Of a stretch of 64,000 nucleotides of DNA, positions 1-64,000 are shown piece after piece (positions within the stretch are counted from its first letter, which is position 1; each line of letters opens with the position of its first letter). The notes beneath the pieces are model-generated. The model did no database searches and was not told the origin of the DNA. It worked only from the letters and a program-made list of their open reading frames with translations. The translations under genes and the position numbers were made by a program. Source of the DNA: Promicromonospora sp. AC04 (GTDB lineage Bacteria; Actinomycetota; Actinomycetes; Actinomycetales; Cellulomonadaceae); assembly GCF_003058225.1 (NCBI RefSeq), contig NZ_QBUG01000007.1, positions 287,498-351,497 on the forward strand, read 5' to 3'.

Positions 1-2457
1 CGCGGGCACCTCGACGCCCTCGCTGTGGTGGGCGAGGTCGTAGCGGTAGGGCGCCACCTCGTCCCCCGTGGTCGGCGCCAGCAGCGTCGCCTGGACGATC
101 GTGTCGTAGTCGCCGTGGGTCGCGGCCGGCACCGGGGTCAGACCGAGGTCCGTCTCCGGCCCGTACATCACGTTCACCCCCGCGGAGGCGAGCTCCGCCG
201 AGTCCTCGGTCTCCACCGAGAGGCCCAGGGACGCCAGCTCCGCCGGACGGTGCGTCGAGGTGGTGATCTCCTGCGCCGTCGTCCCGTCCAGGAGCACCTC
301 AGCGGAGGCGGTGGCGTCGACCTCGCCACTGGACAGCAACAGGGCGTCGGTGGCGACGCCGTCCTCGCCGAGAGTCTCGATGAACGCCACGGGGCTGTAC
401 ATGCCGGGGATGACACGCGCCGTGGCGACGCCGTCATTGAAGAAGAGGTTCGTGCCGAAGACCCCGCCGTTCTCGGTGTCCAGCTTGATCGCGGCGCCCC
501 AGGTGTCCGCGGTGACGGGTTCCCCGTCCCGGTCGACGGCGCGCACCGTCAGGTTCACGTACTCGCGCTCCTTCGCCCAGCCGACGGGCGTGCGCACGGT
601 GTCGCCGTCCGCCGCCGTCGCGACGACGTTCCCGCCGATGGCGCCGATCGCGCCCGGGCCGTCGTCCACGGTCACGTCGACCGATGCGGTACCGCCCGCC
701 GGCACGACGACCGAGTCCGCCGACAGGGTGATCGCGGAGGCCACCGAGGTGCCCTCCGAGTCGGTGACGTCGCTCGCCAGGGCGAGCGTGACGTCGTCGG
801 ACCCCGCGTTCGTGTACGTCAGGGTGCGGGTGACCGATCCGCCGTCGTGCGGCCACGTGAAGGTTCCGAACGATACCGACGGCGTAGCGGTGACCTGCTG
901 CGCGATGGCGCCAGGGATGGTGATCCGCCCTGCGCCCTCGGACCAGACGTCCGCGCCGGTCGGCTCGGCCGATCCCATCAGCGCGGCCTTGAGGGCCGTC
1001 GCGTCGAGGTCGGGCCGGGCCTGCTTGAGCACCGCGGCAGCGCCGGCCACGTGCGGGGTGGCCATGGAGGTGCCGCTCAGCGCCACGTGCAGGTCGTCGA
1101 CGACGTCGCCCGCCGTCGTGCCCGCGGCGCGCGCGGCCACGATCCCGTCGCCCGGCGCGACGACGTCCGGCTTGAGCAGTCCCGGTTCGACACCGCCGCG
1201 GCTGGAGTAGAACGTGACGTCGTCGGCGTCGTCGACGGCGCCCACCGTGAGTGCCTTCGCCGCGATACCGGGCGAGCCCACGGTGCCGTACCCGAGCTCG
1301 CCGCTGTTGCCCGCGGCCACGACGAACAGCGTCCCGTAGTGCTCGGTCAGCTCGTCCACCGCGACGGCGTCCGGGGACGGGACGTCGAAGTACAGGCTGC
1401 CCAGCGACAGGTTCACGACGTCGGCGCCCTCCGCGGCCGCCCACTCCATGCCCTCGATGACACCGGACAGCTCGCCGTAGCCGTCGTCGTCGAGCACCTT
1501 GCCGACCAGCAGGTCGGCGTCGGGGGCCACGCCCTGGTTCACGCCGTCGGACGCCTCGCCCGACCCGGCCAGGATCGAGGCGACGTGCGTGCCGTGGCCG
1601 TCGCCGTCGATCACGTTGCCCTTGCCGGTGAAGTCCCGCTCGCCCACCACTACCTCGTCGAGGTCGGGGTGCGTCGCGTCGATGCCCGAATCCAGCACGG
1701 CGACCGTGACGCCCTCGCCCGTAAACCCGGACTCCCATGCCGCGGGCGCTCCGATCTGGGGCATCGAGTCGGCATCTGAGGCCCGGACCGGCTGGTCCAG
1801 CCAGACGTACCCGACGCTGTCGGGGTCGGCGGCGCGCTTGGTCGGGGCGTCCGTCTCGGCCGGCGCCTCCGCCGGCACGAGGGCGTCGAGCAGCTTCGCC
1901 GCCCGGCCCTTGGGCAGGACGTCGGCCACCGCGCCCACCGACTCCAGGTTCCGGTCGGGCGTGGTGCCCGACGCCGCCCAGTTCTGCTCGGTCGGCGCCG
2001 CAGCCCGCTTGCCGTCGTCCGGGGAGCCGGCGGCGGCGGCCGCGGCGGTCTGGACGATCACGGGCAGCGAGTCGCGCGACGCGTCGTCGTACCCGGCCTC
2101 GACCAGGCCGGTCACGTCGAACAGCGCGCGGTCCAGGCGGCTGGGCACCAGCTGCGCGACGTCGCGCGGGATGACGTAGAGATGGTCCCCCTCACGCTGC
2201 TGGAAGAAGGCCATGTGCTCCCGGCCCGGGCCGGGCTGCACCGTCGCCGTGGCCGGGCCGTCGGCCGCGGGCTGCACGGTGACGACGTCGCCCGTCAGCA
2301 GCGTGACGGTCGCGGGACGACCCGGCGCCGTGGCGGTCGAATCCTCCTGCTCGTGCTGCGGTGCCGGTGTATCGAGCGGTACGGCCGCGGTCGCCCACGT
2401 CCCCCCGCCCAGTGCGATCGCCATCGCGACCGCTGCTGCACTTGCTCTCTTACGCAT
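1..2457 (-). CDS. Secreted S8 family (subtilisin-like) serine peptidase, C-terminus cut off by window edge
   Basis: Extracellular endopeptidase of the subtilase clan. The 819 residues present begin with a signal peptide (MRKRASAAAVAMAIAL), followed by a propeptide-like region of about 200 residues and a catalytic domain from about residue 230. The triad is visible: Asp256 in AVLDSGID, His288 in GHGTHVAS and Ser464 in SGTSMATPHVAG, with oxyanion Asn384 in AAGNSG. The Asp-His spacing of 32 is typical. After the catalytic domain come at least 300 residues of beta-rich sequence with Ig-like or Fn3-like character, still open at the left edge. The ATG follows GGGAG with a 7-base spacer. It is divergent from the phosphatase-like gene. 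Family is certain; substrate is unknown. Confidence 0.93.
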   Translation of the reverse strand, partial: MRKRASAAAVAMAIALGGGTWATAAVPLDTPAPQHEQEDSTATAPGRPATVTLLTGDVVTVQPAADGPATATVQPGPGREHMAFFQQREGDHLYVIPRDVAQLVPSRLDRALFDVTGLVEAGYDDASRDSLPVIVQTAAAAAAGSPDDGKRAAAPTEQNWAASGTTPDRNLESVGAVADVLPKGRAAKLLDALVPAEAPAETDAPTKRAADPDSVGYVWLDQPVRASDADSMPQIGAPAAWESGFTGEGVTVAVLDSGIDATHPDLDEVVVGERDFTGKGNVIDGDGHGTHVASILAGSGEASDGVNQGVAPDADLLVGKVLDDDGYGELSGVIEGMEWAAAEGADVVNLSLGSLYFDVPSPDAVAVDELTEHYGTLFVVAAGNSGELGYGTVGSPGIAAKALTVGAVDDADDVTFYSSRGGVEPGLLKPDVVAPGDGIVAARAAGTTAGDVVDDLHVALSGTSMATPHVAGAAAVLKQARPDLDATALKAALMGSAEPTGADVWSEGAGRITIPGAIAQQVTATPSVSFGTFTWPHDGGSVTRTLTYTNAGSDDVTLALASDVTDSEGTSVASAITLSADSVVVPAGGTASVDVTVDDGPGAIGAIGGNVVATAADGDTVRTPVGWAKEREYVNLTVRAVDRDGEPVTADTWGAAIKLDTENGGVFGTNLFFNDGVATARVIPGMYSPVAFIETLGEDGVATDALLLSSGEVDATASAEVLLDGTTAQEITTSTHRPAELASLGLSVETEDSAELASAGVNVMYGPETDLGLTPVPAATHGDYDTIVQATLLAPTTGDEVAPYRYDLAHHSEGVEVPA

Positions 2458-2573
2458 CGGGTTGCTCCCGTCCGGGTCGAGCGCGCCACCGGTGCGGCGC
2501 CACTCCAACCAGACGCGCGAGACCCCGCGCGAGGTTGCTTGACCTGCGGAATTACTCCGATCGCGCGGCTCGC

Positions 2574-2579
2574 TACGCT
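2574..2579 (+). promoter_or_regulatory. Leaderless-type -10 box (TACGCT)
   Basis: TACGCT lies 6 bases before the ATG at 2586, the spacing expected when transcription starts at the start codon. A GGGGAG directly before the ATG is too close to act as a Shine-Dalgarno site. Confidence 0.5.
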
Positions 2580-2585
2580 GGGGAG

Positions 2586-3035
2586 ATGAGCCGATGGAGC
2601 ATGATCGACGGGGTCGTCGAGCTCCCCGACGGGCGGCGCGTGCGCGGCACCGGGCTGCGCCGTCCGCGCCGGGACGCCCCCGCTCCGGACTTCGCGGTCT
2701 ACCTGCTCGGCCGGGACCCGCGGGTACCCGACTGGGAGTACCAGTGGGTCCGATGGCGCGACTTCCGCCTGCCTGACTCGACGGACCAGGCAGTGGCCGC
2801 GCTCCGGGAGACCCACGCACGCGCGGAGTCCGAGCGGGTCGAGATCGCGTGCGGCGGCGGGGTCGGCCGGACGGGCACCGCGATGGCTGTACTCGCAGTC
2901 ATGAGCGGAGTGGCGCCCGACGACGCCGTCGCCTGGGTCCGCAGGAACTACCACCCTCGCGCGGTGGAGACCCGGCGCCAGCGGCGATGGGTCGAGGACG
3001 TCCTGGCCACGACGACCGGCGGGCCCACCGGGTGA
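2586..3035 (+). CDS. Protein-tyrosine phosphatase-like protein
   Basis: Small 149-residue protein with the phosphatase signature C-x5-R: Cys89 and Arg95 in ACGGGVGRTGTA, the P-loop of cysteine-dependent dual-specificity or tyrosine phosphatases. The P-loop helix is followed by an alpha-helical tail (DDAVAWVRRNYHPRAVET) resembling the end of the DSP fold. The usual general-acid Asp may be in RLPDSTD at about residue 62 to 66. No signal peptide, so cytoplasmic. It stands alone between the divergent subtilase and the convergent hydrolase. The physiological substrate cannot be told from sequence. Confidence 0.8.
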   Translation: MSRWSMIDGVVELPDGRRVRGTGLRRPRRDAPAPDFAVYLLGRDPRVPDWEYQWVRWRDFRLPDSTDQAVAALRETHARAESERVEIACGGGVGRTGTAMAVLAVMSGVAPDDAVAWVRRNYHPRAVETRRQRRWVEDVLATTTGGPTG

Positions 3036-3084
3036 TCGCCGCCCCGGCAGTGACACGTCAGCATCGTGAACGGGCGAGGCACGA

Positions 3085-3840
3085 CTACTTCAGGAAGCCG
3101 AGTGCGTCGACGGCGAAACGCTTGTCGTTGAACGTGCCGCTGTGACTCCGGCCCGGGTAGACGACAAGCCGGGCATCAGGAATGCCCTCGACCGTCTGCC
3201 TGGCCAGCTCCACCGGGTACACCAGGTCGTTGTCGCCCTGGATCAGCAGCGTGGGCGCCTTGATGTCGTGCAGCCGTCCGCGCAGGTCGAAGCCGTCCTC
3301 GGCATGAAGCACCGTGACGGCATCCGTGTGGTCCTCGTGGCCACCGTCCGACAGCCAGAGCAGGCCGCGCAGCAGTCTCCGGCCGATGGCCGACTCCGTG
3401 ACGACGTCGGCCAGCGCGGGGCTCGGCCGCCTGCCCTGGCGTGCGCGTTCGATGTAGGCGCGCTGGGCTCGTTTTCCGACCGGGCCGAGAGCGCAGGCCG
3501 TGCCGCCCAGGACGAGGCGGCCGACCAGGTCGGGATGGTCGGCGGCAAGCTGGAGGGCGATGGACCCCCCGGTGGAGATGGCCAGCACGTTCACCGGGCC
3601 CTCGAAGGTGGTCTTGATCGCCGCCGCGTAGACAGCGGCGAGGTCGGCCATCGTCGTGGTCGGCGGCAGCCCGGGTGGCCGGTTGACGACGTACACGGTG
3701 AAGTGCTCGGTGAACGGTCGCAGCATCCGCATCGTGGACCAGCGGGCCAGGCCCGTCGGGTTGGCCGCTTGCGGAGTGAAGAGCAGGACCACCAGGGGCG
3801 ATCCCGTACCGGCAGTGAGGTACGGCAGGCCGTTCATCAT
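3085..3840 (-). CDS. Alpha/beta hydrolase
   Basis: A 251-residue cytoplasmic alpha/beta-hydrolase-fold enzyme. The nucleophile elbow is LAISTGGS with Ser89, where the first Gly of the usual G-x-S-x-G is Ala. The acid is in LIQGDNDLVYP and the histidine in YPGRSHSGTF near the C-terminus, giving a full triad. I chose the ATG at 3840 (MMNGLPYLTAG) because GGAAGG lies 8 bases upstream. The open frame continues further upstream, but without a better start. It resembles proline-iminopeptidase or lactonase-type hydrolases only in general layout, so no substrate is assigned. Confidence 0.85.
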   Translation of the reverse strand: MMNGLPYLTAGTGSPLVVLLFTPQAANPTGLARWSTMRMLRPFTEHFTVYVVNRPPGLPPTTTMADLAAVYAAAIKTTFEGPVNVLAISTGGSIALQLAADHPDLVGRLVLGGTACALGPVGKRAQRAYIERARQGRRPSPALADVVTESAIGRRLLRGLLWLSDGGHEDHTDAVTVLHAEDGFDLRGRLHDIKAPTLLIQGDNDLVYPVELARQTVEGIPDARLVVYPGRSHSGTFNDKRFAVDALGFLK

Positions 3841-3961
3841 GCGGTGATCCTTCCGCGACGGCATCGATCGGGCAACGCCATAAAGCAGCAAGCCACAACC
3901 AGCACCGGGGCGTTTCGCTCGTCCTGCACGGCCACGGCGAAACGGCCCGGTGCTGCAGGCA

Positions 3962-4960
3962 TCACGCCCTCGCAAGCAGCTCCAGCGTGTCGATGACGCG
4001 GTTGGAGAAGCCCCACTCGTTGTCGTACCAGGCGACGACCTTGACATGCTTGCCGTCGACGCGGACCAGGGCGGCATCGAAGATGGCCGACGCCGGCTGG
4101 CCGGTGATGTCGCTGGAGACCAGCGGCTCGTCGGAGTAGTCGAGGATGCCGCGGAGCGGGCCGTCGGCCGCGGCGCGGTAGGCCGCGAGGACGTCGTCGC
4201 GGGTGACCTCGCGCGAGACCGCGGTGTTCAGCTCGACGAGCGAGCCCACCGGGACCGGCACGCGGATCGAGTCGCCCGACAGCTTGCCGTTGAGGTTCGG
4301 CAGCACCAGGCCGATCGCCTTGGCCGCGCCCGTGGTGGTGGGCGCGATGTTGACGGCGGCGGCCCGGGCCCGGCGCCAGTCGCGATGCGGACCGTCCTGC
4401 AGGTTCTGCTCCTGGGTGTACGCGTGCACCGTGGTCATGAAGCCGTGCTCGATGCCGGCCAGGTCGTCCAGGACGGACGCCAGCGGAGCCAGCGCGTTCG
4501 TGGTGCACGAGGCGTTCGACACGATCACGTGCTCGGCCGGGTCGTAGGCGTCGGTGTTCACGCCGTAGGCGAGCGTGACGTCGGCGCCGGCCGACGGTGC
4601 GCTGACCAGCACCCGCCCGGCACCGGCGTCGACGTGCGCGCGGGCGGCGTCGGCCGAGGTGAAGCGGCCCGTGGACTCCAGCGCGATGTCGACGCCGAGC
4701 TCCGCCCACGGCAGCTTGCCGGGCTCGCGCTCGGCGAGCACCTTGATCCGGCGGCCGTCGACGACGAGCTCGTCCCCGTCGACCTCGACGGAGCGGCCGA
4801 GGCGGCCGAGCGCGCTGTCGTACTTGAGCAGGTGGGCGAGCGCGTCCGGGGCGGTGAGGTCGTTGACCGCGACCACTTCGAGGTCGCTGTCCCGCTCGAG
4901 CAGGGCGCGGAGGGAGTTACGGCCGATGCGGCCGAAGCCGTTGATGGCGATGCGAGTCAT
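3962..4960 (-). CDS. gap: Type I glyceraldehyde-3-phosphate dehydrogenase
   Basis: Oxidises glyceraldehyde-3-phosphate to 1,3-bisphosphoglycerate with NAD+ in glycolysis. The 332 residues are normal length. The NAD-binding Rossmann start MTRIAINGFGRIGRN, the NAD-type Asn33-Asp34 pair, the active-site Cys152 in SNASCTTN, the general-base His in TTVHAYTQ and the C-terminal WYDNEWGFSNR are all present. The ATG follows AAAGGA with a good spacer. One oddity is SAPSAGADVTL at 120-130, where most bacterial enzymes have an APGK-D-type loop. It is not next to pgk or tpiA, so this may be a second GAPDH copy of the genome. Direct repeats lie upstream at 5033-5081. Confidence 0.95.
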   Translation of the reverse strand: MTRIAINGFGRIGRNSLRALLERDSDLEVVAVNDLTAPDALAHLLKYDSALGRLGRSVEVDGDELVVDGRRIKVLAEREPGKLPWAELGVDIALESTGRFTSADAARAHVDAGAGRVLVSAPSAGADVTLAYGVNTDAYDPAEHVIVSNASCTTNALAPLASVLDDLAGIEHGFMTTVHAYTQEQNLQDGPHRDWRRARAAAVNIAPTTTGAAKAIGLVLPNLNGKLSGDSIRVPVPVGSLVELNTAVSREVTRDDVLAAYRAAADGPLRGILDYSDEPLVSSDITGQPASAIFDAALVRVDGKHVKVVAWYDNEWGFSNRVIDTLELLARA

Positions 4961-5032
4961 CGAGGTTTCCTTTCGTCGCTCCCATGCTCGGCGACCGAGC
5001 AGCGGGCCGACAGCGGCTCGAAAGCCATGGTG

Positions 5033-5081
5033 CGCAAGGATCCTGCCAGAGGTTTCGCCACCACCCGCAAGGATCTCGCCA
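5033..5081. repeat. Direct repeat pair upstream of gap
   Basis: CGCAAGGATCCTGCCA (5033-5048) and CGCAAGGATCTCGCCA (5066-5081) differ at two of 16 positions and are exactly 33 bases apart, about three helical turns. They lie 73 to 121 bases upstream of the gap start, on one face of the helix. An operator for a glycolysis regulator is plausible but unproven. Confidence 0.5.
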
Positions 5082-5117
5082 CCCCTCTGAAACCATCCCG
5101 GTGCAGCCAGCGCCGAG

Positions 5118-5226
5118 CCGCAACTTACGTGTCCATCCCGGCCTCGAACCGAAGGCTGCACGTCTGCCGAGCCCAGATGGACCCGCATCCTTCGGCTCGA
5201 GGCCGGTATGGACACGTAAGTTGCGG
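5118..5226. repeat. 38-bp imperfect inverted repeat with a third partial copy
   Basis: Arms 5118-5155 and 5189-5226 are complementary at 36 of 38 positions, with a 33-base loop. A third partial copy (ACACGCAAGCTGCGGTTCG) follows at 5254-5272. It sits downstream of the leftward GlxA-type gene and upstream of gap. It may act as a terminator, but the arms are far longer than usual and no U-tract follows. The rest of 4961-5307 holds only the direct repeats above and no gene that I can support. Confidence 0.75.
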
Positions 5227-5307
5227 TTCGACAACCGGGGGCCGGCCACCAATACACGCAAGCTGCGGTTCGGACCACGGCCCCGCGCCTTGCGCTCCAC
5301 CTCAGGC

Positions 5308-6264
5308 TCAGGCCGAGAACGTGTGCCGGTACTCCATAGGCGACGTCCCGAGGATCCGGTGGAAGTGCAGGCGCAGGTTGGCGGCGGTGCCGAGTCCCAC
5401 CCGGTGCGCTATCTGCTCCACGCTCAGGTCGCTGCGTTCCAGCAGCTCACGCGCCAGGTCCACGCGCGCTCGGAGCACCCACTGCATCGGCGTGTAGCCG
5501 GTGTCCTCGACGAAGTGCCGCGAGAAGGTCCGCGCAGAGACCCGCGCGTTGCGCGCGAGCGCTTCGAGGGTCAGCCGTTCGGCGAGATGCTCCAGGGCCC
5601 ACTCGCGGGTGCTCGCGAACAGGTCGCCGAGCGGTTCGGGCACGCTGCGGGGAACGTACTGCGCCTGTCCCCCGCTGCGGTACGGCGCGGCGACCAGCCG
5701 CCGGGCCACGTGGTTGGACAGGCCGACGCCGTGGTCGCGCCGCACCAGGTGCAGGCACAGGTCGATGCCGGACGCCGCTCCCGCCGAGGTGAGCACGCCG
5801 CCCTCGTCCACGAACAGCACGTTCTCGTCCACCTGCACGAGCGGATGCTGCTCCCGGAGCGCCTTCGTGTAGTGCCAGTGGGTGGTCGCGCGCTTGCCGT
5901 CGAGCAGGCCAGTCGCCGCGAGCGCGAACGCCCCGGTCGAGATGGCCGCGAGCCGCGCTCCCCGCGCGTGCGCGGTCTTGAGCGCGTCGACGACGACGGC
6001 CGGCGGGTCGGCGGCCGCCGGCGTCCGATAACCGGGGACGAAGACGGTGTCGGCGCGTTCGAGCGCGTCCAGGCCCTCGGCCACGTGGTACGAGAGGCCG
6101 TCGCCGCCGGTCACCAGCCCGGGCGCGGCGCCACAGACCCGCACCTCGTAGGGCATGCTCGGCCGGTTGGAGAACACCTGCGCCGGGATGCCGACGTCGA
6201 GCGGCTTGGCGCCCTCGAGCACGAGCACGGCGATCTGGTGGTTCCTCCGGCGCGTCGCGTTCAC
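5308..6264 (-). CDS. GlxA-family transcriptional regulator (DJ-1/PfpI domain plus AraC HTH)
   Basis: A 318-residue cytoplasmic regulator. Residues about 10-175 form a DJ-1/PfpI (class I glutamine amidotransferase-like) ligand domain; about 215-315 are the two-helix-turn-helix AraC DNA-binding domain (SARTFSRHFVEDTGYTPMQW and the second HTH near the end). In the nucleophile-elbow position the family usually has Cys in a CTGAF motif; here it reads ISTGAFALA, so the site is Ser-Thr and the domain is probably only a sensor. The GTG start lies 7 bases after TAGGAT. The effector and targets are unknown. Confidence 0.9.
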   Translation of the reverse strand: MNATRRRNHQIAVLVLEGAKPLDVGIPAQVFSNRPSMPYEVRVCGAAPGLVTGGDGLSYHVAEGLDALERADTVFVPGYRTPAAADPPAVVVDALKTAHARGARLAAISTGAFALAATGLLDGKRATTHWHYTKALREQHPLVQVDENVLFVDEGGVLTSAGAASGIDLCLHLVRRDHGVGLSNHVARRLVAAPYRSGGQAQYVPRSVPEPLGDLFASTREWALEHLAERLTLEALARNARVSARTFSRHFVEDTGYTPMQWVLRARVDLARELLERSDLSVEQIAHRVGLGTAANLRLHFHRILGTSPMEYRHTFSA

Positions 6265-6271
6265 TCCACGG

Positions 6272-6277
6272 ATCCTA
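6272..6277 (-). promoter_or_regulatory. Leaderless-type -10 box (TAGGAT)
   Basis: Read on the minus strand, TAGGAT is followed after 7 bases by the GTG start of the GlxA-type gene at 6264, with no Shine-Dalgarno site in between. Confidence 0.5.
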
Positions 6278-6435
6278 GGCCGCGGGCGTCGTGGCCCGGC
6301 CGGCGGCCGCCATCGACCCTCCGTTGATGCAACGTTGACTCACCCGCGATCGATCACTACGGTGGCGGCGGTCGCCCGTCACGCGGACCGACCCACCGCT
6401 GTCCGAGATCAGAGTCGATCCGAGAGGTGATCCAC

Positions 6436-7692
6436 ATGTTCGTCATACGACGCTTGTTCACGGTGCTCGCGCTCGCCGCCCTCACGCTGTCCACCGCCGT
6501 CGCGCCCGCGACGGCCACCGGCCCCGCGACAGCCACCGGCCCCGCGACGGCCACCGGCCCCGCGATGGCCGAGGCGCCGCTCGGCGGGGCCGAGCTGCCA
6601 CCGGGCGGAGCGGAGAACGGGACCCGGCTGATGGACGGGACCGCCCTCTACCCGCGCGCCATCCGGCTGGCGCGCTCCGGGGCGGCGAACGGCACCATCA
6701 TCGCGAGTGTCGTCACCTTCGCCGGCGACGTCGGGCACGGCGCGATCTTCGCCAGCACCGACGACGGCCGCAGCTTCGACCGGGTCGGCACGGTCTCCGA
6801 CCCGGGCGCGGCCACGGGCCTGTGCTGCTCCACGCTGTACGAGCTGCCGCGCCGGGTCGGCGGCCTGGGGGCCGGCACGCTGCTCTGGTCGGCGTCGGTG
6901 GGCCAGCAGCAGGGCGAGGCGACGCGCCGGATGACGCTGCCGGTGTGGGCCAGCAGGGACCAGGGCCGCACCTGGGAGTACGTGTCCACGGCGGCCACCG
7001 CCGTGGGCACCAAGGGTCTCTGGGAGCCCGAGTTCGCCGTCTCCCCCGACGGCCGCCTGGTGCTCTACGTCTCCGACGAGAACCAGCAGCCGGCCCACAG
7101 CCAGACGATCGTGCAGACGACGTCGTCCGACGGGCTGACCTGGTCCCCGCTGGAGAACGTGATAGCCATGGCGGACCCGGCCCTGCGCCCCGGGATGCCG
7201 GTGGTCCGCCGGCTGCCGGACCGCACGTACCTGATGAGCTACGAGGTCTGCGGCCCGATCCAGGACTGCCGGCACTACACGCGCCGGTCGGCCGACGGCG
7301 TCAGCTGGGAGGCGGTCGGCAACATCGGGAACCCCGTGGGCACCGCCGACGGCACCCACTTCCGGCACACCCCGAACATCAGCTGGTACGACGACGGCAC
7401 GGCGGACGGGCGGCTGCTCGGCGTCGGGCAGATGCTCTACGGGGCCGACGGCAGCGTGCTGCCCGGCAGCGGCTCGACGATCATGACCAACGACGGGGTA
7501 CCGGAGTCGGCGTGGGCGACGGCCGAGGCGCCGGTCCGGATCCTCGATCCGTGGAACAACTACTGCCCCAACTACAGCCCGACCCTGCTGCCCCTGCCCG
7601 AGAGCGACGAGGTCCTGGAGCTGTCCACCGGCTACGAGTCGGAGGGCGGTGCCTGCACCACCTACTTCGCGGTCGCCGGCCTCCCGGACTGA
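6436..7692 (+). CDS. Secreted sialidase-fold (BNR/Asp-box) glycoside hydrolase-like protein
   Basis: A 418-residue exported protein with a signal peptide (FVIRRLFTVLALAALTLS). The mature part has several Asp-box (S-x-D-x-G-x-x-W/F) turns of a beta-propeller: STDDGRSF, SRDQGRTW, SSDGLTW and SADGVSW. The conserved WEPEFAVSPDGRLVLYVSDE stretch fits the BNR/exo-sialidase and GH93-type families. I take the ATG at 6436, which has GAGAGG 8 bases upstream; a GTG at 6427 is less well placed. After the signal peptide are three perfect-length repeats of ATATGP-type sequence, probably a linker. The sugar linkage it cleaves cannot be deduced. Confidence 0.85.
   Translation: MFVIRRLFTVLALAALTLSTAVAPATATGPATATGPATATGPAMAEAPLGGAELPPGGAENGTRLMDGTALYPRAIRLARSGAANGTIIASVVTFAGDVGHGAIFASTDDGRSFDRVGTVSDPGAATGLCCSTLYELPRRVGGLGAGTLLWSASVGQQQGEATRRMTLPVWASRDQGRTWEYVSTAATAVGTKGLWEPEFAVSPDGRLVLYVSDENQQPAHSQTIVQTTSSDGLTWSPLENVIAMADPALRPGMPVVRRLPDRTYLMSYEVCGPIQDCRHYTRRSADGVSWEAVGNIGNPVGTADGTHFRHTPNISWYDDGTADGRLLGVGQMLYGADGSVLPGSGSTIMTNDGVPESAWATAEAPVRILDPWNNYCPNYSPTLLPLPESDEVLELSTGYESEGGACTTYFAVAGLPD
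6505..6570 (+). repeat. 18-bp tandem repeat inside the sialidase-like gene
   Basis: Units 6505-6522, 6523-6540 and 6541-6558 are 18 bases (CCCGCGACGGCCACCGGC, one mismatch in the second), followed by a 12-base partial unit to 6570. They encode PATATG repeats just after the signal peptide. As whole codons they can expand or shrink without frameshift. Confidence 0.85.
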
Positions 7693-7715
7693 GCGGCAGC
7701 GGCCTCATGCGCGAG

Positions 7716-7751
7716 GAAGCTCCCGGTCCGCCGCAGCGGACCGGGAGCTTC
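7716..7751. terminator. Bidirectional hairpin terminator
   Basis: GAAGCTCCCGGTCCG (7716-7730) and its perfect complement (7737-7751) form a 15-bp stem with a 6-base loop. It separates the rightward sialidase-like gene from the leftward toxin-like gene, so it can serve both. Confidence 0.8.
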
Positions 7752-7778
7752 TCGTCATCACCCGCCCGTCGGCTGGTA

Positions 7779-8153
7779 TCAGCGGTGGTTCTTGATCGTC
7801 TCGTTCGGATGCCCGGTTACGACCCGCTCCAGCAGCACAAGCCCAGGCTCCTTGGACCCCTTGACCGACGGAACTACGACATACCAAATCCGTCCGCCGC
7901 TGGTCGGCTTGTACTGCCACCGGTCATGGTCCCGACCGTCGATCCGCACGACACTCAGGTCGCCAGCGAGGTGATAGCACACCGCCCCTTGTTCGGTCGG
8001 TGTCTTGGTGAGAAAGTCCCACGCATCGACTGCGGCGTTCCGCGCTGTCGCCAGGAGATCTTGCCACCCCTTTTCGGCGTCCCGTGTAACGAATCGGATC
8101 GCAAACTCCGCCCTTTTGAGCGGCCTTTCCAGGTTCCCCCTGCTCCTTGCCAT
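7779..8153 (-). CDS. Probable type II toxin (RelE/ParE-like)
   Basis: A 124-residue basic protein. Features matching RelE/ParE-type toxins are the N-terminal RAEFAIRFVT strand, a helical region with GWQDLLATARNAAVDAWDFL, and the late strands RWQYKPTSGGRIWYVV and GLVLLERVVTGHPNET. It starts 2 bases after the stop of the upstream gene, which encodes a Phd-like protein. Such an antitoxin-first pair is the standard order. The expected action would be on ribosome-bound mRNA or gyrase, but neither can be told from sequence. Assignment rests on pattern and context. Confidence 0.65.
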   Translation of the reverse strand: MARSRGNLERPLKRAEFAIRFVTRDAEKGWQDLLATARNAAVDAWDFLTKTPTEQGAVCYHLAGDLSVVRIDGRDHDRWQYKPTSGGRIWYVVVPSVKGSKEPGLVLLERVVTGHPNETIKNHR

Positions 8154-8155
8154 TG

Positions 8156-8602
8156 TCAGGGCCGCTCCACGTTCACCGACTCATCAAGCCAGGTCAGATC
8201 GTCCCCGGTGCCACGCGGCATCCCCTCCGCGTAAGCCTCCGCAGTGCCCTCCCACCGACGGAACTCGTCCAGGAGTGCCTGGTAGGCGCCGAGTTCAGCA
8301 GCGCTCCACACGAGGCGGTCCATCTCGGCCGCGAACTGCGCCCGCTCGCCGGCGGAGAACAGCGCAACCCATGCAAACGTGTCCTTCAGACCGTCCGCCA
8401 TCGACCCCTTCGCAGCGAGCGCCGACCGCATGATGCGGCTCGCCAGCCCGATGCCCTCCTCGAGGAACTCGAGGTCGCCTGCTCGCATCATCACCAGGTC
8501 CGCCGCATCGCGGCGAGTGATGCGTACGGTCCCGTTCTCGACCATCGCAATGACGTCCTTCGGAGTCCGAAGGAACTCCGTGAGTGTCGCCGTCTTCTTC
8601 AT
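8156..8602 (-). CDS. Probable antitoxin (Phd/YefM-like N-terminus)
   Basis: A 148-residue protein, longer than the 80-90 residues usual for Phd antitoxins. Its first 50 residues fit the Phd fold: LTEFLRTPKDVIAMVENGTVRITRRDAADLVMM has the strand-helix-strand layout of prevent-host-death proteins. The long acidic C-terminal region (DDLTWLDESVNVERP) would neutralise the toxin. The ATG at 8602 is 6 bases after TAGTCT, and a perfect inverted repeat lies directly upstream, as expected for an autoregulated toxin-antitoxin operon. Neighbours on both sides are unrelated. Confidence 0.7.
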   Translation of the reverse strand: MKKTATLTEFLRTPKDVIAMVENGTVRITRRDAADLVMMRAGDLEFLEEGIGLASRIMRSALAAKGSMADGLKDTFAWVALFSAGERAQFAAEMDRLVWSAAELGAYQALLDEFRRWEGTAEAYAEGMPRGTGDDLTWLDESVNVERP

Positions 8603-8608
8603 GCACCC

Positions 8609-8614
8609 AGACTA
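8609..8614 (-). promoter_or_regulatory. Leaderless-type -10 box (TAGTCT) of the toxin-antitoxin pair
   Basis: On the minus strand TAGTCT is followed after 6 bases by the antitoxin ATG. It abuts the operator palindrome at 8615-8632. Confidence 0.55.
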
Positions 8615-8632
8615 ATCTGATGTTTATCAGAT
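8615..8632. promoter_or_regulatory. Operator palindrome of the toxin-antitoxin pair
   Basis: ATCTGAT-GTTT-ATCAGAT is a perfect inverted repeat of 7-bp arms with a 4-base centre, immediately upstream of the -10 box. The position fits autorepression by the antitoxin or the toxin-antitoxin complex. Confidence 0.7.
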
Positions 8633-8669
8633 GTCGACTGACCGTGGTACCGAAGCAGTCCACACCGGG

Positions 8670-9386
8670 TCACCGGCTCACGGCGGCCACCATCAGCAGG
8701 ACTGGCGCGACCACGAGCAGGTACAGCACCGCGAAGAACACGGCGTGCACGACGACGAAGCCCGCCAGCGTCCGCAGGTGGGCGGGCACCCGGAAGTGCT
8801 CGACGAGCTTGCGCGCGAACGACGACGGGTGCAGCAGGTCCCAGGTGTTGAACCGGATGTAGCGGCCCAGGTAGATGCCGACGCTCACCAGCACGAGGGT
8901 GAGCGCCACCAGCAGCCAGGAGTCGGGCTGCCGGTACGGGTCGTCGTCGTTGGGCCGCACCAGCAGCACGTACGCGAACTGCACCAGCAGCACGTTCATC
9001 AGCATGTTCAGCACCCCGGACAGCGCGAGGGCAAGCACCATCACGATGTCGTACCAGAGGGGTGCCGGGTCGCCCGTGGGTCGCCGGTGGGAGAAGTTCA
9101 GCTCGGTCACCAGGTAGGCCGCATTCGGCAGCAGCAGGAGCCAGACGACGACCACCAGCGCGATCACCACGAGCAGGAGCAGCTGGTTCGGGAAGAGGGC
9201 GACGATCACCATGACCAGGACCAGCCCGATCCCAAGCACCACGGCGGGCGCGATGGACAGCCCGATGTTGAGCACCATCGGCCAGTACACCGGCAGCCGG
9301 AACAAAGGCGCGCGCAGGAGCACCAGCACCAGCGCGAAGACGTTGAGCAGCACGATGCCCGCAGGCAGCAGCAGGATGGCGTTCAT
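8670..9386 (-). CDS. DUF1361 domain membrane protein
   Basis: A 238-residue integral membrane protein with about seven hydrophobic helices. The family hallmarks are LLLPNAAYLVTELNFSHRR before a WYDIVMVLALALSGVLN segment, and YLGRYIRFNTWDLLHP near the C-terminus. Function of the family is not established. The ATG at 9386 directly follows an in-frame GTG at 9389; no strong Shine-Dalgarno site decides between them, and a GATGAT box 5 bases before the GTG hints at a leaderless start. It is read in the same direction as the AbgT gene, 60 bases beyond its end. Confidence 0.85.
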   Translation of the reverse strand: MNAILLLPAGIVLLNVFALVLVLLRAPLFRLPVYWPMVLNIGLSIAPAVVLGIGLVLVMVIVALFPNQLLLLVVIALVVVVWLLLLPNAAYLVTELNFSHRRPTGDPAPLWYDIVMVLALALSGVLNMLMNVLLVQFAYVLLVRPNDDDPYRQPDSWLLVALTLVLVSVGIYLGRYIRFNTWDLLHPSSFARKLVEHFRVPAHLRTLAGFVVVHAVFFAVLYLLVVAPVLLMVAAVSR

Positions 9387-9446
9387 CACCGCAAATCATC
9401 GCCGTGGCCCCACCGTCGCGCTCGGCGGCGGGGCCACGGCGCCGGG

Positions 9447-11000
9447 CTAGCGCACCGGCGCGCCCGGGCCGAGCGGGATCCCGAGCGCCCACCAGGCGAA
9501 GAACAGGCATGTCCAGGCGATCGTCATGCAGACGGCGAGCGGCAGCGTGTAGGACGCGAGGGTGCCGATGCCGGCGTCCTTGCGGTACCGCTGGAGGAAG
9601 CCGAGCGCCATGATGAAGTACGGGCTCATCGGCGTGATGGCGGTGGACCCGGAGTCGGCGATGCGGAACAGCGCCTGTGTGGTCTCCGCGGGCACGTCCA
9701 GCAGCATCAGCATCGGCACGACGACCGGCGCCGCGATGGCCCACATCGCCGAGCCGCTGGTCACGAGCACGTTGACCAGGGACAGCAGCGCGAGGATCGC
9801 CAGGAACACCACCCAGATCGGCACGCCGCTGGTCTCCAGCGCCTCCGCCGAGTTCACGGCGATGACGTCGCCGATGTGGGTCCAGTCGAAGTATGCGAGG
9901 AACTGGGCGATCGCGAAGAACAGCACCAGGACCGGCGCCATCTGGCGCACACCCTCGGCCATGAGCCTCGGCACGTCGCCGGCCCTGGTGATCGCCCCGG
10001 ACCGCCACCCGTACACGATGCCGACCAGCGCGAACAGCACGGCCACGATCGCCGCGATCCCGTCCAGGAACGGCGACTCGGTGAGGCTCCCGTTCTCCCC
10101 GCGCAGCGGGGACGACGCCGGCAGCACGACCGCGACGATCGCCAGGATGGCGACCAGGCCGGACAGCAGCGCCGCACGCAGCGCCGAGCGGTCCCGCGGC
10201 GAGAGCTCCAGGCCCTCGACGTCGTCCACCTCCGCGTCCGGGTCTGCCCCGAGGTCGGGGCGCTTGGCCAGGACCAGGTTCGTGACCAGAGTGATCACTA
10301 TCGCCAGCAGCAGCGACGAGGCGATGTTGAAGAACCAGTTGCTCACCGGCGACACGTAGGCGTTCGGGTCGATGATCCGCGCGGCCTCGGTGGTGATGCC
10401 CGCGAAGATCGCGTCGTTCGGCGTCGGCACCGGGCTCGCGTCGTACCCGGAGGCGATCGACGTGTAGGCGACGACGACGCCGAGGATCGGCGACTTGCCC
10501 ACCGCCCGGAACGCGAGCCCACCCAGCGGCACCAGGATGATGTAGGCGGCGGCGCTCGCGACGTGCGAGACGGTGCCCGCGAACGCGACGGCGAACACGA
10601 CCCACGAGACGGGCACGCGCGACACGGAGACCTTCATCGCCGCCGACAGGAAGCCGGTGCGCTCCGCGATCGCCACACCCATGATGACGGCGACGATGGT
10701 GCCCATCGGACCGAACGTGGCGAAGTTGTCGACGGCCGTGGAGACGGCCATGGCGAGCCCTGCCCCGCTGAGCAGGTTCTGGACCACCACCTCCTCGCCG
10801 TCGGCCGGTGAGACCACGGAGACGCCCGCGGCGGCCAGGGCGGCACTGGTCACGCCGAGGATCGCCGCGAGGATCCAGAACAGCCAGAACGGGTGCGGCA
10901 GGGCGTTGCCGAGCCGCTCGACGACGGCCAGCGCGCGCAGGACCTTGGGCAGACGGTCCGCCTCGGTCCCGGGGGTGGCCGCCTTGGACGTGGTGGTCAT
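9447..11000 (-). CDS. AbgT family transporter
   Basis: A 517-residue inner-membrane transporter of the AbgT family, whose studied members import p-aminobenzoyl-glutamate or export sulfonamides. About eleven or twelve hydrophobic helices are visible. Conserved stretches include SGYDASPVPTPNDAIFAGIT, the YVSPVSNWFF segment and the MSPYFIMALGFLQRYRKDAGIGT motif near the end. It starts inside the stop codon of the esterase gene (ATGA overlap at 10997-11000), so translation is coupled. The clustered hydrolases suggest import of an amide or peptide-like compound, but this is inference. Confidence 0.92.
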   Translation of the reverse strand: MTTTSKAATPGTEADRLPKVLRALAVVERLGNALPHPFWLFWILAAILGVTSAALAAAGVSVVSPADGEEVVVQNLLSGAGLAMAVSTAVDNFATFGPMGTIVAVIMGVAIAERTGFLSAAMKVSVSRVPVSWVVFAVAFAGTVSHVASAAAYIILVPLGGLAFRAVGKSPILGVVVAYTSIASGYDASPVPTPNDAIFAGITTEAARIIDPNAYVSPVSNWFFNIASSLLLAIVITLVTNLVLAKRPDLGADPDAEVDDVEGLELSPRDRSALRAALLSGLVAILAIVAVVLPASSPLRGENGSLTESPFLDGIAAIVAVLFALVGIVYGWRSGAITRAGDVPRLMAEGVRQMAPVLVLFFAIAQFLAYFDWTHIGDVIAVNSAEALETSGVPIWVVFLAILALLSLVNVLVTSGSAMWAIAAPVVVPMLMLLDVPAETTQALFRIADSGSTAITPMSPYFIMALGFLQRYRKDAGIGTLASYTLPLAVCMTIAWTCLFFAWWALGIPLGPGAPVR

Positions 11001-12121
11001 GACGCCACCCCGTTCCCCGCGTGCCCGGCGTGCCCTGCGTCCCCGCAGAGGAACCGGGCCGGCAGCCGCTCGTCGCGCAGGAAGTCCCACATCACCTCGT
11101 GGGCCTCGATGCTGTGCGTGGCGTACCCGCCGCCGGAATAGCTGTCCTCCCCCGGCCAGGTGTGACCGCCACCGAGCACCGCCACGTGCGTGACCTCGGC
11201 CCCGGCCGCGCAGTCGGTCCAGCGGAAGGTAGTGACGTCGGCGGCCGTCTCCTCGACGTCGGGCCCGGTGGCGCACCCGTTCCGCTCGACCCAGCCGCCG
11301 ACCCAGTCCTGGATCGCCGGGAGGCCCCGCTCGGCGTCGCCGCCGTACGGGATGGTGGCGTCCTCGGTGCCGTGGAAGTCGATCACCGGCACCGGGCGCT
11401 CCGGCGCGCAGTCCGGGTGCCCGGTGCCGTAGAGCGCGGCCGCGACCGGCGCGATCGCGGCGATCCGGTCCGAGAGCTCGCACGCCAGGATCCCGGTGAA
11501 GCCCGCGCCGTTGGACTTGCCGGTCGCGTACACGCGCAAGGTGTCCACGCACAGGTCCGACTCGAGGGTGTCCAGCAGGTCGTTCGTGTACGCGACGTCG
11601 TCGACCCCGGGTGCGGAGTAGGGCGCGCCCTCCCAGGCCTGCCGGTCGCCATCGCCGGTGCCGATCACGCCGTTGCCGTAGGCCACGATCGCGGGCAGGG
11701 CGTCCAGCCCCGAGAACGCCTCGGTGCCCGCACCCGTGTTGCCGCGGCCGTGGAACACGAGCACGACGGGCCAGGCCCGGTCGCTGCGGTACCCGTCGGG
11801 CAGGTGCAGCTGGACGGTCCGCTCGCGCCCGTCGCTGGTCAGGGTGCGCAGGACGCTGCTGCCGGGCGCCTGGCCCGGGTCGGTCCCGCAGCCCTCGGAC
11901 CGGGCGAAACCGTGGGCGGCGGCCTGGATCGCGCTGCCCGACGGCGACGCCGCAGCGTCGGGCAGCGCGGGTACGGCGGACGCCGACGCGGCGCCGATCG
12001 GTCCGGCCAGGCCGGAGACCGCGAGCGCCAGCGCGGTGAGGAGCGCCGCGCGGCGGCCGGGCCGTCGTCGGGCGTCCCGGGTCGATGTGCGGTGAGGAGG
12101 TGATGCTGTCGTCGTTGACAT
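10997..12121 (-). CDS. Secreted PHB depolymerase/feruloyl esterase-like hydrolase
   Basis: A 374-residue exported alpha/beta hydrolase of the polyhydroxybutyrate depolymerase and LpqC-like esterase family. It begins with a twin-Arg-rich signal peptide (RRRPGRRAALLTALALAVSG; lipobox absent). The core shows WPVVLVFHGRGNTG, the nucleophile elbow TGKSNGAGFT, the acid region VIDFHGTEDATIPYGG and His in GGGHTWPG. The paired cysteines typical of the family are present. The ATG at 12121 has AAAGGA upstream. Its stop codon overlaps the AbgT start, which links secretion of an esterase with uptake of a product. Confidence 0.88.
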   Translation of the reverse strand: MSTTTASPPHRTSTRDARRRPGRRAALLTALALAVSGLAGPIGAASASAVPALPDAAASPSGSAIQAAAHGFARSEGCGTDPGQAPGSSVLRTLTSDGRERTVQLHLPDGYRSDRAWPVVLVFHGRGNTGAGTEAFSGLDALPAIVAYGNGVIGTGDGDRQAWEGAPYSAPGVDDVAYTNDLLDTLESDLCVDTLRVYATGKSNGAGFTGILACELSDRIAAIAPVAAALYGTGHPDCAPERPVPVIDFHGTEDATIPYGGDAERGLPAIQDWVGGWVERNGCATGPDVEETAADVTTFRWTDCAAGAEVTHVAVLGGGHTWPGEDSYSGGGYATHSIEAHEVMWDFLRDERLPARFLCGDAGHAGHAGNGVAS

Positions 12122-12173
12122 GCGAGTCCTTTCGGCGGGCCGGCCCGCGCGTGAGCGGGCATGGCTGAATGGA

Positions 12174-12191
12174 CACCTGGCGGGCCAGGTG
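12174..12191. terminator. Short hairpin between creatininase and esterase genes
   Basis: CACCTGGC and its complement GCCAGGTG form a perfect 8-bp stem with a 2-base loop, 35 bases beyond the creatininase stop codon. It may be a weak or internal terminator. Confidence 0.4.
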
Positions 12192-12225
12192 CGTCGGGGG
12201 TCGGAGCGATGGTGGAAAGGGGCGG

Positions 12226-12993
12226 CTACGCGGCCAGCCACTCCTCGAGGAAGGTCGTGATGCGGCCGACGACGGCCTTCACGATCGCGGCCCCGTCCTC
12301 GGGGGTCGCCCGGCGGGGGTCGCCGAGCACGCCGTTGGGGCTGAGCCGGTCGTACGGGAGCGTGAGCGCGGGCTGCGCGTGGTGGCGCGCCGTCCGGGAG
12401 ACGCCGTCGAGCTGGTCCGGGGTGGTGGTGCCCGGCTCGAGGCGGTCGGTGTGCACCAGGTGCGGTGCGATGTGCAGCATCTGCGCGGTCTCGGCCTCGC
12501 CGGAGTGCCCGTGTACCGCGCTCGGCCCCATGGCGGCGACAGCGTCGCCGGCCAGCGAGGTCAGCGGCGACCAGGCGAGCTGGACGCCGGGATGGGAGAC
12601 GAGCAGGTCCTGCGCCACGGTGGTCAGCGTCGCGTTGTTGCCGCCGTGCCCGGTGACGACCAGGAACCGTGTCCAGCCGTGGGTGTGCAGGCTCGTCACG
12701 TACTCGCGCACGACGGCGGCGAACGTGCCCGTCGTCAGGGTCACCGTGCCGGGGAACGCCATGTGGTGCGGCGACACCCCCACCGGGATCGACGGCCCGA
12801 CCACTACCCGGCCGGCCAGGTTCGAGGCGACCTGCGCCACCACCCCCTCGGCACGCACCAGGTCGGTCCCGAGCGCCATGCCCGGGCCGTGCTGCTCGAG
12901 CGCACCGGCCGGGATCAGCACGACAGTGCCCCGCGCGACGGCATCGGCCGCCTCCACGGTGGTCATCTCCGCGAGCCGGTCCGGCGCGGTCAC
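12226..12993 (-). CDS. Creatininase family amidohydrolase
   Basis: A 255-residue cytoplasmic metal-dependent amidohydrolase. The metal ligands of the creatinine amidohydrolase fold are visible: Glu and His in PAGALEQHGP, Asp in ALGTDLV, the VVTGHGGNN loop and Glu in HSGEAET. Members hydrolyse cyclic amides such as creatinine, or formamides in cofactor and pigment pathways. The GTG start overlaps the stop codon of the GntR gene (GTGA at 12990-12993), so it is the direct partner of that regulator. Confidence 0.9.
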   Translation of the reverse strand: MTAPDRLAEMTTVEAADAVARGTVVLIPAGALEQHGPGMALGTDLVRAEGVVAQVASNLAGRVVVGPSIPVGVSPHHMAFPGTVTLTTGTFAAVVREYVTSLHTHGWTRFLVVTGHGGNNATLTTVAQDLLVSHPGVQLAWSPLTSLAGDAVAAMGPSAVHGHSGEAETAQMLHIAPHLVHTDRLEPGTTTPDQLDGVSRTARHHAQPALTLPYDRLSPNGVLGDPRRATPEDGAAIVKAVVGRITTFLEEWLAA

Positions 12994-13730
12994 GGTGCCT
13001 CCTGCCCGACGGCGCCCGCGGCGTCGGCCGCCTCGTCGTCGGCGCCCGCGGCGTCGTCGAAGTCCGCCGCCTCCAGGGACTCCCGGATGGTCGTCAGGTG
13101 CGCCCGGGTCAGCCGCTCGGCGGCCGCGCCGTCGCCGTCCCGCACCGCACCGAGGATCTCCAGGTGCTCGGCGTGGTCCCGCTTGCGGTCGTCGTACCGG
13201 AACCGGATCTCCGTCTGCTCCGTGGCCCGCACGTGCAGCAGCGCCTCGACCGTCTCGCGCAGCAGGCCGTTGCCCGACGCCGCCGCCAACTCGACGTGGA
13301 AGTTGAGCGCCGGGCGGAACCCGTGCACCGGCGGCTGCAGCGCCGTCGCCGTCGCGGCCTCCAGGCGCTGCAGGCCGGCTGCGTCGCGGGCGCTCGCGGC
13401 GAGCGCCGCGATCCCGGGCTCGATCACGAGGCGCGCCTCGACGAGCTCGATCACCGAGGAGCGCGTGATGTGCGGCCGGTGGGGGTTGGCCAGCACCGAA
13501 CGCTCCAGGCCGGGACCGATGTACGTGCCGGAGCCGTGCCGCAGCTCGATCACACCGGTTGCCTCGAGCCGCCGCAGTGCCTCCCGGACGGTCGGCGTGG
13601 TGACGGCGAAGCGCTTGGCCAGGTCGCGGGAGGACTCGAGCGCGTCGCCCGGTCCGAGGCTCTCGGAGCGGATCAGCTGGACTATGTCGTCCGCGAGCCG
13701 CTCCGAGAACGAGGCTCTACCTTGAGTCAT
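12990..13730 (-). CDS. GntR family (FadR/FCD subfamily) regulator
   Basis: A 246-residue repressor-type regulator. Residues about 8-75 form the winged helix of GntR (ESSRDLAKRFAVTTPTVREA); about 90-220 form the all-helical FCD ligand domain with metal-binding histidines (NFHVELAAASGN and the RDHAEHLEILGAV helix). It heads the leftward cluster with creatininase, esterase and AbgT transporter and probably controls it. A perfect inverted repeat, AAGTGA-N5-TCACTT, begins 4 bases upstream of the ATG. No Shine-Dalgarno site is visible, so the mRNA may be leaderless. The acidic Ala-Asp-rich tail (DDAAGADDEAADAAG) is unusual. Confidence 0.92.
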   Translation of the reverse strand: MTQGRASFSERLADDIVQLIRSESLGPGDALESSRDLAKRFAVTTPTVREALRRLEATGVIELRHGSGTYIGPGLERSVLANPHRPHITRSSVIELVEARLVIEPGIAALAASARDAAGLQRLEAATATALQPPVHGFRPALNFHVELAAASGNGLLRETVEALLHVRATEQTEIRFRYDDRKRDHAEHLEILGAVRDGDGAAAERLTRAHLTTIRESLEAADFDDAAGADDEAADAAGAVGQEAP

Positions 13731-13733
13731 GGG

Positions 13734-13750
13734 AAGTGACTAAATCACTT
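13734..13750. promoter_or_regulatory. Candidate GntR operator
   Basis: AAGTGA-CTAAA-TCACTT is a perfect inverted repeat with 6-bp arms, starting 4 bases upstream of the GntR start codon. It would overlap the transcription start and allow autorepression of the whole cluster. Confidence 0.65.
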
Positions 13751-13769
13751 GATAACTCCACTCGTCAAG

Positions 13770-13850
13770 GCTGAGCTGGATTCAGCAGGCTCAATACGAC
13801 CGCGATCGACGCGACAACGGTCGCCGGCAGCCTGCTGAATCTTGCTCAGC
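13770..13850. repeat. 22-bp imperfect inverted repeat downstream of the monooxygenase
   Basis: Arms 13770-13791 and 13829-13850 match at 20 of 22 positions around a 37-base loop. It lies just past the stop codon of the leftward FAD monooxygenase, where it may act as a terminator, and upstream of the GntR operator. Confidence 0.65.
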
Positions 13851-13855
13851 AACGC

Positions 13856-15082
13856 TTATCGCAGCGCGCGGGGCGCGTAGTCCGGGAGGTCGATCGAGTC
13901 CACTGCCTTGTCGAGGCCGCCCATCATCAGGCCGGCGAGCGGGGTCCTGAGCAGCGCGCCCATCACCGCCGTGCGGGCCCGGATGGCGAACGCCGACGAC
14001 GGCAGGAACCCCTTGACCCCGCCCGGGATCTGCTTCATGTTGAGGGCGGCGTAGGGGCGCACCTTCGCCTCGTACGCGGCGAAGGCGGCCGCGGAGTCGC
14101 CGTCGGCCCGGGCGAGCTCGCCCGCCAGCACGTACGCCCCGACCAGCGCAAGCGAGGTGCCCATGCCGACCGAGCCCGCGGTGCAGGCATCGCCCAGGAG
14201 CGCCACCCGGCCGCGGTGCCACGACGGCATCTCGATCTTGACGTGCCGGTCGAAGTAGAAGTCGTCGGCGCGCCACATCGCGTCCAGGAGGCGCGGCACC
14301 TCCCAGCCCTCGCCGGCCAGGACGTCGGCCACTATCTGCTTCTGCCCGGCGATGTCGCGCCGGTCGTAGACGGCCGGGTCGCCCGCGAAGTGGACCATGC
14401 CGCGCGCGCCGCCGTGCGCCGGGTAGAGCAGCACGTTGCGCCCGCCGACGCCGTTGCCCTTCGGCATCGAGTACAGGAACTCCCAGCCGTCGAGGCCCCA
14501 GGAGTCCCGGCCGGACTCCTGGGCACTCTCGGCGGTGAACACCGCGCGGTGGTACCCGGAGTCGATCGCCTGCCACGCCCCGTCGAACGCCAGGCGTCGC
14601 GTCGTGGAGAAGACGCCGTCCGCCCCGACCACGGCGTCGAACCGCCGGGGTGCGGACCGTTCGAAGGTGACCGCGACGCCGTCGGGCAGCTGTTCGAGCG
14701 CGGTGATCGTGTCGTCGAAGACGTACTCCACACCGTCGGCGGCGTCCATGATGATGCGCATGAGGTCGCCGCGCAGGATCTCGATGTCGGCGATAACGCC
14801 GCCCGAGTGGCCGAACATCTCGGCGGGCAGGTCGACGGTGCGCCGGCCGGCGGCGTCGAGGTAGGCGATGCCGCGGACGCCGGTGTGGGCGGCGCGCACC
14901 TGGTCGGTGATGCCCATCCGGTCCAGGACGGTCCGGGCGGCGCCGCGCACGTCAATGCCCTGCCCGCCCGGGCGGGGCGACGGCGCGCGCTCGACCACCG
15001 TGACGTCGAAGCCGTACCGGCGGAGCCAGAAGGCGAGGGCGGGGCCGGCGACGCTGGCGCCGGAGACGAGGACGTGGGTCAT
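13856..15082 (-). CDS. FAD-dependent monooxygenase (UbiH/TetX-like)
   Basis: A 408-residue group A flavin monooxygenase, which hydroxylates an aromatic or polyketide-like substrate with NAD(P)H and O2. Visible motifs are the N-terminal dinucleotide fold MTHVLVSGASVAGPALA, the ADG motif in VVGADGVFSTTRR, and the second FAD motif in VALLGDACTAGSVGMG. The best match is to proteins related to tetracycline-degrading TetX and rifampicin monooxygenases, but substrate cannot be assigned. GGGAG lies 6 bases before the ATG. It is divergent from a GntR-TetR fusion regulator, which likely controls it through the operators between them. Confidence 0.9.
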   Translation of the reverse strand: MTHVLVSGASVAGPALAFWLRRYGFDVTVVERAPSPRPGGQGIDVRGAARTVLDRMGITDQVRAAHTGVRGIAYLDAAGRRTVDLPAEMFGHSGGVIADIEILRGDLMRIIMDAADGVEYVFDDTITALEQLPDGVAVTFERSAPRRFDAVVGADGVFSTTRRLAFDGAWQAIDSGYHRAVFTAESAQESGRDSWGLDGWEFLYSMPKGNGVGGRNVLLYPAHGGARGMVHFAGDPAVYDRRDIAGQKQIVADVLAGEGWEVPRLLDAMWRADDFYFDRHVKIEMPSWHRGRVALLGDACTAGSVGMGTSLALVGAYVLAGELARADGDSAAAFAAYEAKVRPYAALNMKQIPGGVKGFLPSSAFAIRARTAVMGALLRTPLAGLMMGGLDKAVDSIDLPDYAPRALR

Positions 15083-15117
15083 GGCTGCTCCCTGGTTCGA
15101 GTGGTGTGCTAGGTCTT

Positions 15118-15132
15118 TCGTACACCGTACGA
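15118..15132. promoter_or_regulatory. Candidate TetR operator in the divergent region
   Basis: TCGTAC-ACC-GTACGA is a perfect 15-base inverted repeat, 36 bases upstream of the monooxygenase start. It suits a TetR-type domain. Confidence 0.6.
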
Positions 15133-15171
15133 GCCGCCCTATGCTGGGCAATACATCGGGTAGTGCAGCAG

Positions 15172-15239
15172 CTAGTGCACCGGGTAGGCCACCAAGACGG
15201 CGTGCCGGACGCACCGCGCGACCGCACCGAGTGCACTAG
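15172..15239. promoter_or_regulatory. Second candidate operator pair (CTAGTGCAC boxes)
   Basis: CTAGTGCAC at 15172-15180 and its exact complement GTGCACTAG at 15231-15239 face each other; a further partial box TAGTGCAG is at 15161-15168. The right box touches the Shine-Dalgarno site of the regulator gene. These could serve the GntR-type domain of the fusion regulator, distinct from the TetR-type box. Confidence 0.5.
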
Positions 15240-15252
15240 TACAGGAGCCGGG

Positions 15253-16161
15253 ATGACCACCACCTACGAGCGGATCGCCGACGAGATCCGGGCCCGCATC
15301 CGGTCGGGCGAGCTCGCCGCGGGCGCGCCCGTCCCGTCCACGCGCCGCATCGTCGCCGAGCACGGTGTCGCCATGGCGACCGCGAGCCGGGTCCTCGACG
15401 CGCTGCGCCGCGACGGGCTCGTCGAGGTCCGCCGCGGGGTCGGCACGGTCGTCGCCGCGGGGGCGGTGGCCACGGGCACCCCGTGCGCGCCCACCGCCGC
15501 CGACGTCGTCCGCGCCGCCATGGCGGTGGCCGACGCCGAGGGCCTCGGCGGGCTGTCGATGCGGCGCATAGCGACCGACCTCGGCATCCCCACGATGTCG
15601 CTCTACAGCTACGTCCGGGGCCGCGAGGAGCTGCTCGCCCGCATGCTCGACACCGTCCTCGCCACCATCCCCCTCCCCGACCCGCTGCCCGGCGGCTGGC
15701 GCGCCCGCGCCGAGGCGTGCGCCCGCACGATGTGGGACGCGTTCCAGCGCCACCCGTGGGCCGCTCACATCATGTCGATGACGCGCCCGCAGGTGCTGCC
15801 GCACGGGCTGGTGCACACCGAGGCGCTGCTGGCCGCCTTCAGCGGGACCCCGGGCCGACCCCTCGACCTCGAGACCCGCATGCACCTGACGGTGTCGGTC
15901 TTCCAGCTCGTGCGCGGCCTCGGGGCGGGCATCGAGCCCGCGGAGCTGGCCCGGAGGGACGACGGGCTGACCGACGAGGAATGGATGGACCGGACCCTGC
16001 CCGGCCTTCAGGCCGTCGCGGACCCGCGCCGGTACCCGAACCTCGCCGCGGCGACGTCGACCGACATCGACCTCACCCTCGACTCGCTCTTCGAGTTCGG
16101 CCTGGCCCGCCTGCTGGACGGGTACGCGGTCTTCCTCGGCGACGCGCCGTCCGCGCCCTAG
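15253..16161 (+). CDS. Fusion regulator: GntR winged helix plus TetR family domain
   Basis: A 302-residue regulator with two DNA-binding domains. Residues 1-70 are a GntR winged helix (YERIADEIRARIRSGELAAG, then AMATASRVLDALRRDGLVEV and RRGVGTVV). About 83-130 are a TetR HTH (LSMRRIATDLGIPTMSLYSYV), followed by a TetR C-terminal ligand domain of about 160 residues. AGGAG precedes the ATG. It is divergent from the FAD monooxygenase, the common layout of a drug-responsive repressor and its target. Fusions of this type occur in actinobacteria but few, if any, are characterised. Confidence 0.88.
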   Translation: MTTTYERIADEIRARIRSGELAAGAPVPSTRRIVAEHGVAMATASRVLDALRRDGLVEVRRGVGTVVAAGAVATGTPCAPTAADVVRAAMAVADAEGLGGLSMRRIATDLGIPTMSLYSYVRGREELLARMLDTVLATIPLPDPLPGGWRARAEACARTMWDAFQRHPWAAHIMSMTRPQVLPHGLVHTEALLAAFSGTPGRPLDLETRMHLTVSVFQLVRGLGAGIEPAELARRDDGLTDEEWMDRTLPGLQAVADPRRYPNLAAATSTDIDLTLDSLFEFGLARLLDGYAVFLGDAPSAP

Positions 16162-16164
16162 GCT
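16159..16164 (+). promoter_or_regulatory. Leaderless-type -10 box overlapping a stop codon (TAGGCT)
   Basis: The TAG stop codon of the fusion regulator is also the start of TAGGCT, which lies 6 bases before the GTG of the AraC gene at 16171. Confidence 0.5.
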
Positions 16165-16170
16165 GACCGC

Positions 16171-16602
16171 GTGACCTCCAGCACGGCGAGCCGCCCGACG
16201 ACGGGCCGGACGACGTCCCCACGTGAGCGGGACAACCGTCGGCTGCTGCGCGCCCGGGACGCCATCGACCGCGACTACGCCCGGCCCCTCGACGTGCCGA
16301 CGCTGGCCCGCATCGCGCATGTCTCACCGGCACACTTCAGCCGCAGCTTCAGGGCCGCCTTCGGGGAGACACCGCACCGCTACCTGCAGCGCCGCCGGAT
16401 CGAGCGGGCGATGGCGCTCCTGCGCGACACCGCGAACCCGGTGACCGACGTCGCGCTCATGGTCGGGTCGAACAGCCTCGGGACGTTCAGCCGCACCTTC
16501 CGTGACATCGTCGGCGTCTCGCCGAGCGAGTACCGGCGCCGGGCGCGACCGGTCGCGGCCCCCGTCTGCTTCACGAAGAGCTGGCTGCGGCCCGCGAGCT
16601 GA
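16171..16602 (+). CDS. AraC family regulator, DNA-binding domain only
   Basis: A 143-residue protein made almost only of the AraC double helix-turn-helix: DVPTLARIAHVSPAHFSRSF, GETPHRYLQRRRIERAMALL, then VTDVALMVGSNSLGTFSRTF and SPSEYRRR. It has no ligand domain. Its 3' neighbour is a VOC-family protein, a recurring pair in actinobacteria in which the AraC protein activates the VOC gene. The GTG start is supported by a -10 box 6 bases upstream. A short tail (VCFTKSWLRPAS) follows the HTH. Confidence 0.9.
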   Translation: MTSSTASRPTTGRTTSPRERDNRRLLRARDAIDRDYARPLDVPTLARIAHVSPAHFSRSFRAAFGETPHRYLQRRRIERAMALLRDTANPVTDVALMVGSNSLGTFSRTFRDIVGVSPSEYRRRARPVAAPVCFTKSWLRPAS

Positions 16603-16610
16603 CCGGTTGC

Positions 16611-16640
16611 GGAGCCGAGCAGTTCGGAGCCGAGCAGTTT
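16611..16640 (+). repeat. 15-bp tandem duplication
   Basis: GGAGCCGAGCAGTTC (16611-16625) is followed by GGAGCCGAGCAGTTT (16626-16640), between the AraC and VOC genes, upstream of the VOC -10 box. It may be a pair of activator half-sites for the AraC protein. Confidence 0.6.
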
Positions 16641-16669
16641 CGGAGAAGCGCACCGCACCGCGGCCGCCG

Positions 16670-16675
16670 TAGCGT
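16670..16675 (+). promoter_or_regulatory. Leaderless-type -10 box (TAGCGT)
   Basis: TAGCGT lies 7 bases before the ATG at 16683 and decides that start over an in-frame GTG at 16674. Confidence 0.5.
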
Positions 16676-16682
16676 GGCCGAC

Positions 16683-17153
16683 ATGTTCAAGAACATCTCC
16701 ATCACCGCCGTGACCGTCCTCGACCAGGACGAAGCCCTCGACTTCTACGTCGGCAAGCTCGGGTTCGCCGTCAGCAACGACGTCGACATGGGCTTCATGC
16801 GCTGGCTGACCATCTCCCTGCCTGCCGATCCCGAGCGCCACCTGCTCCTCGAGGTGCCGGGCCCGCCTTCGCTGAGCGAGGACGTCGCGGCCCAGGTCAG
16901 GGACCTGCTGACCAAGGGCGCGCTCGGGGTCGCGTGCGTCCTCACCACCGACGACTGCCGCCGTACCTACGCCGACCTGCGCGCCAAGGGCGTCGAGTTC
17001 ACCGAAGAGCCGGTCGAGCAGCCGTACGGGATCGACTGCGCCCTGCGCGACCCGTTCGGCAACCACATCCGGATCACCCAGCCGGCGACCGGTCCGGTGG
17101 AGGTGACCGACGCGGACATCGCACGCTGGGGCAGCGCGGTGCAGGACGGCTGA
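16683..17153 (+). CDS. VOC (glyoxalase/bleomycin resistance) superfamily protein
   Basis: A 156-residue protein with two beta-alpha-beta-beta-beta modules of the vicinal oxygen chelate fold. ITAVTVLDQDEALDFYVGKL opens the first module, VACVLTTDDCRRTYADLRAK the second, and the closing DPFGNHIRITQP is highly typical. The first metal position is Val in TAVTV rather than His, as in many antibiotic-binding members and related non-enzymatic proteins. It probably binds or detoxifies a small molecule and is likely activated by the upstream AraC protein. Confidence 0.9.
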   Translation: MFKNISITAVTVLDQDEALDFYVGKLGFAVSNDVDMGFMRWLTISLPADPERHLLLEVPGPPSLSEDVAAQVRDLLTKGALGVACVLTTDDCRRTYADLRAKGVEFTEEPVEQPYGIDCALRDPFGNHIRITQPATGPVEVTDADIARWGSAVQDG

Positions 17154-17156
17154 GGC

Positions 17157-17330
17157 TCAGGGCCGTGGCGGCCCCGCCTCCACGCGGCGCAGCACCGACG
17201 CCAGGGAGTGCAGGTCCGGCGACGCGTACAGGCCACGCTCGTCCCACCAGGTCGCCCCGGCCTCGGCCAGCGGCCCGACGACGTCGGCCGCCGCCTCCGG
17301 CGTCGTCAGCGGCGCCCGCGACCGCCTCAC
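17157..17330 (-). CDS. 57-residue protein resembling the C-terminal tail of LLM-class flavin oxidoreductases
   Basis: The GTG start overlaps the MarR stop codon (GTGA, 17327-17330), so it looks translationally coupled. The product contains PLAEAGATWWDERGLYAS followed by VLRRVEAGPPRP. This is the pattern at the extreme C-terminus of F420/LLM luciferase-like oxidoreductases (AGATWW then RI-x-GPP). No catalytic domain exists nearby. Either it is a remnant captured after the MarR gene, or a real small protein. It ends 3 bases from the convergent VOC stop codon. Identity as a functional gene is uncertain. Confidence 0.5.
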   Translation of the reverse strand: MRRSRAPLTTPEAAADVVGPLAEAGATWWDERGLYASPDLHSLASVLRRVEAGPPRP

Positions 17331-17785
17331 GGGCGCGGCCAGTGCCGCCCGGAGCGGTCCTCGATCACCCGGTTGTAGCGGCCGAGGAGCTCCGCGAGGT
17401 CGGTCCGGTCCTGTTCCGGCCAGTCGGCGAGCAGGTCGGCGAGCAGCGCCTGGCTCGCCTCGCGCTCCTCGGTGAGCACTCGGCGGCCGTCGTCGGACAG
17501 CCGGAGCTTGCGCGCCTGGCCGCCCTCGGGGTCCTCGAAGCGCTCCGCGAGCCCGGCGCGCCGCAGCGCGGCCGTCTGCCGGTTGAGCGTCGAGACGTCC
17601 AGGCCGGTGGCGACCGCGAGCTCGGAGAGGCTGGCCGGTCCCCCGGCGTCGAGCAGGCTGAGCAGGGTGTACGCGCTCTGGTCGAGGCGGCCGCCCTTAC
17701 GGCGCGAGCGGCCCGCCGGGAGCATCACCAGGTGCCGCCCGAACAGCATGGCCTCGTACTCGATCCGGTTGATCGGGGACGTCAT
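17327..17785 (-). CDS. MarR family regulator
   Basis: A 152-residue winged-helix repressor. The DNA-binding part is SLSELAVATGLDVSTLNRQT followed by ALRRAGLAERFEDPEGGQ and the wing ARKLRLSDDGRRVL, as in MarR proteins. Terminal helices for dimerisation are present. GGAGG precedes the ATG with a 6-base spacer. It is divergent from an MFS drug transporter, with two matching palindromes between them, so it most likely represses both. Confidence 0.92.
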   Translation of the reverse strand: MTSPINRIEYEAMLFGRHLVMLPAGRSRRKGGRLDQSAYTLLSLLDAGGPASLSELAVATGLDVSTLNRQTAALRRAGLAERFEDPEGGQARKLRLSDDGRRVLTEEREASQALLADLLADWPEQDRTDLAELLGRYNRVIEDRSGRHWPRP

Positions 17786-17819
17786 CGTCTACCTCCGGTC
17801 TCACGCGCCGACTGGCGTC

Positions 17820-17879
17820 TATGCATCGTGCACAACGTATGGCATCCTGAGCCTGGCGACCTAATGTGCATGATGCACA
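17820..17879. promoter_or_regulatory. Two MarR-type operator palindromes
   Basis: TGTGCAT-G-ATGCACA at 17865-17879 is a perfect 15-base palindrome. TATGCATCGTGCACA at 17820-17834 matches it at 12 of 15 positions. They lie 45 bases apart in the region between the divergent MarR and MFS genes. Confidence 0.75.
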
Positions 17880-17900
17880 ACAACCATTCCGAGGAGACTC

Positions 17901-19358
17901 GTGACGACCACATCGTCCCGCCCCACACCCTTGGCCGACGGCGGAGCCACCGCTCCGGCGATCCGCCCCAACCGCATAGTCGCGATCCTCGCGATCGGCG
18001 GCATCGTGGTCGCGATGACCCAGACCCTCGTGGTCCCGATCGTCGCGTCGCTGCCCACCATCTTCGACGCCCCGGCGTCGGACACCTCGTGGATCATCAC
18101 CGTCACCCTGCTGGTGGGCGCCATCTGCACCCCCGTGTCCGGGCGGCTGGGCGACCTGTACGGCAAGAAGAGGATGATCCTCGTCTCGCTGGTGCCGCTC
18201 GCCGTCGGGTCCGCGATCTGCGCCGTGGCCACCACCGTGCCCGTCATGGTCACCGGACGCGGCCTGCAGGGCCTGGCCACCGGGTTCATCCCGCTCGGCA
18301 TCAGCATGCTGCACGACCTGCTGCCCAAGGAGCGCACCGCCGGGGCCATCTCCCTGATGAGCTCGTCGCTCGGCATCGGCGGCGCCCTCGGCCTGCCGTT
18401 CGCCGCCGCGGTCGCCGAGTTCGCCAGCTGGCGCATCCTGTTCTGGCTCATCACCGTGTGCGCCGTCGTGATCGGCGTCGTCATCTGGCGGGCGATCCCG
18501 GACCCGGCCCCGCACGCCCGGGTCCGGACCCCGTTCGACTACGTCGGCGTGCTCGGCCTGGCCGCCGGCCTCGTGGCCCTGCTGCTCGCCGTCTCCAAGG
18601 GCGCCGAGTGGGGCTGGAGCAGCCCGCTCGTGCTGAGCCTGTTCGCCGGCTCCGTCGTGGTGCTCCTGGCCTGGGGCTGGTGGGAGCTGCGCACCCCCGA
18701 CGCGCTCGTCGACCTGCGCACCACCGCACGCCCCGCGGTGCTGCTCACCAACCTGGCCTCGATCCTGATCGGGTTCGCCATGTACGCCCAGTCCCTGATC
18801 CTGCCCCAGCTCATGCAGGCACCCGCGGCGACCGGGTTCGGGCTGGGCCAGTCGATGCTGCAGATGGGCCTCTGGATGGCGCCCTCCGGCATCGCCATGA
18901 CCCTCATGTCGCCCGTGGGCGCGAGCATCACGCGGGCCCGCGGCCCCAAGACGACGCTCGTCCTCGGCGGCCTCGTCATGTCGCTCGGGTACGGCCTGTC
19001 CACGCTGTTCATGGACACGCTCGTCGGCCTCTCCGTCACGGCCTTCGTCGCGTCGGCCGGCGTGGGTTTCGCGTACGGCGCCCTGCCCGCGCTCATCCTC
19101 GGCTCCGTACCGGCCACCGAGAAGGCCGCGGCCAACGGCTTCAACGCGCTGATGCGCTCGATCGGCACGTCCACGTCGGCCGCCGTCATCGGCGTCGTGC
19201 TGGCCCGGATGAGCACCACCTTCGGCGACCACACCCTGCCCACCGAGAGCGGGTTCCGGGTCGCGCTCCTGCTCGGCTGCGGCATGGCGGTCGTGGCCGC
19301 CGCGATCGCGGCGACCATCCCCGTCAAGGGGATGCGCGAGGTGAGCGGCGGGCACTGA
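17901..19358 (+). CDS. MFS transporter, DHA2 (14-helix) drug efflux type
   Basis: A 485-residue inner-membrane proton-driven exporter with about 14 hydrophobic helices. Family motifs include the loop GRLGDLYGKKRMILVSL (motif A) and GRGLQGLATGFIPLG (motif B), and GSLG-like sequence near SSLGIGGALGLPFA (motif C). GTG start with GAGGAG 4 bases upstream. It is divergent from a MarR repressor with shared operators, the usual form of a substrate-induced efflux pump. Substrate unknown. Confidence 0.93.
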   Translation: MTTTSSRPTPLADGGATAPAIRPNRIVAILAIGGIVVAMTQTLVVPIVASLPTIFDAPASDTSWIITVTLLVGAICTPVSGRLGDLYGKKRMILVSLVPLAVGSAICAVATTVPVMVTGRGLQGLATGFIPLGISMLHDLLPKERTAGAISLMSSSLGIGGALGLPFAAAVAEFASWRILFWLITVCAVVIGVVIWRAIPDPAPHARVRTPFDYVGVLGLAAGLVALLLAVSKGAEWGWSSPLVLSLFAGSVVVLLAWGWWELRTPDALVDLRTTARPAVLLTNLASILIGFAMYAQSLILPQLMQAPAATGFGLGQSMLQMGLWMAPSGIAMTLMSPVGASITRARGPKTTLVLGGLVMSLGYGLSTLFMDTLVGLSVTAFVASAGVGFAYGALPALILGSVPATEKAAANGFNALMRSIGTSTSAAVIGVVLARMSTTFGDHTLPTESGFRVALLLGCGMAVVAAAIAATIPVKGMREVSGGH

Positions 19359-19414
19359 CCCGCCTCGCTCCGACGACGCCGGGCGGGCCCCTCCCCCGAG
19401 GGCGACGCCCGGCG

Positions 19415-19420
19415 TACCGT
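19415..19420 (+). promoter_or_regulatory. Leaderless-type -10 box (TACCGT)
   Basis: TACCGT lies 6 bases before the ATG of the DUF2277 gene at 19427. Confidence 0.5.
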
Positions 19421-19426
19421 CGGAGC

Positions 19427-19750
19427 ATGTGCCGAAACATCACCACGCTGCGCGGCCTGGAACCGGCCGCCACCGCCGATGAGATCACCGCCGCCGCCCT
19501 GCAGTTCGTGCGCAAGGTCACCGGCGTGACGAAGGTCAGCGATGCCACCCGCGAGCCGGTGGAGCAGGCCACGCAGGAGATCGCGGAGATCGTGACGCGC
19601 CTGCTCGACACGCTGCCGGAGCGCCGTCAGCCGCCGAAGACCGTGCCGCCGCTGCGCCGCGCGGAGGTCCAGGCGCGCATCGCGCAGCGCATCAAGGACC
19701 GTGAGGAACATGAGCGCATGCACGAGCTCGGCATCGCGCACTCGCACTGA
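19427..19750 (+). CDS. DUF2277 domain protein
   Basis: A 107-residue cytoplasmic protein of unknown function. The family hallmark MCRNITTLRGLEPAATADEI at the N-terminus and the AALQFVRKVTGVTK helix are clear. The N-terminal half is the conserved domain; the rest is a charged helical tail ending in His residues (ELGIAHSH). It ends 26 bases before the leaderless Cys-codon reading frame at 19777. Confidence 0.9.
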   Translation: MCRNITTLRGLEPAATADEITAAALQFVRKVTGVTKVSDATREPVEQATQEIAEIVTRLLDTLPERRQPPKTVPPLRRAEVQARIAQRIKDREEHERMHELGIAHSH

Positions 19751-19764
19751 GCGCGGCGCGCCGC

Positions 19765-19770
19765 TACAGT
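19765..19770 (+). promoter_or_regulatory. -10 box (TACAGT) of the cbs-metB leader
   Basis: TACAGT lies 6 bases before a GTG at 19777, so transcription should start at that GTG and produce a leaderless short reading frame. Confidence 0.6.
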
Positions 19771-19776
19771 TGCGAC

Positions 19777-19806
19777 GTGCTCGCACCCTCCTGTTGCTGT
19801 CGCTGA
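19777..19806 (+). CDS. Leaderless 9-residue leader peptide with three consecutive Cys codons
   Basis: GTG CTC GCA CCC TCC TGT TGC TGT CGC TGA encodes M-L-A-P-S-C-C-C-R. It begins 6 bases after a -10 box and ends 69 bases before the GTG of cbs, whose enzyme directs homocysteine into cysteine synthesis. Leaderless polycysteine reading frames that act as cysteine-responsive attenuators of sulfur operons have been described in mycobacteria. The match in position, codon content and downstream gene is strong. Expression is not shown. Confidence 0.7.
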   Translation: MLAPSCCCR

Positions 19807-19876
19807 CAATTCTCGACGCAAGTCCGTCAGTTGTCCGCGCGCATCGCAGCGCGCCCAGAAACAGGAAGAGAACAGG
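19787..19876 (+). promoter_or_regulatory. Predicted cysteine-responsive attenuator of cbs-metB
   Basis: The Cys-codon run contains TCCTGTT (19789-19795), perfectly complementary to AACAGGA (19860-19866), which includes part of the cbs Shine-Dalgarno site GGAAGAG. A 6-bp GC stem (19837-19842 with 19849-19854) brings the two closer. Proposed working: when ribosomes pass the Cys codons, the pairing hides the ribosome-binding site; when they stall for lack of cysteine, the pairing is blocked and cbs is translated. Competing short pairings (CTGAC with GTCAG, GACAA with TTGTC) overlap the leader stop codon. The mechanism is inference from base pairing. Confidence 0.55.
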
Positions 19877-21243
19877 TGCAGTACGCCAATTCTGTCGTTG
19901 ACCTTGTCGGCAACACGCCCCTCGTCCGGCTCCACCGCGTGACCGAGGGCGTGACCAGCGCGACCGTGCTCGTGAAGCTCGAGTACCTGAACCCCGGCGG
20001 GTCGTCCAAGGACCGCATAGCGGGCCGCATCATCGATGCGGCCGAGCGCGAGGGCAAGCTCCGGCCCGGGGGGACCATCGTCGAGCCCACGTCGGGCAAC
20101 ACCGGCGTCGGCCTCGCGCTCGTGGCCCAGCAGCGCGGCTACCGGTGCCTCTTCGTCCTGCCCGACAAGGTGGGCGAGGACAAGCGCAACGTGCTCACGG
20201 CCTACGGCGCGGAGGTGGTGGTGACGCCGACGGCGGTGGCGCCCGACAGCCCCGAGTCGTACTACTCGGTGAGCGACCGGCTGGTGCGCGAGATCCCCGG
20301 CGCCTTCAAGCCCGACCAGTACTCCAACCCCAACGGCCCCCGCTCGCACTACGAGACCACGGGGCCTGAGATCTGGCGGGACACCGACGGCCGGGTGACG
20401 CACTTCGTCGCGGGCGTCGGCACGGGCGGCACGATCACGGGCACGGGCCGGTACCTGCGCGAGGTCTCGGGCGACCGGGTACGCATCGTCGGCGCCGACC
20501 CCGAGGGATCGGTCTACTCGGGCGGCACCGGCCGCCCCTACCTCGTCGAGGGCGTGGGCGAGGACTTCTGGCCGACCGCCTACGACCCGAGTGTCCCGCA
20601 CGAGGTCATCGCCGTGAGCGACGCCGAGTCGTTCGCGATGACCCGGCGGCTCGCCCGGGAGGAGGGCATCCTCGTGGGCGGGTCGAGCGGCATGGCCGTC
20701 GTCGCAGCCCTGCGGGCCGCGCGCGACCTCGGGCCCGACGACGTAGTGGTGGTCCTGCTGCCCGACGGCGGCCGCGGCTACCTCGGCAAGATCTTCAACG
20801 ACACCTGGATGCGGTCCTACGGGTTCGCGCCCGCGATCGAGGACCACACGGTCGCCGACGTGCTGGCCGCCAAGGCGGACCGCACCCCGCCGGTGCTCTA
20901 CGTGCACAAGACCGACACGGTGCGGGAGGCGATCGACCGGATGACCCGCTCCGGCGTCTCGCAGCTGCTCGTGCTCACCGCGGAGCCGCCGGTGGTGCTC
21001 GGCGAGATCGCGGGCGCCGTGCACGAGGAAGACCTGCTCGACGGGGTGTTCGCGGGCAAGGTGAACCTGTCCGACGAGGTCGGCGGGCTCATCGGCAGGC
21101 CCCTGCCGCTCGTCGGCGTCAACGAGCCCGTCGGGACGCTGCGCGCCGCGCTCGCCGACGAGACCGCCCTGCTCGTGACCGACGGCGGCAAGGCGCTCGG
21201 CGTGGTCTCCCGCTCCGACCTGCTCGACTACCTCGCGGTCTGA
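19876..21243 (+). CDS. cbs: Cystathionine beta-synthase
   Basis: Condenses homocysteine with serine (or O-acetylserine) to cystathionine, the first step of transsulfuration to cysteine. 455 residues: PLP-dependent catalytic domain 1 to about 320 with the PLP lysine Lys45 in NPGGSSKDRIAGR and the phosphate-binding GTGGTITGTGRY; two CBS domains from about 335 to the end (RMTRSGVSQLLVL and TALLVTDGGKALGVV). The GTG start is preceded by GGAAGAG. There is no heme-binding N-terminal extension as in animal enzymes. It forms an operon with metB 29 bases downstream and lies behind a Cys-codon leader. Confidence 0.93.
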   Translation: MQYANSVVDLVGNTPLVRLHRVTEGVTSATVLVKLEYLNPGGSSKDRIAGRIIDAAEREGKLRPGGTIVEPTSGNTGVGLALVAQQRGYRCLFVLPDKVGEDKRNVLTAYGAEVVVTPTAVAPDSPESYYSVSDRLVREIPGAFKPDQYSNPNGPRSHYETTGPEIWRDTDGRVTHFVAGVGTGGTITGTGRYLREVSGDRVRIVGADPEGSVYSGGTGRPYLVEGVGEDFWPTAYDPSVPHEVIAVSDAESFAMTRRLAREEGILVGGSSGMAVVAALRAARDLGPDDVVVVLLPDGGRGYLGKIFNDTWMRSYGFAPAIEDHTVADVLAAKADRTPPVLYVHKTDTVREAIDRMTRSGVSQLLVLTAEPPVVLGEIAGAVHEEDLLDGVFAGKVNLSDEVGGLIGRPLPLVGVNEPVGTLRAALADETALLVTDGGKALGVVSRSDLLDYLAV

Positions 21244-21272
21244 ACCGCTCCACGACTTCGAAGAGAGGGATC

Positions 21273-22448
21273 ATGAACGACGCACGACCGAGCCGGTTCG
21301 ACACGCTGGCGATCCACGCGGGACAGCACCCCGACCCCACGACGGGCGACGCGATCCCCGCCATCCACGTCACCTCCACCTACGCGCAGGACGGCATCGG
21401 CGGGCTGCGGGGCGGGTACGAGTACTCGCGCGGCGGCAACCCCACGCGCACCGCGCTGGAGGAGCAGCTCGCGGCGATCGAGGGCGGGGCGCAGGGCATC
21501 TCCTTCGCCTCCGGCCTCGCCGCGGAGGACGCGCTCCTGCGGGCGGTGCTCGAACCCGGCGACCACGTGCTCGTCCCGAACGACGTCTACGGCGGCACGC
21601 ACCGCCTGGTCCGCACCATCCACGGCAAGAGCGGCGTCGCGCACACGACCGTCGACACGGCCGACCTCGACGCCGTGCGCGCCGCGATCCGGCCCGAGTC
21701 GAAGATGCTGTGGGTCGAGACGCCGTCGAACCCGCTGATGAAGATCAGCGACATCCCCTCGCTGGCCGAGATCGCCCACGAGGCGGGCCTGCTCCTGGTG
21801 GTCGACAACACGTTCGCCTCCCCCGCGCTCCAGCGCCCGCTCGACCTCGGCGCCGACGTCGTCGTGCACTCCACGACGAAGTACCTCGGCGGGCACTCGG
21901 ACGTCGTCGGCGGGGCCGTCGTCGTGGCGAACGGTGCCGAGGAGCTCGCGGAGCAGGTGCGCTACGTGCAGTTCGCCGCGGGCGCCGTGTCCAGCCCGTT
22001 CGACGCGTTCCTGACCACGCGCGGCATCAAGACCCTCTCGGTGCGCATGCAGCGCCACTCCGAGACGGCCCAGACGCTCGCGGAGCGCCTGGTGCACCAC
22101 CCGGCGGTTGCCCGCGTGCTCTACCCCGGGCTGCCCGACCACCCGGGACACAAGATCGCCGCCCACCAGATGTCCCGGTTCGGCGGCATGATCTCGCTCG
22201 ACCTCGCGGGCGGGGAGCGCGCGGCGCGCACGTTCGCCGAGTCGACCCGCGTCTTCCTGCTCGCCGAGTCGCTCGGCGGCGTGGAGTCGCTGGTCAACTA
22301 CCCGAGCGAGATGACGCACGCGTCGGTGCGCGGCACGGAGGCCGAGGTGTCGCCGTCGATAGTCCGCCTCTCGGTAGGCCTGGAGGACGTGACAGACCTC
22401 CTGGACGACGTCCTCCAGGCCCTGGACCGCACCCACGCCGCTCACTGA
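21273..22448 (+). CDS. metB: Cystathionine gamma-synthase/gamma-lyase (Cys/Met metabolism PLP enzyme)
   Basis: A 391-residue PLP enzyme of the Cys/Met metabolism family, cytosolic tetramer in the family. The PLP lysine is Lys203 in HSTTKYLGGHSD; YEYSRGGNPTR and the Asp in VVDNTFASP are further cofactor contacts. Homologues act either as cystathionine gamma-synthase or as gamma-lyase, and sequence alone does not separate them. Pairing with cbs in one operon favours the lyase role, finishing the route from homocysteine to cysteine. An AGAGAGGG site precedes the ATG. Confidence 0.9.
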   Translation: MNDARPSRFDTLAIHAGQHPDPTTGDAIPAIHVTSTYAQDGIGGLRGGYEYSRGGNPTRTALEEQLAAIEGGAQGISFASGLAAEDALLRAVLEPGDHVLVPNDVYGGTHRLVRTIHGKSGVAHTTVDTADLDAVRAAIRPESKMLWVETPSNPLMKISDIPSLAEIAHEAGLLLVVDNTFASPALQRPLDLGADVVVHSTTKYLGGHSDVVGGAVVVANGAEELAEQVRYVQFAAGAVSSPFDAFLTTRGIKTLSVRMQRHSETAQTLAERLVHHPAVARVLYPGLPDHPGHKIAAHQMSRFGGMISLDLAGGERAARTFAESTRVFLLAESLGGVESLVNYPSEMTHASVRGTEAEVSPSIVRLSVGLEDVTDLLDDVLQALDRTHAAH

Positions 22449-22464
22449 ACCGTCCACCGAGCGC

Positions 22465-22521
22465 TGAGTGCCGGATTTTCGCCCTTCTGGCGGCTCCAGA
22501 AGGGCGAGAATCCAGCACTCA
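22465..22521. repeat. 26-bp imperfect inverted repeat after metB
   Basis: Arms 22465-22490 and 22496-22521 match at 24 of 26 positions around a 5-base loop. It is placed as a terminator of cbs-metB, without a U-tract, directly before the next promoter. Confidence 0.75.
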
Positions 22522-22529
22522 ACGGCGTC

Positions 22530-22535
22530 TAGGGT
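22530..22535 (+). promoter_or_regulatory. Leaderless-type -10 box (TAGGGT)
   Basis: TAGGGT lies 7 bases before the GTG at 22543. Confidence 0.45.
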
Positions 22536-22542
22536 GGGGGCC

Positions 22543-22818
22543 GTGACCGAACATGCTCCCGTGAGCGCCGCGATGCACCGCGCCAAGGCGGATGCCCGCG
22601 CCTCCCACGTCACCGTGGGGCTGGTGCGGCACCTGGCCGGCGACCGCGAGGAGATCGACTGCTCCTGCGGCATGACCCTGACGAACGGGCCGCAGTGGTC
22701 GCTCGACGAGCACATCCGCCTGCACCGGGCCGAGGCCCGCTACCTGGCGCTGAGCCGCATCGCTCCCGCGGGCATGCCGCGCCTCATCCCCGTGGACCCG
22801 GGGCGGCTACCCCGCTGA
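22543..22818 (+). CDS. Small hypothetical protein with a Cys2-His2-like motif
   Basis: A 91-residue basic protein not assigned to a family. Residues about 38-65 contain CSCG, then DEHIRLHRAEARY, giving C-x-C and H-x3-H, which could hold a zinc ion. The start at GTG 22543 is supported by a -10 box 7 bases upstream. The region upstream in the same frame lies in the terminator hairpin and is unlikely to be coding. It stands alone between metB and the divergently read small gene at 22864. Confidence 0.7.
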   Translation: MTEHAPVSAAMHRAKADARASHVTVGLVRHLAGDREEIDCSCGMTLTNGPQWSLDEHIRLHRAEARYLALSRIAPAGMPRLIPVDPGRLPR

Positions 22819-22863
22819 GGGGCAGGTCGGCACGCCGCCGTCCGACGTCGACGGCGCCTGCTG

Positions 22864-23133
22864 TCAGAGCTCGTCCGGGTCGTCCCAGGACACACCGCTC
22901 GATGAGCCCGAGATCGGGTCGAGCTCGCAGCCGGCAAGGTTGCGTGGCGCCTTGGAGACGTCTCCGCCACCGAGCAGGCCGCGGCGGGTTGCGGCGCGGC
23001 GGACAGCCGGCGGCGCGATGTGTGCGTAGGACGCATTCGACTCGTCGATCAGATCGGTCGGGACCGAATCGGAAGCGTCGGCGGAGTCGGTTGCACTGGC
23101 AGCGGTGGCGGACTGGGGTTCCCCCGTGATCAT
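22864..23133 (-). CDS. Small hypothetical protein, acidic and Ser/Asp-rich
   Basis: An 89-residue predicted protein (or 101 residues if the ATG at 23169 is used). It has a low-complexity acidic N-terminus (SATDSADASDSVPTD), a basic middle (AVRRAATRRGLLGGGD) and an acidic end (SWDDPDEL). No family is recognised and there is no signal peptide or membrane helix. It fills the otherwise empty stretch between 22819 and the start of glgX. The frame stays open far into the antisense of glgX, which weakens the case. It might be real or a chance high-GC frame. Confidence 0.35.
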   Translation of the reverse strand: MITGEPQSATAASATDSADASDSVPTDLIDESNASYAHIAPPAVRRAATRRGLLGGGDVSKAPRNLAGCELDPISGSSSGVSWDDPDEL

Positions 23134-23274
23134 GGTCTCATTCTCGCAGCAAATCGGGCCTTCGTGCATCCGCTTGGCACAGTATTTCGAATCACCGCCA
23201 AGCCTCCACGACGACGGCACGCCCAGCACGCAGATCTCCCCCCACGTACCCCGCCAGGGTGTGATGATCGTCCG

Positions 23275-25425
<2,151 letters not shown>

Positions 25426-25435
25426 GCTGTCCGCC

Positions 25436-27253
25436 GTGACCGGACCGAGGAGTGGAGCCGGAGGGACAACACCACCGCCCCGACCAGGGCCTGATATGCC
25501 TGTGCCTGGGCCGAGGCCGGTGGTGTGGGCGCCGCGTGCGCGCATCATCGAGGTGCTCGTGCCGTACGACCCCTACGAGGAGCCCGAGCACATGCCGCTG
25601 CGCCTCGTAGGTGCGGGCGAGCCCGGGTACTGGGGCGCCGACAGCGTGCTCGGGCACGGCACCGACTACGGCTACTCGGTGGACGGCGGGCCGCTGCTGC
25701 CCGACCCGCGCAGCGTGTGGCTGCCGCAGGGCATCCACGGGCCGACCAGGGTCTTCGACCCGGCCTTCGACTGGTCCGACGGCACGTGGTCCCCGCCCGA
25801 CCTCACCACTAGCGTGCTCATGCACGTCGACACCGAGACGTTCACGCCGGAGGGCACCCTCGACGCCGCGACGGAGCTGCTGCCCACGGTCGCCGAGCTC
25901 GGGGTGCACGGCGTCGAGCTCGCGCCCGTCGCCGCGTTCGACCCGGCGCTCGGCCCCGCCCGCGGGGTGCGCCTCTACTCCGTGCACGAGCCGTACGGCG
26001 GCCCGCGCGCGCTGCAGCGCTTCGTCGACGCCGCGCACGCCGTTGGCCTCGCCGTCGTCCTGGACATCCCCTACCGCTGGGCCGTGGCCGACGAGCTCGG
26101 CCTGGAGGCCTACGGCCCGTACCTCACGGGCGGCGGCGGCCGCCCGCGCGCCCAGCGGAGCGGCGGCGACGCGGGCGAGCACGCCCTGCAGGCGATGCGC
26201 CCCCGGACCGGGCAGGTCCCGCTGGACCGGCCGCGCACCGGCCCCATCCAGCTCCGTACCGGCCAGGTCCCGACGATCGGCACGCGGGCCGGCAAGGTCC
26301 CGTCCTCGCCGACCGTCCGGACCGACTACGTGGGCGACCGCATCAACCTCGACGGCAGCGGCAGCCGCGGCCCCCGGGACTTCCTCGTGGACGATGCCAG
26401 GCACTGGCTGCGCGAGTACCACGTGGACGGCCTGGTGCTCGACGTCGACGCGCTGGTGGACCGCTCGCCCACGCCGTTCCTCGGCGAGCTGGCGGACTAC
26501 GTCGTCGGGATGGGCGAACAGCTCGAGCGCCGGTTCAGCCTCCTCGTGGACGGCCCGGGCAGGAGCGACCGGCTCACCACGATCCTGCTCCGCATCCTGT
26601 CCGGACCGGGCAAGGCGGAGGACATCCAGGCGCTGCAGATGCTCGCCGACCTGGTGCACCCGTCGGTGCGCCGGGCCTCCCGGCAGAACGGCGGGCGGCG
26701 CAACCGGGTCCGGGCCGGCGCGAGCGTGGTCGAGGACATCACCCGGCTCCCCGCCGCCCAGCTCACGGTCCCGTGGGCGGGCGAGGAGAGCCCCGCCACG
26801 GCGCTCCTCGGCGTCGACGACGTCGACATCCGGGCCAGCGTGCTCGCCACCGTCATCCTCGCGGGCAACCCGCTGGTCCTCGACACCGTGCACGCCCCGG
26901 TCGTCCCGCGCAACCAGAACGAGCAGCGCCTGGCCCGCTGGGCGCACGAGCTGATCGCGATCCGCCGGGCCATCGCCGAGGAGCTGGACCTCCCGCTGGA
27001 GGTCCGGTCCACCGCCGACCGTTCGGTCATCGCGGTGCTGCGGGGCAGCCTGGCATTCGTGCTCAACACGGGCCACGGCCTCGCCGCCCTGCGCCTGGGG
27101 AGCCTGCTGCGGCCCGCCGAGGGCGCGATCAGGGCGCCGCTGCCCGCGGCCTTCAAGCTGGCTGCCGCCTGGGAGCCGGGCGCCACCCGCCTGGTCGGCG
27201 ACACCCTCACGGTCCCGCCCAGGATGACCGCCGTGCTGCGCGCGGAGACCTGA
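25436..27253 (+). CDS. TreZ-like (maltooligosyltrehalose trehalohydrolase) protein that lacks catalytic residues
   Basis: A 605-residue GH13-like protein that follows TreZ from end to end: VVWAPRARIIEV, DPRSVWLPQGIHGPTRVFD, FTPEGTLDAATELLPTVAELG, then AYGPYLTGG and RINLDGSG followed by REYHVDGLVLDVDAL. Key positions have changed. The Arg two before the nucleophile is Val334, although Asp336 remains. The acid/base Glu region reads LLVDGPGRSDR with no Glu, and the HD pair of the transition-state Asp is missing in RASRQNGGRRNR. Between YGPYLTGG and DYVGD is a Pro/Gly-rich insertion of about 60 residues with RTGQVP-type repeats. Probably a non-catalytic glycan-binding or regulatory relative; no treY follows. 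Confidence 0.75.
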   Translation: MTGPRSGAGGTTPPPRPGPDMPVPGPRPVVWAPRARIIEVLVPYDPYEEPEHMPLRLVGAGEPGYWGADSVLGHGTDYGYSVDGGPLLPDPRSVWLPQGIHGPTRVFDPAFDWSDGTWSPPDLTTSVLMHVDTETFTPEGTLDAATELLPTVAELGVHGVELAPVAAFDPALGPARGVRLYSVHEPYGGPRALQRFVDAAHAVGLAVVLDIPYRWAVADELGLEAYGPYLTGGGGRPRAQRSGGDAGEHALQAMRPRTGQVPLDRPRTGPIQLRTGQVPTIGTRAGKVPSSPTVRTDYVGDRINLDGSGSRGPRDFLVDDARHWLREYHVDGLVLDVDALVDRSPTPFLGELADYVVGMGEQLERRFSLLVDGPGRSDRLTTILLRILSGPGKAEDIQALQMLADLVHPSVRRASRQNGGRRNRVRAGASVVEDITRLPAAQLTVPWAGEESPATALLGVDDVDIRASVLATVILAGNPLVLDTVHAPVVPRNQNEQRLARWAHELIAIRRAIAEELDLPLEVRSTADRSVIAVLRGSLAFVLNTGHGLAALRLGSLLRPAEGAIRAPLPAAFKLAAAWEPGATRLVGDTLTVPPRMTAVLRAET

Positions 27254-27312
27254 CCTGAGAGCCTGAGGGGCAGGGACCGGCACCGGCCGGCCGCGCGGAG
27301 AGGTGGCACCCG

Positions 27313-28173
27313 ATGGCAAAGACGCCGGAGCAGCTGTGGAAGACCCCGGCCGACGAGGCCCTGCGCTGGGTGCGTGGCACGGACCTGAGTGCCCTGGACC
27401 AGGCCGCGACGCCCGGCTGGCGGGGCAGCCGGGCCGAAGGGGAGGAGCTCATGGCCGTCCGCGGGCACGAGCTGGCCGACCTGCAGGAGCGCCTCTTCGC
27501 GCACGGCCGCACCGGCGGCGACCGGTCCGTGCTGCTCGTGCTGCAGGGCCTGGACACCTCGGGCAAGGGCGGGATCGTGCAGCACGTCGTGGGCATGGTG
27601 GACCCGCAGGGCGTGATGCACCGCGGGTTCGGCGTGCCCACCGAGGAGGAGCGGGAGCACGGTTACCTGTGGCGGATCCGCAACGCGCTGCCCGTGCCCG
27701 GCTACGTCGGCGTGTTCGACCGGTCGCACCACGAGCAGGTCCTGGTGGTCCGCGTCAACCGGCTGGAGCCGGTCAAGACGTGGCGCAGGCACTACCGCGA
27801 GCTCAACGAGTTCGAGGCCGAGGTGGCGGCGTCGGGCACCGCGATCGTGAAGGTGGCACTCGTCGTCTCGGCCGACGAGCAGAAGAAGCGCCTGGCCAAA
27901 CGGCTCGACCGGCCGGACAAGCACTGGAAGTACAACCCGAACGACATCGACGTACGCCTGAAGCTCCCGGAGTACGTGGCGGCCTACCAGGAGATGCTTG
28001 ACCGCACGTCCACAAAGGAGGCGCCTTGGTACGTCGTCCCGGCGGACCGGAAGTGGTACTCCCGCCTGGCCGTCACCGAGCTGCTGACCGGCGCCCTGCG
28101 GTCGCTGGACCTGGGCTGGCCGCCCGCCAGCTTCGACGTGGCGGCGGAGAAGGCGCGCCTGGCGGCGACCTGA
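27313..28173 (+). CDS. ppk2: PPK2 family polyphosphate kinase
   Basis: A 286-residue enzyme that transfers phosphate between polyphosphate and nucleotides. Walker A is GLDTSGKGG (79-87), the lid-region HRGFGVPTEEEREHGYLWR is typical of PPK2, and Walker B is in YVGVFDRSHHEQ. KHWKYNPNDIDVR and APWYVVPADRKWYSR close the core. Normal PPK2 members have WYE after FDRS; here it is HHE. A GGAGAGG site precedes the ATG. Whether it makes ATP from ADP or from AMP cannot be told. It ends at a hairpin shared with zapE. Confidence 0.92.
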   Translation: MAKTPEQLWKTPADEALRWVRGTDLSALDQAATPGWRGSRAEGEELMAVRGHELADLQERLFAHGRTGGDRSVLLVLQGLDTSGKGGIVQHVVGMVDPQGVMHRGFGVPTEEEREHGYLWRIRNALPVPGYVGVFDRSHHEQVLVVRVNRLEPVKTWRRHYRELNEFEAEVAASGTAIVKVALVVSADEQKKRLAKRLDRPDKHWKYNPNDIDVRLKLPEYVAAYQEMLDRTSTKEAPWYVVPADRKWYSRLAVTELLTGALRSLDLGWPPASFDVAAEKARLAAT

Positions 28174-28208
28174 GGAACCTCGGCCCTGCGCGTTGGGCCT
28201 TCGGTTCC
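28174..28208. terminator. Hairpin between convergent ppk2 and zapE
   Basis: GGAACC-TCGGCCC (28174 on) pairs with GGGCCTTCGGTTCC (ending 28208) with one bulge and an 8-base loop. It lies between two convergent genes and can end transcription from either side. Confidence 0.65.
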
Positions 28209-28216
28209 GTTCCGGC

Positions 28217-29263
28217 TCAGACGAGCTTGCGCCCTTCCTCGGCCAGGGCGCCCAGGCGGGACAGTGCCCGGTAGTACTTCTTGCGGTACCCGCCGGCGAG
28301 CATCTCCTCGGTGAACAGGCCGCGGGTGTCGCCCGAGCCGCCGAGCAGCACCGGCACGTCCCGGTCGTAGAGGCGGTCCACGAGGACCACCAGGCGCAGC
28401 GCCACGGCCTGCGCCGTCACGGGGTGCACCCCCGTCAGGGCGACGACGGAGACGCCGTCGAGCAGCGCGCCGTAGCGGCTGGGGTGCACGGTGGCGAGGT
28501 GTTCCAGCAGGTCGTCGAACGCGTCCAGCGTGGCGCCCGGGCGGGCGGCCGCGGCGACGACCTCGTCCTCGGTCAGCGGCTCGGAGTCGGTCACGACGTC
28601 GCGATGGCGGTAGTCCTCGCCGTCGACCCGCAGGGTCTCGAAGCGGTCGGACAGGGCCTTGATCTCGCGCTGGAAGTCCTGGGCGGCGAAGCGGCCCTCG
28701 CCCAGCGCGTCGGGCAGCGTGTTCGACGTCGCAGCGAGCGCCACGCCCCGGTCCGCGAGCTCGCGCATGAGGCGGGACATCAGCGTCGTGTCGCCCGCGT
28801 CGTCGAGCTCGAACTCGTCGATGCAGACGAGCTTCTTGGCGGCGAGCGCCTCGACGGTCGGGAGGAAGCCGAGCGCCCCGACGAGGTTCGTGTACTCGAC
28901 GAACGTGCCGTACGCGGCCTTGTCCGGGCCGAGCGCCTCCCCGACAGCGTGGGCGAGCGAGGTGAGCAGGTGGGTCTTGCCGACGCCGAAGCCGCCGTCG
29001 AGGTAGACCGCGGGGGCGGCCTGGCGGCGGGCGAACAGGCCGCGCTTCGGGGCCGTGATCTGCTGGGCGATCTCCGTCAGGCGGGCGAGCGCTCGGCCCT
29101 GGCTGGGGTGTGCCGGGTTGGCGCGGTAGGTCGCGAACCGGGCCTGCGCGAAGTGGCGCGGGGGTACCAGGTCGGTGACGAGCCGGTCGACAGCGACCTG
29201 CGGCCGGACCGCGCACAGGGCGGTCTGAACGGTCTGGCTGTCAGTGGTGGTAGCGACTGTCAC
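28217..29263 (-). CDS. zapE: Cell division protein ZapE (AFG1-like ATPase)
   Basis: A 348-residue cytoplasmic P-loop ATPase of the AFG1/ZapE family, which in Escherichia coli associates with the Z-ring under stress. Walker A is GGFGVGKTHL (90-99) and Walker B is LVCIDEFELDDAGD; LMRELADRGVALAATSNTLP carries sensor 1. The family signature FQREIKALSDRFE and DYRHRD are present. A minus-strand TAATCT box lies 8 bases before the GTG start. Confidence 0.92.
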   Translation of the reverse strand: MTVATTTDSQTVQTALCAVRPQVAVDRLVTDLVPPRHFAQARFATYRANPAHPSQGRALARLTEIAQQITAPKRGLFARRQAAPAVYLDGGFGVGKTHLLTSLAHAVGEALGPDKAAYGTFVEYTNLVGALGFLPTVEALAAKKLVCIDEFELDDAGDTTLMSRLMRELADRGVALAATSNTLPDALGEGRFAAQDFQREIKALSDRFETLRVDGEDYRHRDVVTDSEPLTEDEVVAAAARPGATLDAFDDLLEHLATVHPSRYGALLDGVSVVALTGVHPVTAQAVALRLVVLVDRLYDRDVPVLLGGSGDTRGLFTEEMLAGGYRKKYYRALSRLGALAEEGRKLV

Positions 29264-29316
29264 GAAGCAGAAGATTACCGGCGGGTCAGCTCACCGGGCG
29301 TGCCACGAGAGCAACG

Positions 29317-29970
29317 TCACACGTGCACGACGGCGGGTGCGCCGGCCTGGTCGAGGAGCTCGCCGAGGGCGCTGACGACCTGGGCCGGCGTCCTGGTCTG
29401 GGCCGGGTCCTGGTTGCGGTCGTCCCCGGAGACGGCGTGGTCGACGACGAGCTCGTGGAAGCGGACGGCGCGGGCGTTCGGCTGGGCCGCTTCGAGGCGC
29501 AGCACCTGCACCAGCATCGCGAGCCCGGCCCCCGTGACGCTGATCGCGCCGGAGCCGGCCATGGCTTCGCGGGACGCGGCCCCGTTGAGCACGACGTACG
29601 GGTCGCCCGGCGCGAGCAGCGGTACGAGGGCGCGTGCGGCTTCGAGGTGCGCGGTGAGGTGGGAGGCGAGGGTCGCGGACCACTGGTCCGGGTCCGCCTC
29701 CAGGAGCGGTGCGCCCTTGTGCCAGCCGCCGATCGAGGCCACGACGGCTCCGGGCAGCGGCGCGCCGGCCCGGGCGCAGGCGGCGCGGACGGCGTCGGGC
29801 AGGGTGGCGACGGTGTCGTACCGGACGGGGACGACGCCGTCTCCGCCGTCGGGCAGCGGGGAGCGGGCGGCCGCCAGCACCGTGCGCCCGTCGGCAGCCA
29901 GGCCGCGTGCGACCCGGCTGCCGACGTACCCGCTCGCCCCGACGACGAGGACGGGGCGGGTGCTGTTCAC
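29317..29970 (-). CDS. NAD(P)-binding short-chain dehydrogenase/epimerase-like protein
   Basis: A 217-residue Rossmann-fold protein. The nucleotide loop is VLVVGASGYVGSRVARGL at the N-terminus; VVASIGGWHKGAPLL and YVVLNGAASREAMAG correspond to later strands. The catalytic Tyr-x3-Lys of classical short-chain dehydrogenases is not seen, so it may bind NADP as a sensor or act on an unusual substrate. Start GTG at 29970, with TAGCCT 6 bases upstream. It sits between zapE and the DUF805 pair and has no obvious pathway partner. Confidence 0.75.
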   Translation of the reverse strand: MNSTRPVLVVGASGYVGSRVARGLAADGRTVLAAARSPLPDGGDGVVPVRYDTVATLPDAVRAACARAGAPLPGAVVASIGGWHKGAPLLEADPDQWSATLASHLTAHLEAARALVPLLAPGDPYVVLNGAASREAMAGSGAISVTGAGLAMLVQVLRLEAAQPNARAVRFHELVVDHAVSGDDRNQDPAQTRTPAQVVSALGELLDQAGAPAVVHV

Positions 29971-29976
29971 CTGCTC

Positions 29977-29982
29977 AGGCTA
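29977..29982 (-). promoter_or_regulatory. Leaderless-type -10 box (TAGCCT)
   Basis: On the minus strand TAGCCT is followed after 6 bases by the GTG at 29970. Confidence 0.5.
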
Positions 29983-29984
29983 GG

Positions 29985-30446
29985 TCAGACGGCAGCCGTC
30001 TGCTCCACTGCCTTGGGGTCCGGGCCGAAGCGGTTGGGGCCCGGGGTGCCGGCGGTCGCCTCCCACACGATCAGCATGATCGAGCCGACGAACGGGACCA
30101 GGGCGAAGAAGATCCAGAAGCCGGACCGGTCGGTGTCGTGCAGGCGGCGGACCGTGACACCGAGGCCCGGCAGCAGCAGCGCGAGGTTGACGATCGACAG
30201 GATCAGGTAGCCGGTGATCACGGAGCCGGGCAGGGCCGGGATCGGCGCCGTCGGGTCGGCGGCAGTCTGGTACTCCATGATGGACGCCGAGTACGCGCTG
30301 AGGCCCGGCACGACTACTGCCACGTACAGGACCAGCGACACGATCGTCACGGCCAGGGCGTACCACCAGTACTCGGAGCGCCGGGCGCGGCCGCTGAACA
30401 CTGCGTACTTGGACAGCACGGTCCGGATGGACTCGATGAACGACAT
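29985..30446 (-). CDS. DUF805 membrane protein (copy 1)
   Basis: A 153-residue membrane protein with about four hydrophobic helices. DUF805 hallmarks are KYAVFSGRARRSEYWWYAL at the N-terminus, the TVRRLHDTDRSGFW motif and the C-terminal GPNRFGPDPK. The family function is unknown. Copy 2, at 30643, is read in the same direction 196 bases upstream, and their upstream regions also match. GAGAGG lies 11 bases before the ATG. Confidence 0.9.
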   Translation of the reverse strand: MSFIESIRTVLSKYAVFSGRARRSEYWWYALAVTIVSLVLYVAVVVPGLSAYSASIMEYQTAADPTAPIPALPGSVITGYLILSIVNLALLLPGLGVTVRRLHDTDRSGFWIFFALVPFVGSIMLIVWEATAGTPGPNRFGPDPKAVEQTAAV

Positions 30447-30540
30447 CGGGAAGAAGCCTCTCTCACGGTTGTGCCGGAAATATCCAGCAAGTGCGCACAT
30501 ATTGTCCCGATGCATCACACAGTGCACAAGACCCAAAACC

Positions 30541-31174
30541 GGGCAGAACTACCCATCGGCGCGCTTCAGCCGCCGGCCCGGCAACAGGAACGGGGCGATC
30601 CTTCACCCGAAGGTGCGGACCGCCCCGTGCCAGGTACGTCGGTCAGTACGCGACCTCGGGCTGCGCGGGCGCCTCCTGCGCCTTGGGGTCCGGACCGTAC
30701 TGGTTGGGCCCGATCTCACCCGGAAGGGCGGCCAGCACGATGACGATGATGCTGCCGACGAACGGGACGTAGCCCAGCAGGAAGAACCAGCCGGACTTGC
30801 CCGTGTCGTGCAGGCGCCGGACCGCCACCGCGATGCTGGGCACGAGCGTCCCGAACAGGACGACCACCCACAGGACCGAGCCGATCGTCCCTAGCACCCC
30901 CGGCTCCTGCGTGACCGGGTCCATCGTGATGAGCGCCGGGACGATGAACGCCCCGAAGACGACGGCGGTCACCAACGCCACCGCGAGCTGCCAGAACCAG
31001 TACTCGGACAGCCGGGCGCGCCCGCTGAAGACGCCGTACTTGCGCAGGCAGGTACGGACGGACTCGAAGAACGACATGTGCTGGATGTTTCCTTGGGTCG
31101 TGGCGGGCAGGTACGCACAGTTTCCCGACGCGTCACGCGGCCCGCAAGGCCGTGACCTGGGCAGAAGTACCCAT
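30541..31174 (-). promoter_or_regulatory. Conserved element upstream of both DUF805 genes
   Basis: GGGCAGAACTACCCAT (30541-30556) and GGGCAGAAGTACCCAT (31159-31174) differ at one of 16 positions and sit at nearly equal distance upstream of each gene. A second, weaker match (about 30485-30520 against 31107-31139) shows that the whole leader was duplicated with the gene. The element contains a near-palindrome (GGGTA and TACCC). Its role is unknown. Confidence 0.5.
30643..31077 (-). CDS. DUF805 membrane protein (copy 2)
   Basis: A 144-residue paralogue of the gene at 29985. It begins SFFESVRTCLRKYGVFSGRA and has the VRRLHDTGKSGWFFLL motif and the tail GPNQYGPDPKAQ. About four membrane helices are visible. 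The pair arose by a tandem duplication that included the upstream region. No function is known; genes for lipid or envelope processes are not adjacent except the ATP-grasp ligase read from 32507. Confidence 0.9.
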   Translation of the reverse strand: MSFFESVRTCLRKYGVFSGRARLSEYWFWQLAVALVTAVVFGAFIVPALITMDPVTQEPGVLGTIGSVLWVVVLFGTLVPSIAVAVRRLHDTGKSGWFFLLGYVPFVGSIIVIVLAALPGEIGPNQYGPDPKAQEAPAQPEVAY

Positions 31175-31202
31175 GGTCAGGCCCGGCGGGCAGCGGGCCG
31201 CG

Positions 31203-32507
31203 TCAGTACCCGGTCGCCGTCGGCTCCGGGTAGAACTGCGCGTACTTGCGGCGGTAGTTCTGCGTGATCCCCTCGACGATGAGCCGGCGCTTGAGACCGG
31301 AGTCGGCGTCGTACTTGAGGGGGTTGACGACGTTGCCGCTCGCCCTGAGCGCCTTGAGCCGGCTCTTGAGCTCCGGGTCCAGGACGTACTTCGTCAGGAG
31401 GCCGAACGGCACCACTGTGTACAGCACCTCGTGCACGGCCCGCACCGGGCGGATCGGGCGGTGCAGCACCCAGTCCTCGACAAGCACGCGGGCCACGTTG
31501 GCCCCGCCTGCCGTGACGTAGTAGTTGTTCCGGCCGATGCGCGGGTTGACCTCGAAGTACACGTGCTGGCCCGTGCGCGGGTCCAGCTTGTAGTCGAAGT
31601 TGGCGAAGCCCACGTAGCCGGTCGTGTCGAGGAACCGGGTGGCGGCGTCCATGGCGTCGTCGTACGCCTCGACCAGGATCGCGGCCGGGATGCCGAGCGT
31701 GCCCGGCGTGTGCTCCTCCAGCAGCACCCGGCCGGTGGCCAGGAGCGTCACCTCGCCCGTCGTGTCGCGGTAGGCGGTCAGGGACCGCATCTGCGTCTCG
31801 TCGCCCGGGATGAACTCCTGCACCAGGAACGTGCCCGGGTACTTGGCGTCCGCGAGGTTGCCCAGCAGCTCGTCCAGCTCGGCGCGGGAGTCGATGTGGT
31901 GGATCTTCGCCTTGCCGGGGAAGTCCACGTAGTACCACTCGGCGCTGTTGGACGGCTTGCCGACAACGGGGAACTGGAGGTCCACCTCGAGGGCCGGCAC
32001 GGCGGCGCGGCCGCCGTCGGCCACCAGCTTGGCGACGTCCACCGCCACCGTGCGCGGCGTCGGGATGCCGAGCTGGTCGCAGACCTCCGCGAAGCCCTCC
32101 TTGCTGCTCACCTGTTCCAGGACCGGCAGGGACGGGTAGGGCAGCACGTAGCCCGCCGCCTCCAGCCGGTCCCGGTTCACGATGACGGTGCGCACGTGCC
32201 AGTCCGCGTTGGTGAGCAGCACGAGCACCTTGTCCCGGTGCTGCTGCGCGATGCCCTCGAGGGTCGAGAGGAACACGTCCACCTCGTCCAGGCCGGGCAC
32301 CACCACGTTCTCGGCGATCGCCGAGTCCTGCATCGCGCGGGTGGCGACCTTGGAGAGCACCACCGCGTGGGTGCCGTACTGCTCGTGGAACGCACGCACC
32401 AGGGCGTACATCCCGACGTCGCCGCCGACCCCCACCACCATCATCTCCGGGACGGGCTGCTCCCCGCCGCCGTCCACCGGCCCCTTGTCCGCGGGGTATC
32501 CCCTCAC
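31203..32507 (-). CDS. ATP-grasp carboxylate-amine ligase (D-aspartate ligase type)
   Basis: A 434-residue ATP-grasp ligase. After an N-terminal PreATP-grasp domain (VVGVGGDVGMYALVRAF) come the ATP-binding parts FPVVGKPSNSAEWYYV and GTFLVQEFIPGDETQM, and the metal-binding motif GYVGFANFDYKL with VYFEVNPRIGRNNYY. The sequence type resembles ligases that add D-Asp or a similar acid to the lysine of peptidoglycan precursors; this assignment is inference. The GTG start overlaps the gnd stop codon (GTGA at 32504-32507). A FemX-like bridge enzyme is encoded at 36058. Confidence 0.78.
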   Translation of the reverse strand: MRGYPADKGPVDGGGEQPVPEMMVVGVGGDVGMYALVRAFHEQYGTHAVVLSKVATRAMQDSAIAENVVVPGLDEVDVFLSTLEGIAQQHRDKVLVLLTNADWHVRTVIVNRDRLEAAGYVLPYPSLPVLEQVSSKEGFAEVCDQLGIPTPRTVAVDVAKLVADGGRAAVPALEVDLQFPVVGKPSNSAEWYYVDFPGKAKIHHIDSRAELDELLGNLADAKYPGTFLVQEFIPGDETQMRSLTAYRDTTGEVTLLATGRVLLEEHTPGTLGIPAAILVEAYDDAMDAATRFLDTTGYVGFANFDYKLDPRTGQHVYFEVNPRIGRNNYYVTAGGANVARVLVEDWVLHRPIRPVRAVHEVLYTVVPFGLLTKYVLDPELKSRLKALRASGNVVNPLKYDADSGLKRRLIVEGITQNYRRKYAQFYPEPTATGY

Positions 32508-33940
32508 GCCTCAGCCTCCGTGCGGTCGCCGGACCACTCGGTGTGGAACGTGCCCTCACGGTCGACCCGCTTGTAGGTGTGCGCGCCGAAGAAGTCGCGC
32601 TGCGCCTGCACCAGGGCGGCGGGCAGCCGCTCGGCGCGGACGCCGTCGTAGTACGCGAGCGAGGAGGAGAACGCGGGCGTGGGCACGCCGTTCTGGGCAG
32701 CGCCCGCCACGATGCGGCGCCACGCGGGCAGGCCGCTCGCGACGGCGTCGGTGAAGTACGGGTCCGCGAGGAGCAGGGGCAGGTCCTGGTCGCGCTCGTA
32801 GGCCTCGGTGATCCGGTTCAGGAACCGGGCGCGGATGATGCAGCCGCCGCGCCAGATCCGGGCCATCGCGCCCCGGTCGATGTCCCAGCCGAACTCGGCG
32901 GCGGCCGCCGCGATCTGGTCGAAGCCCTGCGAGTAGGCGACGACCTTCGAGGCGTAGAGGGCCTGGCGGACGTCCTCGATGAACGCGTCGCGGTCCTTGA
33001 CCTCCCACTGCGCGGCGTGGGCCGGCAGCGCCGCACGGCCGGCCGCGCGCTGCGGCACCGAACCGGACAGCGCCCGGGCGAACGTGGCCTCCGCGATACC
33101 CGTGATGGGCACGCCGAGGTCCAGGCCGTTCTGCACGGTCCAGCGGCCGGTGCCCTTCTGCTCGGCCTGGTCCAGGACGATGTCGACGAAGGCCTTGCCG
33201 GTCTCGGCGTCCACGTGCTGCAGGACGTCGGCGGTGATCTCGATGAGGAACGACTCCAGGTCGCCCGTGTTCCACTGCGCGAAGATCTGGCCGATCTCCG
33301 CGGCGGTTGCACCGAGCCCCTGGCGCAGCAGGTCGTACGCCTCCGCGATGAGCTGCATGTCGGCGTACTCGATGCCGTTGTGCACCATCTTGACGAAGTG
33401 GCCGGCGCCGTCGGAGCCCACGTAGGTGCAGCACGGGGTGCCGTCCACCTTCGCGGAGATGTCCTCCAGGATGGGCCCGAGCGACGCGTACGACTCGGGC
33501 GTGCCGCCCGGCATGATGGACGGGCCGTTCAGCGCGCCCTCCTCGCCGCCGGACACACCGGTGCCGACGAAGTGCAGGCCGTGCTGCTTGAGGGCGGCCT
33601 CGCGCCGGATCGTGTCCGGGAAGTGCGCGTTGCCGGCGTCGACCACGATGTCGCCCTCCTCCAGGAGGGGCACCAGCTCGTCGATGACGGCGTCCGTGGG
33701 ACCGCCGGCCTTGACCATGATGACCACCTTGCGCGGCCGCGCGAGCGAGGCGACGAAGTCCGCCATCGACTCGCTCGGGACGAACTCGCCGTCGCTGCCG
33801 TGCTCCGCGACCAGCGACTCGGTCCGCGCGTACGAACGGTTGTGCACCGCCACCGTGTAGCCGTGACGTGCGAAGTTCCGCGCGAGGTTGCGACCCATCA
33901 CCGCCAGCCCGGTGACGCCGATCTGTGCTGTGCCTGACAC
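32504..33940 (-). CDS. gnd: 6-phosphogluconate dehydrogenase (decarboxylating)
   Basis: Converts 6-phosphogluconate to ribulose-5-phosphate with NADP in the pentose phosphate pathway. 478 residues, the full-length type. The coenzyme fold is IGVTGLAVMGRNLARNF with the NADP-type HNRSYART after it; the catalytic parts are VDAGNAHFPDT, FVGTGVSGGEEGA and GHFVKMVHNGIEYADMQ. The C-terminal helical domain includes GTGRWTVQNGLDLGVP. GTG start with AAGGAG 7 bases upstream; alternative upstream starts lack this. The coupling to an ATP-grasp ligase is unusual. Confidence 0.96.
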   Translation of the reverse strand: MSGTAQIGVTGLAVMGRNLARNFARHGYTVAVHNRSYARTESLVAEHGSDGEFVPSESMADFVASLARPRKVVIMVKAGGPTDAVIDELVPLLEEGDIVVDAGNAHFPDTIRREAALKQHGLHFVGTGVSGGEEGALNGPSIMPGGTPESYASLGPILEDISAKVDGTPCCTYVGSDGAGHFVKMVHNGIEYADMQLIAEAYDLLRQGLGATAAEIGQIFAQWNTGDLESFLIEITADVLQHVDAETGKAFVDIVLDQAEQKGTGRWTVQNGLDLGVPITGIAEATFARALSGSVPQRAAGRAALPAHAAQWEVKDRDAFIEDVRQALYASKVVAYSQGFDQIAAAAAEFGWDIDRGAMARIWRGGCIIRARFLNRITEAYERDQDLPLLLADPYFTDAVASGLPAWRRIVAGAAQNGVPTPAFSSSLAYYDGVRAERLPAALVQAQRDFFGAHTYKRVDREGTFHTEWSGDRTEAEA

Positions 33941-34090
33941 GTTCTTGCTCCTTCTGAAGTGGGAACAGGCCGGCCTGCGCGCAGCGCACGCCGTGACCCA
34001 CGGCCAGCCTAGTGCCCGGTACGACACCGCGACGCAGGTCACGATCCGGCGACAGCCGCGCGCCTCCGTCCCGCGGCAGCGACGCGGACG

Positions 34091-34096
34091 TACCGT
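34091..34096 (+). promoter_or_regulatory. Leaderless-type -10 box (TACCGT)
   Basis: TACCGT lies 6 bases before the GTG at 34103 and favours it over the adjacent GTG at 34100. Confidence 0.5.
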
Positions 34097-34102
34097 GAAG
34101 TG

Positions 34103-34762
34103 GTGACCAGCGGCCCGCCCACCGGCGTACCCGTCGACTTCGCAGCAGCCTTGGCCGACCTGCGGGGTGCGGCCCTGCGTGCCGAGGTGCGCCTCACCGA
34201 GATCCCCGCACCCCGCCGGGTGGCACCGTTCAGCGTGGCGCTCTCGGGCGACGTCCTCCCCGACGCGCCGCAGGGCCGGCACGACGACGTCGAGCACGAC
34301 CACGACGATGACCCGCTCGCCACCGGCCGCTTCGTCGTACTGCACGACCCCGCCGGGCAGGAGGCCTGGCACGGTACCTTCCGCGTGGTGACGCTGGTGC
34401 GGGCAACGCTGGAGCCGGAGATGGCCGCCGACCCGATGCTGGCCGACGTCGCCTGGTCCTGGGTGAGCGAGTGCCTCGAGACCGCGGGGCTGGCCGAGGG
34501 TGTCGACACCCTGGCCGCCGGCGGCACGGTCACCCGGGTGCTGTCCCAGAGCTACGGCGCCCTGGACGGCACGCCCGACGCGGTGGACCTGGAGATCCGC
34601 GCCTCGTGGACGCCGGTGGACACCCACCTGGGCACGCACCTGCGCGCGTGGGCGGCGCTGCTCACCATGGCCGCCGGAGTGCCCCCGCTGCCCGAGGGCG
34701 TCGCGGCGCTCACCAGGCGGTTTACCGACCGTTCCAGGCAACGCCATACGGTAGGTCCATGA
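34103..34762 (+). CDS. DUF3000 domain protein
   Basis: A 219-residue actinobacterial protein of unknown function. DUF3000 traits are the VRLTEIPAPRRVAPFSVALSG segment, GRFVVLHDPAGQEAWHGTFR and the C-terminal SWTPVDTHLGTHLRAWAALL. An acidic His/Asp stretch (DDVEHDHDDDP) lies in a loop. Its stop codon overlaps the start codon of rnd (ATGA at 34759-34762), a conserved neighbourhood in actinobacteria, which suggests a role linked to RNA processing, though this is only context. Confidence 0.9.
   Translation: MTSGPPTGVPVDFAAALADLRGAALRAEVRLTEIPAPRRVAPFSVALSGDVLPDAPQGRHDDVEHDHDDDPLATGRFVVLHDPAGQEAWHGTFRVVTLVRATLEPEMAADPMLADVAWSWVSECLETAGLAEGVDTLAAGGTVTRVLSQSYGALDGTPDAVDLEIRASWTPVDTHLGTHLRAWAALLTMAAGVPPLPEGVAALTRRFTDRSRQRHTVGP
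34747..34752 (+). promoter_or_regulatory. Leaderless-type -10 box inside the DUF3000 gene (TACGGT)
   Basis: TACGGT lies 6 bases before the ATG of rnd at 34759, so rnd may also have its own leaderless transcript. Confidence 0.4.
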
Positions 34763-36024
34763 CCACCACGGAGCGAGGAGTCCCTGCGGAGACATCGACG
34801 CCCGTGCCGGCACCCGTCACCCCACTCACCGAGCCCGCCGACGGGCTGCCCGGCGTCGTGGCGACCGAGGGCGCGTTCGCGCGCGTCGTCGAGGCGTTCG
34901 CCGCCGGCTCCGGGCCCGTCGCCGCCGACGCCGAGCGCGCCTCCGGGTACCGGTACGGCCAGGCGACCTACCTGGTCCAGGTGCGGCGCGAGGGTGCGGG
35001 GACGGCACTGATCGACCCGGTCGGCGTCCCGGACCTCTCGCCGCTGGGCGAGGCCGTCGGCGACGCCGAGTTCGTGCTGCACGCCGCCTCGCAGGACCTG
35101 CCCGGGTTCGCCGAGCACGGGCTGCGCCCCGCGCGCGTCTTCGACACGGAGCTCGCCGCGCGGCTGCTCGGCATGGAACGCGTGGGGCTCGCCGCCGTCG
35201 TGGCCGAGGTGCTGGGGCTGGGGCTGGCCAAGGAGCACTCCGCCGTCGACTGGTCCACCCGCCCGCTGCCGGAGGACTGGCTGCGGTACGCCGCGCTCGA
35301 CGTCGAGGTGCTCGTCGAGCTGCGCGACCGGCTCGCCGAACGGCTCGAGGCCGCCGGGAAGACCGAGTGGGCGGCGCAGGAGTTCGAGGCCGTGCGCACA
35401 GCGCCCCCGCCCGCTCCACGGGTGGACCCGTGGCGGCGCACGTCCGGCATGCACGTGCTGCGCAACCCGCGCCAGGTCGCCGCCGTGCGGGCCATGTGGG
35501 TCGCGCGGGACTCCAGCGCGCAGGCGCGGGACATCTCGCCGGGGCGGGTCCTGCCCGACCGCGCGATAGTCGCCGCGGCCAGGGCCATGCCGAAGACCGC
35601 CGGCCAGCTCGTGGCGCTTCCGGAGTTCGCGGGCAAGGGCACCAAGCGCCGGGCCGCCTACTGGCAGAAGGCGATCGACGAGGCACGCGCCCTGCCCGAC
35701 GCCGAGCTGCCGACGGTGCGCGGACCGCGCTCCGACGGTCCGCCGCCCCCGCGCACCTGGGGTGACCGTGACGCCGTCGCGGCCCGCCGCCTCGCGGCGG
35801 CCCGCGAGCTCGTGACCGCGCTGTCCGAGGAGCTGAGCATCCCGGTCGAGAACCTGCTGCAGCCCGACGCGCTGCGCCGCCTGTGCTGGACGCCGCCGTC
35901 GCCCGCCGACGCCGGGGGGATCACCGAGTTCCTGCGGGGCCGCGGCGCCCGCGAGTGGCAGCTCGGCCTCCTGGCGGAACGCCTGGAACGCGTGTTCGCC
36001 GACGCGGCACGGGAACCGGTGTGA
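34759..36024 (+). CDS. rnd: Ribonuclease D-like 3'-5' exonuclease with HRDC domain
   Basis: A 421-residue 3'-5' exoribonuclease for tRNA and stable RNA maturation. The DEDD-type exonuclease motifs are PVAADAERASGYRYG (Asp57, Glu59), VLHAASQDLPGF and DWLRYAALDVEVL. HRDC-type helices follow from about 210 (RVLPDRAIVAAARAMPK), then a second helical domain. The N-terminal 25 residues are Pro/Thr-rich. The start overlaps the DUF3000 stop codon. Normal length for the actinobacterial form. Confidence 0.92.
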   Translation: MTTTERGVPAETSTPVPAPVTPLTEPADGLPGVVATEGAFARVVEAFAAGSGPVAADAERASGYRYGQATYLVQVRREGAGTALIDPVGVPDLSPLGEAVGDAEFVLHAASQDLPGFAEHGLRPARVFDTELAARLLGMERVGLAAVVAEVLGLGLAKEHSAVDWSTRPLPEDWLRYAALDVEVLVELRDRLAERLEAAGKTEWAAQEFEAVRTAPPPAPRVDPWRRTSGMHVLRNPRQVAAVRAMWVARDSSAQARDISPGRVLPDRAIVAAARAMPKTAGQLVALPEFAGKGTKRRAAYWQKAIDEARALPDAELPTVRGPRSDGPPPPRTWGDRDAVAARRLAAARELVTALSEELSIPVENLLQPDALRRLCWTPPSPADAGGITEFLRGRGAREWQLGLLAERLERVFADAAREPV

Positions 36025-36044
36025 AAGCCCCTCGCCCGCCCCAG

Positions 36045-36050
36045 TAGAGT
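36045..36050 (+). promoter_or_regulatory. Leaderless-type -10 box (TAGAGT)
   Basis: TAGAGT lies 7 bases before the ATG at 36058. Confidence 0.5.
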
Positions 36051-36057
36051 CGTCCCC

Positions 36058-37110
36058 ATGCCAGCCCTGTCGGAGCCCATCGCGCTCGCCGTCGACGTCG
36101 TCACCGATCCATCGACCTGGGACCGCGAGGTCCTCGCCCTGGGCGGCCACCCGCTCCAGCTCTGGGGCTGGGGCGAGGTCAAGGCGGCCGGCAACTGGCG
36201 CGCGCACCGCCTGCGCGTGTCCGAGGACGGCTCCACCGTCGGCCTCGCACAGCTCCTCGTGCGGCCGCTGCCTGCCCAGTTCAAGGCTCTCTCGTACGTG
36301 CCGCGCGGCCCAGTCGTCGCGCACCACGACGGCGAGACCGCGCAGGCCGTCTTCGGCGTCGGCGACACCGCCACGCGCAACGCCGTGACGAACACCGTCG
36401 TGGAGTGGGCGCGCGAGAACGTGGGCGGCGTCGGCATCACGATCGAGCCCGACTGGCCCGCGGGCACCCAGCTCGACCTGGCCGGACGGCGGTACGCGCC
36501 GAACCAGATAATGATCCCGAGCACGTTGATCCTGGACCTCACCAGGCCCGCCGACGAGCTCCTCTCGGACATGCGCAAGTCCACCCGGTACGAGATCCGC
36601 AAGGGCGGCCGTGCGGGCCTCGACATCCGCCGGGTCACGGAGGAGAAGGAGGTGCTGCGCGTGCTCGACGTCTACAAGGAGACCGCCGAGCGGGCCGGCT
36701 TCGCCATCCACCACGACAAGTACTACGTGGACATCCACAACATGCTCGGCGAGCGGTCGGTGCTGGTGGCCACCTACGTCAACGACGTGCCCGCGTGCTT
36801 CGCGTGGTGCGTGAACTCGGCCAGCACCTCGTTCCTGCTGTACGGCGGCGGCAACGACGCCGGCCGCAAGGCCACGGCCACCGCGCCGACCTACTGGCGC
36901 ACCATCGAGATAGCCCGGGAGCAGGGCCTCGTGCGGTACGACATGAACGGCCTGCTCAACGACGGCATCAGCGACTTCAAGAAGAGCTTCGCCAAGCACA
37001 CGGACGAGCTCGTGGGCTCGATCGACGTCGCGTTCTCACGCTGGTACAACACCTGGAACACCGCTCTGCCCACCGCCAAGAAGGTGGTCCGCAAGCTGCG
37101 CGGCAACTGA
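36058..37110 (+). CDS. FemX-like aminoacyltransferase (peptidoglycan bridge formation)
   Basis: A 350-residue FemAB/FemX family enzyme. Members transfer an amino acid from aminoacyl-tRNA to the lysine side chain of lipid II in the cytoplasm. The two GNAT-like folds are seen with PLQLWGWGEVKAAGNWRAHR, the central DLTRPADELLSDMRKSTRYE stretch (a family hallmark) and RYDMNGLLNDGISDFKKSF near the end, which is also highly typical. With the ATP-grasp ligase at 31203 it suggests a cross-bridge of amino acid plus D-acid. Which amino acid it uses is not known. Confidence 0.93.
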   Translation: MPALSEPIALAVDVVTDPSTWDREVLALGGHPLQLWGWGEVKAAGNWRAHRLRVSEDGSTVGLAQLLVRPLPAQFKALSYVPRGPVVAHHDGETAQAVFGVGDTATRNAVTNTVVEWARENVGGVGITIEPDWPAGTQLDLAGRRYAPNQIMIPSTLILDLTRPADELLSDMRKSTRYEIRKGGRAGLDIRRVTEEKEVLRVLDVYKETAERAGFAIHHDKYYVDIHNMLGERSVLVATYVNDVPACFAWCVNSASTSFLLYGGGNDAGRKATATAPTYWRTIEIAREQGLVRYDMNGLLNDGISDFKKSFAKHTDELVGSIDVAFSRWYNTWNTALPTAKKVVRKLRGN

Positions 37111-37152
37111 GCGCGGACGCGGCTTCGGTCAGTAGCAGGGCTGGGCCCTCCC

Positions 37153-37216
37153 ACTTCGGTCGGTTGCCTTGAGATCGGTCCAACAGTGGACCGATCTCAA
37201 GGCAACCGACCGAAGT
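37153..37216. repeat. 30-bp perfect inverted repeat after the femX-like gene
   Basis: Arms 37153-37182 and 37187-37216 are perfectly complementary around the 4-base loop ACAG. Partial decayed copies of one arm flank it (GCTTCGGTCAGT at 37122-37133, and a gapped match at 37217-37245). It lies 43 bases after the gene. It may terminate transcription, but has no U-tract and is far longer than needed. The remainder of 37111-37419 holds the operator below and no gene. Confidence 0.85.
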
Positions 37217-37335
37217 CATCTTCAAGACCAGTGCAACGGACCGAACCTGGGGCCGGGCGCCGTCGTACGCCCAGGCGAACCTTCGAGACTCGGTGCCATT
37301 CGTCACGAACTGGGTCTCATCTCGTGCGTGCTTTT

Positions 37336-37352
37336 TACCGGTACTCGCGGTA
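37336..37352. promoter_or_regulatory. Candidate operator upstream of the beta-oxidation genes
   Basis: TACCG-N7-CGGTA is a perfect inverted repeat, 68 bases upstream of the thiolase ATG. A third CGGTA follows at 37361-37365. This would suit a TetR- or GntR-type fatty-acid regulator; none is encoded nearby. Confidence 0.45.
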
Positions 37353-37419
37353 GCGTGTATCGGTATCCAGCGGCGCCGCTCAACGGACGCCGCCGTCCCG
37401 AAAACCAGGAGTTCTGCTG

Positions 37420-38670
37420 ATGACCGCAGCCCCGGAAACACCGCGTGCCCGCCGTGCGGTGCGCGACGTCGTCTTTGTCGACGGCGCCCGCACGCCCTTC
37501 GGCAAGGCCAAGCCCGACGGCCTCTACGCCGAGACGCGTGCCGACGACCTGATCGTGAAGGTGGTGCGCGAGCTGCTGCGGCGGCACCCCGAGCTCCCCC
37601 CGGAGCGGATCGACGAGGTGGCCATCGCCGCCACCACCCAGCAGGGCGACCAGGGGCTCACGCTCGGCCGCACCGTCGGCATGCTCGCCGGTCTCCCCCA
37701 GTCCGTGCCGGGCTACGCCATCGACCGGATGTGCGCCGGTGCCCTGACCGCCGCCACGACCACGGCCGCGGGGATCGCCATGGGCGCCCTCGACGTCGCC
37801 ATCGCGGGCGGCGTCGAGCACATGGGCCGCCACCCGATGGGCTTCGCCGCCGACGTCAACCCTCGCTTCGTCGCCGAGAAGCTCGTGGACCCGCAGGCCC
37901 TGAACATGGGCGTCACCGCGGAGAACCTGCACGACAAGTTCCCGCAGCTCACCAAGGAGCGCGCCGACCGGTTCGCCGTCGAGTCGCAGGCCAAGTACGC
38001 CAAGGCGCTGGCCAACGGCAACATCGACCCGGACCTCGTCCCGGTCGCCGTCCGCTCCGCCGAGCTGGGCTGGGGCCTGGCCACCACCGACGAGCTGCCC
38101 CGCCCGGAGACCACCTTCGAGTCCATCCAGGGCCTCAAGACGCCGTTCCGCCCGGGCGGCCGCGTCACCCCCGCGACGTCGTCCCCGCTGACCGACGGCG
38201 CCACCGGCGCCATCCTCGCGGCCGGCGACGTCGTCGCCGAGCTGGGCCTGCCCGCCAGGATGCGCATGGTCTCCTACGGCTTCGCCGGCGTCCCGCCGGA
38301 GATCATGGGCTACGGCCCGGTGCCCTCCACCGAGAAGGCGCTGAAGACCGCGGGCCTGACGATCGACGACATCGGCCTGTTCGAGCTGAACGAGGCGTTC
38401 GCCGTACAGGTGCTGTCCTTCCTGGACCACTACGGCATCGCCGACGACGACCCGCGCGTCAACCAGTACGGCGGCGCGATCGCCATGGGCCACCCCCTCG
38501 CGAGCTCCGGCGTGCGCCTGATGACGCAGCTCGCCCGCCAGTTCGAGCAGCACCCCGAGGTCCGCTACGGGCTCACCGCCATGTGCGTGGGCCTGGGCCA
38601 GGGCGGCAGCGTCATCTGGGAGAACCCCCACCACGCCGACTACTCCGGCCACACGGACGAGGAGAACTGA
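37420..38670 (+). CDS. fadA: Acetyl-CoA C-acyltransferase (thiolase)
   Basis: Cleaves 3-ketoacyl-CoA with CoA in beta-oxidation. 416 residues. Catalytic residues: acylated Cys105 in IDRMCAGALTA, His358 in GGAIAMGHPLASSG, and Cys389 in TAMCVGLGQGGS. ELNEAFAVQVL is the expected substrate-loop motif. AGGAG precedes the ATG. The multifunctional partner starts 3 bases after the stop codon, so the two probably form an enzyme complex. Its genomic pairing is the actinobacterial trifunctional-like arrangement. Confidence 0.95.
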   Translation: MTAAPETPRARRAVRDVVFVDGARTPFGKAKPDGLYAETRADDLIVKVVRELLRRHPELPPERIDEVAIAATTQQGDQGLTLGRTVGMLAGLPQSVPGYAIDRMCAGALTAATTTAAGIAMGALDVAIAGGVEHMGRHPMGFAADVNPRFVAEKLVDPQALNMGVTAENLHDKFPQLTKERADRFAVESQAKYAKALANGNIDPDLVPVAVRSAELGWGLATTDELPRPETTFESIQGLKTPFRPGGRVTPATSSPLTDGATGAILAAGDVVAELGLPARMRMVSYGFAGVPPEIMGYGPVPSTEKALKTAGLTIDDIGLFELNEAFAVQVLSFLDHYGIADDDPRVNQYGGAIAMGHPLASSGVRLMTQLARQFEQHPEVRYGLTAMCVGLGQGGSVIWENPHHADYSGHTDEEN

Positions 38671-38673
38671 CCC

Positions 38674-40806
38674 GTGCCTGAGACCACCACCCCCGCCGCT
38701 CCGACCGAGCGCGTCACCCACTCCCTCGTCCGTGACGTGCGGCTGCCCGGCGGCGCCGGCGTCCTCGCGCTGGTCACGCTCGACAACGGCCTGGACCACA
38801 CCAAGCCGAACACGCTCGGGCCGGCCGGGATGGCCGAGCTGAAGGCTGCGCTTGAGGCGGTCCGCGCCCGCGCCGAGGCCGGCGAGATCGCCGCCGTCGG
38901 CGTGACCGGCAAGCCGTACTTCGTCGCCGCGGGCGCCGACCTCAAGGGCATCACCTCGGTGGGCAGCCACGCCCAGGCCGTCGAGCTGGGCCGCATGGGC
39001 CACGCCGCGTACACGATCCTCGGCGACCTGCGCGCGGCCACCGGCGTGCCGACCTTCGCGTTCGTCAACGGCCTGGCCCTGGGCGGCGGCCTCGAGGTCG
39101 CCCTCAACTGCGACTACCGCACCGTGGCCTCCGACGCCGCGGCGCTCGGCCTGCCCGAGACCGGCATCGGCCTGATCCCCGGCTGGGGCGGCGCCTACCT
39201 CGTGCCGCGCCTGGTCGGCGTCGAGAAGGCCGTCGAGGTCATCCTCACCCGCCCCGCGGCGAACAAGCCGTACAAGCCGGCCGAGGCGCTGCAGATCGGC
39301 CTGGTCGACGCTCAGTTCGACGCCGCAGACTTCCTGGAGCAGTCCATCATCTGGGCCGCCAAGGTCGTCACCGGCGAGATCGAGGTGCCCCGCCGCGAGC
39401 TCGACCCGCAGCCCGTGTGGGACGCCGTCGTCGGCGCCGCCAAGGCCCAGCTCGACGCCGTGGTCGGCGCCTCGCGCCCGGCCCCGGGCCGCGCGCTGGA
39501 GCTGATCGCCGCCGCCCGCAACGCCACCAAGGCGGACGCGTTCGCCGCGGAGGACCAGGCGCTGGCCGACCTGGTCATGACCGACGAGATGCGCGCCAGC
39601 ATCTACGCCTTCAACCTCGTGGGCGGCGGCAAGAAGCCGATCGGTGCCCCCGACCCCAAGCTCGCCAGGCCGATCACCCGGGTCGGCGTCGTGGGCGCGG
39701 GCCTGATGGCCGCCCAGATGGCGTTCCTCTTCGCGCAGCGCCTCGGCGTACCCGTCGTCATGCGCGACCTGGACCAGGACCGCGTGGACAAGGGCCTGGC
39801 CTTCGTCCGCGAGACGGCCGAGAAGCTGGCTTCCCGCGGGCGCCTGACGCCCGACGCCGCAGCCCGCATCGTGGCGTCGGTGTCCGGCACCACGGACATC
39901 GAAGAGTTCGCCACGTGCGACTTCGTCATCGAGGCCGTCACCGAGGTCATGGGGCTCAAGAAGAAGGTGTTCGCCGAGCTGGAGGGCGTCATCTCCCCCG
40001 AGACGATCCTGGCGACCAACACCTCGGCGCTGTCCGTCACCGAGATGGCGGCCGACCTGGCCCACCCGGAGCGCGTGGTCGGCATCCACTTCTTCAACCC
40101 GGTGGCCCAGATGCCGCTGGTCGAGGTGATCAACGCCGAGCACACCTCCGACGAGGCTCTGGCCACCGCGTTCGCCGTCACGAAGAAGCTCCGCAAGACG
40201 GCGATCATGTCGGCCGACCGCCCCGGCTTCATCGTGAACCGCCTGCTGCTGCTCGTGATGGGCCAGGTGGTGGACGCGATCGAAGGCGGGACCCCGGTCG
40301 AGGTGGCGGACCGGGCGCTCGCGCCCCTCGGCCTCCCGATGCCGACGTTCGAGCTCACCGACCTGGTGGGCCCCGCCGTCGCGCAGCACGTGCTCACCTC
40401 GCTGCGCGAGAACCTGGGCGATCGCATCCCGGCGTCGGCCGGCCTGGCCAAGATCGTCGAGGACGGCACCCGCGTGGTGCTGGACGCCCCGGCCAAGGGC
40501 CTGCCCAAGCCGGTCAACCCGGCCATCCAGGAGTACTTCGGCCCCGCCCGTCCGGGCGAGCCGGGTGTGCTCGACGCCGACGGCGTGCTCGACTCGGTAC
40601 TCACGACGCTGACCACCGAGATCGGCATCATGCTGGACGAGGGCGTCGTGCCCGGCCCGCAGCAGATCGACCTGGCCATGATCCTCGGCGCCGGCTGGGG
40701 CTTCCACACGGGCGGCATCACGCCGTACCTGGACCGCACTGGCTACAGCGAGAAGGTCCTGGGCAGGCGGTTCCTGCCCGACGGCGTGGCGAACGTCCCC
40801 GCCTGA
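38674..40806 (+). CDS. fadB: Multifunctional enoyl-CoA hydratase/3-hydroxyacyl-CoA dehydrogenase
   Basis: A 710-residue beta-oxidation enzyme that hydrates enoyl-CoA and then oxidises the hydroxyacyl-CoA with NAD+. Residues about 25-290 form the crotonase fold (KPYFVAAGADLKGI oxyanion region, FAFVNGLALGGGLEVAL, ETGIGLIPGWGG with the catalytic Glu). About 325-500 are the NAD-binding domain (RVGVVGAGLMAAQMAF; HFFNPVAQMPLVEV has the catalytic His), followed by two C-terminal dehydrogenase domains. GTG start 3 bases after fadA; GAGGAG lies in the end of fadA. A strong hairpin follows. Confidence 0.95.
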   Translation: MPETTTPAAPTERVTHSLVRDVRLPGGAGVLALVTLDNGLDHTKPNTLGPAGMAELKAALEAVRARAEAGEIAAVGVTGKPYFVAAGADLKGITSVGSHAQAVELGRMGHAAYTILGDLRAATGVPTFAFVNGLALGGGLEVALNCDYRTVASDAAALGLPETGIGLIPGWGGAYLVPRLVGVEKAVEVILTRPAANKPYKPAEALQIGLVDAQFDAADFLEQSIIWAAKVVTGEIEVPRRELDPQPVWDAVVGAAKAQLDAVVGASRPAPGRALELIAAARNATKADAFAAEDQALADLVMTDEMRASIYAFNLVGGGKKPIGAPDPKLARPITRVGVVGAGLMAAQMAFLFAQRLGVPVVMRDLDQDRVDKGLAFVRETAEKLASRGRLTPDAAARIVASVSGTTDIEEFATCDFVIEAVTEVMGLKKKVFAELEGVISPETILATNTSALSVTEMAADLAHPERVVGIHFFNPVAQMPLVEVINAEHTSDEALATAFAVTKKLRKTAIMSADRPGFIVNRLLLLVMGQVVDAIEGGTPVEVADRALAPLGLPMPTFELTDLVGPAVAQHVLTSLRENLGDRIPASAGLAKIVEDGTRVVLDAPAKGLPKPVNPAIQEYFGPARPGEPGVLDADGVLDSVLTTLTTEIGIMLDEGVVPGPQQIDLAMILGAGWGFHTGGITPYLDRTGYSEKVLGRRFLPDGVANVPA

Positions 40807-40863
40807 GCCCGAAGCGGAACCGCAGGCGCAGGCGGTCCGAGTAGCGCCTGAGCCTGACCCCCG

Positions 40864-40912
40864 GACCCTCCGACGACGGGCGCACATGTCGTGCGCTCGT
40901 TGTCGGAGGGTC
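40864..40912 (+). terminator. Hairpin terminator after fadAB
   Basis: Arms 40864-40885 and 40891-40912 match at 20 of 22 positions around a 5-base loop, 57 bases after the fadB stop codon. The next promoter follows at once. Confidence 0.75.
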
Positions 40913-40916
40913 CCGC

Positions 40917-40922
40917 TACGCT
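40917..40922 (+). promoter_or_regulatory. Leaderless-type -10 box (TACGCT)
   Basis: TACGCT lies 8 bases before the ATG at 40931. Confidence 0.4.
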
Positions 40923-40930
40923 CAGCGACC

Positions 40931-42667
40931 ATGACAGATGTCGGACCAGGCACGAACGCGCACTACGTCGTCGTCGGTGACGGTCCGCTCGCCTTTCGCC
41001 TGACCCGGGCGCTCAGCACCCGCTTCGGCGGCACCGTGACCGTGGTCGTACCCGACCGCACCTCCCGGTACGCCCTCGAGATGGACGCCCTCGACAGGGT
41101 CGACCTCGTCGAGACGGACCGGGTAGACGAGAGAGCCCTGACCGCGGCCGGCGCGGGCCGCGCCGCCGCTGCCGCCCTCGTGGACCAGGACGACGGCGGC
41201 AACGTCGCCCTCGCGCTCCTGCTCCGCGAGGCCTGGCCGGACCTGCACGTCGTGGTCCGGATCTTCGACGAGTCGCTCGGCCGGCACCTGGAGCGCGACC
41301 GCTGCACGGTGCTGTCGTCGTCTGCGTTCGCGGCACCCGAGATCGTCGGCGCCGCGCTGCGGCGCCTCATCCGCCTCCCGGTGCAGCACCGGCGCCTCGT
41401 CGCCGTGTCGGACGAGGCGACGTCCCTGCCGACGCGCATGGTCCTGTTCGCGACCGCTGCGGACGGCACCGTCAAGGTGCTCCCGAGCGACGACCAGATG
41501 GACGGCCTCGTACCCAAGGTGCTCCTGGCGGACGCCGAGGAGAACGACGTCCTGCCCGAGATCAAGGCCGACCTCGAGCCCGACGAGGACGAGGTGGACC
41601 CGCACCGGCGCCGCCGGGTCGGCGAGTACCTGCGCACCCTGGCGATCACCTCCGGGTGGAACCTGCTGCTCGCCGCCGGGGTCCTCCTCGTGGTCGTCCT
41701 CGTCGGTGCGGTGACGATGCAGCTCGCCACGGGCTCGTCCTTCCTCGGGGCGCTGTACGAGGCGGTGCTGCCCTCGCTGGCGGGCAGCGACCCCGACCAC
41801 GACGCGAACCCGGTGGTCAAGGTCACCCAGGTGGCCCTGACCGTCGTGAGCGTCGCCGTCATCCCATGGGTCACGGGTGTGGTGGTCGACGGCGTGGTGC
41901 GGACCCAGCGCCTGCTCGACACGGGCTCCCCGCTGCACCCGATGGCCGACCACGTGGTCGTCGTCGGGCTCGGTGACCTCGGCACCCGCATCGTCCGGTC
42001 CCTGGACCGGCGCGGCGTGCCGGTGGTCGCCGTCGACATCGACGAGTCCGCGCGCGGCATCGCGGTGGCGCGCGCACGGGACGTCCCCGTCGTGATCGGC
42101 GACGCCCGCCGGGCGGTGACCCTGCGCGCGGCGTACGTGGACACCGCCCAGGCGATAGTGGTGGTCACGAGCGGCGGGGCGACGACCATCGGCATCGGCT
42201 TCGCGGCGCGCTCGATCCCGCGGCCGAAGGACACGTCGGCGCGGCTGCGCACGGTCCTGCGGGCGTACGACAGGGACCTGTCGCGCCGCATCCGGCGCGA
42301 GATCCCCGACTCGGTCGGGCTCAGCTCCTCGTTCCTCGCGGCGCCATGGTTCGCCGCCGCGATGATCGGCCAGGAGGTCAAGGCGACCATCCCCTACCTC
42401 AACCGCGTGCTCGTCCTCGCCGAGATCGAGGTCGTCGCGGGCAGCGGGCTCGTCGGCCAGTACCCCGAATCGCTCGGGGTACCCGGGGAGTGCCGCCTGC
42501 TGGCGATCCGTACCGCCACCCAGGCGAGCGGCGGCGGCGGGGTCACCATCGAGCCGGCGGTCGGCCGGGACCTGCATCCGCACGACACGATCGTGGTCAT
42601 CGCGACCACAGCCGGGCTGAGCCGCCTGCGCGAGCGGGGGCGCACGCTGGCGCTCCCCGGGCGCTGA
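40931..42667 (+). CDS. RCK (TrkA-N)-membrane-RCK protein, putative ion channel or transporter subunit
   Basis: A 578-residue protein in three parts: an N-terminal TrkA-N-like domain (HYVVVGDGPLAFRLTRALS) to about 190, two membrane helices at about 235-330 (NLLLAAGVLLVVVLVGAVTM and VTQVALTVVSVAVIPWVTGV), and a second RCK domain from about 337 (HVVVVGLGDLGTRIVRSLD, with the Asp of VAVDIDESA for NAD). Between the helices, where a channel would have a TVGYG filter, there is only LPSLAGSDPDHDANPVVK. It is therefore not an ordinary potassium channel. An ion-transport or regulatory role is likely but not shown. Confidence 0.75.
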   Translation: MTDVGPGTNAHYVVVGDGPLAFRLTRALSTRFGGTVTVVVPDRTSRYALEMDALDRVDLVETDRVDERALTAAGAGRAAAAALVDQDDGGNVALALLLREAWPDLHVVVRIFDESLGRHLERDRCTVLSSSAFAAPEIVGAALRRLIRLPVQHRRLVAVSDEATSLPTRMVLFATAADGTVKVLPSDDQMDGLVPKVLLADAEENDVLPEIKADLEPDEDEVDPHRRRRVGEYLRTLAITSGWNLLLAAGVLLVVVLVGAVTMQLATGSSFLGALYEAVLPSLAGSDPDHDANPVVKVTQVALTVVSVAVIPWVTGVVVDGVVRTQRLLDTGSPLHPMADHVVVVGLGDLGTRIVRSLDRRGVPVVAVDIDESARGIAVARARDVPVVIGDARRAVTLRAAYVDTAQAIVVVTSGGATTIGIGFAARSIPRPKDTSARLRTVLRAYDRDLSRRIRREIPDSVGLSSSFLAAPWFAAAMIGQEVKATIPYLNRVLVLAEIEVVAGSGLVGQYPESLGVPGECRLLAIRTATQASGGGGVTIEPAVGRDLHPHDTIVVIATTAGLSRLRERGRTLALPGR

Positions 42668-42731
42668 CCCGCTACCGACGACGCGGTCGCGGAAGCCGCG
42701 CGACAACCAGCGGTGGGCGGACTGGCCTGAA

Positions 42732-42757
42732 CGAACGGGCCAGGATCGGCCCGTTCG
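42732..42757 (+). terminator. Hairpin between the RCK protein and the APC permease genes
   Basis: CGAACGGGCC (42732-42741) and GGCCCGTTCG (42748-42757) form a perfect 10-bp stem with a 6-base loop. It follows the RCK gene by 64 bases. Confidence 0.65.
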
Positions 42758-42774
42758 CCGGTCCACCCGGCGCC

Positions 42775-42780
42775 TAGTGT
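42775..42780 (+). promoter_or_regulatory. Leaderless-type -10 box (TAGTGT)
   Basis: TAGTGT lies 7 bases before the ATG at 42788. Confidence 0.5.
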
Positions 42781-42787
42781 CAGAGCC

Positions 42788-44098
42788 ATGCAGAACGGAC
42801 TCAGCGTCCCCCAGGGCGCAGCGCTCACCCTCGGCGCCATGCTCGGCACCGGCGTCATCTCGCTCCCGGCCCTCGCGGCGGGCGTGGCGGGTCCCGCCTC
42901 GCTCGTGGCATGGGCGGGCCTCGTGCTCCTGTCCGTGCCGCTCGCCACGACGTTCGCCGCCCTCGGCGCCCGCCACCCCGACGGCGGCGGCGTCGCCACC
43001 TACGCGCGCCTCGCCTTCGGCGAGCGGGCGTCCACCATGGTGGGCTGGGCGTTCTACGCGACCATCGGGGTGGGCGCCCCCGCCGCGGCGGGCTTCGCGG
43101 GCGCCTACGTCGCCGACGCGACCGGGGGCGGAACCGGCACGGCCCTGATCACCACCGTCACCATCATCACGGTGTGCGCCGTCATGAACTGGTTCGACCT
43201 GCGCGTCTCCGGCACCGCGCAGCTCGTCATCGCCGGGGCGGTGGCGCTCCTGCTGGCCGTCGCCGTGGTGGTGGCGCTCCCGCACGCGCAGCCCGGTAAC
43301 CTCACGCCGTTCGCCCCGCACGGCTGGGGCGCGGTGGGTTCGGCCGCGGCTCTGCTGGTCTGGGCCTTCGCAGGGTGGGAGATCCTGGGCTCGCTGTCGG
43401 CGGAGTACCGCCGTCCGGCCTGGGACATCCCCCGGGCCACGGCGATCGCCGTGACCGTGGTCGGCGTGCTGTACCTGGGCGTCGCGTTCGCCACGGTAGC
43501 GGTGCTCGGCCCGACGCCGGGACCGGCGCCCCTCTCGGACCTGCTCGTGCTCGGGTTCGGTGAGCACGCCCGGCCGGTCACCACAGTGGTGGCCGTGCTG
43601 CTGACCGTCGGCGCCATCAACGTCTACTTCGCGGGCGGCAGCCGGATGGGCGCCGCCCTCGCCCGGGACGGCGCGCTCCCGGGATGGCTGGCGGCCGCGC
43701 CGGGCCGCACGCCTCGCCGCTCCCTGGCCCTCATCACGACGGTCGCCCTCGGCACGACGGCGACGCTCGCCGTCCTGCACCTGTCCACCGACGCGATACT
43801 CCTCATGGCCACCGCCACGTTCTCCCTGCTCTACGTGGTGGGCACGGCCGCGGCGCTGCGCCTCCTGCCCCGCTGGGGCGTGTCCTGGTGGTGCGCGGCG
43901 GTGTCGCTCGTGGCCGCGCTCGGCCTGCTCGCGATGACCGGGGCGCACATGACCGGCCCGGTGGTCGCAGCGCTGGGTGGGCTCGCCTGGACGGCCTGGC
44001 GGCGACGTCGGGCACGCGCGGCGGCGGCCGGCACCGCGGACGTCACGGTGCCAGCAGCCGCCCCAGCACCCGAATGCCTGGCCGGATCGAGCTCGTGA
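42788..44098 (+). CDS. APC family amino acid permease
   Basis: A 436-residue inner-membrane transporter with about twelve hydrophobic helices. APC traits are the first unwound helix GAMLGTGVISLPALAAGV (substrate-binding GTG), GARHPDGGGVATYARLAFG and AFAGWEILGSLSAEYRRP. A short Ala/Pro-rich tail ends the protein. Its 3' end overlaps the convergent MocR gene by 56 bases. MocR regulators often control neighbouring amino-acid or amine transporters, so this may be its target. Substrate unknown. Confidence 0.9.
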   Translation: MQNGLSVPQGAALTLGAMLGTGVISLPALAAGVAGPASLVAWAGLVLLSVPLATTFAALGARHPDGGGVATYARLAFGERASTMVGWAFYATIGVGAPAAAGFAGAYVADATGGGTGTALITTVTIITVCAVMNWFDLRVSGTAQLVIAGAVALLLAVAVVVALPHAQPGNLTPFAPHGWGAVGSAAALLVWAFAGWEILGSLSAEYRRPAWDIPRATAIAVTVVGVLYLGVAFATVAVLGPTPGPAPLSDLLVLGFGEHARPVTTVVAVLLTVGAINVYFAGGSRMGAALARDGALPGWLAAAPGRTPRRSLALITTVALGTTATLAVLHLSTDAILLMATATFSLLYVVGTAAALRLLPRWGVSWWCAAVSLVAALGLLAMTGAHMTGPVVAALGGLAWTAWRRRRARAAAAGTADVTVPAAAPAPECLAGSSS

Positions 44099-45473
44099 CC
44101 GCGCCACCGATCCCGAGCACCATCCCGTCCCGGTGGGGACCCACCGCGAAGGCGGCGAGGGAGTCCAGGGCGACCGACCGGCGTCGGGCGCGGGCGACGA
44201 CTGCCGCCGAACCCACCGGGGCGTCGGCGGGCAGGTAGGCCGCCACGTGCAGGCCGGCCGCCGACGGGACGGGCTCGACCGGCAGGTCGGCCAGCGCGTC
44301 CAGCAGGATCTCGTACCGCTCCGTGTAGTGCGCGGATGCCTTCCGGACGTGCCGGGCGAGCAGGCCGTCGTCGATGAACCGTGCGAGCGCGGCCTGCACG
44401 TGCACGGCTCCGTGGCCGTCGGTGAGCTGGCGCGCGGCGAGCAGCGCGTCACGCAACGACGGCGGCGCCACCAGGTAGCCGACGCGCAGGCCGGGCAGCA
44501 GCGACTTCGAGAAGGTCCCGACGTAGACCACGCGGCCGTCCCGGTCGAGGGCCTGCAAGGACTCCAGCGGGCGGCGGGCACGGCGGAACTCGCTGTCGTA
44601 GTCGTCCTCGATCACCGCCGCGCCGTGCCGCGCGGCGTGCGCCAGGAGGGCCCGGCGCCGGGCGAGCGACAGCGGCATCCCGAGCGGGAACTGGTGCGAC
44701 GGGGTGGTGTAGATCAGGCGGGCGCGCGCCGGGACCTGGTCCACGACCAGCCCCTCCGCATCGACCTGCACCGGCACCACTCGGGCCCCGTGCAGCGCGA
44801 AGAGCTCTCGCGCCTCGGGATACCCCGGATCCTCCATCGCGACGGTGTCCCCCGGTTCGAGCAGCACGCGCGCCACCAGGTCGAGGGCCTGCTGCGCGCC
44901 GGTGGTGGCGATGACGTCGTCGGGCCCGGCGTGGACCCCGCGGGAGCCGGCCACGTAGCGGGCCACTGCCTCGCGGAACCGGGGCAGGCCCGCGGGGCCG
45001 CCGTAGGAGCCCGCAGCGGGGCCGCCGGCGCGGGACTCGGCGGCCAGCAGCCGCCGCCAGGTCTCGAAGGGAAAGAGGCTCGCGTCGGGGATGCCCACGC
45101 GGAAGTCGTGCGCCGGGACCGGCGCGTCACCGCTGGCGGGACGCACCGACCAGCGCCAGCCGGCCCGCGGGCGCAGGGCGCCCGGGCTACGGTGCCGCAC
45201 GAGAGGCGTGTCGCTCGCCGCCGCGGTGGCGAACGTCCCCGCGCCGGTCCGCGTCTCCAGGAAGCCCTCGGCGACGAGCCGTTCGTACGCCGTCGCGACG
45301 CTCGCGCGTGAGACGCCGAGATCGCCGGCGAGGTCGCGCGTCGAGGGGAGCCGCTCCCCGGCCGGCACCCGGCCCGTGGTGAGGGCCGCGTGCAGGGCGC
45401 GGTAGATCGCGTCGGTGCGGCCGGTGCGGTTGCTGAGATCGACGGCGAGTTCCACCCGCCGATCATGGCTCAT
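44043..45473 (-). CDS. MocR/PdxR family regulator (GntR winged helix plus aminotransferase-like domain)
   Basis: A 476-residue PLP-dependent transcription factor. The GntR winged helix occupies about 15-85 (ERLPSTRDLAGDLGVSRASV, then GFLETRTGAGTF). From about 120 a class I aminotransferase fold follows, with the PLP lysine in VGTFSKSLLPGLRVGY, the stacking region IATTGAQQALDLVARVLL and IEDDYDSEF. GabR and PdxR use this design to sense amino acids or vitamin B6. It converges on the APC permease and overlaps its end, and is divergent from the phosphoesterase with only 57 bases between. Confidence 0.92.
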   Translation of the reverse strand: MSHDRRVELAVDLSNRTGRTDAIYRALHAALTTGRVPAGERLPSTRDLAGDLGVSRASVATAYERLVAEGFLETRTGAGTFATAAASDTPLVRHRSPGALRPRAGWRWSVRPASGDAPVPAHDFRVGIPDASLFPFETWRRLLAAESRAGGPAAGSYGGPAGLPRFREAVARYVAGSRGVHAGPDDVIATTGAQQALDLVARVLLEPGDTVAMEDPGYPEARELFALHGARVVPVQVDAEGLVVDQVPARARLIYTTPSHQFPLGMPLSLARRRALLAHAARHGAAVIEDDYDSEFRRARRPLESLQALDRDGRVVYVGTFSKSLLPGLRVGYLVAPPSLRDALLAARQLTDGHGAVHVQAALARFIDDGLLARHVRKASAHYTERYEILLDALADLPVEPVPSAAGLHVAAYLPADAPVGSAAVVARARRRSVALDSLAAFAVGPHRDGMVLGIGGAVTSSIRPGIRVLGRLLAP

Positions 45474-45530
45474 CCCGCCGCCGTATTCCGGTTCCCTCGG
45501 CCACGCCGGGACGGTTGAATACGTTCCGAG

Positions 45531-46163
45531 ATGACTACGTACTACACGTCCGACCTGCACTTCGGACACCTGAACATCATCCGGTTCTGCGACCGCCCGT
45601 TCTCGGGCGTCTCCGCGATGAACGCCCGCCTCGTGGAACTCTGGAACGAGACGGTCACCGACGACGACACCGTGTGGGTGCTGGGCGACGTCGCCCTCGG
45701 TTCCCTCGACGAGTCCCTCGCCTGCGTCGGACGGCTCGCTGGGCGCAAGATCCTCGTGCCGGGGAACCATGACCGCTGCTGGGAGGGCGACCGCGCTCTT
45801 CGCAAGGGCGATCCGGAGGCGCGCGAGCGGCGTCGGGCGAAGGAGCGGCAGCGCTACCTCGACGCAGGCTTTGCCGAGATCGACGACCGGCCCGAGCCGG
45901 TCGCGGTAGGCGGCCGGAGCGTCACGCTGTCCCACTTTCCGTACGCGGGCGACTCGCACGGCGAGGACCGGTTCGTCGAGTACCGGCCAGTGGACCGAGG
46001 CGACTGGGTGGTGCACGGCCACGTCCACAACACCTGGCGGCAGCGCGGCCGGCAGATCAACGTCGGCATCGACGCGTGGGGCGGGCGGCCCGTGCCGGCC
46101 GAGGCCATCGCCGGTCTGATGGCCGACGGGCCGCAGGATCTGGAGCCACTGGCCTGGGCATGA
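45531..46163 (+). CDS. Calcineurin-like metallophosphoesterase
   Basis: A 210-residue cytoplasmic metallophosphoesterase. All metal motifs are present: YYTSDLHFGHLN (D-x-H), VLGDVALG (GD), VPGNHDRCW (GNHD), TLSHFPYAG and VVHGHVHNT (GH-x-H). SDLHFGH...NHD proteins of this size are usually annotated only as phosphoesterases; the substrate is not known. The ATG at 45531 is 5 bases after TACGTT, so a leaderless start is possible. A hairpin ends the gene. Confidence 0.9.
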   Translation: MTTYYTSDLHFGHLNIIRFCDRPFSGVSAMNARLVELWNETVTDDDTVWVLGDVALGSLDESLACVGRLAGRKILVPGNHDRCWEGDRALRKGDPEARERRRAKERQRYLDAGFAEIDDRPEPVAVGGRSVTLSHFPYAGDSHGEDRFVEYRPVDRGDWVVHGHVHNTWRQRGRQINVGIDAWGGRPVPAEAIAGLMADGPQDLEPLAWA

Positions 46164-46166
46164 CAA

Positions 46167-46199
46167 GAGCGCACGTTCGCAGGTGATGAACGTGCGCTC
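46167..46199. terminator. Hairpin terminator after the phosphoesterase
   Basis: GAGCGCACGTTC (46167-46178) and GAACGTGCGCTC (46188-46199) form a perfect 12-bp stem with a 9-base loop, between convergent genes. Confidence 0.8.
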
Positions 46200-46286
46200 A
46201 GGCGTCAGGGTGCGTGGCGTCGCAGGTTCGCGATGCGCACGCACTGCGTCAGCGGAAACGCCACAGCGCCTCCCGCCGCGCGGGGG

Positions 46287-46517
46287 TCATGCGGATACGA
46301 GGGCCTCCGCGTCGCGGTGCTCGCGGTCCGACTTGTAGGACTCGATCTCCGCGGCGCTGAACATGAGGTCCGTGCCGACCATGTGGTAGTCGATCTCTCC
46401 GGCCTCGAGAAGGTCGATGACGTGCAGCTTCGAGACTCCCAGCAGCCGCGCGGCTTCGAGCGTGGTGAGGTCCTGGTGCGGACTGATGTCTTCTGCTTCC
46501 AATGTGATTTCGTTCAC
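46287..46517 (-). CDS. Small helix-turn-helix protein (excisionase/MerR-like)
   Basis: A 76-residue protein with a winged-helix DNA-binding core: LTTLEAARLLGVSKLHVIDL, then LEAGEIDYHMVGTDLMFSAAEIESY. This is the excisionase-family or MerR-like helix-turn-helix with wing, also found in antitoxins of PIN-type modules, which often share the phrase sequence VG-x-H/D-RR. No integrase, toxin or att site lies nearby. GTG start. It is divergent from the first methyltransferase and may control the locus to its right. Confidence 0.85.
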   Translation of the reverse strand: MNEITLEAEDISPHQDLTTLEAARLLGVSKLHVIDLLEAGEIDYHMVGTDLMFSAAEIESYKSDREHRDAEALVSA

Positions 46518-46733
46518 ACAGCCAGTCTTGCGCGCCGGGGCGGCCGGAGTCCAGTCGAATCGCTGCGAGTATCACCATCTGGCACTGATTCTTTTCTTCG
46601 CGAGACCGAGGGTCGCGGAAATTGCTCTCGCACGGGCACCGAACAAGTGAAAGCAGTGGCAGTGAAGTTGTGACACGATAAGCGCCATTCGGCCGATCCT
46701 GACTGCGATTCGGCGGTTTTCCTGTCAACTGGC

Positions 46734-46748
46734 GGATCGAAACGATCC
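46734..46748. promoter_or_regulatory. Palindrome upstream of methyltransferase A
   Basis: GGATCG-AAA-CGATCC is a perfect 15-base inverted repeat, 20 bases before the ATG of the methyltransferase, in a 251-base AT-richer divergent region. It may be the binding site of the small HTH protein encoded on the other side. Confidence 0.55.
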
Positions 46749-46768
46749 ATCGCGCGCGAGGGGGATGG

Positions 46769-47539
46769 ATGGCCGCGCCGTCCGTAGTGCCCGCACTGAT
46801 TCCGACCGTCGGCAGCACCTCGCCCGATCTCCAGTCCATTCTTGATATCAATCGCGCGGCGTACGACATGCTCGCGGGAACATACAAGGGCACAGCCGAG
46901 GCCCGTCAAGAGAATGCCAAGAAATGGCTTACCCAGCGGCTGCCGGAGATCACCGCCTCAGGACATCCGACGGCACTGGACGTCGGGTGTGCGGACGGCA
47001 CCCACTCCCGCGTACTGTCCGCGCTCGGATACACGGTCACCGGCATCGACTTCTCGGCGCGGATGATCTCGGCGGCCCGTGAGCTCATGGACGACCCGAC
47101 CCTGCCGAACAAGCCGTCCCTGCTGCACGGCGAGTTCCTGGCCGGCCGGTACGTCGACGAGGACGGGACGGACGCCCCGCTCGACGGAGCACGCTTCGAC
47201 CTGGTGCTCGCCACGGCCTTCGTCCACCTCTTCCCTCCCGAGGCCGACGACGACGCAGTGCGCAAGGTGCTCAGCCATGTCGCCCCCGGCGGCACCGCCC
47301 TGCTCTCGACGACGGCCGCGCTGTCGAACCGGCAGGGCCTCGAGATGAAGGCGGGTGCGGGCGGGCAGGTAGCCCGCCGCTGGCGGAACCACTACACGCT
47401 CGAGTACTTCGTGTGGCTCGTCCGCGAGGCCGCCCGGGACGTGTACGGCACCAAGGTCCCGGTACAGCCCTGGGTCGTCGTCGATCCGGACGCCGAAGGA
47501 AAGCTCTGGGTCGACGTCGTCGTGACCCGGCCGGCCTGA
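46769..47539 (+). CDS. Class I SAM-dependent methyltransferase A
   Basis: A 256-residue cytoplasmic methyltransferase. Motif I is ALDVGCADGTHSRVLSALG, motif II region VTGIDFSARMISAAREL, and the post-II and motif IV region FDLVLATAFVHLFPPEAD and HVAPGGTALLSTTA. A helical N-terminal cap (ILDINRAAYDMLAGTYKG) provides the lid. Substrate unknown. GAGGGGG precedes the ATG. A close paralogue is at 48532, with a phosphoesterase gene of opposite strand between them. Confidence 0.9.
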   Translation: MAAPSVVPALIPTVGSTSPDLQSILDINRAAYDMLAGTYKGTAEARQENAKKWLTQRLPEITASGHPTALDVGCADGTHSRVLSALGYTVTGIDFSARMISAARELMDDPTLPNKPSLLHGEFLAGRYVDEDGTDAPLDGARFDLVLATAFVHLFPPEADDDAVRKVLSHVAPGGTALLSTTAALSNRQGLEMKAGAGGQVARRWRNHYTLEYFVWLVREAARDVYGTKVPVQPWVVVDPDAEGKLWVDVVVTRPA

Positions 47540-47552
47540 TCACGTCCCCTGA

Positions 47553-48299
47553 TCACAGCCCCCGGAACCCGCGGTACACGGCCGTCCGCAGCTCGATCGC
47601 GTAGGGCTCCAGCGCAGGCATACCGAGCCTCGCGGCCGCTTCGATCTCCGCCTCGATGTCGTACGGCACCCGGATGAAGTGCAGGCCGAACGGCGCCTGG
47701 CCGGGCTCGTCCAGGACGCCCTCGAGGATCGCGTAGCTGGGCACCGGCTCGTCCAGCGGGTTGCCTACACTCCCGACGTTGAACAAGGTCCGGCCGCGGC
47801 TGACCTCGACGAAGGCGTCATGGATGTCGCCGTAGCCCACCATCGTCGGCGGAGCCCCACCGCCCGTCATCGCCGTGTTGACGAACATGCCCTCGAACTC
47901 TTCGCTCGTGTGGCGGGCGTGCACGCGCACGTGCGGGCTGGTCGCGGAGGCGTGGAACAGCCTGATGTGCCGCCCGCTGATCAGCAGGTCGTGGCTCAGC
48001 GGCAGCGCGAGCAGCCAGTCCCGCTGGTCCTCGCGCAGCTCGTCGCGCCACCAGATCATCTCCGGGGAGGACTCGTCGCTCCACACCGGCAGGTGGTCGT
48101 CCCAGTTTCCCCGGATGTTGACGTCGCACGCCTTGTCGCACCGGTCGACGACCTCACTCCCCCGCGGCCCCTTCCCGACAAAGTCGCCAAGGTTGATGAT
48201 CCGGTCGATCCCCCGTGACTCGATGTCGTCGAGCACTGCATCGAGCGCGGTGAGGTTGCCATGGACATCACTGATCAGGGCAATCCGATCTAAAGACAC
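47553..48299 (-). CDS. Metallophosphoesterase (YfcE/diadenosine-type)
   Basis: A 248-residue calcineurin-like phosphoesterase with metal motifs IALISDVHGNLTALDAVLDD, INLGDFVGKGP, NIRGNWDDHL (N-W-D in place of NHD), RLFHASATSP and VGYGDIHDAF. The last lacks the H-x-H form. The family includes DNA/RNA phosphodiesterases and protein phosphatases. It is unlike the enzyme at 45531 in size and motif. It ends 13 bases from the convergent methyltransferase A, and is divergent from methyltransferase B. Confidence 0.85.
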   Translation of the reverse strand: MSLDRIALISDVHGNLTALDAVLDDIESRGIDRIINLGDFVGKGPRGSEVVDRCDKACDVNIRGNWDDHLPVWSDESSPEMIWWRDELREDQRDWLLALPLSHDLLISGRHIRLFHASATSPHVRVHARHTSEEFEGMFVNTAMTGGGAPPTMVGYGDIHDAFVEVSRGRTLFNVGSVGNPLDEPVPSYAILEGVLDEPGQAPFGLHFIRVPYDIEAEIEAAARLGMPALEPYAIELRTAVYRGFRGL

Positions 48300-48531
48300 G
48301 CTCTGGATAGTGCCACATCCTGATCCTCGCTGGCCTGCATCGCCTCAGCCAAGCACTCGCCCGACCGAGCAGACGTGCACTTCTTCGCCGAGGATCCAAC
48401 CGAGCTGGCGTGTGCATATTCAAGGAAGATCTGCCAAGATCCGTGTGTCCACACCAGGCCACAAGCCCGGCGGCCGCGCCATGCCCAGTGGACATTCCCC
48501 GATATCTGCATCCCGATGCCCTAGGAGCCGC

Positions 48532-49287
48532 ATGTCGGCCGTCACGACGAGCGCACCCACCGCGCTCCGGCCAGGACTCGCCTCCGTGCTCGACGCGAAC
48601 CTGGCCGCGTATCAAACGCTTGCCGACGACTACCGGGAGACGTCACCTCAGCGCCTACGACATGCGGCACGCTGGTTGCAGGACCCCGAACAGGGCAGGC
48701 CGTTGAAGCCCGTCGCGGCAGGACATGCGCTCGACATCGGTTGCGCTGACGGCTCCCATGCCTTCTTGCTGGCAGAGCGCGGGTACAACGTGACGGCAGT
48801 CGACTTTTCCTCCCGCATGATCGAGCTCGCACGTTCCAGGGACACACAAGCCTTGCAGGGCCCCGGGCCGACGTTCCTGGAAGGTGAGTTCCTTACCGGA
48901 AAATTCTTCGACGCCGCCGGCGAGGTGGCACCACCGCTTGACCGAAAGTTCGAGCTGGTCGTGGCCAATGCCTTCATCCACCTCTTTCCGAAGCCTGCGG
49001 ACGAAGACGTCGTGCGGCGAGCGTTGGAACTTGTCGCCCCGGGAGGCCTTGCCCTCTTCTCGACCACGATCGAGGACATCCGCGACGAGAACTTCTTTGC
49101 CAAGACCCGAATGAACGGGACTGCCGTGGAACGATGGCGCGGCCATTACCCGAAGGATGACTTCCTCAGCCTCGTTCGGGATGCCGCCGGGGACGGGTTC
49201 GTGATCACCGACCTGCTCACCGCAGACCTGCGGGGCAAACCCTGGCTCACGGTGTTTGCTCGGCATCGCGCGAACGATCCGGATTAG
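48532..49287 (+). CDS. Class I SAM-dependent methyltransferase B (paralogue of A)
   Basis: A 251-residue methyltransferase with motif I ALDIGCADGSHAFLLAERG, then VTAVDFSSRMIELARS and FELVVANAFIHLFPKPAD. It aligns with methyltransferase A over its whole length, including the cap and the C-terminal RWRGHY segment. ATG with AGGAG upstream. Its last 41 bases overlap the convergent gene at 49247. Its 232-base upstream region is shared with the divergent phosphoesterase and holds no other gene that I can support. Confidence 0.9.
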   Translation: MSAVTTSAPTALRPGLASVLDANLAAYQTLADDYRETSPQRLRHAARWLQDPEQGRPLKPVAAGHALDIGCADGSHAFLLAERGYNVTAVDFSSRMIELARSRDTQALQGPGPTFLEGEFLTGKFFDAAGEVAPPLDRKFELVVANAFIHLFPKPADEDVVRRALELVAPGGLALFSTTIEDIRDENFFAKTRMNGTAVERWRGHYPKDDFLSLVRDAAGDGFVITDLLTADLRGKPWLTVFARHRANDPD

Positions 49288-50134
49288 TCGCAGTGAAGTT
49301 GTAGCCGCTCAGATCGGAGATCGAGTCGATGATCTGCGACACGACCGACCGGTCTCGCGCGTCGTCCTGGTAGTACTCGACGCCGAACCGAATGCGCCGC
49401 GGCAAGCGGCCGGTGACGTGGAACTCGATCAGGCCGTTCACCTCCGGCGTCCCCGGCTCTGCGATCGCCGCGCCGAACGGAGAGATCGCCCGATAGGTGT
49501 GCACCCGCACACGTTCCTCGTGACACTCGGCGTTGACCTCCCGCGCCATGGTCACGATGTCCCGATGCGACTTCTCGACCTGTCCCAGCATCTGCGGGTT
49601 GTCGTAGTAGCGCGCCAGCGCGCCTGCCATGCCCCGGGTCCTCCGCAGCCACCGGGGATCGACCATCACGATGTGGATCTCCAGCCCACTCAGGGCCGCC
49701 GTTCGAATCAGGTCCACTTCGCGCGAGACCTGCGTCATGCCCACGCCGTGGATGATCAGCCTCTCGCGGGCTCCGAGCAGGGTTTCCGAGAACTCAGCCC
49801 CCCGGACGCGTTCCTTGCCCGCTGACACGACACCGCGCAGCTCTCGCCGCCTTGCCTCCGCCTCCTTCACCGCACGGGCGGCAGCCGCCTCGGCGTCCGA
49901 GGCCTGCCGAAGTCGCTGGACGAGGACGGCAACGGCCACCAGGACGAGGGTCGCCGACGTGCACACGACCACCGCACTTGCGACCCACGCCGGGACGACG
50001 TCGGGCGCGAACGTCAGCAGCAGGTTGGCGGAGATGCCGAGGACGATCACCAGCAGTCCGCCGCCCGCCCACGGTCGTCCCGCTTCGCCCGGCCTCTGGC
50101 CGGAGACCACCCAACGCCCGCGTCCTGGTCTCAT
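49247..50134 (-). CDS. Membrane-anchored protein of unknown function A (PLD-like/DUF5919-like C-terminal domain)
   Basis: A 295-residue protein with two membrane helices at about 25-75, a coiled-coil helix (about 75-115, rich in Arg and Glu) and a globular C-terminal domain. The domain pattern LIIHGVGMTQVSREVDLI, LEIHIVMVDPRWLRRTRG, then RVHTYRAISPFGAAI and LIEFHVTGRLPRR resembles the phospholipase-D-like DUF5919 fold, without HKD catalytic motifs. GGAGG lies 7 bases before the ATG. It is the second gene of an operon with paralogue B. Membrane-bound sensor or effector is a guess. Confidence 0.7.
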   Translation of the reverse strand: MRPGRGRWVVSGQRPGEAGRPWAGGGLLVIVLGISANLLLTFAPDVVPAWVASAVVVCTSATLVLVAVAVLVQRLRQASDAEAAAARAVKEAEARRRELRGVVSAGKERVRGAEFSETLLGARERLIIHGVGMTQVSREVDLIRTAALSGLEIHIVMVDPRWLRRTRGMAGALARYYDNPQMLGQVEKSHRDIVTMAREVNAECHEERVRVHTYRAISPFGAAIAEPGTPEVNGLIEFHVTGRLPRRIRFGVEYYQDDARDRSVVSQIIDSISDLSGYNFTATNPDRSRDAEQTP

Positions 50135-50213
50135 CGCCCCGCCTCCACCAGCTCCGAGTCCACCCCCAGGGCGACCAGTTCCAGACCACCCCACAACCCG
50201 CCGTCGGGCCGTG

Positions 50214-51095
50214 TCATTGCCCAGCCCCGGGCGGCACGTCGTCGCCACCCAGCACGACCCCCTCGTCGCCGGCGCCCAGGGCCGGCGGCCTTCGCTCGGC
50301 GGGCACCGGGTGCCCCACGGCCAGCGCGAGCGAGTGCAGCACGTGGTGCAGGATCGGCGGGTTCAGGTCGTCGTCGCCGTCGTACTGCTTCAGGCCGATG
50401 CCGAGGCGCTCGATGGACTTCCGGTAGAGGTGGAACTCCACGTAGCCGGATGCCTCAGGCGTCCCAGGATCCCGGATCGAGCCGCTGTACTGGACGGTGG
50501 TCCGGTAGGTGTGGATGTTCAGCTGCCCTCGCCCGGCCTCGTTGATCTCGCGGGCGAGCCCCTCCAGCCGGACGTGCGCCTGCAGCACCTGGCCGATGAA
50601 CGCCTCGTCCCGGTCGTAGTACCCGTCGATGGTCGAGGCGATCGCGGGATGGTCAACGAGCCACTCGGGGTCGACCTTGATGACGTCGACGTCCACGCCG
50701 CGGTTGACCATCGCCCAGATCAGGTTGGGGTCGCGCGCCACGCTCGTCATGCCGAACCCGAACACGACGACCTGGTGCCGCGCCGCCCTCCAGATATCGA
50801 GCGACGCGTTCCGGTGCTCGCGGTCCGCGCTCACCCATTCGATGCCCCGGTACTGGCGCAGCTCGTTCAGCAGGCGCGCCCGTTCCAGCTCGGCGTCTCG
50901 CTCGACCCGCTGGCGAGCCGCGATGGTCTGCTCGAACAGGTACACGACGGCGATGACGACGGTCGCGACGGCGGTGCACCAGACGATCGGGATCGTCACC
51001 CGATGCGGCATCACGTCGGGAATGAAGGTAAGTGCGAGGTTGGACATCGCACCTAGTGCGACGACCAGGAGACTTCCCCGAGCCCAGTTCTGCAT
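50214..51095 (-). CDS. Membrane-anchored protein of unknown function B (paralogue of A)
   Basis: A 293-residue paralogue of the gene at 49247 with the same plan: two membrane helices at about 8-55, an Arg/Glu coiled coil, then a soluble domain. Matching stretches are FGFGMTSVARDPNLI, VDVIKVDPEWL, YYDRDEAFIGQV, NIHTYRTTVQYSGSIRDPGTPE and YVEFHLYRK. A C-terminal tail (ALGAGDEGVVLGGDDVPPG) is extra. It is the first gene of the pair and has a canonical promoter at 51141-51169, unusual in this window. No catalytic motif seen. Confidence 0.7.
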   Translation of the reverse strand: MQNWARGSLLVVALGAMSNLALTFIPDVMPHRVTIPIVWCTAVATVVIAVVYLFEQTIAARQRVERDAELERARLLNELRQYRGIEWVSADREHRNASLDIWRAARHQVVVFGFGMTSVARDPNLIWAMVNRGVDVDVIKVDPEWLVDHPAIASTIDGYYDRDEAFIGQVLQAHVRLEGLAREINEAGRGQLNIHTYRTTVQYSGSIRDPGTPEASGYVEFHLYRKSIERLGIGLKQYDGDDDLNPPILHHVLHSLALAVGHPVPAERRPPALGAGDEGVVLGGDDVPPGAGQ

Positions 51096-51140
51096 GTGGA
51101 CCACCCCCCAGGATTCGCGCACAACGACCTGGTTCCAGTG

Positions 51141-51169
51141 ATTCGATGCTAAGGCAACAAATTGGTCAA
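51141..51169 (-). promoter_or_regulatory. Canonical -35/-10 promoter for the membrane protein pair
   Basis: Read on the minus strand: TTGACC (51169-51164), a 17-base spacer and TCGAAT (51146-51141). The surrounding 51123-51200 is AT-rich compared with the rest of the window, which suggests an UP-element or acquired DNA. Confidence 0.6.
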
Positions 51170-51182
51170 GTCCATATATTAA

Positions 51183-51198
51183 CGAAACATCAGTTTCG
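51183..51198 (-). terminator. Small terminator after the STAND gene
   Basis: On the minus strand CGAAAC-TGAT-GTTTCG is a perfect 6-bp stem followed by TTAATATA, a partly U-rich tail, 24 bases past the STAND stop codon. Confidence 0.6.
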
Positions 51199-51221
51199 CA
51201 TAGGGAGCATCTGAGCTGCCC

Positions 51222-53768
51222 TCAGGCCCTTCGCGCCCCGGCAAGCTCCTCCGCCTCGGCCCGCGCCCGCCCCGCCTCGTCGAACCGCTCCTGGTCGTGC
51301 AGGGCGAGCGCCAGCGTCCGCAGCGCCTCCGCCAGCCGCGGCCCATACTTCGCAGCGTTCTCGGTGACGAGCTCCCGCAGGAGGGCGACGGCCTCGCTCG
51401 CGGGCTCGACGGCCTCGTCGCCGAGCTTGAGGACGGCGAAGATCGAGCTCAGGTTGGTCAGCGACTGCGCCAGCCGGGGGCGGTAGCGGTGCGGGTCGGA
51501 CTCGACCAGCTCGCGCCAGGTCCTGGTCGCCTCCCGCTCCACGTTGAGCGCCTCCTGCGACAGGTCCAGCCGGGAGTGGGTGACGCCGAGGCCGGACAGC
51601 GCCTCGGCGAGCTCGGGCACGTATCGCCCTGGGTTCTCGGCGGCGAGCCGTCGCTGCACCTCGACGGCCTCCTGCTGCAGCTCGAGGCCCTCGTCCCGTC
51701 TGCCCAGGTCGGAGAGCTGGGTGCCCAGCGCCCGGAGCGAGTACGCGAGGTCCGGCAGGTACCAGCCCGGATTCTCCTGGGCGGTCCGGCGCCGGATCCC
51801 GACGGCATCCTCTATGTGCCGCAGTGCCTCCTCGTTCCTGCCCTGGTCGGACAGCACGCTGCCCATGGCCTGGAGCGAGTCGCCGAGGTCGGACAGGTGC
51901 TCGTCCGGGTCGGCCGCGGCCAGCCGCCGCCGGATCTCCAGGGACTCCGCGGCCGGCTCCAGCGCCTCCTCGCCCCGGTCGAGCTCCAGCAGCCGCCGGG
52001 CCACGTTCATCAGCGACAGGGCAAGATGCGAGGTGAACCGCCCCGGGTTACCGCCGGCGAGCTCCCGCCACAGCCCGACCGCCTCGCGGCTCGGCGCGAG
52101 CGCGGCCAGCGGCTGCCCCAGCTCGGCGAACGTCACGGCCAGGTTCGACACCGCCATGGTCAGGTCAAGCGTGACCACGCCCGGGTGGTCCGCGGCGACG
52201 ATACGCAGCAGGGCCACGGCCTCCTCCTCGCAGCGCAGCGCCTCCTCCGGCCGGCCCTGGTCCGAGTAGGTCGCGCCCATGTTCGCGAGCAAGGCCGCCA
52301 GCCGCGGCCGGAACCGGTGCGGGTCCGACTCGGCCAGCTCGCGGAACAGGGCTACCGCCTCCCGCTCGTACGGCTCGGCGTCGGTGGCGCGACCCACCTC
52401 GCCGAGCGCGATCCCGACGTCGCGCAGCGTCTCGGCGCGGCGCGCGGTGTCGTCGCGCGGTGTGGCGGCGAGCGTGCGCAGCGTGACCTCGGCGCGCAGC
52501 TCGCCGAGCGCGAGCGAGGGACGCGGCAGGACGCCCGCGACGGACCGCAGCACGTCGTGGTCCTCCGGGAGCACCGCGACTGCGGCACCGAGCTGGTCGA
52601 GCGCGGCGCCCAGATCCTCGGACCGCCCGTCGAGCCGCTCCACCACGATCCCGGCCGTGCGCAGGGCCGCCCGCCGGGCCGACGGCGCGGCCGCCCCCGC
52701 GAGGCACGCCCTGAGGAGCTCGGGGATGTCCGTGAGCTCTGCCAGCAGGTGCGGGTCCACCAGCCGCCCGGGCAGCGCCCGGTGCGGGTCCAGGTCGAGC
52801 AGCCATCGTCCGACGCCGGCCTCCGCGCCCGGTCGCACGCCCGGCACGACGGCGGCGACGCGACGCACGAGGTTCTCCGCCGCGTCCGGCGTCCGCACCC
52901 CGGTGAGCGTCGCCGCGGCGACCAGCCCGTCCATGGCCTCGGGCGCGAAGCCCGCCTCGCCGAGCAGGCCGGCCTCCTCGGCGGAGCGGAACCAGGTCCA
53001 GCGCTCGTGCTCGAGCAGCTCGTCGAGGGCGTCGGACACGTCGACGGGCAGCACGCCCTGCCGCTGGCGTGCCTGCGCGCGCATGACGGCGCAGAGCGCC
53101 GCCGCCTGCAGGTCGAGCATCCGGGCCCCGCCCGGGACCGACGCGACCGAGACCTGCGGTGCGGTCAGGCCGAGCGCGTCCGCGTACGGCTCCACGAGCG
53201 CGGACACGAGCCGCGCGTCCACCTGCCCGGGGAGCACCGCTGCCGCGAGATCCTCGCCGGCACGCGCCGGCTCGAGCAGCGCCCGGACGCCCAGGTCCGT
53301 CGCCGTGAGCCGGTTGAACCACGGGCCCACGCCGGGTGCGACGAGCAGGACTCGGAGCGCGCCGTTCCGGCCCCGCGCGGCAGCACGCAGGAGCTCCGCG
53401 AGCCCAGGGCCGCGCAGCTCGGCATCGTCCACGACCAGCAGTGCGGGGGCGCCGTCGGGGACGGCGGCCAGCGCGCGCGGCTCCGCGCCGTCGGGCACGT
53501 TCAGGCAGGTCCACCCGGCATGTGCCATGTGGTTGGCGGCCTCGCGGGCGAGCCGGGTCTTGCCCACGCCGCGCGGGCCACTGACCAGCCGGACCGCGAC
53601 GGGCTCGGGCCCGGTGCACCACTCGGCGAGCGACGCCTGCTCGGCGGCCCGTCCGACGAACGGCACGACGCGCCGTTCCGGAGCGAGCAGGCGCCCGGGC
53701 GACATCGTGAGCACAGGCGTCGTGCGGGGGCGTGACGACAACGTGGACACGATGTCAGTGAACCCCAA
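51222..53768 (-). CDS. STAND-type NTPase with C-terminal TPR-like repeats
   Basis: A protein of up to 848 residues. The N-terminal part is a STAND/NB-ARC-like ATPase: Walker A LVSGPRGVGKTRLA and Walker B PALLVVDDAEL, with a helical region behind. From about residue 430 there are eight TPR-like repeats with a period near 49 residues, each with the pattern LG-x-x-G-R-x-x-EAL ... EAV-x-x-x-R-x-L-A-x-x-NP-x-R. Signal-transducing ATPases of this build often act as sensors, including in antiphage defence. The start is unsure: TTG at 53768, GTG at 53750 or ATG at 53705. No effector domain is fused. Confidence 0.8.
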   Translation of the reverse strand: MGFTDIVSTLSSRPRTTPVLTMSPGRLLAPERRVVPFVGRAAEQASLAEWCTGPEPVAVRLVSGPRGVGKTRLAREAANHMAHAGWTCLNVPDGAEPRALAAVPDGAPALLVVDDAELRGPGLAELLRAAARGRNGALRVLLVAPGVGPWFNRLTATDLGVRALLEPARAGEDLAAAVLPGQVDARLVSALVEPYADALGLTAPQVSVASVPGGARMLDLQAAALCAVMRAQARQRQGVLPVDVSDALDELLEHERWTWFRSAEEAGLLGEAGFAPEAMDGLVAAATLTGVRTPDAAENLVRRVAAVVPGVRPGAEAGVGRWLLDLDPHRALPGRLVDPHLLAELTDIPELLRACLAGAAAPSARRAALRTAGIVVERLDGRSEDLGAALDQLGAAVAVLPEDHDVLRSVAGVLPRPSLALGELRAEVTLRTLAATPRDDTARRAETLRDVGIALGEVGRATDAEPYEREAVALFRELAESDPHRFRPRLAALLANMGATYSDQGRPEEALRCEEEAVALLRIVAADHPGVVTLDLTMAVSNLAVTFAELGQPLAALAPSREAVGLWRELAGGNPGRFTSHLALSLMNVARRLLELDRGEEALEPAAESLEIRRRLAAADPDEHLSDLGDSLQAMGSVLSDQGRNEEALRHIEDAVGIRRRTAQENPGWYLPDLAYSLRALGTQLSDLGRRDEGLELQQEAVEVQRRLAAENPGRYVPELAEALSGLGVTHSRLDLSQEALNVEREATRTWRELVESDPHRYRPRLAQSLTNLSSIFAVLKLGDEAVEPASEAVALLRELVTENAAKYGPRLAEALRTLALALHDQERFDEAGRARAEAEELAGARRA

Positions 53769-53782
53769 TCCCGCCCGTACCG

Positions 53783-53791
53783 GTTATCACA
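53783..53791 (-). promoter_or_regulatory. Extended -10-like sequence before the STAND gene
   Basis: On the minus strand, TGTGATAAC (53791-53783) resembles an extended -10 element, about 15 bases before the TTG at 53768. Support is weak. Confidence 0.3.
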
Positions 53792-53811
53792 CCCCAACAG
53801 GCCGCCGAGGC

Positions 53812-56016
53812 TCATCTCATGGTGCGGCTCAGCCGTTCCTGCTCCTCGGCGAGGATCGTGCGCGAGAGCGAGGTCTCGGACGGCGCTGCGACGTCGACGG
53901 CCGACGGGGAGGCGTCGGTGATCTCGGACTGCCGGGCGAACTCCTCGAACAGTGCCGCCTTGGACCCGAGGATCTCCATCATCCGCTGGTCCACGGACTG
54001 CTCGACCAGGAGCCGGTGCACCTGGACGGTGCGGGTCTGACCCATCCGGTGCGCCCGCGCGACGGCTTGCGCCTCGATCGTGGGCTTGACCTGGGGCTCG
54101 CAGAAGACGACGACGCTCGCGGCCTGCACGTTGAGCCCTACTCCCCCGGCGGTGATCTGGCTGACCAGCACCGACGGCCCGCCGGACTCGGACAGGGCGT
54201 CCACCATGGCCTGCCGCTCGGGCACGGGCACCGACCCGGTCAGGGGCCCGACGGCGAGATCGCCGAGCAGGTCCATCACCTGCTCCAGGACCGACAGGAA
54301 GTAGGAGAAGACGATGACCCGGCGGCCGCCGTCGACCGCCTCGGTGACGAGCTCGCGCAGGCGGACCAGCTTGGCCGACTCGTCGGGCGCGGACACTGCG
54401 AACGCGGCCCGGCGCATCGCCATGAAGTTCCCGGCGAGCACGGCGTCGCGGTAGGCGGCGCCGTCGACCGGGCCGAACTGCTCCCACTCCTCGACCTGCA
54501 CCATCTCGGGCAGCTCGGTGAGCACGTCCTCCTGGTTGCGGCGCAGGTAGGCGGGCGCGACGATCCGGCGAAAGGCCCTGGCCCCGGACAGGTCCGCGTT
54601 CGGGTCGAGCTGACCCGCCACCTCGGGCTGCAGATAACCCACCATGTTCTTGAACTCGGCGACCTTGTTCTCCATCGGTGTGCCGGACAGGAACAGGACG
54701 CGGTCGGACCGGTCGGCCCAGCGCCGCACCTCGCGGCCGCGGAGGGTCTCGGGGTTCTTCACGTAGTGCGCCTCGTCCACGACCATGAGCGCGGGCCGCA
54801 GGTCGTACGGCAGGTCGAGCCTTCCGAGCACCTCGAACGTCGTGATGGCGACGCCGCCGGTCTCCAGCCAGCCCGCCGCCGCCTGCTCCCGGTCGTTGCC
54901 GTGCATCACCACGGCCGTCAGGTCGGAGTGCTGCTCCACCTCACGCTTCCAGTTCGTGACTACGCTCGCCGGGCACACCACCAGCACGTGTGTGCTGCCC
55001 GTCGCCACGAGGTGCGCGGCCACCGCTATGGACTGCATGGTCTTGCCCAGGCCCATCTCGTCGCCGAGGATCGTGCGCCGCTGCACCAGCGCGTACTTCG
55101 CGCCGAACTGCTGGTACCCGCGCAGGTTCGCGCGCAGCAGGGTCCGGTCCAGCGGCTGCGCCTCTACCCGCCGCACGACGTCGGCGGGCAGGCCGCCCTC
55201 GGCGGCCTCGTGGTCGTCGCCCAGGTCCACGACCTGCGACAACAGTCCGTAGTACTCGGCGGACCGCGCCTCGAAGTCCGCCCACACCTCGCCGCCCTCC
55301 GGCGGCTGCCCGACGGCGGCACGCACCGCGCGCGCATCGTCCGTCAGCCGCGCGGAGCTCACCTGGTCCGCGAGCGCCGAGACGGCCCGGAACGCAGCGG
55401 TCCTGCGGTCGGCGGGGGCGACCAGACGCCGCCAGACGCTGGTGGCGGCCCGCGCGGGCTCGAGGTGCCCGGGCACGACGTCGGACACGCGGCGCGCCTC
55501 GTCGAGGTGCCGGTGCCGGGCGTCGGTGGCGAGCCCGAACGCGTACAGGGACTGGACGAGCACGGTGGCGTACGGGTCGTCGGGGTCGACGTCGATGCGG
55601 AACCGCAGCTCGGCGTCGACCTCGTCGGCGAGCTCGCGGGCGGCGGACGTGGCGAGCTTCGCGGTGCCGGCGCCGATGCCCGCTTCGACGAGCCGGTCGG
55701 TGCCCGCGACGAGCACCTGGGTGACGTGCTTGAACCCGGCCTTCTCCAGGACGGCGACGCGCAGCTTCTTGCGCCGCTCCTCCAGGGCCGTGACGCCGAC
55801 GGTGCGCAGGTCGGCGTGGACACGTACCTCGCGGGTGGCGGTGTAGGCGTCGCGGACCCGCTCACGCAGGCCGACGTCGGCCGTGGTGAGGAGGCGGGCG
55901 TCGTCGAGCAGCGCCTGGGCCTGCTCCACGACGCGGCGCGCCGCGCGGGCCTTCCACGGCCGGGGCGAGCCGGCGGGGGCGTCTGCTGGGCTGGGGAGGG
56001 TGGTCTGCTCGGTCAT
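53812..56016 (-). CDS. Snf2-family DEAD/DEAH-box helicase-like ATPase
   Basis: A 734-residue DNA translocase of the Snf2/RapA type. The helicase motifs are ILGDEMGLGKTMQ (I), VVDEAHYVKN (II, DEAH), LFLSGTPMEN (III), ITAGGVGLNVQ (V) and QAVARAHRMGQTRTVQVHRL (VI). The N-terminal 270 residues are helical and not recognised. It lacks SWIM or nuclease domains. Translation starts at ATG 56016. It is separated by 43 bases from the STAND gene start region, so both are read leftwards and may be linked in a locus for DNA protection, though this is only position. Confidence 0.9.
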   Translation of the reverse strand: MTEQTTLPSPADAPAGSPRPWKARAARRVVEQAQALLDDARLLTTADVGLRERVRDAYTATREVRVHADLRTVGVTALEERRKKLRVAVLEKAGFKHVTQVLVAGTDRLVEAGIGAGTAKLATSAARELADEVDAELRFRIDVDPDDPYATVLVQSLYAFGLATDARHRHLDEARRVSDVVPGHLEPARAATSVWRRLVAPADRRTAAFRAVSALADQVSSARLTDDARAVRAAVGQPPEGGEVWADFEARSAEYYGLLSQVVDLGDDHEAAEGGLPADVVRRVEAQPLDRTLLRANLRGYQQFGAKYALVQRRTILGDEMGLGKTMQSIAVAAHLVATGSTHVLVVCPASVVTNWKREVEQHSDLTAVVMHGNDREQAAAGWLETGGVAITTFEVLGRLDLPYDLRPALMVVDEAHYVKNPETLRGREVRRWADRSDRVLFLSGTPMENKVAEFKNMVGYLQPEVAGQLDPNADLSGARAFRRIVAPAYLRRNQEDVLTELPEMVQVEEWEQFGPVDGAAYRDAVLAGNFMAMRRAAFAVSAPDESAKLVRLRELVTEAVDGGRRVIVFSYFLSVLEQVMDLLGDLAVGPLTGSVPVPERQAMVDALSESGGPSVLVSQITAGGVGLNVQAASVVVFCEPQVKPTIEAQAVARAHRMGQTRTVQVHRLLVEQSVDQRMMEILGSKAALFEEFARQSEITDASPSAVDVAAPSETSLSRTILAEEQERLSRTMR

Positions 56017-56100
56017 GGCGCTGCGAGCGTACCCGGATGGTCTGACATGCCCCATTCGCGGGCTACGCGCCGGCACTGGTCGCGGGCGGCGCGCCCGGCC

Positions 56101-56106
56101 TATGTT
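56101..56106 (+). promoter_or_regulatory. Leaderless-type -10 box (TATGTT)
   Basis: TATGTT lies 6 bases before the ATG at 56113. Confidence 0.5.
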
Positions 56107-56112
56107 GAGCCC

Positions 56113-56781
56113 ATGACCAATCAGCCGAGCAACCAGCTGACCAGCCCGCCGAGCAGGTTCGGCGGGACTCCCGTCACCAGCGTCGAGGAGCTCCGCGAGA
56201 TCATCCCGCCGCCCCTCGGCCCGGCAGCGGGCAAGGTACGCACCGCGCTGCACGACCTCGACCGGCAGTGGCTCGCGGCGTCGCCGCTGTGCCTGGTCGC
56301 GACGTCGGACGTCGCCGGCAACGTCGACGTCTCCCCCAAGGGCGACCCGGCGGGCTCGCTGGTCCGCGTGCTCGACGAGCACACCATCGCGATCCCGGAG
56401 CGACCCGGCAACCGCCGCACCGACGGGTTCCTCAACGTGCTGGCCAACCCACACGTGGGGCTCATCTTCGTGATCCCCGGGCGCGGGGACACGCTGCGGA
56501 TCAACGGCTCGGCTCGCCTCGTGCGCGACGCGCCGTACCTCGCGGAGCTTCAGGTGCGCCGCAACCTCCCGGTGCTCGCGCTGGAGGTCGACATCGACGA
56601 GGTCTTCCACCACTGCTCGAAGGCGTTCCTGCGCTCCAAGACGTGGGACCCGGACACGTGGGGCCAGGAGCCGGTGCCCCGCCGCGCCGTCATCGCCCAC
56701 ACCCTGGAGCGGCAGGACCAGACGCTCGAGGAGGTCGAGGCGCACTACGGACCGAAGTACGCCGAGACCATCTACGGCTGA
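56113..56781 (+). CDS. PPOX-type FMN-dependent flavoprotein (MSMEG_1061-like)
   Basis: A 222-residue flavoprotein of the pyridoxamine-phosphate-oxidase-like split-barrel superfamily. The FMN-binding stretches are LVATSDVAGNVDVSPKGD, IAIPERPGNRRTDGFLNVLA and HVGLIFVIPGRGDTLRINGS, and the C-terminal HHCSKAFLRSKTWDPDTWG is typical for the actinobacterial subgroup annotated MSMEG_1061 family. It probably acts as an oxidoreductase on an unknown substrate. It ends 4 bases from the convergent GNAT stop codon. Confidence 0.92.
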   Translation: MTNQPSNQLTSPPSRFGGTPVTSVEELREIIPPPLGPAAGKVRTALHDLDRQWLAASPLCLVATSDVAGNVDVSPKGDPAGSLVRVLDEHTIAIPERPGNRRTDGFLNVLANPHVGLIFVIPGRGDTLRINGSARLVRDAPYLAELQVRRNLPVLALEVDIDEVFHHCSKAFLRSKTWDPDTWGQEPVPRRAVIAHTLERQDQTLEEVEAHYGPKYAETIYG

Positions 56782-56785
56782 CGAG

Positions 56786-57451
56786 CTACGGCTCGGGATC
56801 CATCTTCAGCAGCGCTCGGACCGGGGCCACACCCGTCAAGCTGACGTCGAGGCGGTGCGCCTCCGGCCGCGCCGCCCACGCGTCGCGCGGCATGCGGTAC
56901 CGGTTCTCGGCGGCGGCCTCGCCCTGCCGCTCCTGCAGGACGACGCCGTTCGGCGCGTAGCCCAGCGACCGCGTCACCCCGTTGGACTCGGGGTTGTCGT
57001 CGAACGCCTCGGTCGTCGCGTCGGCGGCGTCGAACCCGTCGAAGAGCAGGTGCAGGGCCATCAGCCGCATGCGTTTGCCGATGCCCTCGCCGTGGTGCGC
57101 CAGGGCGAGCCAGGAGCCGGTCCCCGCCGAGCGAGTCACTGGAAAGTTCTTGGCGCCGACGCTCTGGACGCCGACCGGTTCGCCGTCGCGGAACACCGCG
57201 AGCTCCAGCGCCCAGGACTCCGGCGACACATTGCCGCGCGACGACCAGTGGTACTGCAGGAGACCGCGGCGCACCTCGTCCGGCTCACCGACGTTCCACG
57301 GGACGAGGAACGGACGCCGCTCGGGCGGATGGATGCCGGCCACGGCGACGTCGGCCAGACGGGCGAGTTCTGCGTCGTCGGGAAGGCGCAGCTCGAGGTC
57401 GCCGCAGGCGACCCGGAGCCCGAACGGCGGGAACATGTCGGCAAGATCCAT
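56786..57451 (-). CDS. GNAT family N-acetyltransferase
   Basis: A 221-residue GNAT enzyme. Motif A, the acetyl-CoA loop, is in SWLALAHHGEGIGKRMRLMA (Q/R-x-x-G-x-G/A form), preceded by beta strand GEPVGVQSV and followed by ATTEAFDDNPESNGVTRSLG and LGYAPNGV. Its size and NPESNGVTRSLGY stretch resemble RimJ/RimL-type protein or small-molecule acetyltransferases. The ATG at 57451 has GGAACGG upstream. A broken copy of its 3' part lies at 57553. Confidence 0.88.
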   Translation of the reverse strand: MDLADMFPPFGLRVACGDLELRLPDDAELARLADVAVAGIHPPERRPFLVPWNVGEPDEVRRGLLQYHWSSRGNVSPESWALELAVFRDGEPVGVQSVGAKNFPVTRSAGTGSWLALAHHGEGIGKRMRLMALHLLFDGFDAADATTEAFDDNPESNGVTRSLGYAPNGVVLQERQGEAAAENRYRMPRDAWAARPEAHRLDVSLTGVAPVRALLKMDPEP

Positions 57452-57552
57452 CGTCAGACCGTTCCAGGCGCCGCCCGGTGCGAGCAACCTGAAATCCCCC
57501 GGCTCGGACGGCGGAACCGGGAGCCGCCCGCGAGCAGGAGATCTCGAGGACC

Positions 57553-57590
57553 ATGCCGTTCGGCGCGCAGCCCAGCGACCGCGTCACCCC
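57553..57590 (-). pseudogene. Duplicate fragment of the GNAT gene
   Basis: This 38-base stretch matches 56943-56980 of the GNAT gene at 36 of 38 positions and, read on the minus strand, encodes GVTRSLGCAPNGMVL versus GVTRSLGYAPNGVVL. The reading frame goes into unrelated sequence afterwards. It is the remnant of a tandem duplicate or of a second acetyltransferase truncated next to cydC. No intact gene lies between 57452 and 57609. Confidence 0.7.
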
Positions 57591-57609
57591 CGGTCGAGGA
57601 GCACTGCCG

Positions 57610-59148
57610 TCAGTCGAGGCAGAGCTCGATGACTCCCGGCGTCGAACGCCACGTGCTCGGGAGCGAGTGCATCGCGAGGATGACGAAGGTCTTGCTCTGT
57701 CCGCGCAGGAGATCCAGCACTCGTGCGCCAGTGGCTTCATCAAGCGCTGCGGTCGGCTCGTCGACCAGGAGGATGTCCGGGCACGCGGCGAGCGCTCGCG
57801 CGATGGCCAGCCGATGCGCCTCTCCTCCGGAGAGCTGGCGACCGCCGATGCCAACCGTCGTTCCGGGCTCGATGCCCGCCTCGACGAGATGAACCGATTC
57901 CAGGTGCGAACGGATGCCCGTGTCGGTCAGCTCGGGATCACTCAGTCGCAGGTTGTCAGCGACCGTCCCCGAGAAGATGTACTCGTCCGCGGCCACCAGA
58001 ACCCTCCGAAGGAGCCGCCTGGCGTGTGGGTCCTCGGCTCCGGACGCGAGGGCACGGAGCAACGTGCTCTTGCCCGCTCCGGAACGACCTGTGACGACCA
58101 GGACGTCACCACGTCGGGCCTCCCCCCGGACTGCGCGCGCCGAGCGGAACGGCATGGCAGGCAGCGCGTATCCGTCGAACGTGATGCGTGCGCCATCCAG
58201 ACGGACCGCGAGCGGACTGACGAGCGCTGTCCCCGCATCCGCCCGGACCAGTCGACTGCGTGCGGACGCCCCGTCGCCGCGCGCCTCGATTCCCGCCCGG
58301 AGCTGAGACAGCGTCCCCATCGTCCCGATCGCCCCCAGCGCGACGAGCGCGATGGCCGGCCCGCTCATCTCCCTCGACACGCATGCCGCGAGCACCGCGA
58401 CGACCGTGACCAGGATCATCAGGTCGGCCAGGGCGTGTCTTGACGACCGCCTGGACCGGCGAAGGAAGCGCTCGGCTTCGAGCCTGGTGACTCGTGCCCG
58501 GAGACGATCGGTCAGTACGTCCACGGCTCCGATCGAGACCATCTCGTCCCAGGAGTCGACGACGGTCACGACCTCCGTTCGAACCCGCCGACGCGCGTCC
58601 TCCTCGTCCCCGTCGCGCGCTGCTCGAACGCCGAGGACAGTGATCGTGAGCGTGAGGACGTACCCGGTGAGCAGGATGAGACCGGCGGCCGGTGAGCCCG
58701 CGACCATCACGACAAGAGCGGTGGCGATCAGTGTGCACACGCCGGAGACGATCGGGCCGGTTCCCCGGACCAGATCCATCCCGGCACTGTCGGCGTCGGC
58801 CATTGCCTTGTCGAGAGAAGCACCCGACCAGGCGTCGACCTCCGTACTCGACATGGTGCCCATCCGCGAGAAGAACGCGAGTCGCTGTTCGGTCACGCGG
58901 CCCAGCGCAGCCCGGTGCAGCATCAGGCGTTGCCCGTACCCGGCGGCGACCCGGCCGAGCGCGAGGGCACGTAGGCCTCCGCTCGGCGCCAGGTACGAGA
59001 AGGTGCTGAACGCCGTCGCCCCCGCGATCGCGCAAGCGGTGACGAACCAGCCGGAGTATGCGATCAGCCCGTTGGAGCAGACCTCGGCGAGCGCGGCCAC
59101 GGCAAGGCCCACCGGGGCTGTGAAGCGATCACGTCGACGCCAGTCCAT
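57610..59148 (-). CDS. cydC: Cytochrome bd assembly ABC transporter subunit CydC-like
   Basis: A 512-residue exporter half with six membrane helices (about 10-290) and an ATPase domain. Walker A is VTGRSGAGKSTLL, the signature LSGGEAHRLAIARAL and Walker B DILLVDEPTAALD. CydDC exports thiols or moves heme needed for cytochrome bd. The GTG at 59154 overlaps the cydD stop codon, but the ATG at 59148 has a better Shine-Dalgarno site (GAGGG). It is the last gene of the cyd operon. Confidence 0.88.
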   Translation of the reverse strand: MDWRRRDRFTAPVGLAVAALAEVCSNGLIAYSGWFVTACAIAGATAFSTFSYLAPSGGLRALALGRVAAGYGQRLMLHRAALGRVTEQRLAFFSRMGTMSSTEVDAWSGASLDKAMADADSAGMDLVRGTGPIVSGVCTLIATALVVMVAGSPAAGLILLTGYVLTLTITVLGVRAARDGDEEDARRRVRTEVVTVVDSWDEMVSIGAVDVLTDRLRARVTRLEAERFLRRSRRSSRHALADLMILVTVVAVLAACVSREMSGPAIALVALGAIGTMGTLSQLRAGIEARGDGASARSRLVRADAGTALVSPLAVRLDGARITFDGYALPAMPFRSARAVRGEARRGDVLVVTGRSGAGKSTLLRALASGAEDPHARRLLRRVLVAADEYIFSGTVADNLRLSDPELTDTGIRSHLESVHLVEAGIEPGTTVGIGGRQLSGGEAHRLAIARALAACPDILLVDEPTAALDEATGARVLDLLRGQSKTFVILAMHSLPSTWRSTPGVIELCLD

Positions 59149-59150
59149 CG

Positions 59151-60833
59151 TCACGCCCTCACCCTCGCGAAGGACTTGAGCATTCCGTCCTCGACCAGGT
59201 ACGTGTTCTCGGCAGCGCGGACGACGCTGTCCGAGTGCGTCGCCACGATGACGGTTCGACCCTGCGTAGCGCGGCGGAGGGCTTCGATGACGCACCGCTC
59301 CGACTCCTCGTCGAGGTGCGCCGTCGGCTCGTCGAGAATCCACAGCGGCGCGTCCTGGAGCACGGCGCGTGCGATCGCCACCCTGCGGGCTTCTCCTGTC
59401 GAAAGGCCGTGACCGTGCTCGCCGAGGATGGTGTCGAGGCCGTCCGTCAGTCGGGTGATCACCGGCTCCAGCCCCGAGACCCGGATGGCGTGGTCGATCT
59501 CGCCCTGGCCGGCCCGCGGGGCAGCGATAGTGATGTTCTCGCGGATCGAGCCGTCCACGATCACGGTGGCCTGACCGAGCCAGACGTGGACACCGGGCCG
59601 CGGGTCGACGGCCGTGTCGCCGAACTGCCACTGCACCGACCCGCCTGTCGGAGCCTTCGTGCCTGCGATGAGCGAGAGGGTGGTGCTCTTGCCGCTTCCC
59701 GACGCTCCGACGATGGCGGACCAGGTGCCCCCGGCAAAGGTGACGTCGCCCGCGACGACGTCGCTCGGTGCGTTCGGGTAGCGAAAGGTCACCGCGCGCA
59801 GCCGGACCTCAGGCGCCCCCGATACGGACGCTCGACGCGGCGTGCGCGGTAGTGCGTCCTCGTTGTCGGCCGAGTACCTGGCGAGCACCCGCGCTGCGGC
59901 CTCCGCGCCCTCCTTGTCATGGAAGCTTGCCGCCAGTGTCCGCATCGGCGTGAAGTACATCGGGCAGGCGAGCAGGATCAGGAGCCCGGAGAACAGGCTC
60001 AACGGCTGCGAGAACCCGACATGCACGTAGCCCAGCAGCGTCTCGCCGATATACGTGGCATTGACCGCGATCGAGAACGTGATGACCACGTCCATGCCGA
60101 GTCCGGAGAGGAACGCCCGCCGGAGGACACCCATCGTCGATCTCTCGAGCTCGTCGGACGCGTGCTCGACCACGTGTCGTCGTCGAGCGACCGCGCCGAG
60201 GGTCCTCAGCGTGCTCATGCCGCGGAAGCTGTCGAGAACGGTCGCGCTCAGCCGTTCCGCGGCCTGCTGCCGTTCGTCCATGCCGTCCCGAGCAAAGAGA
60301 CCGGCCAGACGCAGGTTGAGCGGCAGGAGTGCTGACGACAGCGCCAGCACGATCGCCGCCGGCCAGTGGAGCACGGCGGTGAGCAGGAGGACCAGCAGCA
60401 TCTCCGCCGGTGCCGACCGTCGTAGCGGGCCGATCGAGGCGTGGTAGCCGGCGATGTCGTCGACCAGGTCCACCATTGCCAGGGATGCGTCCGAGGCGGC
60501 CACGGTCGTTCGCCGGGCGTCACGTGGCAGCAGCGTCGTACTGAGCCGGGACCGGACGCCGTCGGCGACCTCCCGGCGGCCGAGGTCTCGGAAGTGCTCG
60601 ACTCCGCGGTCGGCGAGGACGACCAGCAGCGCCCCGACGGCGAGGACGAGGATGCCCCGGAACGCTTCGTCGGGCGAGCGGGCGACGACCGCGGTGACGA
60701 CGAGCGCGACTCCGGCCCAGCGGGCCAGCGCGGCGACCGACGACGCGACTCGCAACGACGCGCTCGCCCGGAAGAGCCGCCGAGCCGCGCCGCCGACGTC
60801 GGCGTCAGTCATCACCACGGTGCCGGCGTTCAT
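59151..60833 (-). CDS. cydD: Cytochrome bd assembly ABC transporter subunit CydD-like
   Basis: A 560-residue exporter half with membrane helices to about residue 300 and an ATPase domain: Walker A IVGASGSGKSTTLSL, signature LSTGEARRVAIARAV and Walker B PLWILDEPTAHLDEE. Pair with CydC. The start at ATG 60833 lies inside the preceding gene (29 bases overlap); a second Met at 60812 is possible. It is more divergent than usual CydD proteins in its membrane part, and the assignment leans on the operon. Confidence 0.86.
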   Translation of the reverse strand: MNAGTVVMTDADVGGAARRLFRASASLRVASSVAALARWAGVALVVTAVVARSPDEAFRGILVLAVGALLVVLADRGVEHFRDLGRREVADGVRSRLSTTLLPRDARRTTVAASDASLAMVDLVDDIAGYHASIGPLRRSAPAEMLLVLLLTAVLHWPAAIVLALSSALLPLNLRLAGLFARDGMDERQQAAERLSATVLDSFRGMSTLRTLGAVARRRHVVEHASDELERSTMGVLRRAFLSGLGMDVVITFSIAVNATYIGETLLGYVHVGFSQPLSLFSGLLILLACPMYFTPMRTLAASFHDKEGAEAAARVLARYSADNEDALPRTPRRASVSGAPEVRLRAVTFRYPNAPSDVVAGDVTFAGGTWSAIVGASGSGKSTTLSLIAGTKAPTGGSVQWQFGDTAVDPRPGVHVWLGQATVIVDGSIRENITIAAPRAGQGEIDHAIRVSGLEPVITRLTDGLDTILGEHGHGLSTGEARRVAIARAVLQDAPLWILDEPTAHLDEESERCVIEALRRATQGRTVIVATHSDSVVRAAENTYLVEDGMLKSFARVRA

Positions 60834-61050
60834 CGACTATCCAGGCGACGCCGGCAGCGATGCAGAGCGCCACCATGCCCGCCGTCGTCAGGAGGTACGA
60901 GTGGTACTGCGGGTAGCCGCCGAGCATGCCCTGAGATACGCAGTACGCGACGATGCCGAGAACCGTGTAACCGACCGCCTTCCCTGTCGTCAGGATCGCC
61001 GACGTGATCCTCCTGGCTGCGGTGTCGTCAGGGTGTGGCTTCGTGCTCAT
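60805..61050 (-). CDS. Small two-helix membrane protein within the cyd operon
   Basis: An 81-residue protein with two membrane helices (AVGYTVLGIVAYCVSQGML and YLLTTAGMVALCIAAGVAW) and a charged start (STKPHPDDTAARR). It starts inside the cydB stop codon (ATGA at 61047-61050) and overlaps the start of cydD by 29 bases. It is longer than CydX (about 37 residues, one helix) and does not resemble CydH. I do not recognise a family. Position suggests an accessory subunit or assembly factor for cytochrome bd. Confidence 0.75.
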   Translation of the reverse strand: MSTKPHPDDTAARRITSAILTTGKAVGYTVLGIVAYCVSQGMLGGYPQYHSYLLTTAGMVALCIAAGVAWIVDERRHRGDD

Positions 61051-62066
61051 CGGCGTCGTCCCTCCAGGCTCGGTCGGGTGCTCGGTCCCTCGTCGGGGAG
61101 GTGACCGTGCCGTACCGCCTTCTCCCGGAAGACGTGGTGGGCGAACAGGTTGTAGCCCAGTACGAGCGGGATGTTCAGTCCGACTCCGACGAGCAGGAAC
61201 GTCATGGTGGCGTGCGGGCCGGCCGCCGAAGCGAGGTCGAACCCGGCGCCCACCATCGGGTACCTACCGGCGAGCAAGGCCAGGACGCCGGCGACGACGG
61301 CAACCGCGAGCGCTGTGGCGGGCAGCTTCTCCGCTGCGGCGCTTCTGGTCGCCGTTCCGAACGCGACCAGTGCGGTGACGACCCCTGCGGCGGCGAACAG
61401 GAGGAATCCGGTGAACGCCCCGACTCGGGCAGAGGTTGTCAGGTTCAGCGGAGCCGCAGTCGCCTGCATCGCCGAGACCACGACGACGAACAGGAGAACA
61501 CCTGCGATCAGGCTCGTTCGCCCGCGGGCGGCGGCGGCAGCCTGGAGCTCACCGGTGAACTTCCGCACCACGTGCGCGTACCCGGCAGCGGTGTACGCGA
61601 GGGCAAGAAGGACCGCGCAGAGCACCGCGAACCAGGCCGCGTACCCGCCTCTCGCCTCGACCGGGGAGGCGAGAGCCCCCAGCGCGAACCCCTGCGCGCC
61701 GGCGGCGACGAGCGAGGCCCAGCCGAAGGCGCTCACCCAGCCCGACGACTCGGGGACCTGCGACGCCATCTCGACGGAGACACCGCGCACGATCAGGCCG
61801 AACAGCATGACGACGAGCGGAACGTACAGGTGCGGCAGGAGCGTGCCGAACGCGGTGGGAAAGCCTGCCCAGAGGGAGACGCCCAGCAGGATCAGCCAGG
61901 TCTCGTTCCCGTCCCAGGCGACGGCGACCTCTTCGAGCATGGCCCGACGACGGTCCGGGCGGCGCTCGACGAGTGAGGCCATGCCGACGCCGAGGTCGTA
62001 CCCGTCCAGAACCACATACATGAGGAAGGAGAGCAGGACGACGCAGAACCAGAGCGTGGGCATCAT
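61047..62066 (-). CDS. cydB: Cytochrome bd ubiquinol oxidase subunit II
   Basis: A 339-residue subunit with about nine membrane helices. CydB landmarks are YVVLDGYDLGVGM at the N-terminus, AVAWDGNETWLILLG and SLWAGFPTAFGTLLP. The ATG at 62066 overlaps the cydA stop codon (ATGA). It forms the terminal oxidase with CydA that reduces O2 to water at high affinity in the cytoplasmic membrane. Confidence 0.96.
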   Translation of the reverse strand: MMPTLWFCVVLLSFLMYVVLDGYDLGVGMASLVERRPDRRRAMLEEVAVAWDGNETWLILLGVSLWAGFPTAFGTLLPHLYVPLVVMLFGLIVRGVSVEMASQVPESSGWVSAFGWASLVAAGAQGFALGALASPVEARGGYAAWFAVLCAVLLALAYTAAGYAHVVRKFTGELQAAAAARGRTSLIAGVLLFVVVVSAMQATAAPLNLTTSARVGAFTGFLLFAAAGVVTALVAFGTATRSAAAEKLPATALAVAVVAGVLALLAGRYPMVGAGFDLASAAGPHATMTFLLVGVGLNIPLVLGYNLFAHHVFREKAVRHGHLPDEGPSTRPSLEGRRR

Positions 62067-63418
62067 CGGACGGCCTCGACCTCAGCGACGTGGACAGCGC
62101 TGGTAAGCGGGTCGTCGCGTTCCGGACCGACCCGGACGACGCGCACGACGTAGGTGACATACGCCGCGAGCATGACGAGGTACAGCGCGGTGAACCCCGC
62201 GACGGAGAACAGCACCGCCCCGGGCGCGAGGTCCGACACGGCGTCGTCCGTTCTGAGCAGCCCGAACACCACCCAGGGCTGTCGCCCCGCTTCGGCCGTG
62301 ACCCATCCGCCCAGGATCGCGAGAATGCCGGCCGGCGTCGTCCAGAGCAGGACACGATGGAATCCGTGCGCGGTCCAGAGCCGGTTGCGGAAGCGCAGGA
62401 CGGTGGCCGTGAACGCGAGCGCGAACATGAGGACGGCGGCCAGGAACATGATGCGGAAGCCCCAGAACGTCGCCGCCATGTCGGGCCGGTCGGCCGCATC
62501 GGTCATCGACAGGCCCGGCATCCCGGTCCGGCAGGTCAGGTCCTTCGCGATGAAGCTGCCGAGACACGGGACGTCGAGCTGCGCGATGTTCGTCGCGGCC
62601 TGCTGGTCCGGGATCGCGAAGAGCACGAAGCTGGTGCTCCCGCTCTCCCAGTTGCCTTCGAGCGCTTCGAGCTTCGAGAGCTGCGAGCCCAGGACCGCCC
62701 CCGAGACCGAGTCGCCGAGGAACAGCTGCAGCGGCATCAGGACGGCGGCGATGCCGAGCGCGATGGACAGGGAACGCCGGGCGAAGGCGAGGGCGCGACC
62801 CTTGCACAGGTACCACGCGGAGATGCCTGCCACGAAGAAGCTCGCCGAGATCAGCACGGCCACGACCATGTGGGGCCACCGCCAGATGAACGACGGGTTG
62901 AAGATGACCTGCCACCAGTCGACGGGCTCGAAGTAGCCGTGGACGAGGTGGTAGCCGGCCGGCGTCTGCATCCACGAGTTCGCGGCGATGATCCACGTGG
63001 ACGAGAGCAACGTGCCCAGCGAGACCATGACTGTCGCGATGAACATGGTGCGCTCCTTGACGCGACCGTCCCCGTAGAGCAGCACGCCGATGAAGCCCGC
63101 TTCGACGAAGAAGGCGGTCACGACCTCCATGCCGATGATCGGGCCGATGATCGCGCCGGTCCTGGCTCCGTACTGGCCCCAGTTCATCCCCATCTCGAAG
63201 GTGATGACGGCCCCTGCGACGACGCCGATGGCGAACCCGACGGCGAAGATCCGTCGCCAGAAGCGGAAGGCCTGGAGGAACACCGGCTTCTTCGTTCGCC
63301 AGTACATGCCGTACACGACCGAGAGCAGGATCGACAGCCCGACCGTTATCGCGGGGAACGTCATGTGGAACATGACCGTGATGGCGAACTGCCAGCGCGA
63401 AAGATCCAGAAGGCTCAT
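62063..63418 (-). CDS. cydA: Cytochrome bd ubiquinol oxidase subunit I
   Basis: A 451-residue subunit that carries hemes b558, b595 and d. His18 in MFHMTFPAITVG, His in FIWRWPHMVVA (heme b558 in the family) and Met in FWGFRIMF are the heme ligands. GRQPWVVFGLLRTDDA is the invariant quinol-site motif. The Q-loop is short, as in actinobacterial and Firmicute enzymes. AAGGAG precedes the ATG. It starts 13 bases after the stop of the MFS gene, so this may be co-transcribed. Confidence 0.97.
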   Translation of the reverse strand: MSLLDLSRWQFAITVMFHMTFPAITVGLSILLSVVYGMYWRTKKPVFLQAFRFWRRIFAVGFAIGVVAGAVITFEMGMNWGQYGARTGAIIGPIIGMEVVTAFFVEAGFIGVLLYGDGRVKERTMFIATVMVSLGTLLSSTWIIAANSWMQTPAGYHLVHGYFEPVDWWQVIFNPSFIWRWPHMVVAVLISASFFVAGISAWYLCKGRALAFARRSLSIALGIAAVLMPLQLFLGDSVSGAVLGSQLSKLEALEGNWESGSTSFVLFAIPDQQAATNIAQLDVPCLGSFIAKDLTCRTGMPGLSMTDAADRPDMAATFWGFRIMFLAAVLMFALAFTATVLRFRNRLWTAHGFHRVLLWTTPAGILAILGGWVTAEAGRQPWVVFGLLRTDDAVSDLAPGAVLFSVAGFTALYLVMLAAYVTYVVRVVRVGPERDDPLTSAVHVAEVEAVR

Positions 63419-63431
63419 CTCGGCTTCTCCT

Positions 63432-64000
63432 TCAGACCTCGACGGGCATCGGCCGCGCGGCCTGCTCGGTCGAGGTGAATCGCGGCAGGATGCGCAGCAA
63501 GGCGACAAGGAGGGCGACGATCGCCAGCTGTGTGCCGATCGCGGTTGCGAAGGCGGCCGGAACGCTCACCGTCGCCATCGTCACGTAGACGGTCCCGAGG
63601 ATGGCCACTCCGAGGGCGAGGCTTGCCTGCTGGACGGTGATGAGCACGCCGCTCCCCACTCCACCCAGGTGCGCCGGGACGTCCGCCAGGACGACGCGGA
63701 ACAGGCCGGAGAACAGCATGGACTGGCCACCCCCCATCAGCACGAGCGGGACGGCGAGCGACCGGAGACTCACCTCCGGCCAACCGGTGGCCACGATGAG
63801 GATGAGGGCGGCCAGACCGACGGCCTGGATCGTCCCACCCGCGGCCAGCGCGCCGCGGCCGAACCGATCGATGAGACGCGGGCTGAGCACCGAGCCGAGG
63901 AAGAAGAACACGGCCATCGGCAGGATCGAGAGCCCACCGCGCAGCGCGTCGTTGTGCAGCCCGTCCTGGACCAGCAGCGCGAAGACGAACATGAAGGCGC
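63432..64000 (-). CDS. MFS transporter, C-terminal part (cut by the window edge)
   Basis: At least 189 residues of the C-terminal half of a major facilitator transporter, with about six hydrophobic helices. GGLSILPMAVFFFLGSVLSP and LGGVGSGVLITVQQASLALGVAILG are typical of the DHA2 drug-efflux branch. The true start lies outside the window. It is read towards cydA and ends 13 bases before it. Whether it is functionally tied to the oxidase is unclear. Confidence 0.88.
   Translation of the reverse strand, partial: AFMFVFALLVQDGLHNDALRGGLSILPMAVFFFLGSVLSPRLIDRFGRGALAAGGTIQAVGLAALILIVATGWPEVSLRSLAVPLVLMGGGQSMLFSGLFRVVLADVPAHLGGVGSGVLITVQQASLALGVAILGTVYVTMATVSVPAAFATAIGTQLAIVALLVALLRILPRFTSTEQAARPMPVEV

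Follow-up and report, generated by a model that had tools for sequence, protein, structure and literature searches.

The closest described relative of the protein analysed here is the trehalohydrolase TreZ (TIGR02402; PDB 2bhu and 3vgb), with which it shares an ancestry evident from synteny and trees, the overall fold and the nucleophile Asp. It differs from TreZ in that the Arg, Asn-His, Glu and HDQ elements have been lost or replaced, about 100 residues are missing, barrel strand 6 is unseen in models, its own genome carries no TreY over the profile cut-off, and it likely has a promoter of its own. A second parallel is plant ISA2, also a GH13 glucan-enzyme relative long retained after the loss of catalytic residues. 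However, ISA2 is a debranching-enzyme paralogue, which according to the accessible text of one source is bound by ISA1 (PMC12510319), whereas our protein derives from TreZ and, unlike an ISA2-type subunit, survives without the neighbouring debranching enzyme GlgX1 in 15 of 31 genomes. In plants, glucan-enzyme families are known to include noncatalytic members, and the same text describes the reason why a noncatalytic isoamylase stays under selection as not understood (PMC12510319). As for bacterial debranching enzymes, GlgX of S. venezuelae is described in the accessible part of another source as being activated by c-di-GMP (PMC9530166). A search of titles and abstract openings, with subscription papers mostly outside its coverage, found no description of an inactive TreZ family.

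The gene in question, treZ', encodes a degenerate TreZ-like protein of 605 residues and starts with GTG at position 25436 of the window, i.e. of the whole stretch of 64,000 nucleotides that was analysed, which belongs to contig C7 of a 6.85 Mb genome of Promicromonospora. The reading frame (25436-27253, forward strand) and its coordinates were found to be exact on re-check. Its upstream neighbour on the same strand, which we named glgX1 (23275-25425, with the start set at MQTWPGRP, the beginning of the profile match), encodes a complete glycogen debranching enzyme that scored 987.8 bits in a profile search against a cut-off of 640.9. Downstream are a PPK2-like gene (27313-28173, forward strand) and a convergent gene for a ZapE/AFG1-like ATPase (28217-29263, reverse strand), both syntenic in relatives, where the latter serves as the locus marker. 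These two labels, as well as the CBS-like, CGL-like and SDR-like labels used below, are putative assignments made by reading the sequences. Elsewhere, a second GlgX is encoded at G000:C12:41741-43861 (752.8 bits), and in the 13 genomes of genus g21 that carry treZ' the sole GlgX found at the search threshold scores near this value. Also of note is the window protein at 31203-32507 (reverse strand), which has two adjacent relatives (~40-59% identical) past zapE in many of the fetched loci (L079-L085 and other g21 and g9 loci).

A first-pass annotation of this DNA had described a full-length TreZ relative that has lost its catalytic residues and gained a repeat insertion next to glgX. This observation as a whole was confirmed. 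The accompanying interpretation, a retained, well-formed but inactive protein next to a debranching enzyme that may be a regulator, scaffold or glycogen-binding partner, was supported in its first part; of the possible roles, partnership with the adjacent debranching enzyme is not favoured, and binding of glycogen or oligosaccharides appears likeliest.

The best profile match of TreZ' is TreZ TIGR02402 (EC 3.2.1.141) with 183.5 bits and an E-value of 5e-54, which does not reach the cut-off of 538.8. By sequence, the closest solved structures are those of TreZ from D. radiodurans (2bhu) and from Sulfolobus. In the latter enzyme D252 is presumably the nucleophile and E283 the acid/base. Residue 336 of the window protein aligns with D252 and V334 with R250; mutations of D252 and E283 are named in the titles of PDB entries 3vgd, 3vge and 3vgg.

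A comparison at the three catalytic carboxylates, which the first-pass annotation had proposed as a check, bore out its statements on the Val and the HD and nearly so that on the Glu. In an alignment of 69 sequences (A1, comprising 18 TreZ' orthologues, 46 intact TreZ and five g23 rows that were set apart), the nucleophile Asp336 is retained and invariant in all 18 orthologues. It lies in a remnant of GH13 region II, HVDGLVLDVDAL (26420-26455, forward strand), in which the Arg two positions before the nucleophile is Val334 in the window protein, exactly as had been noted. The acid/base position is occupied by Glu in 46 of 46 intact TreZ and by Asp372 in 18 of 18 TreZ'. Hence, the Glu is indeed missing as such, but the change is better described as a Glu-to-Asp replacement. 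Asp372 opens the clade motif DGPGRSDRL (D372-L380; 26549-26575, forward strand), which takes the place of the acid/base Glu region in the alignment. The HDQ segment with the third carboxylate is absent from the TreZ' rows, in agreement with the reported loss of its HD, and about 100 residues around it are missing as well. For this reason, "full length" is too strong a description of the sequence match, although the match of the predicted fold extends over residues 20-602 (see below).

Further changes are found at other strand ends. The Asn-His pair of GH13 region I is replaced by R214 and W215 of the sequence PYRW (P212-W215; 26069-26080, forward strand), which follows strand 3. Where TreZ has NHDQ, the alignment and the structural model place VEDITRLPAA (residues 432-441; 26729-26758, forward strand) at the probable end of strand 7; the alignment of this stretch with intact TreZ is uncertain, and its T436 and R437 are invariant in 18 of 18 orthologues. 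VLDTVHAP (residues 481-488; 26876-26899, forward strand), assigned to the end of strand 8 from the same two sources, shows no variation at V481, L482, D483, H486 and P488 in any of the 18. Taken together, the Arg-to-Val and Glu-to-Asp changes and the loss of the Asn-His pair and of the HDQ segment should abolish trehalohydrolysis. Judged by the sequence criteria for an active TreZ, TreZ' has kept only the nucleophile, and the clade-wide replacement of the catalytic residues supports the earlier description of the protein as inactive.

There are 179 columns that are at least 90% conserved in the 46 intact TreZ. Of these, the 18 TreZ' retain 51 at the same level and have lost 24 to deletion; 44 are variable, in 20 a different residue has become fixed (at least 85%), often at a catalytic strand end, and most of the others have the same majority residue at less than 90%. 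The residues that are invariant in all TreZ' and changed with respect to intact TreZ include D132, R214, W215, D372, G373, S377, D378, R437, D483 and H486; R379 and T436 are likewise invariant. An exact DNA search for DGPGRSDRL in a partial sample of the order matched five of 396 genomes, namely G000 and four g21 genomes, which all belong to this family, and none with the reversed control, although such a search overlooks the variants DGPGLSDRL (g14) and DGVGRSDRL (one g21 genome).

An AlphaFold2 model based on alignment A1 had a mean pLDDT of 84.2 and a pTM of 0.85, with residues 243-295 and 413-429 disordered. VIA-align 2 ranked TreZ first among known structures (2bhz, Z 30.3, rmsd 2.9, 460 aligned residues spanning 20-602; 3vgg, 29.6), followed by branching enzymes (27.6) and GlgX (27.2). 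TreZ was also the top match in Foldseek, where the structures superposed only loosely (TM 0.62, rmsd 8.3 to 2bhu). A second model, that of a g21 orthologue, had a pLDDT of 88.2 and a pTM of 0.90 and showed the identical order of elements, in which strand 5 is followed by two helices, a disordered stretch and the strand that we take as strand 7. Strand 6 of the barrel was seen in neither of the two models. TreZ' is therefore predicted to have the TreZ fold, apparently without barrel strand 6.

In these models the new clade-wide residues, DGPGRSDRL included, are predicted to lie at the strand ends that line the GH13 pocket. If pocket positions are defined as those within nine positions after a barrel strand, 63 of the 311 barrel positions qualify, and these hold 16 of the 33 clade-specific fixed residues (p 1e-4). 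The enrichment is milder for all invariant barrel residues (21 of 69, p 0.015). Both p values are only indicative because the pocket was defined after the motifs had been seen. The profile and structure searches list only relatives from the alpha-amylase superfamily, and therefore no particular new reaction is indicated.

The RTGQVP-type repeats reported earlier are present in an Arg/Pro/Gly insertion between strands 3 and 4 (residues 236-298; 26141-26329, forward strand), most of which is predicted to be disordered. Among the 18 aligned orthologues its long form is restricted to g1, g3 and g14, and because 13 of the 18 are without it, the insertion does not belong to the core of the protein. 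On the same grounds the idea that it is central to the function of the protein was rejected. In Promicromonospora, Myceligenerans and g3 the repeat loop forms a flexible basic extension that is limited to these lineages.

Sequence evolution within the genus shows that treZ' is maintained. Its dN/dS is 0.125 (45 pairs from ten Promicromonospora genomes), and the values of other genes (7 to 10 genomes each) are 0.113-0.158 for the CBS-like, CGL-like, GlgX and ZapE-like genes (0.113 for CBS-like, 0.158 for GlgX) and 0.300-0.354 for the PPK2-like and SDR-like genes. By region, dN/dS is 0.063 in residues 26-125, 0.113 in the repeat insertion, 0.055 in residues 299-385, which contain the nucleophile and DGPGRSDRL, and 0.229 in residues 431-515. 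The strongest constraint within the genus is found in the Pro-rich N-terminal 25 residues (25436-25510; dN/dS 0.033), where the confidence of the model is mostly low. Seven other TreZ' pairs gave 0.106-0.391, four g23 pairs 0.204-0.364 and four pairs of intact TreZ 0.162-0.233; TreZ' pairs from genomes without GlgX1 fell at 0.209-0.391. As the TreZ' pairs are comparable with intact TreZ, the constraint is ordinary: treZ' is under ordinary purifying selection, genomes without GlgX1 included. The listed treZ' matches contain no internal stops, and identity to the Myceligenerans orthologue is 64.5% for TreZ' and 82.7% for GlgX. With orthologues in 13 of 13 congeners and a confidently predicted TreZ fold, the claim of a retained and well-formed protein holds. 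A protein under conserving selection that has lost its catalytic residues is a pseudoenzyme, and TreZ', presumably inactive, answers to this description.

Search matches and fetched loci place treZ' in 40 of 150 genomes of the family and in seven genera, namely g1 (13), g3 (2), g14 (4), g4 (2), g9 (5 of 11), g18 (1) and g21 (13 of 15); among the 40, treZ' of G039 is truncated where its contig ends (L162) and that of G004 is split across two contigs. In a named collection, orthologues were found in ten loci of Promicromonospora, two of which are incomplete, with 90-95% identity, and in one of Myceligenerans with 63%. Six of the 11 g9 genomes gave no treZ' match in the search, four of these six being less than 80% complete, and two g21 genomes (G140, locus L151; G144, locus L150) have glgX1-ppk2-zapE with no treZ' in between and intact TreYZ elsewhere. 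Hence, treZ' is not essential in these lineages.

Comparison of the loci reveals where the gene came from. An intact glgX-treY-treZ-ppk2-zapE locus is found in g7, g11 and g8, with variants that are without ppk2 (g20) or, in the fetched stretch, without zapE (g13). The order is glgX-treZ'-ppk2-zapE in g1, g3, g4 and part of g9, and the same without ppk2 in g14 and g18. In g21 and two g9 genomes treZ' remains and glgX1 is missing; Pfam scans of the frames upstream in two g21 loci gave unrelated genes. NCBIfam assigned no family to the frames L091:3043-5337, L079:1046-3484, L085:2024-3541, L165:464-2557 and L165:3066-5861, which look like wrong frames. Thus, treZ' is the former treZ of the glgX-treY-treZ locus after the loss of treY, and it adjoins glgX1 because this arrangement was inherited from the ancestral locus.

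TreY and TreZ exceed their cut-offs in 94 and 91 of the 150 family genomes, respectively. In the genome that carries the window, a profile search found neither of the two over its cut-off, and the separate intact treY-treZ pair that the first-pass annotation had suggested looking for did not turn up. The same genome has TreS and GlgB above their cut-offs and an OtsA-like match just below (551.1 against 564.85). Both TreY and TreZ exceed their cut-offs elsewhere in 10 of 13 genomes of the genus, and the two genes are side by side in all three congener loci that were fetched (L103-L105). A separate treY-treZ pair is present in L103-L108 and L152, and its TreZ groups in the tree with L131 from another family (99/96). 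The congener pair may therefore have been re-acquired.

A second degenerate TreZ occupies the same locus in g23 (L094-L097, L114, L163 and L164). It shares with treZ' the loss of treY and of the HDQ segment and, in the five loci whose residues were examined (L094-L097 and L114, from the seven g23 genomes sampled), the His-to-Asp change at the D132 position (5 of 5). None of the seven is among the 94 genomes with TreY. However, the g23 protein degenerated differently: in these five loci it has lost the nucleophile (RIARVQDL) and kept the Glu (GECDT or GECET), whereas TreZ' has kept Asp336 and replaced the Glu by Asp372. Its neighbour genes place g23 with g7/g11. In the TreZ tree, g23 and the main treZ' clade lie together on one side of a branch with support of 100/99. 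For a first tree, the program had given a warning about the meeting of long branches. In contrast, g23 groups with g7/g11 in the tree of the ZapE-like gene (96/87) and in that of GlgX plus the ZapE-like gene (99/98), where the two g21 rows come from genomes without TreZ'. A single clade was not rejected by the AU test (p 0.131 for the ZapE-like gene and 0.254 for GlgX plus the ZapE-like gene). In summary, the gene trees disagree on one versus two origins of degenerate TreZ.

The start of treZ' differs from that of its intact relatives as well. The putative -10 box TAGGCT (25423-25428, forward strand), in which the leading TAG is the glgX1 stop codon, begins 13 bases before the GTG and is separated from it by seven bases. 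The overlap of this presumed promoter with the stop codon had thus been correctly noted before, and the box is conserved: TAGGCT, seven bases and GTG recur in nine scanned Promicromonospora loci (L047-L054 and L056), and seven scanned g21 loci have TATGGT, TAGAGT, TACAGT or TAGGGT. Leaderless genes of actinobacteria are marked by TANNNT some 12 bases ahead of the start codon, according to the accessible part of PMC3160421. A strict scan, which required TANNNT, a spacing of 6-7 bases and then an in-frame ATG or GTG, from which L018-L028 and L153-L161 were left out and in which L055 and L077 represent one genome, matched 25 of 28 TreZ' loci (the misses being L088 of g18, L080 of g4 and L087 of g9), 0 of 46 intact TreZ, 0 of 5 g23 loci and 133 of 7900 random positions. 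A looser scan of 25 loci, with a spacing of 4-9 and TTG starts allowed too, matched two of five g23 loci (the near-identical L094 and L095) and none of four in g7/g11. This pattern suggests that treZ' has its own leaderless promoter.

The explanation that we favour, with a probability of roughly one half, sees TreZ' as a trehalohydrolase that has been neofunctionalised and that now binds, without cutting it, an alpha-glucan or a related ligand. From an ancestral glgX1-treY-treZ locus, with ppk2 and zapE downstream in most of its forms, one lineage lost treY, and its treZ lost the hydrolytic residues and the ~100 residues around HDQ. The protein then stayed under purifying selection, with a new fixed set at the barrel mouth (D132, R214, W215, D336, D372, S377, D378, R379, T436, R437, D483 and H486) and a TANNNT box placed directly before the start. 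On this view treZ' would have given up the hydrolysis of maltooligosyltrehalose, would be transcribed alone, as a leaderless message, and would act as a non-cutting binding protein. Candidate ligands of its rebuilt barrel mouth are alpha-glucans, maltooligosaccharides and trehalose, which come first because of the descent from TreZ, besides other small molecules, and the protein may report or tether its ligand within glycogen or trehalose metabolism. Glucan binding appears likeliest in view of the predicted fold, the origin and the location of the gene. In favour of this explanation are the synteny of intact and degenerate loci, the absence of TreY over cut-off from the own genome, purifying selection, the clade-specific residues after the barrel strands, the predicted TreZ fold, the start box and the survival without GlgX1. 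Against it count the carboxylates D336 and D372 at the two catalytic positions, with which residual or new catalysis is conceivable, the ordinary level of constraint, an identity to the Myceligenerans orthologue well below that of GlgX, the losses in g21 and g9, the late definition of the pocket, the loose Foldseek superposition and the g23 hits of the looser promoter scan.

A broader alternative, which we regard as tentative, is that treZ' has become a new enzyme or a small-molecule receptor on a GH13 scaffold. Once treY was gone, the site would have been rebuilt on a barrel of perhaps seven strands, with a conserved pocket made of DGPGRSDRL and its companions, and the gene would have left its operon by means of the leaderless promoter, g23 having dismantled the same gene differently. 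Taken by itself, the idea that the rebuilt pocket has acquired another catalytic activity, with a sugar or sugar phosphate as the substrate, is unlikely. It is nevertheless the main rival because Asp336 and Asp372 sit at two catalytic strand ends, and they are accompanied by D378, R379, R437, D483, H486 and W215, charged and aromatic residues that are fixed in 18 of 18 orthologues from seven genera at the usual position of the active site in barrel enzymes. However, TreZ' has lost the Arg of GH13, the Glu that serves as general acid and the Asp of HDQ, strand 6 is unseen in both models, and the searches return nothing beyond the alpha-amylase superfamily.

Less probable again is the proposal closest to the first-pass annotation, that of a non-catalytic GH13 subunit which binds GlgX1 and tunes debranching in the way ISA2 may do for ISA1, the precedent being ISA1 binding its noncatalytic paralogue, as given in the accessible text of PMC12510319. 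The two genes do adjoin in g1, g3, g14, g4, g18 and part of g9, and since a GlgX scoring above the cut-off turned up in every one of 44 searched genomes, a role with another GlgX is conceivable. Nevertheless, among the 31 of 40 treZ' genomes in which GlgX1 was looked for, it is present in 16 (971-1009 bits) and missing from 15 (13 of g21, G044 and G060), whereas G140 and G144 have kept glgX1 and not treZ'; furthermore, the adjacency is inherited and a promoter of its own seems to be present. GlgX1 is thus no obligate partner of treZ'; an obligate partnership was rejected as the general role, and the suggested association with the adjacent debranching enzyme is not favoured.

That treZ' is a relic of treZ in slow decay, preserved by chance or for the sake of its DNA, is highly improbable and the reading as a decaying pseudogene was rejected: treY has been lost, TreZ' has changed faster than GlgX between genera and it is absent from G140 and G144, but there are no internal stops, selection within the genus is purifying, residues are fixed in 18 of 18 orthologues, and the start and the -10 box are conserved. 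We give equally little credence to a still-active trehalohydrolase with an unusual catalytic set, for which the retained nucleophile and the carboxylate of D372 speak, since the remaining catalytic elements are lost or replaced, the profile score is about a third of what the cut-off demands, the genome itself has no TreY over cut-off to supply the substrate, and all ten congeners with TreY also hold a TreZ over the cut-off.

These findings bear on how enzymes are converted and on how genomes are read. One syntenic locus holds the intact relative, the source operon, two degenerate lineages, losses of the neighbouring enzyme and losses of the protein itself, and with all these states at a single locus the conversion of an enzyme can be tested step by step. 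A "TreZ" label assigned by similarity may mislead in genomes that are unable to run the TreYZ pathway. In a soil actinomycete and its relatives, treZ' has been preserved, probably for a new job.
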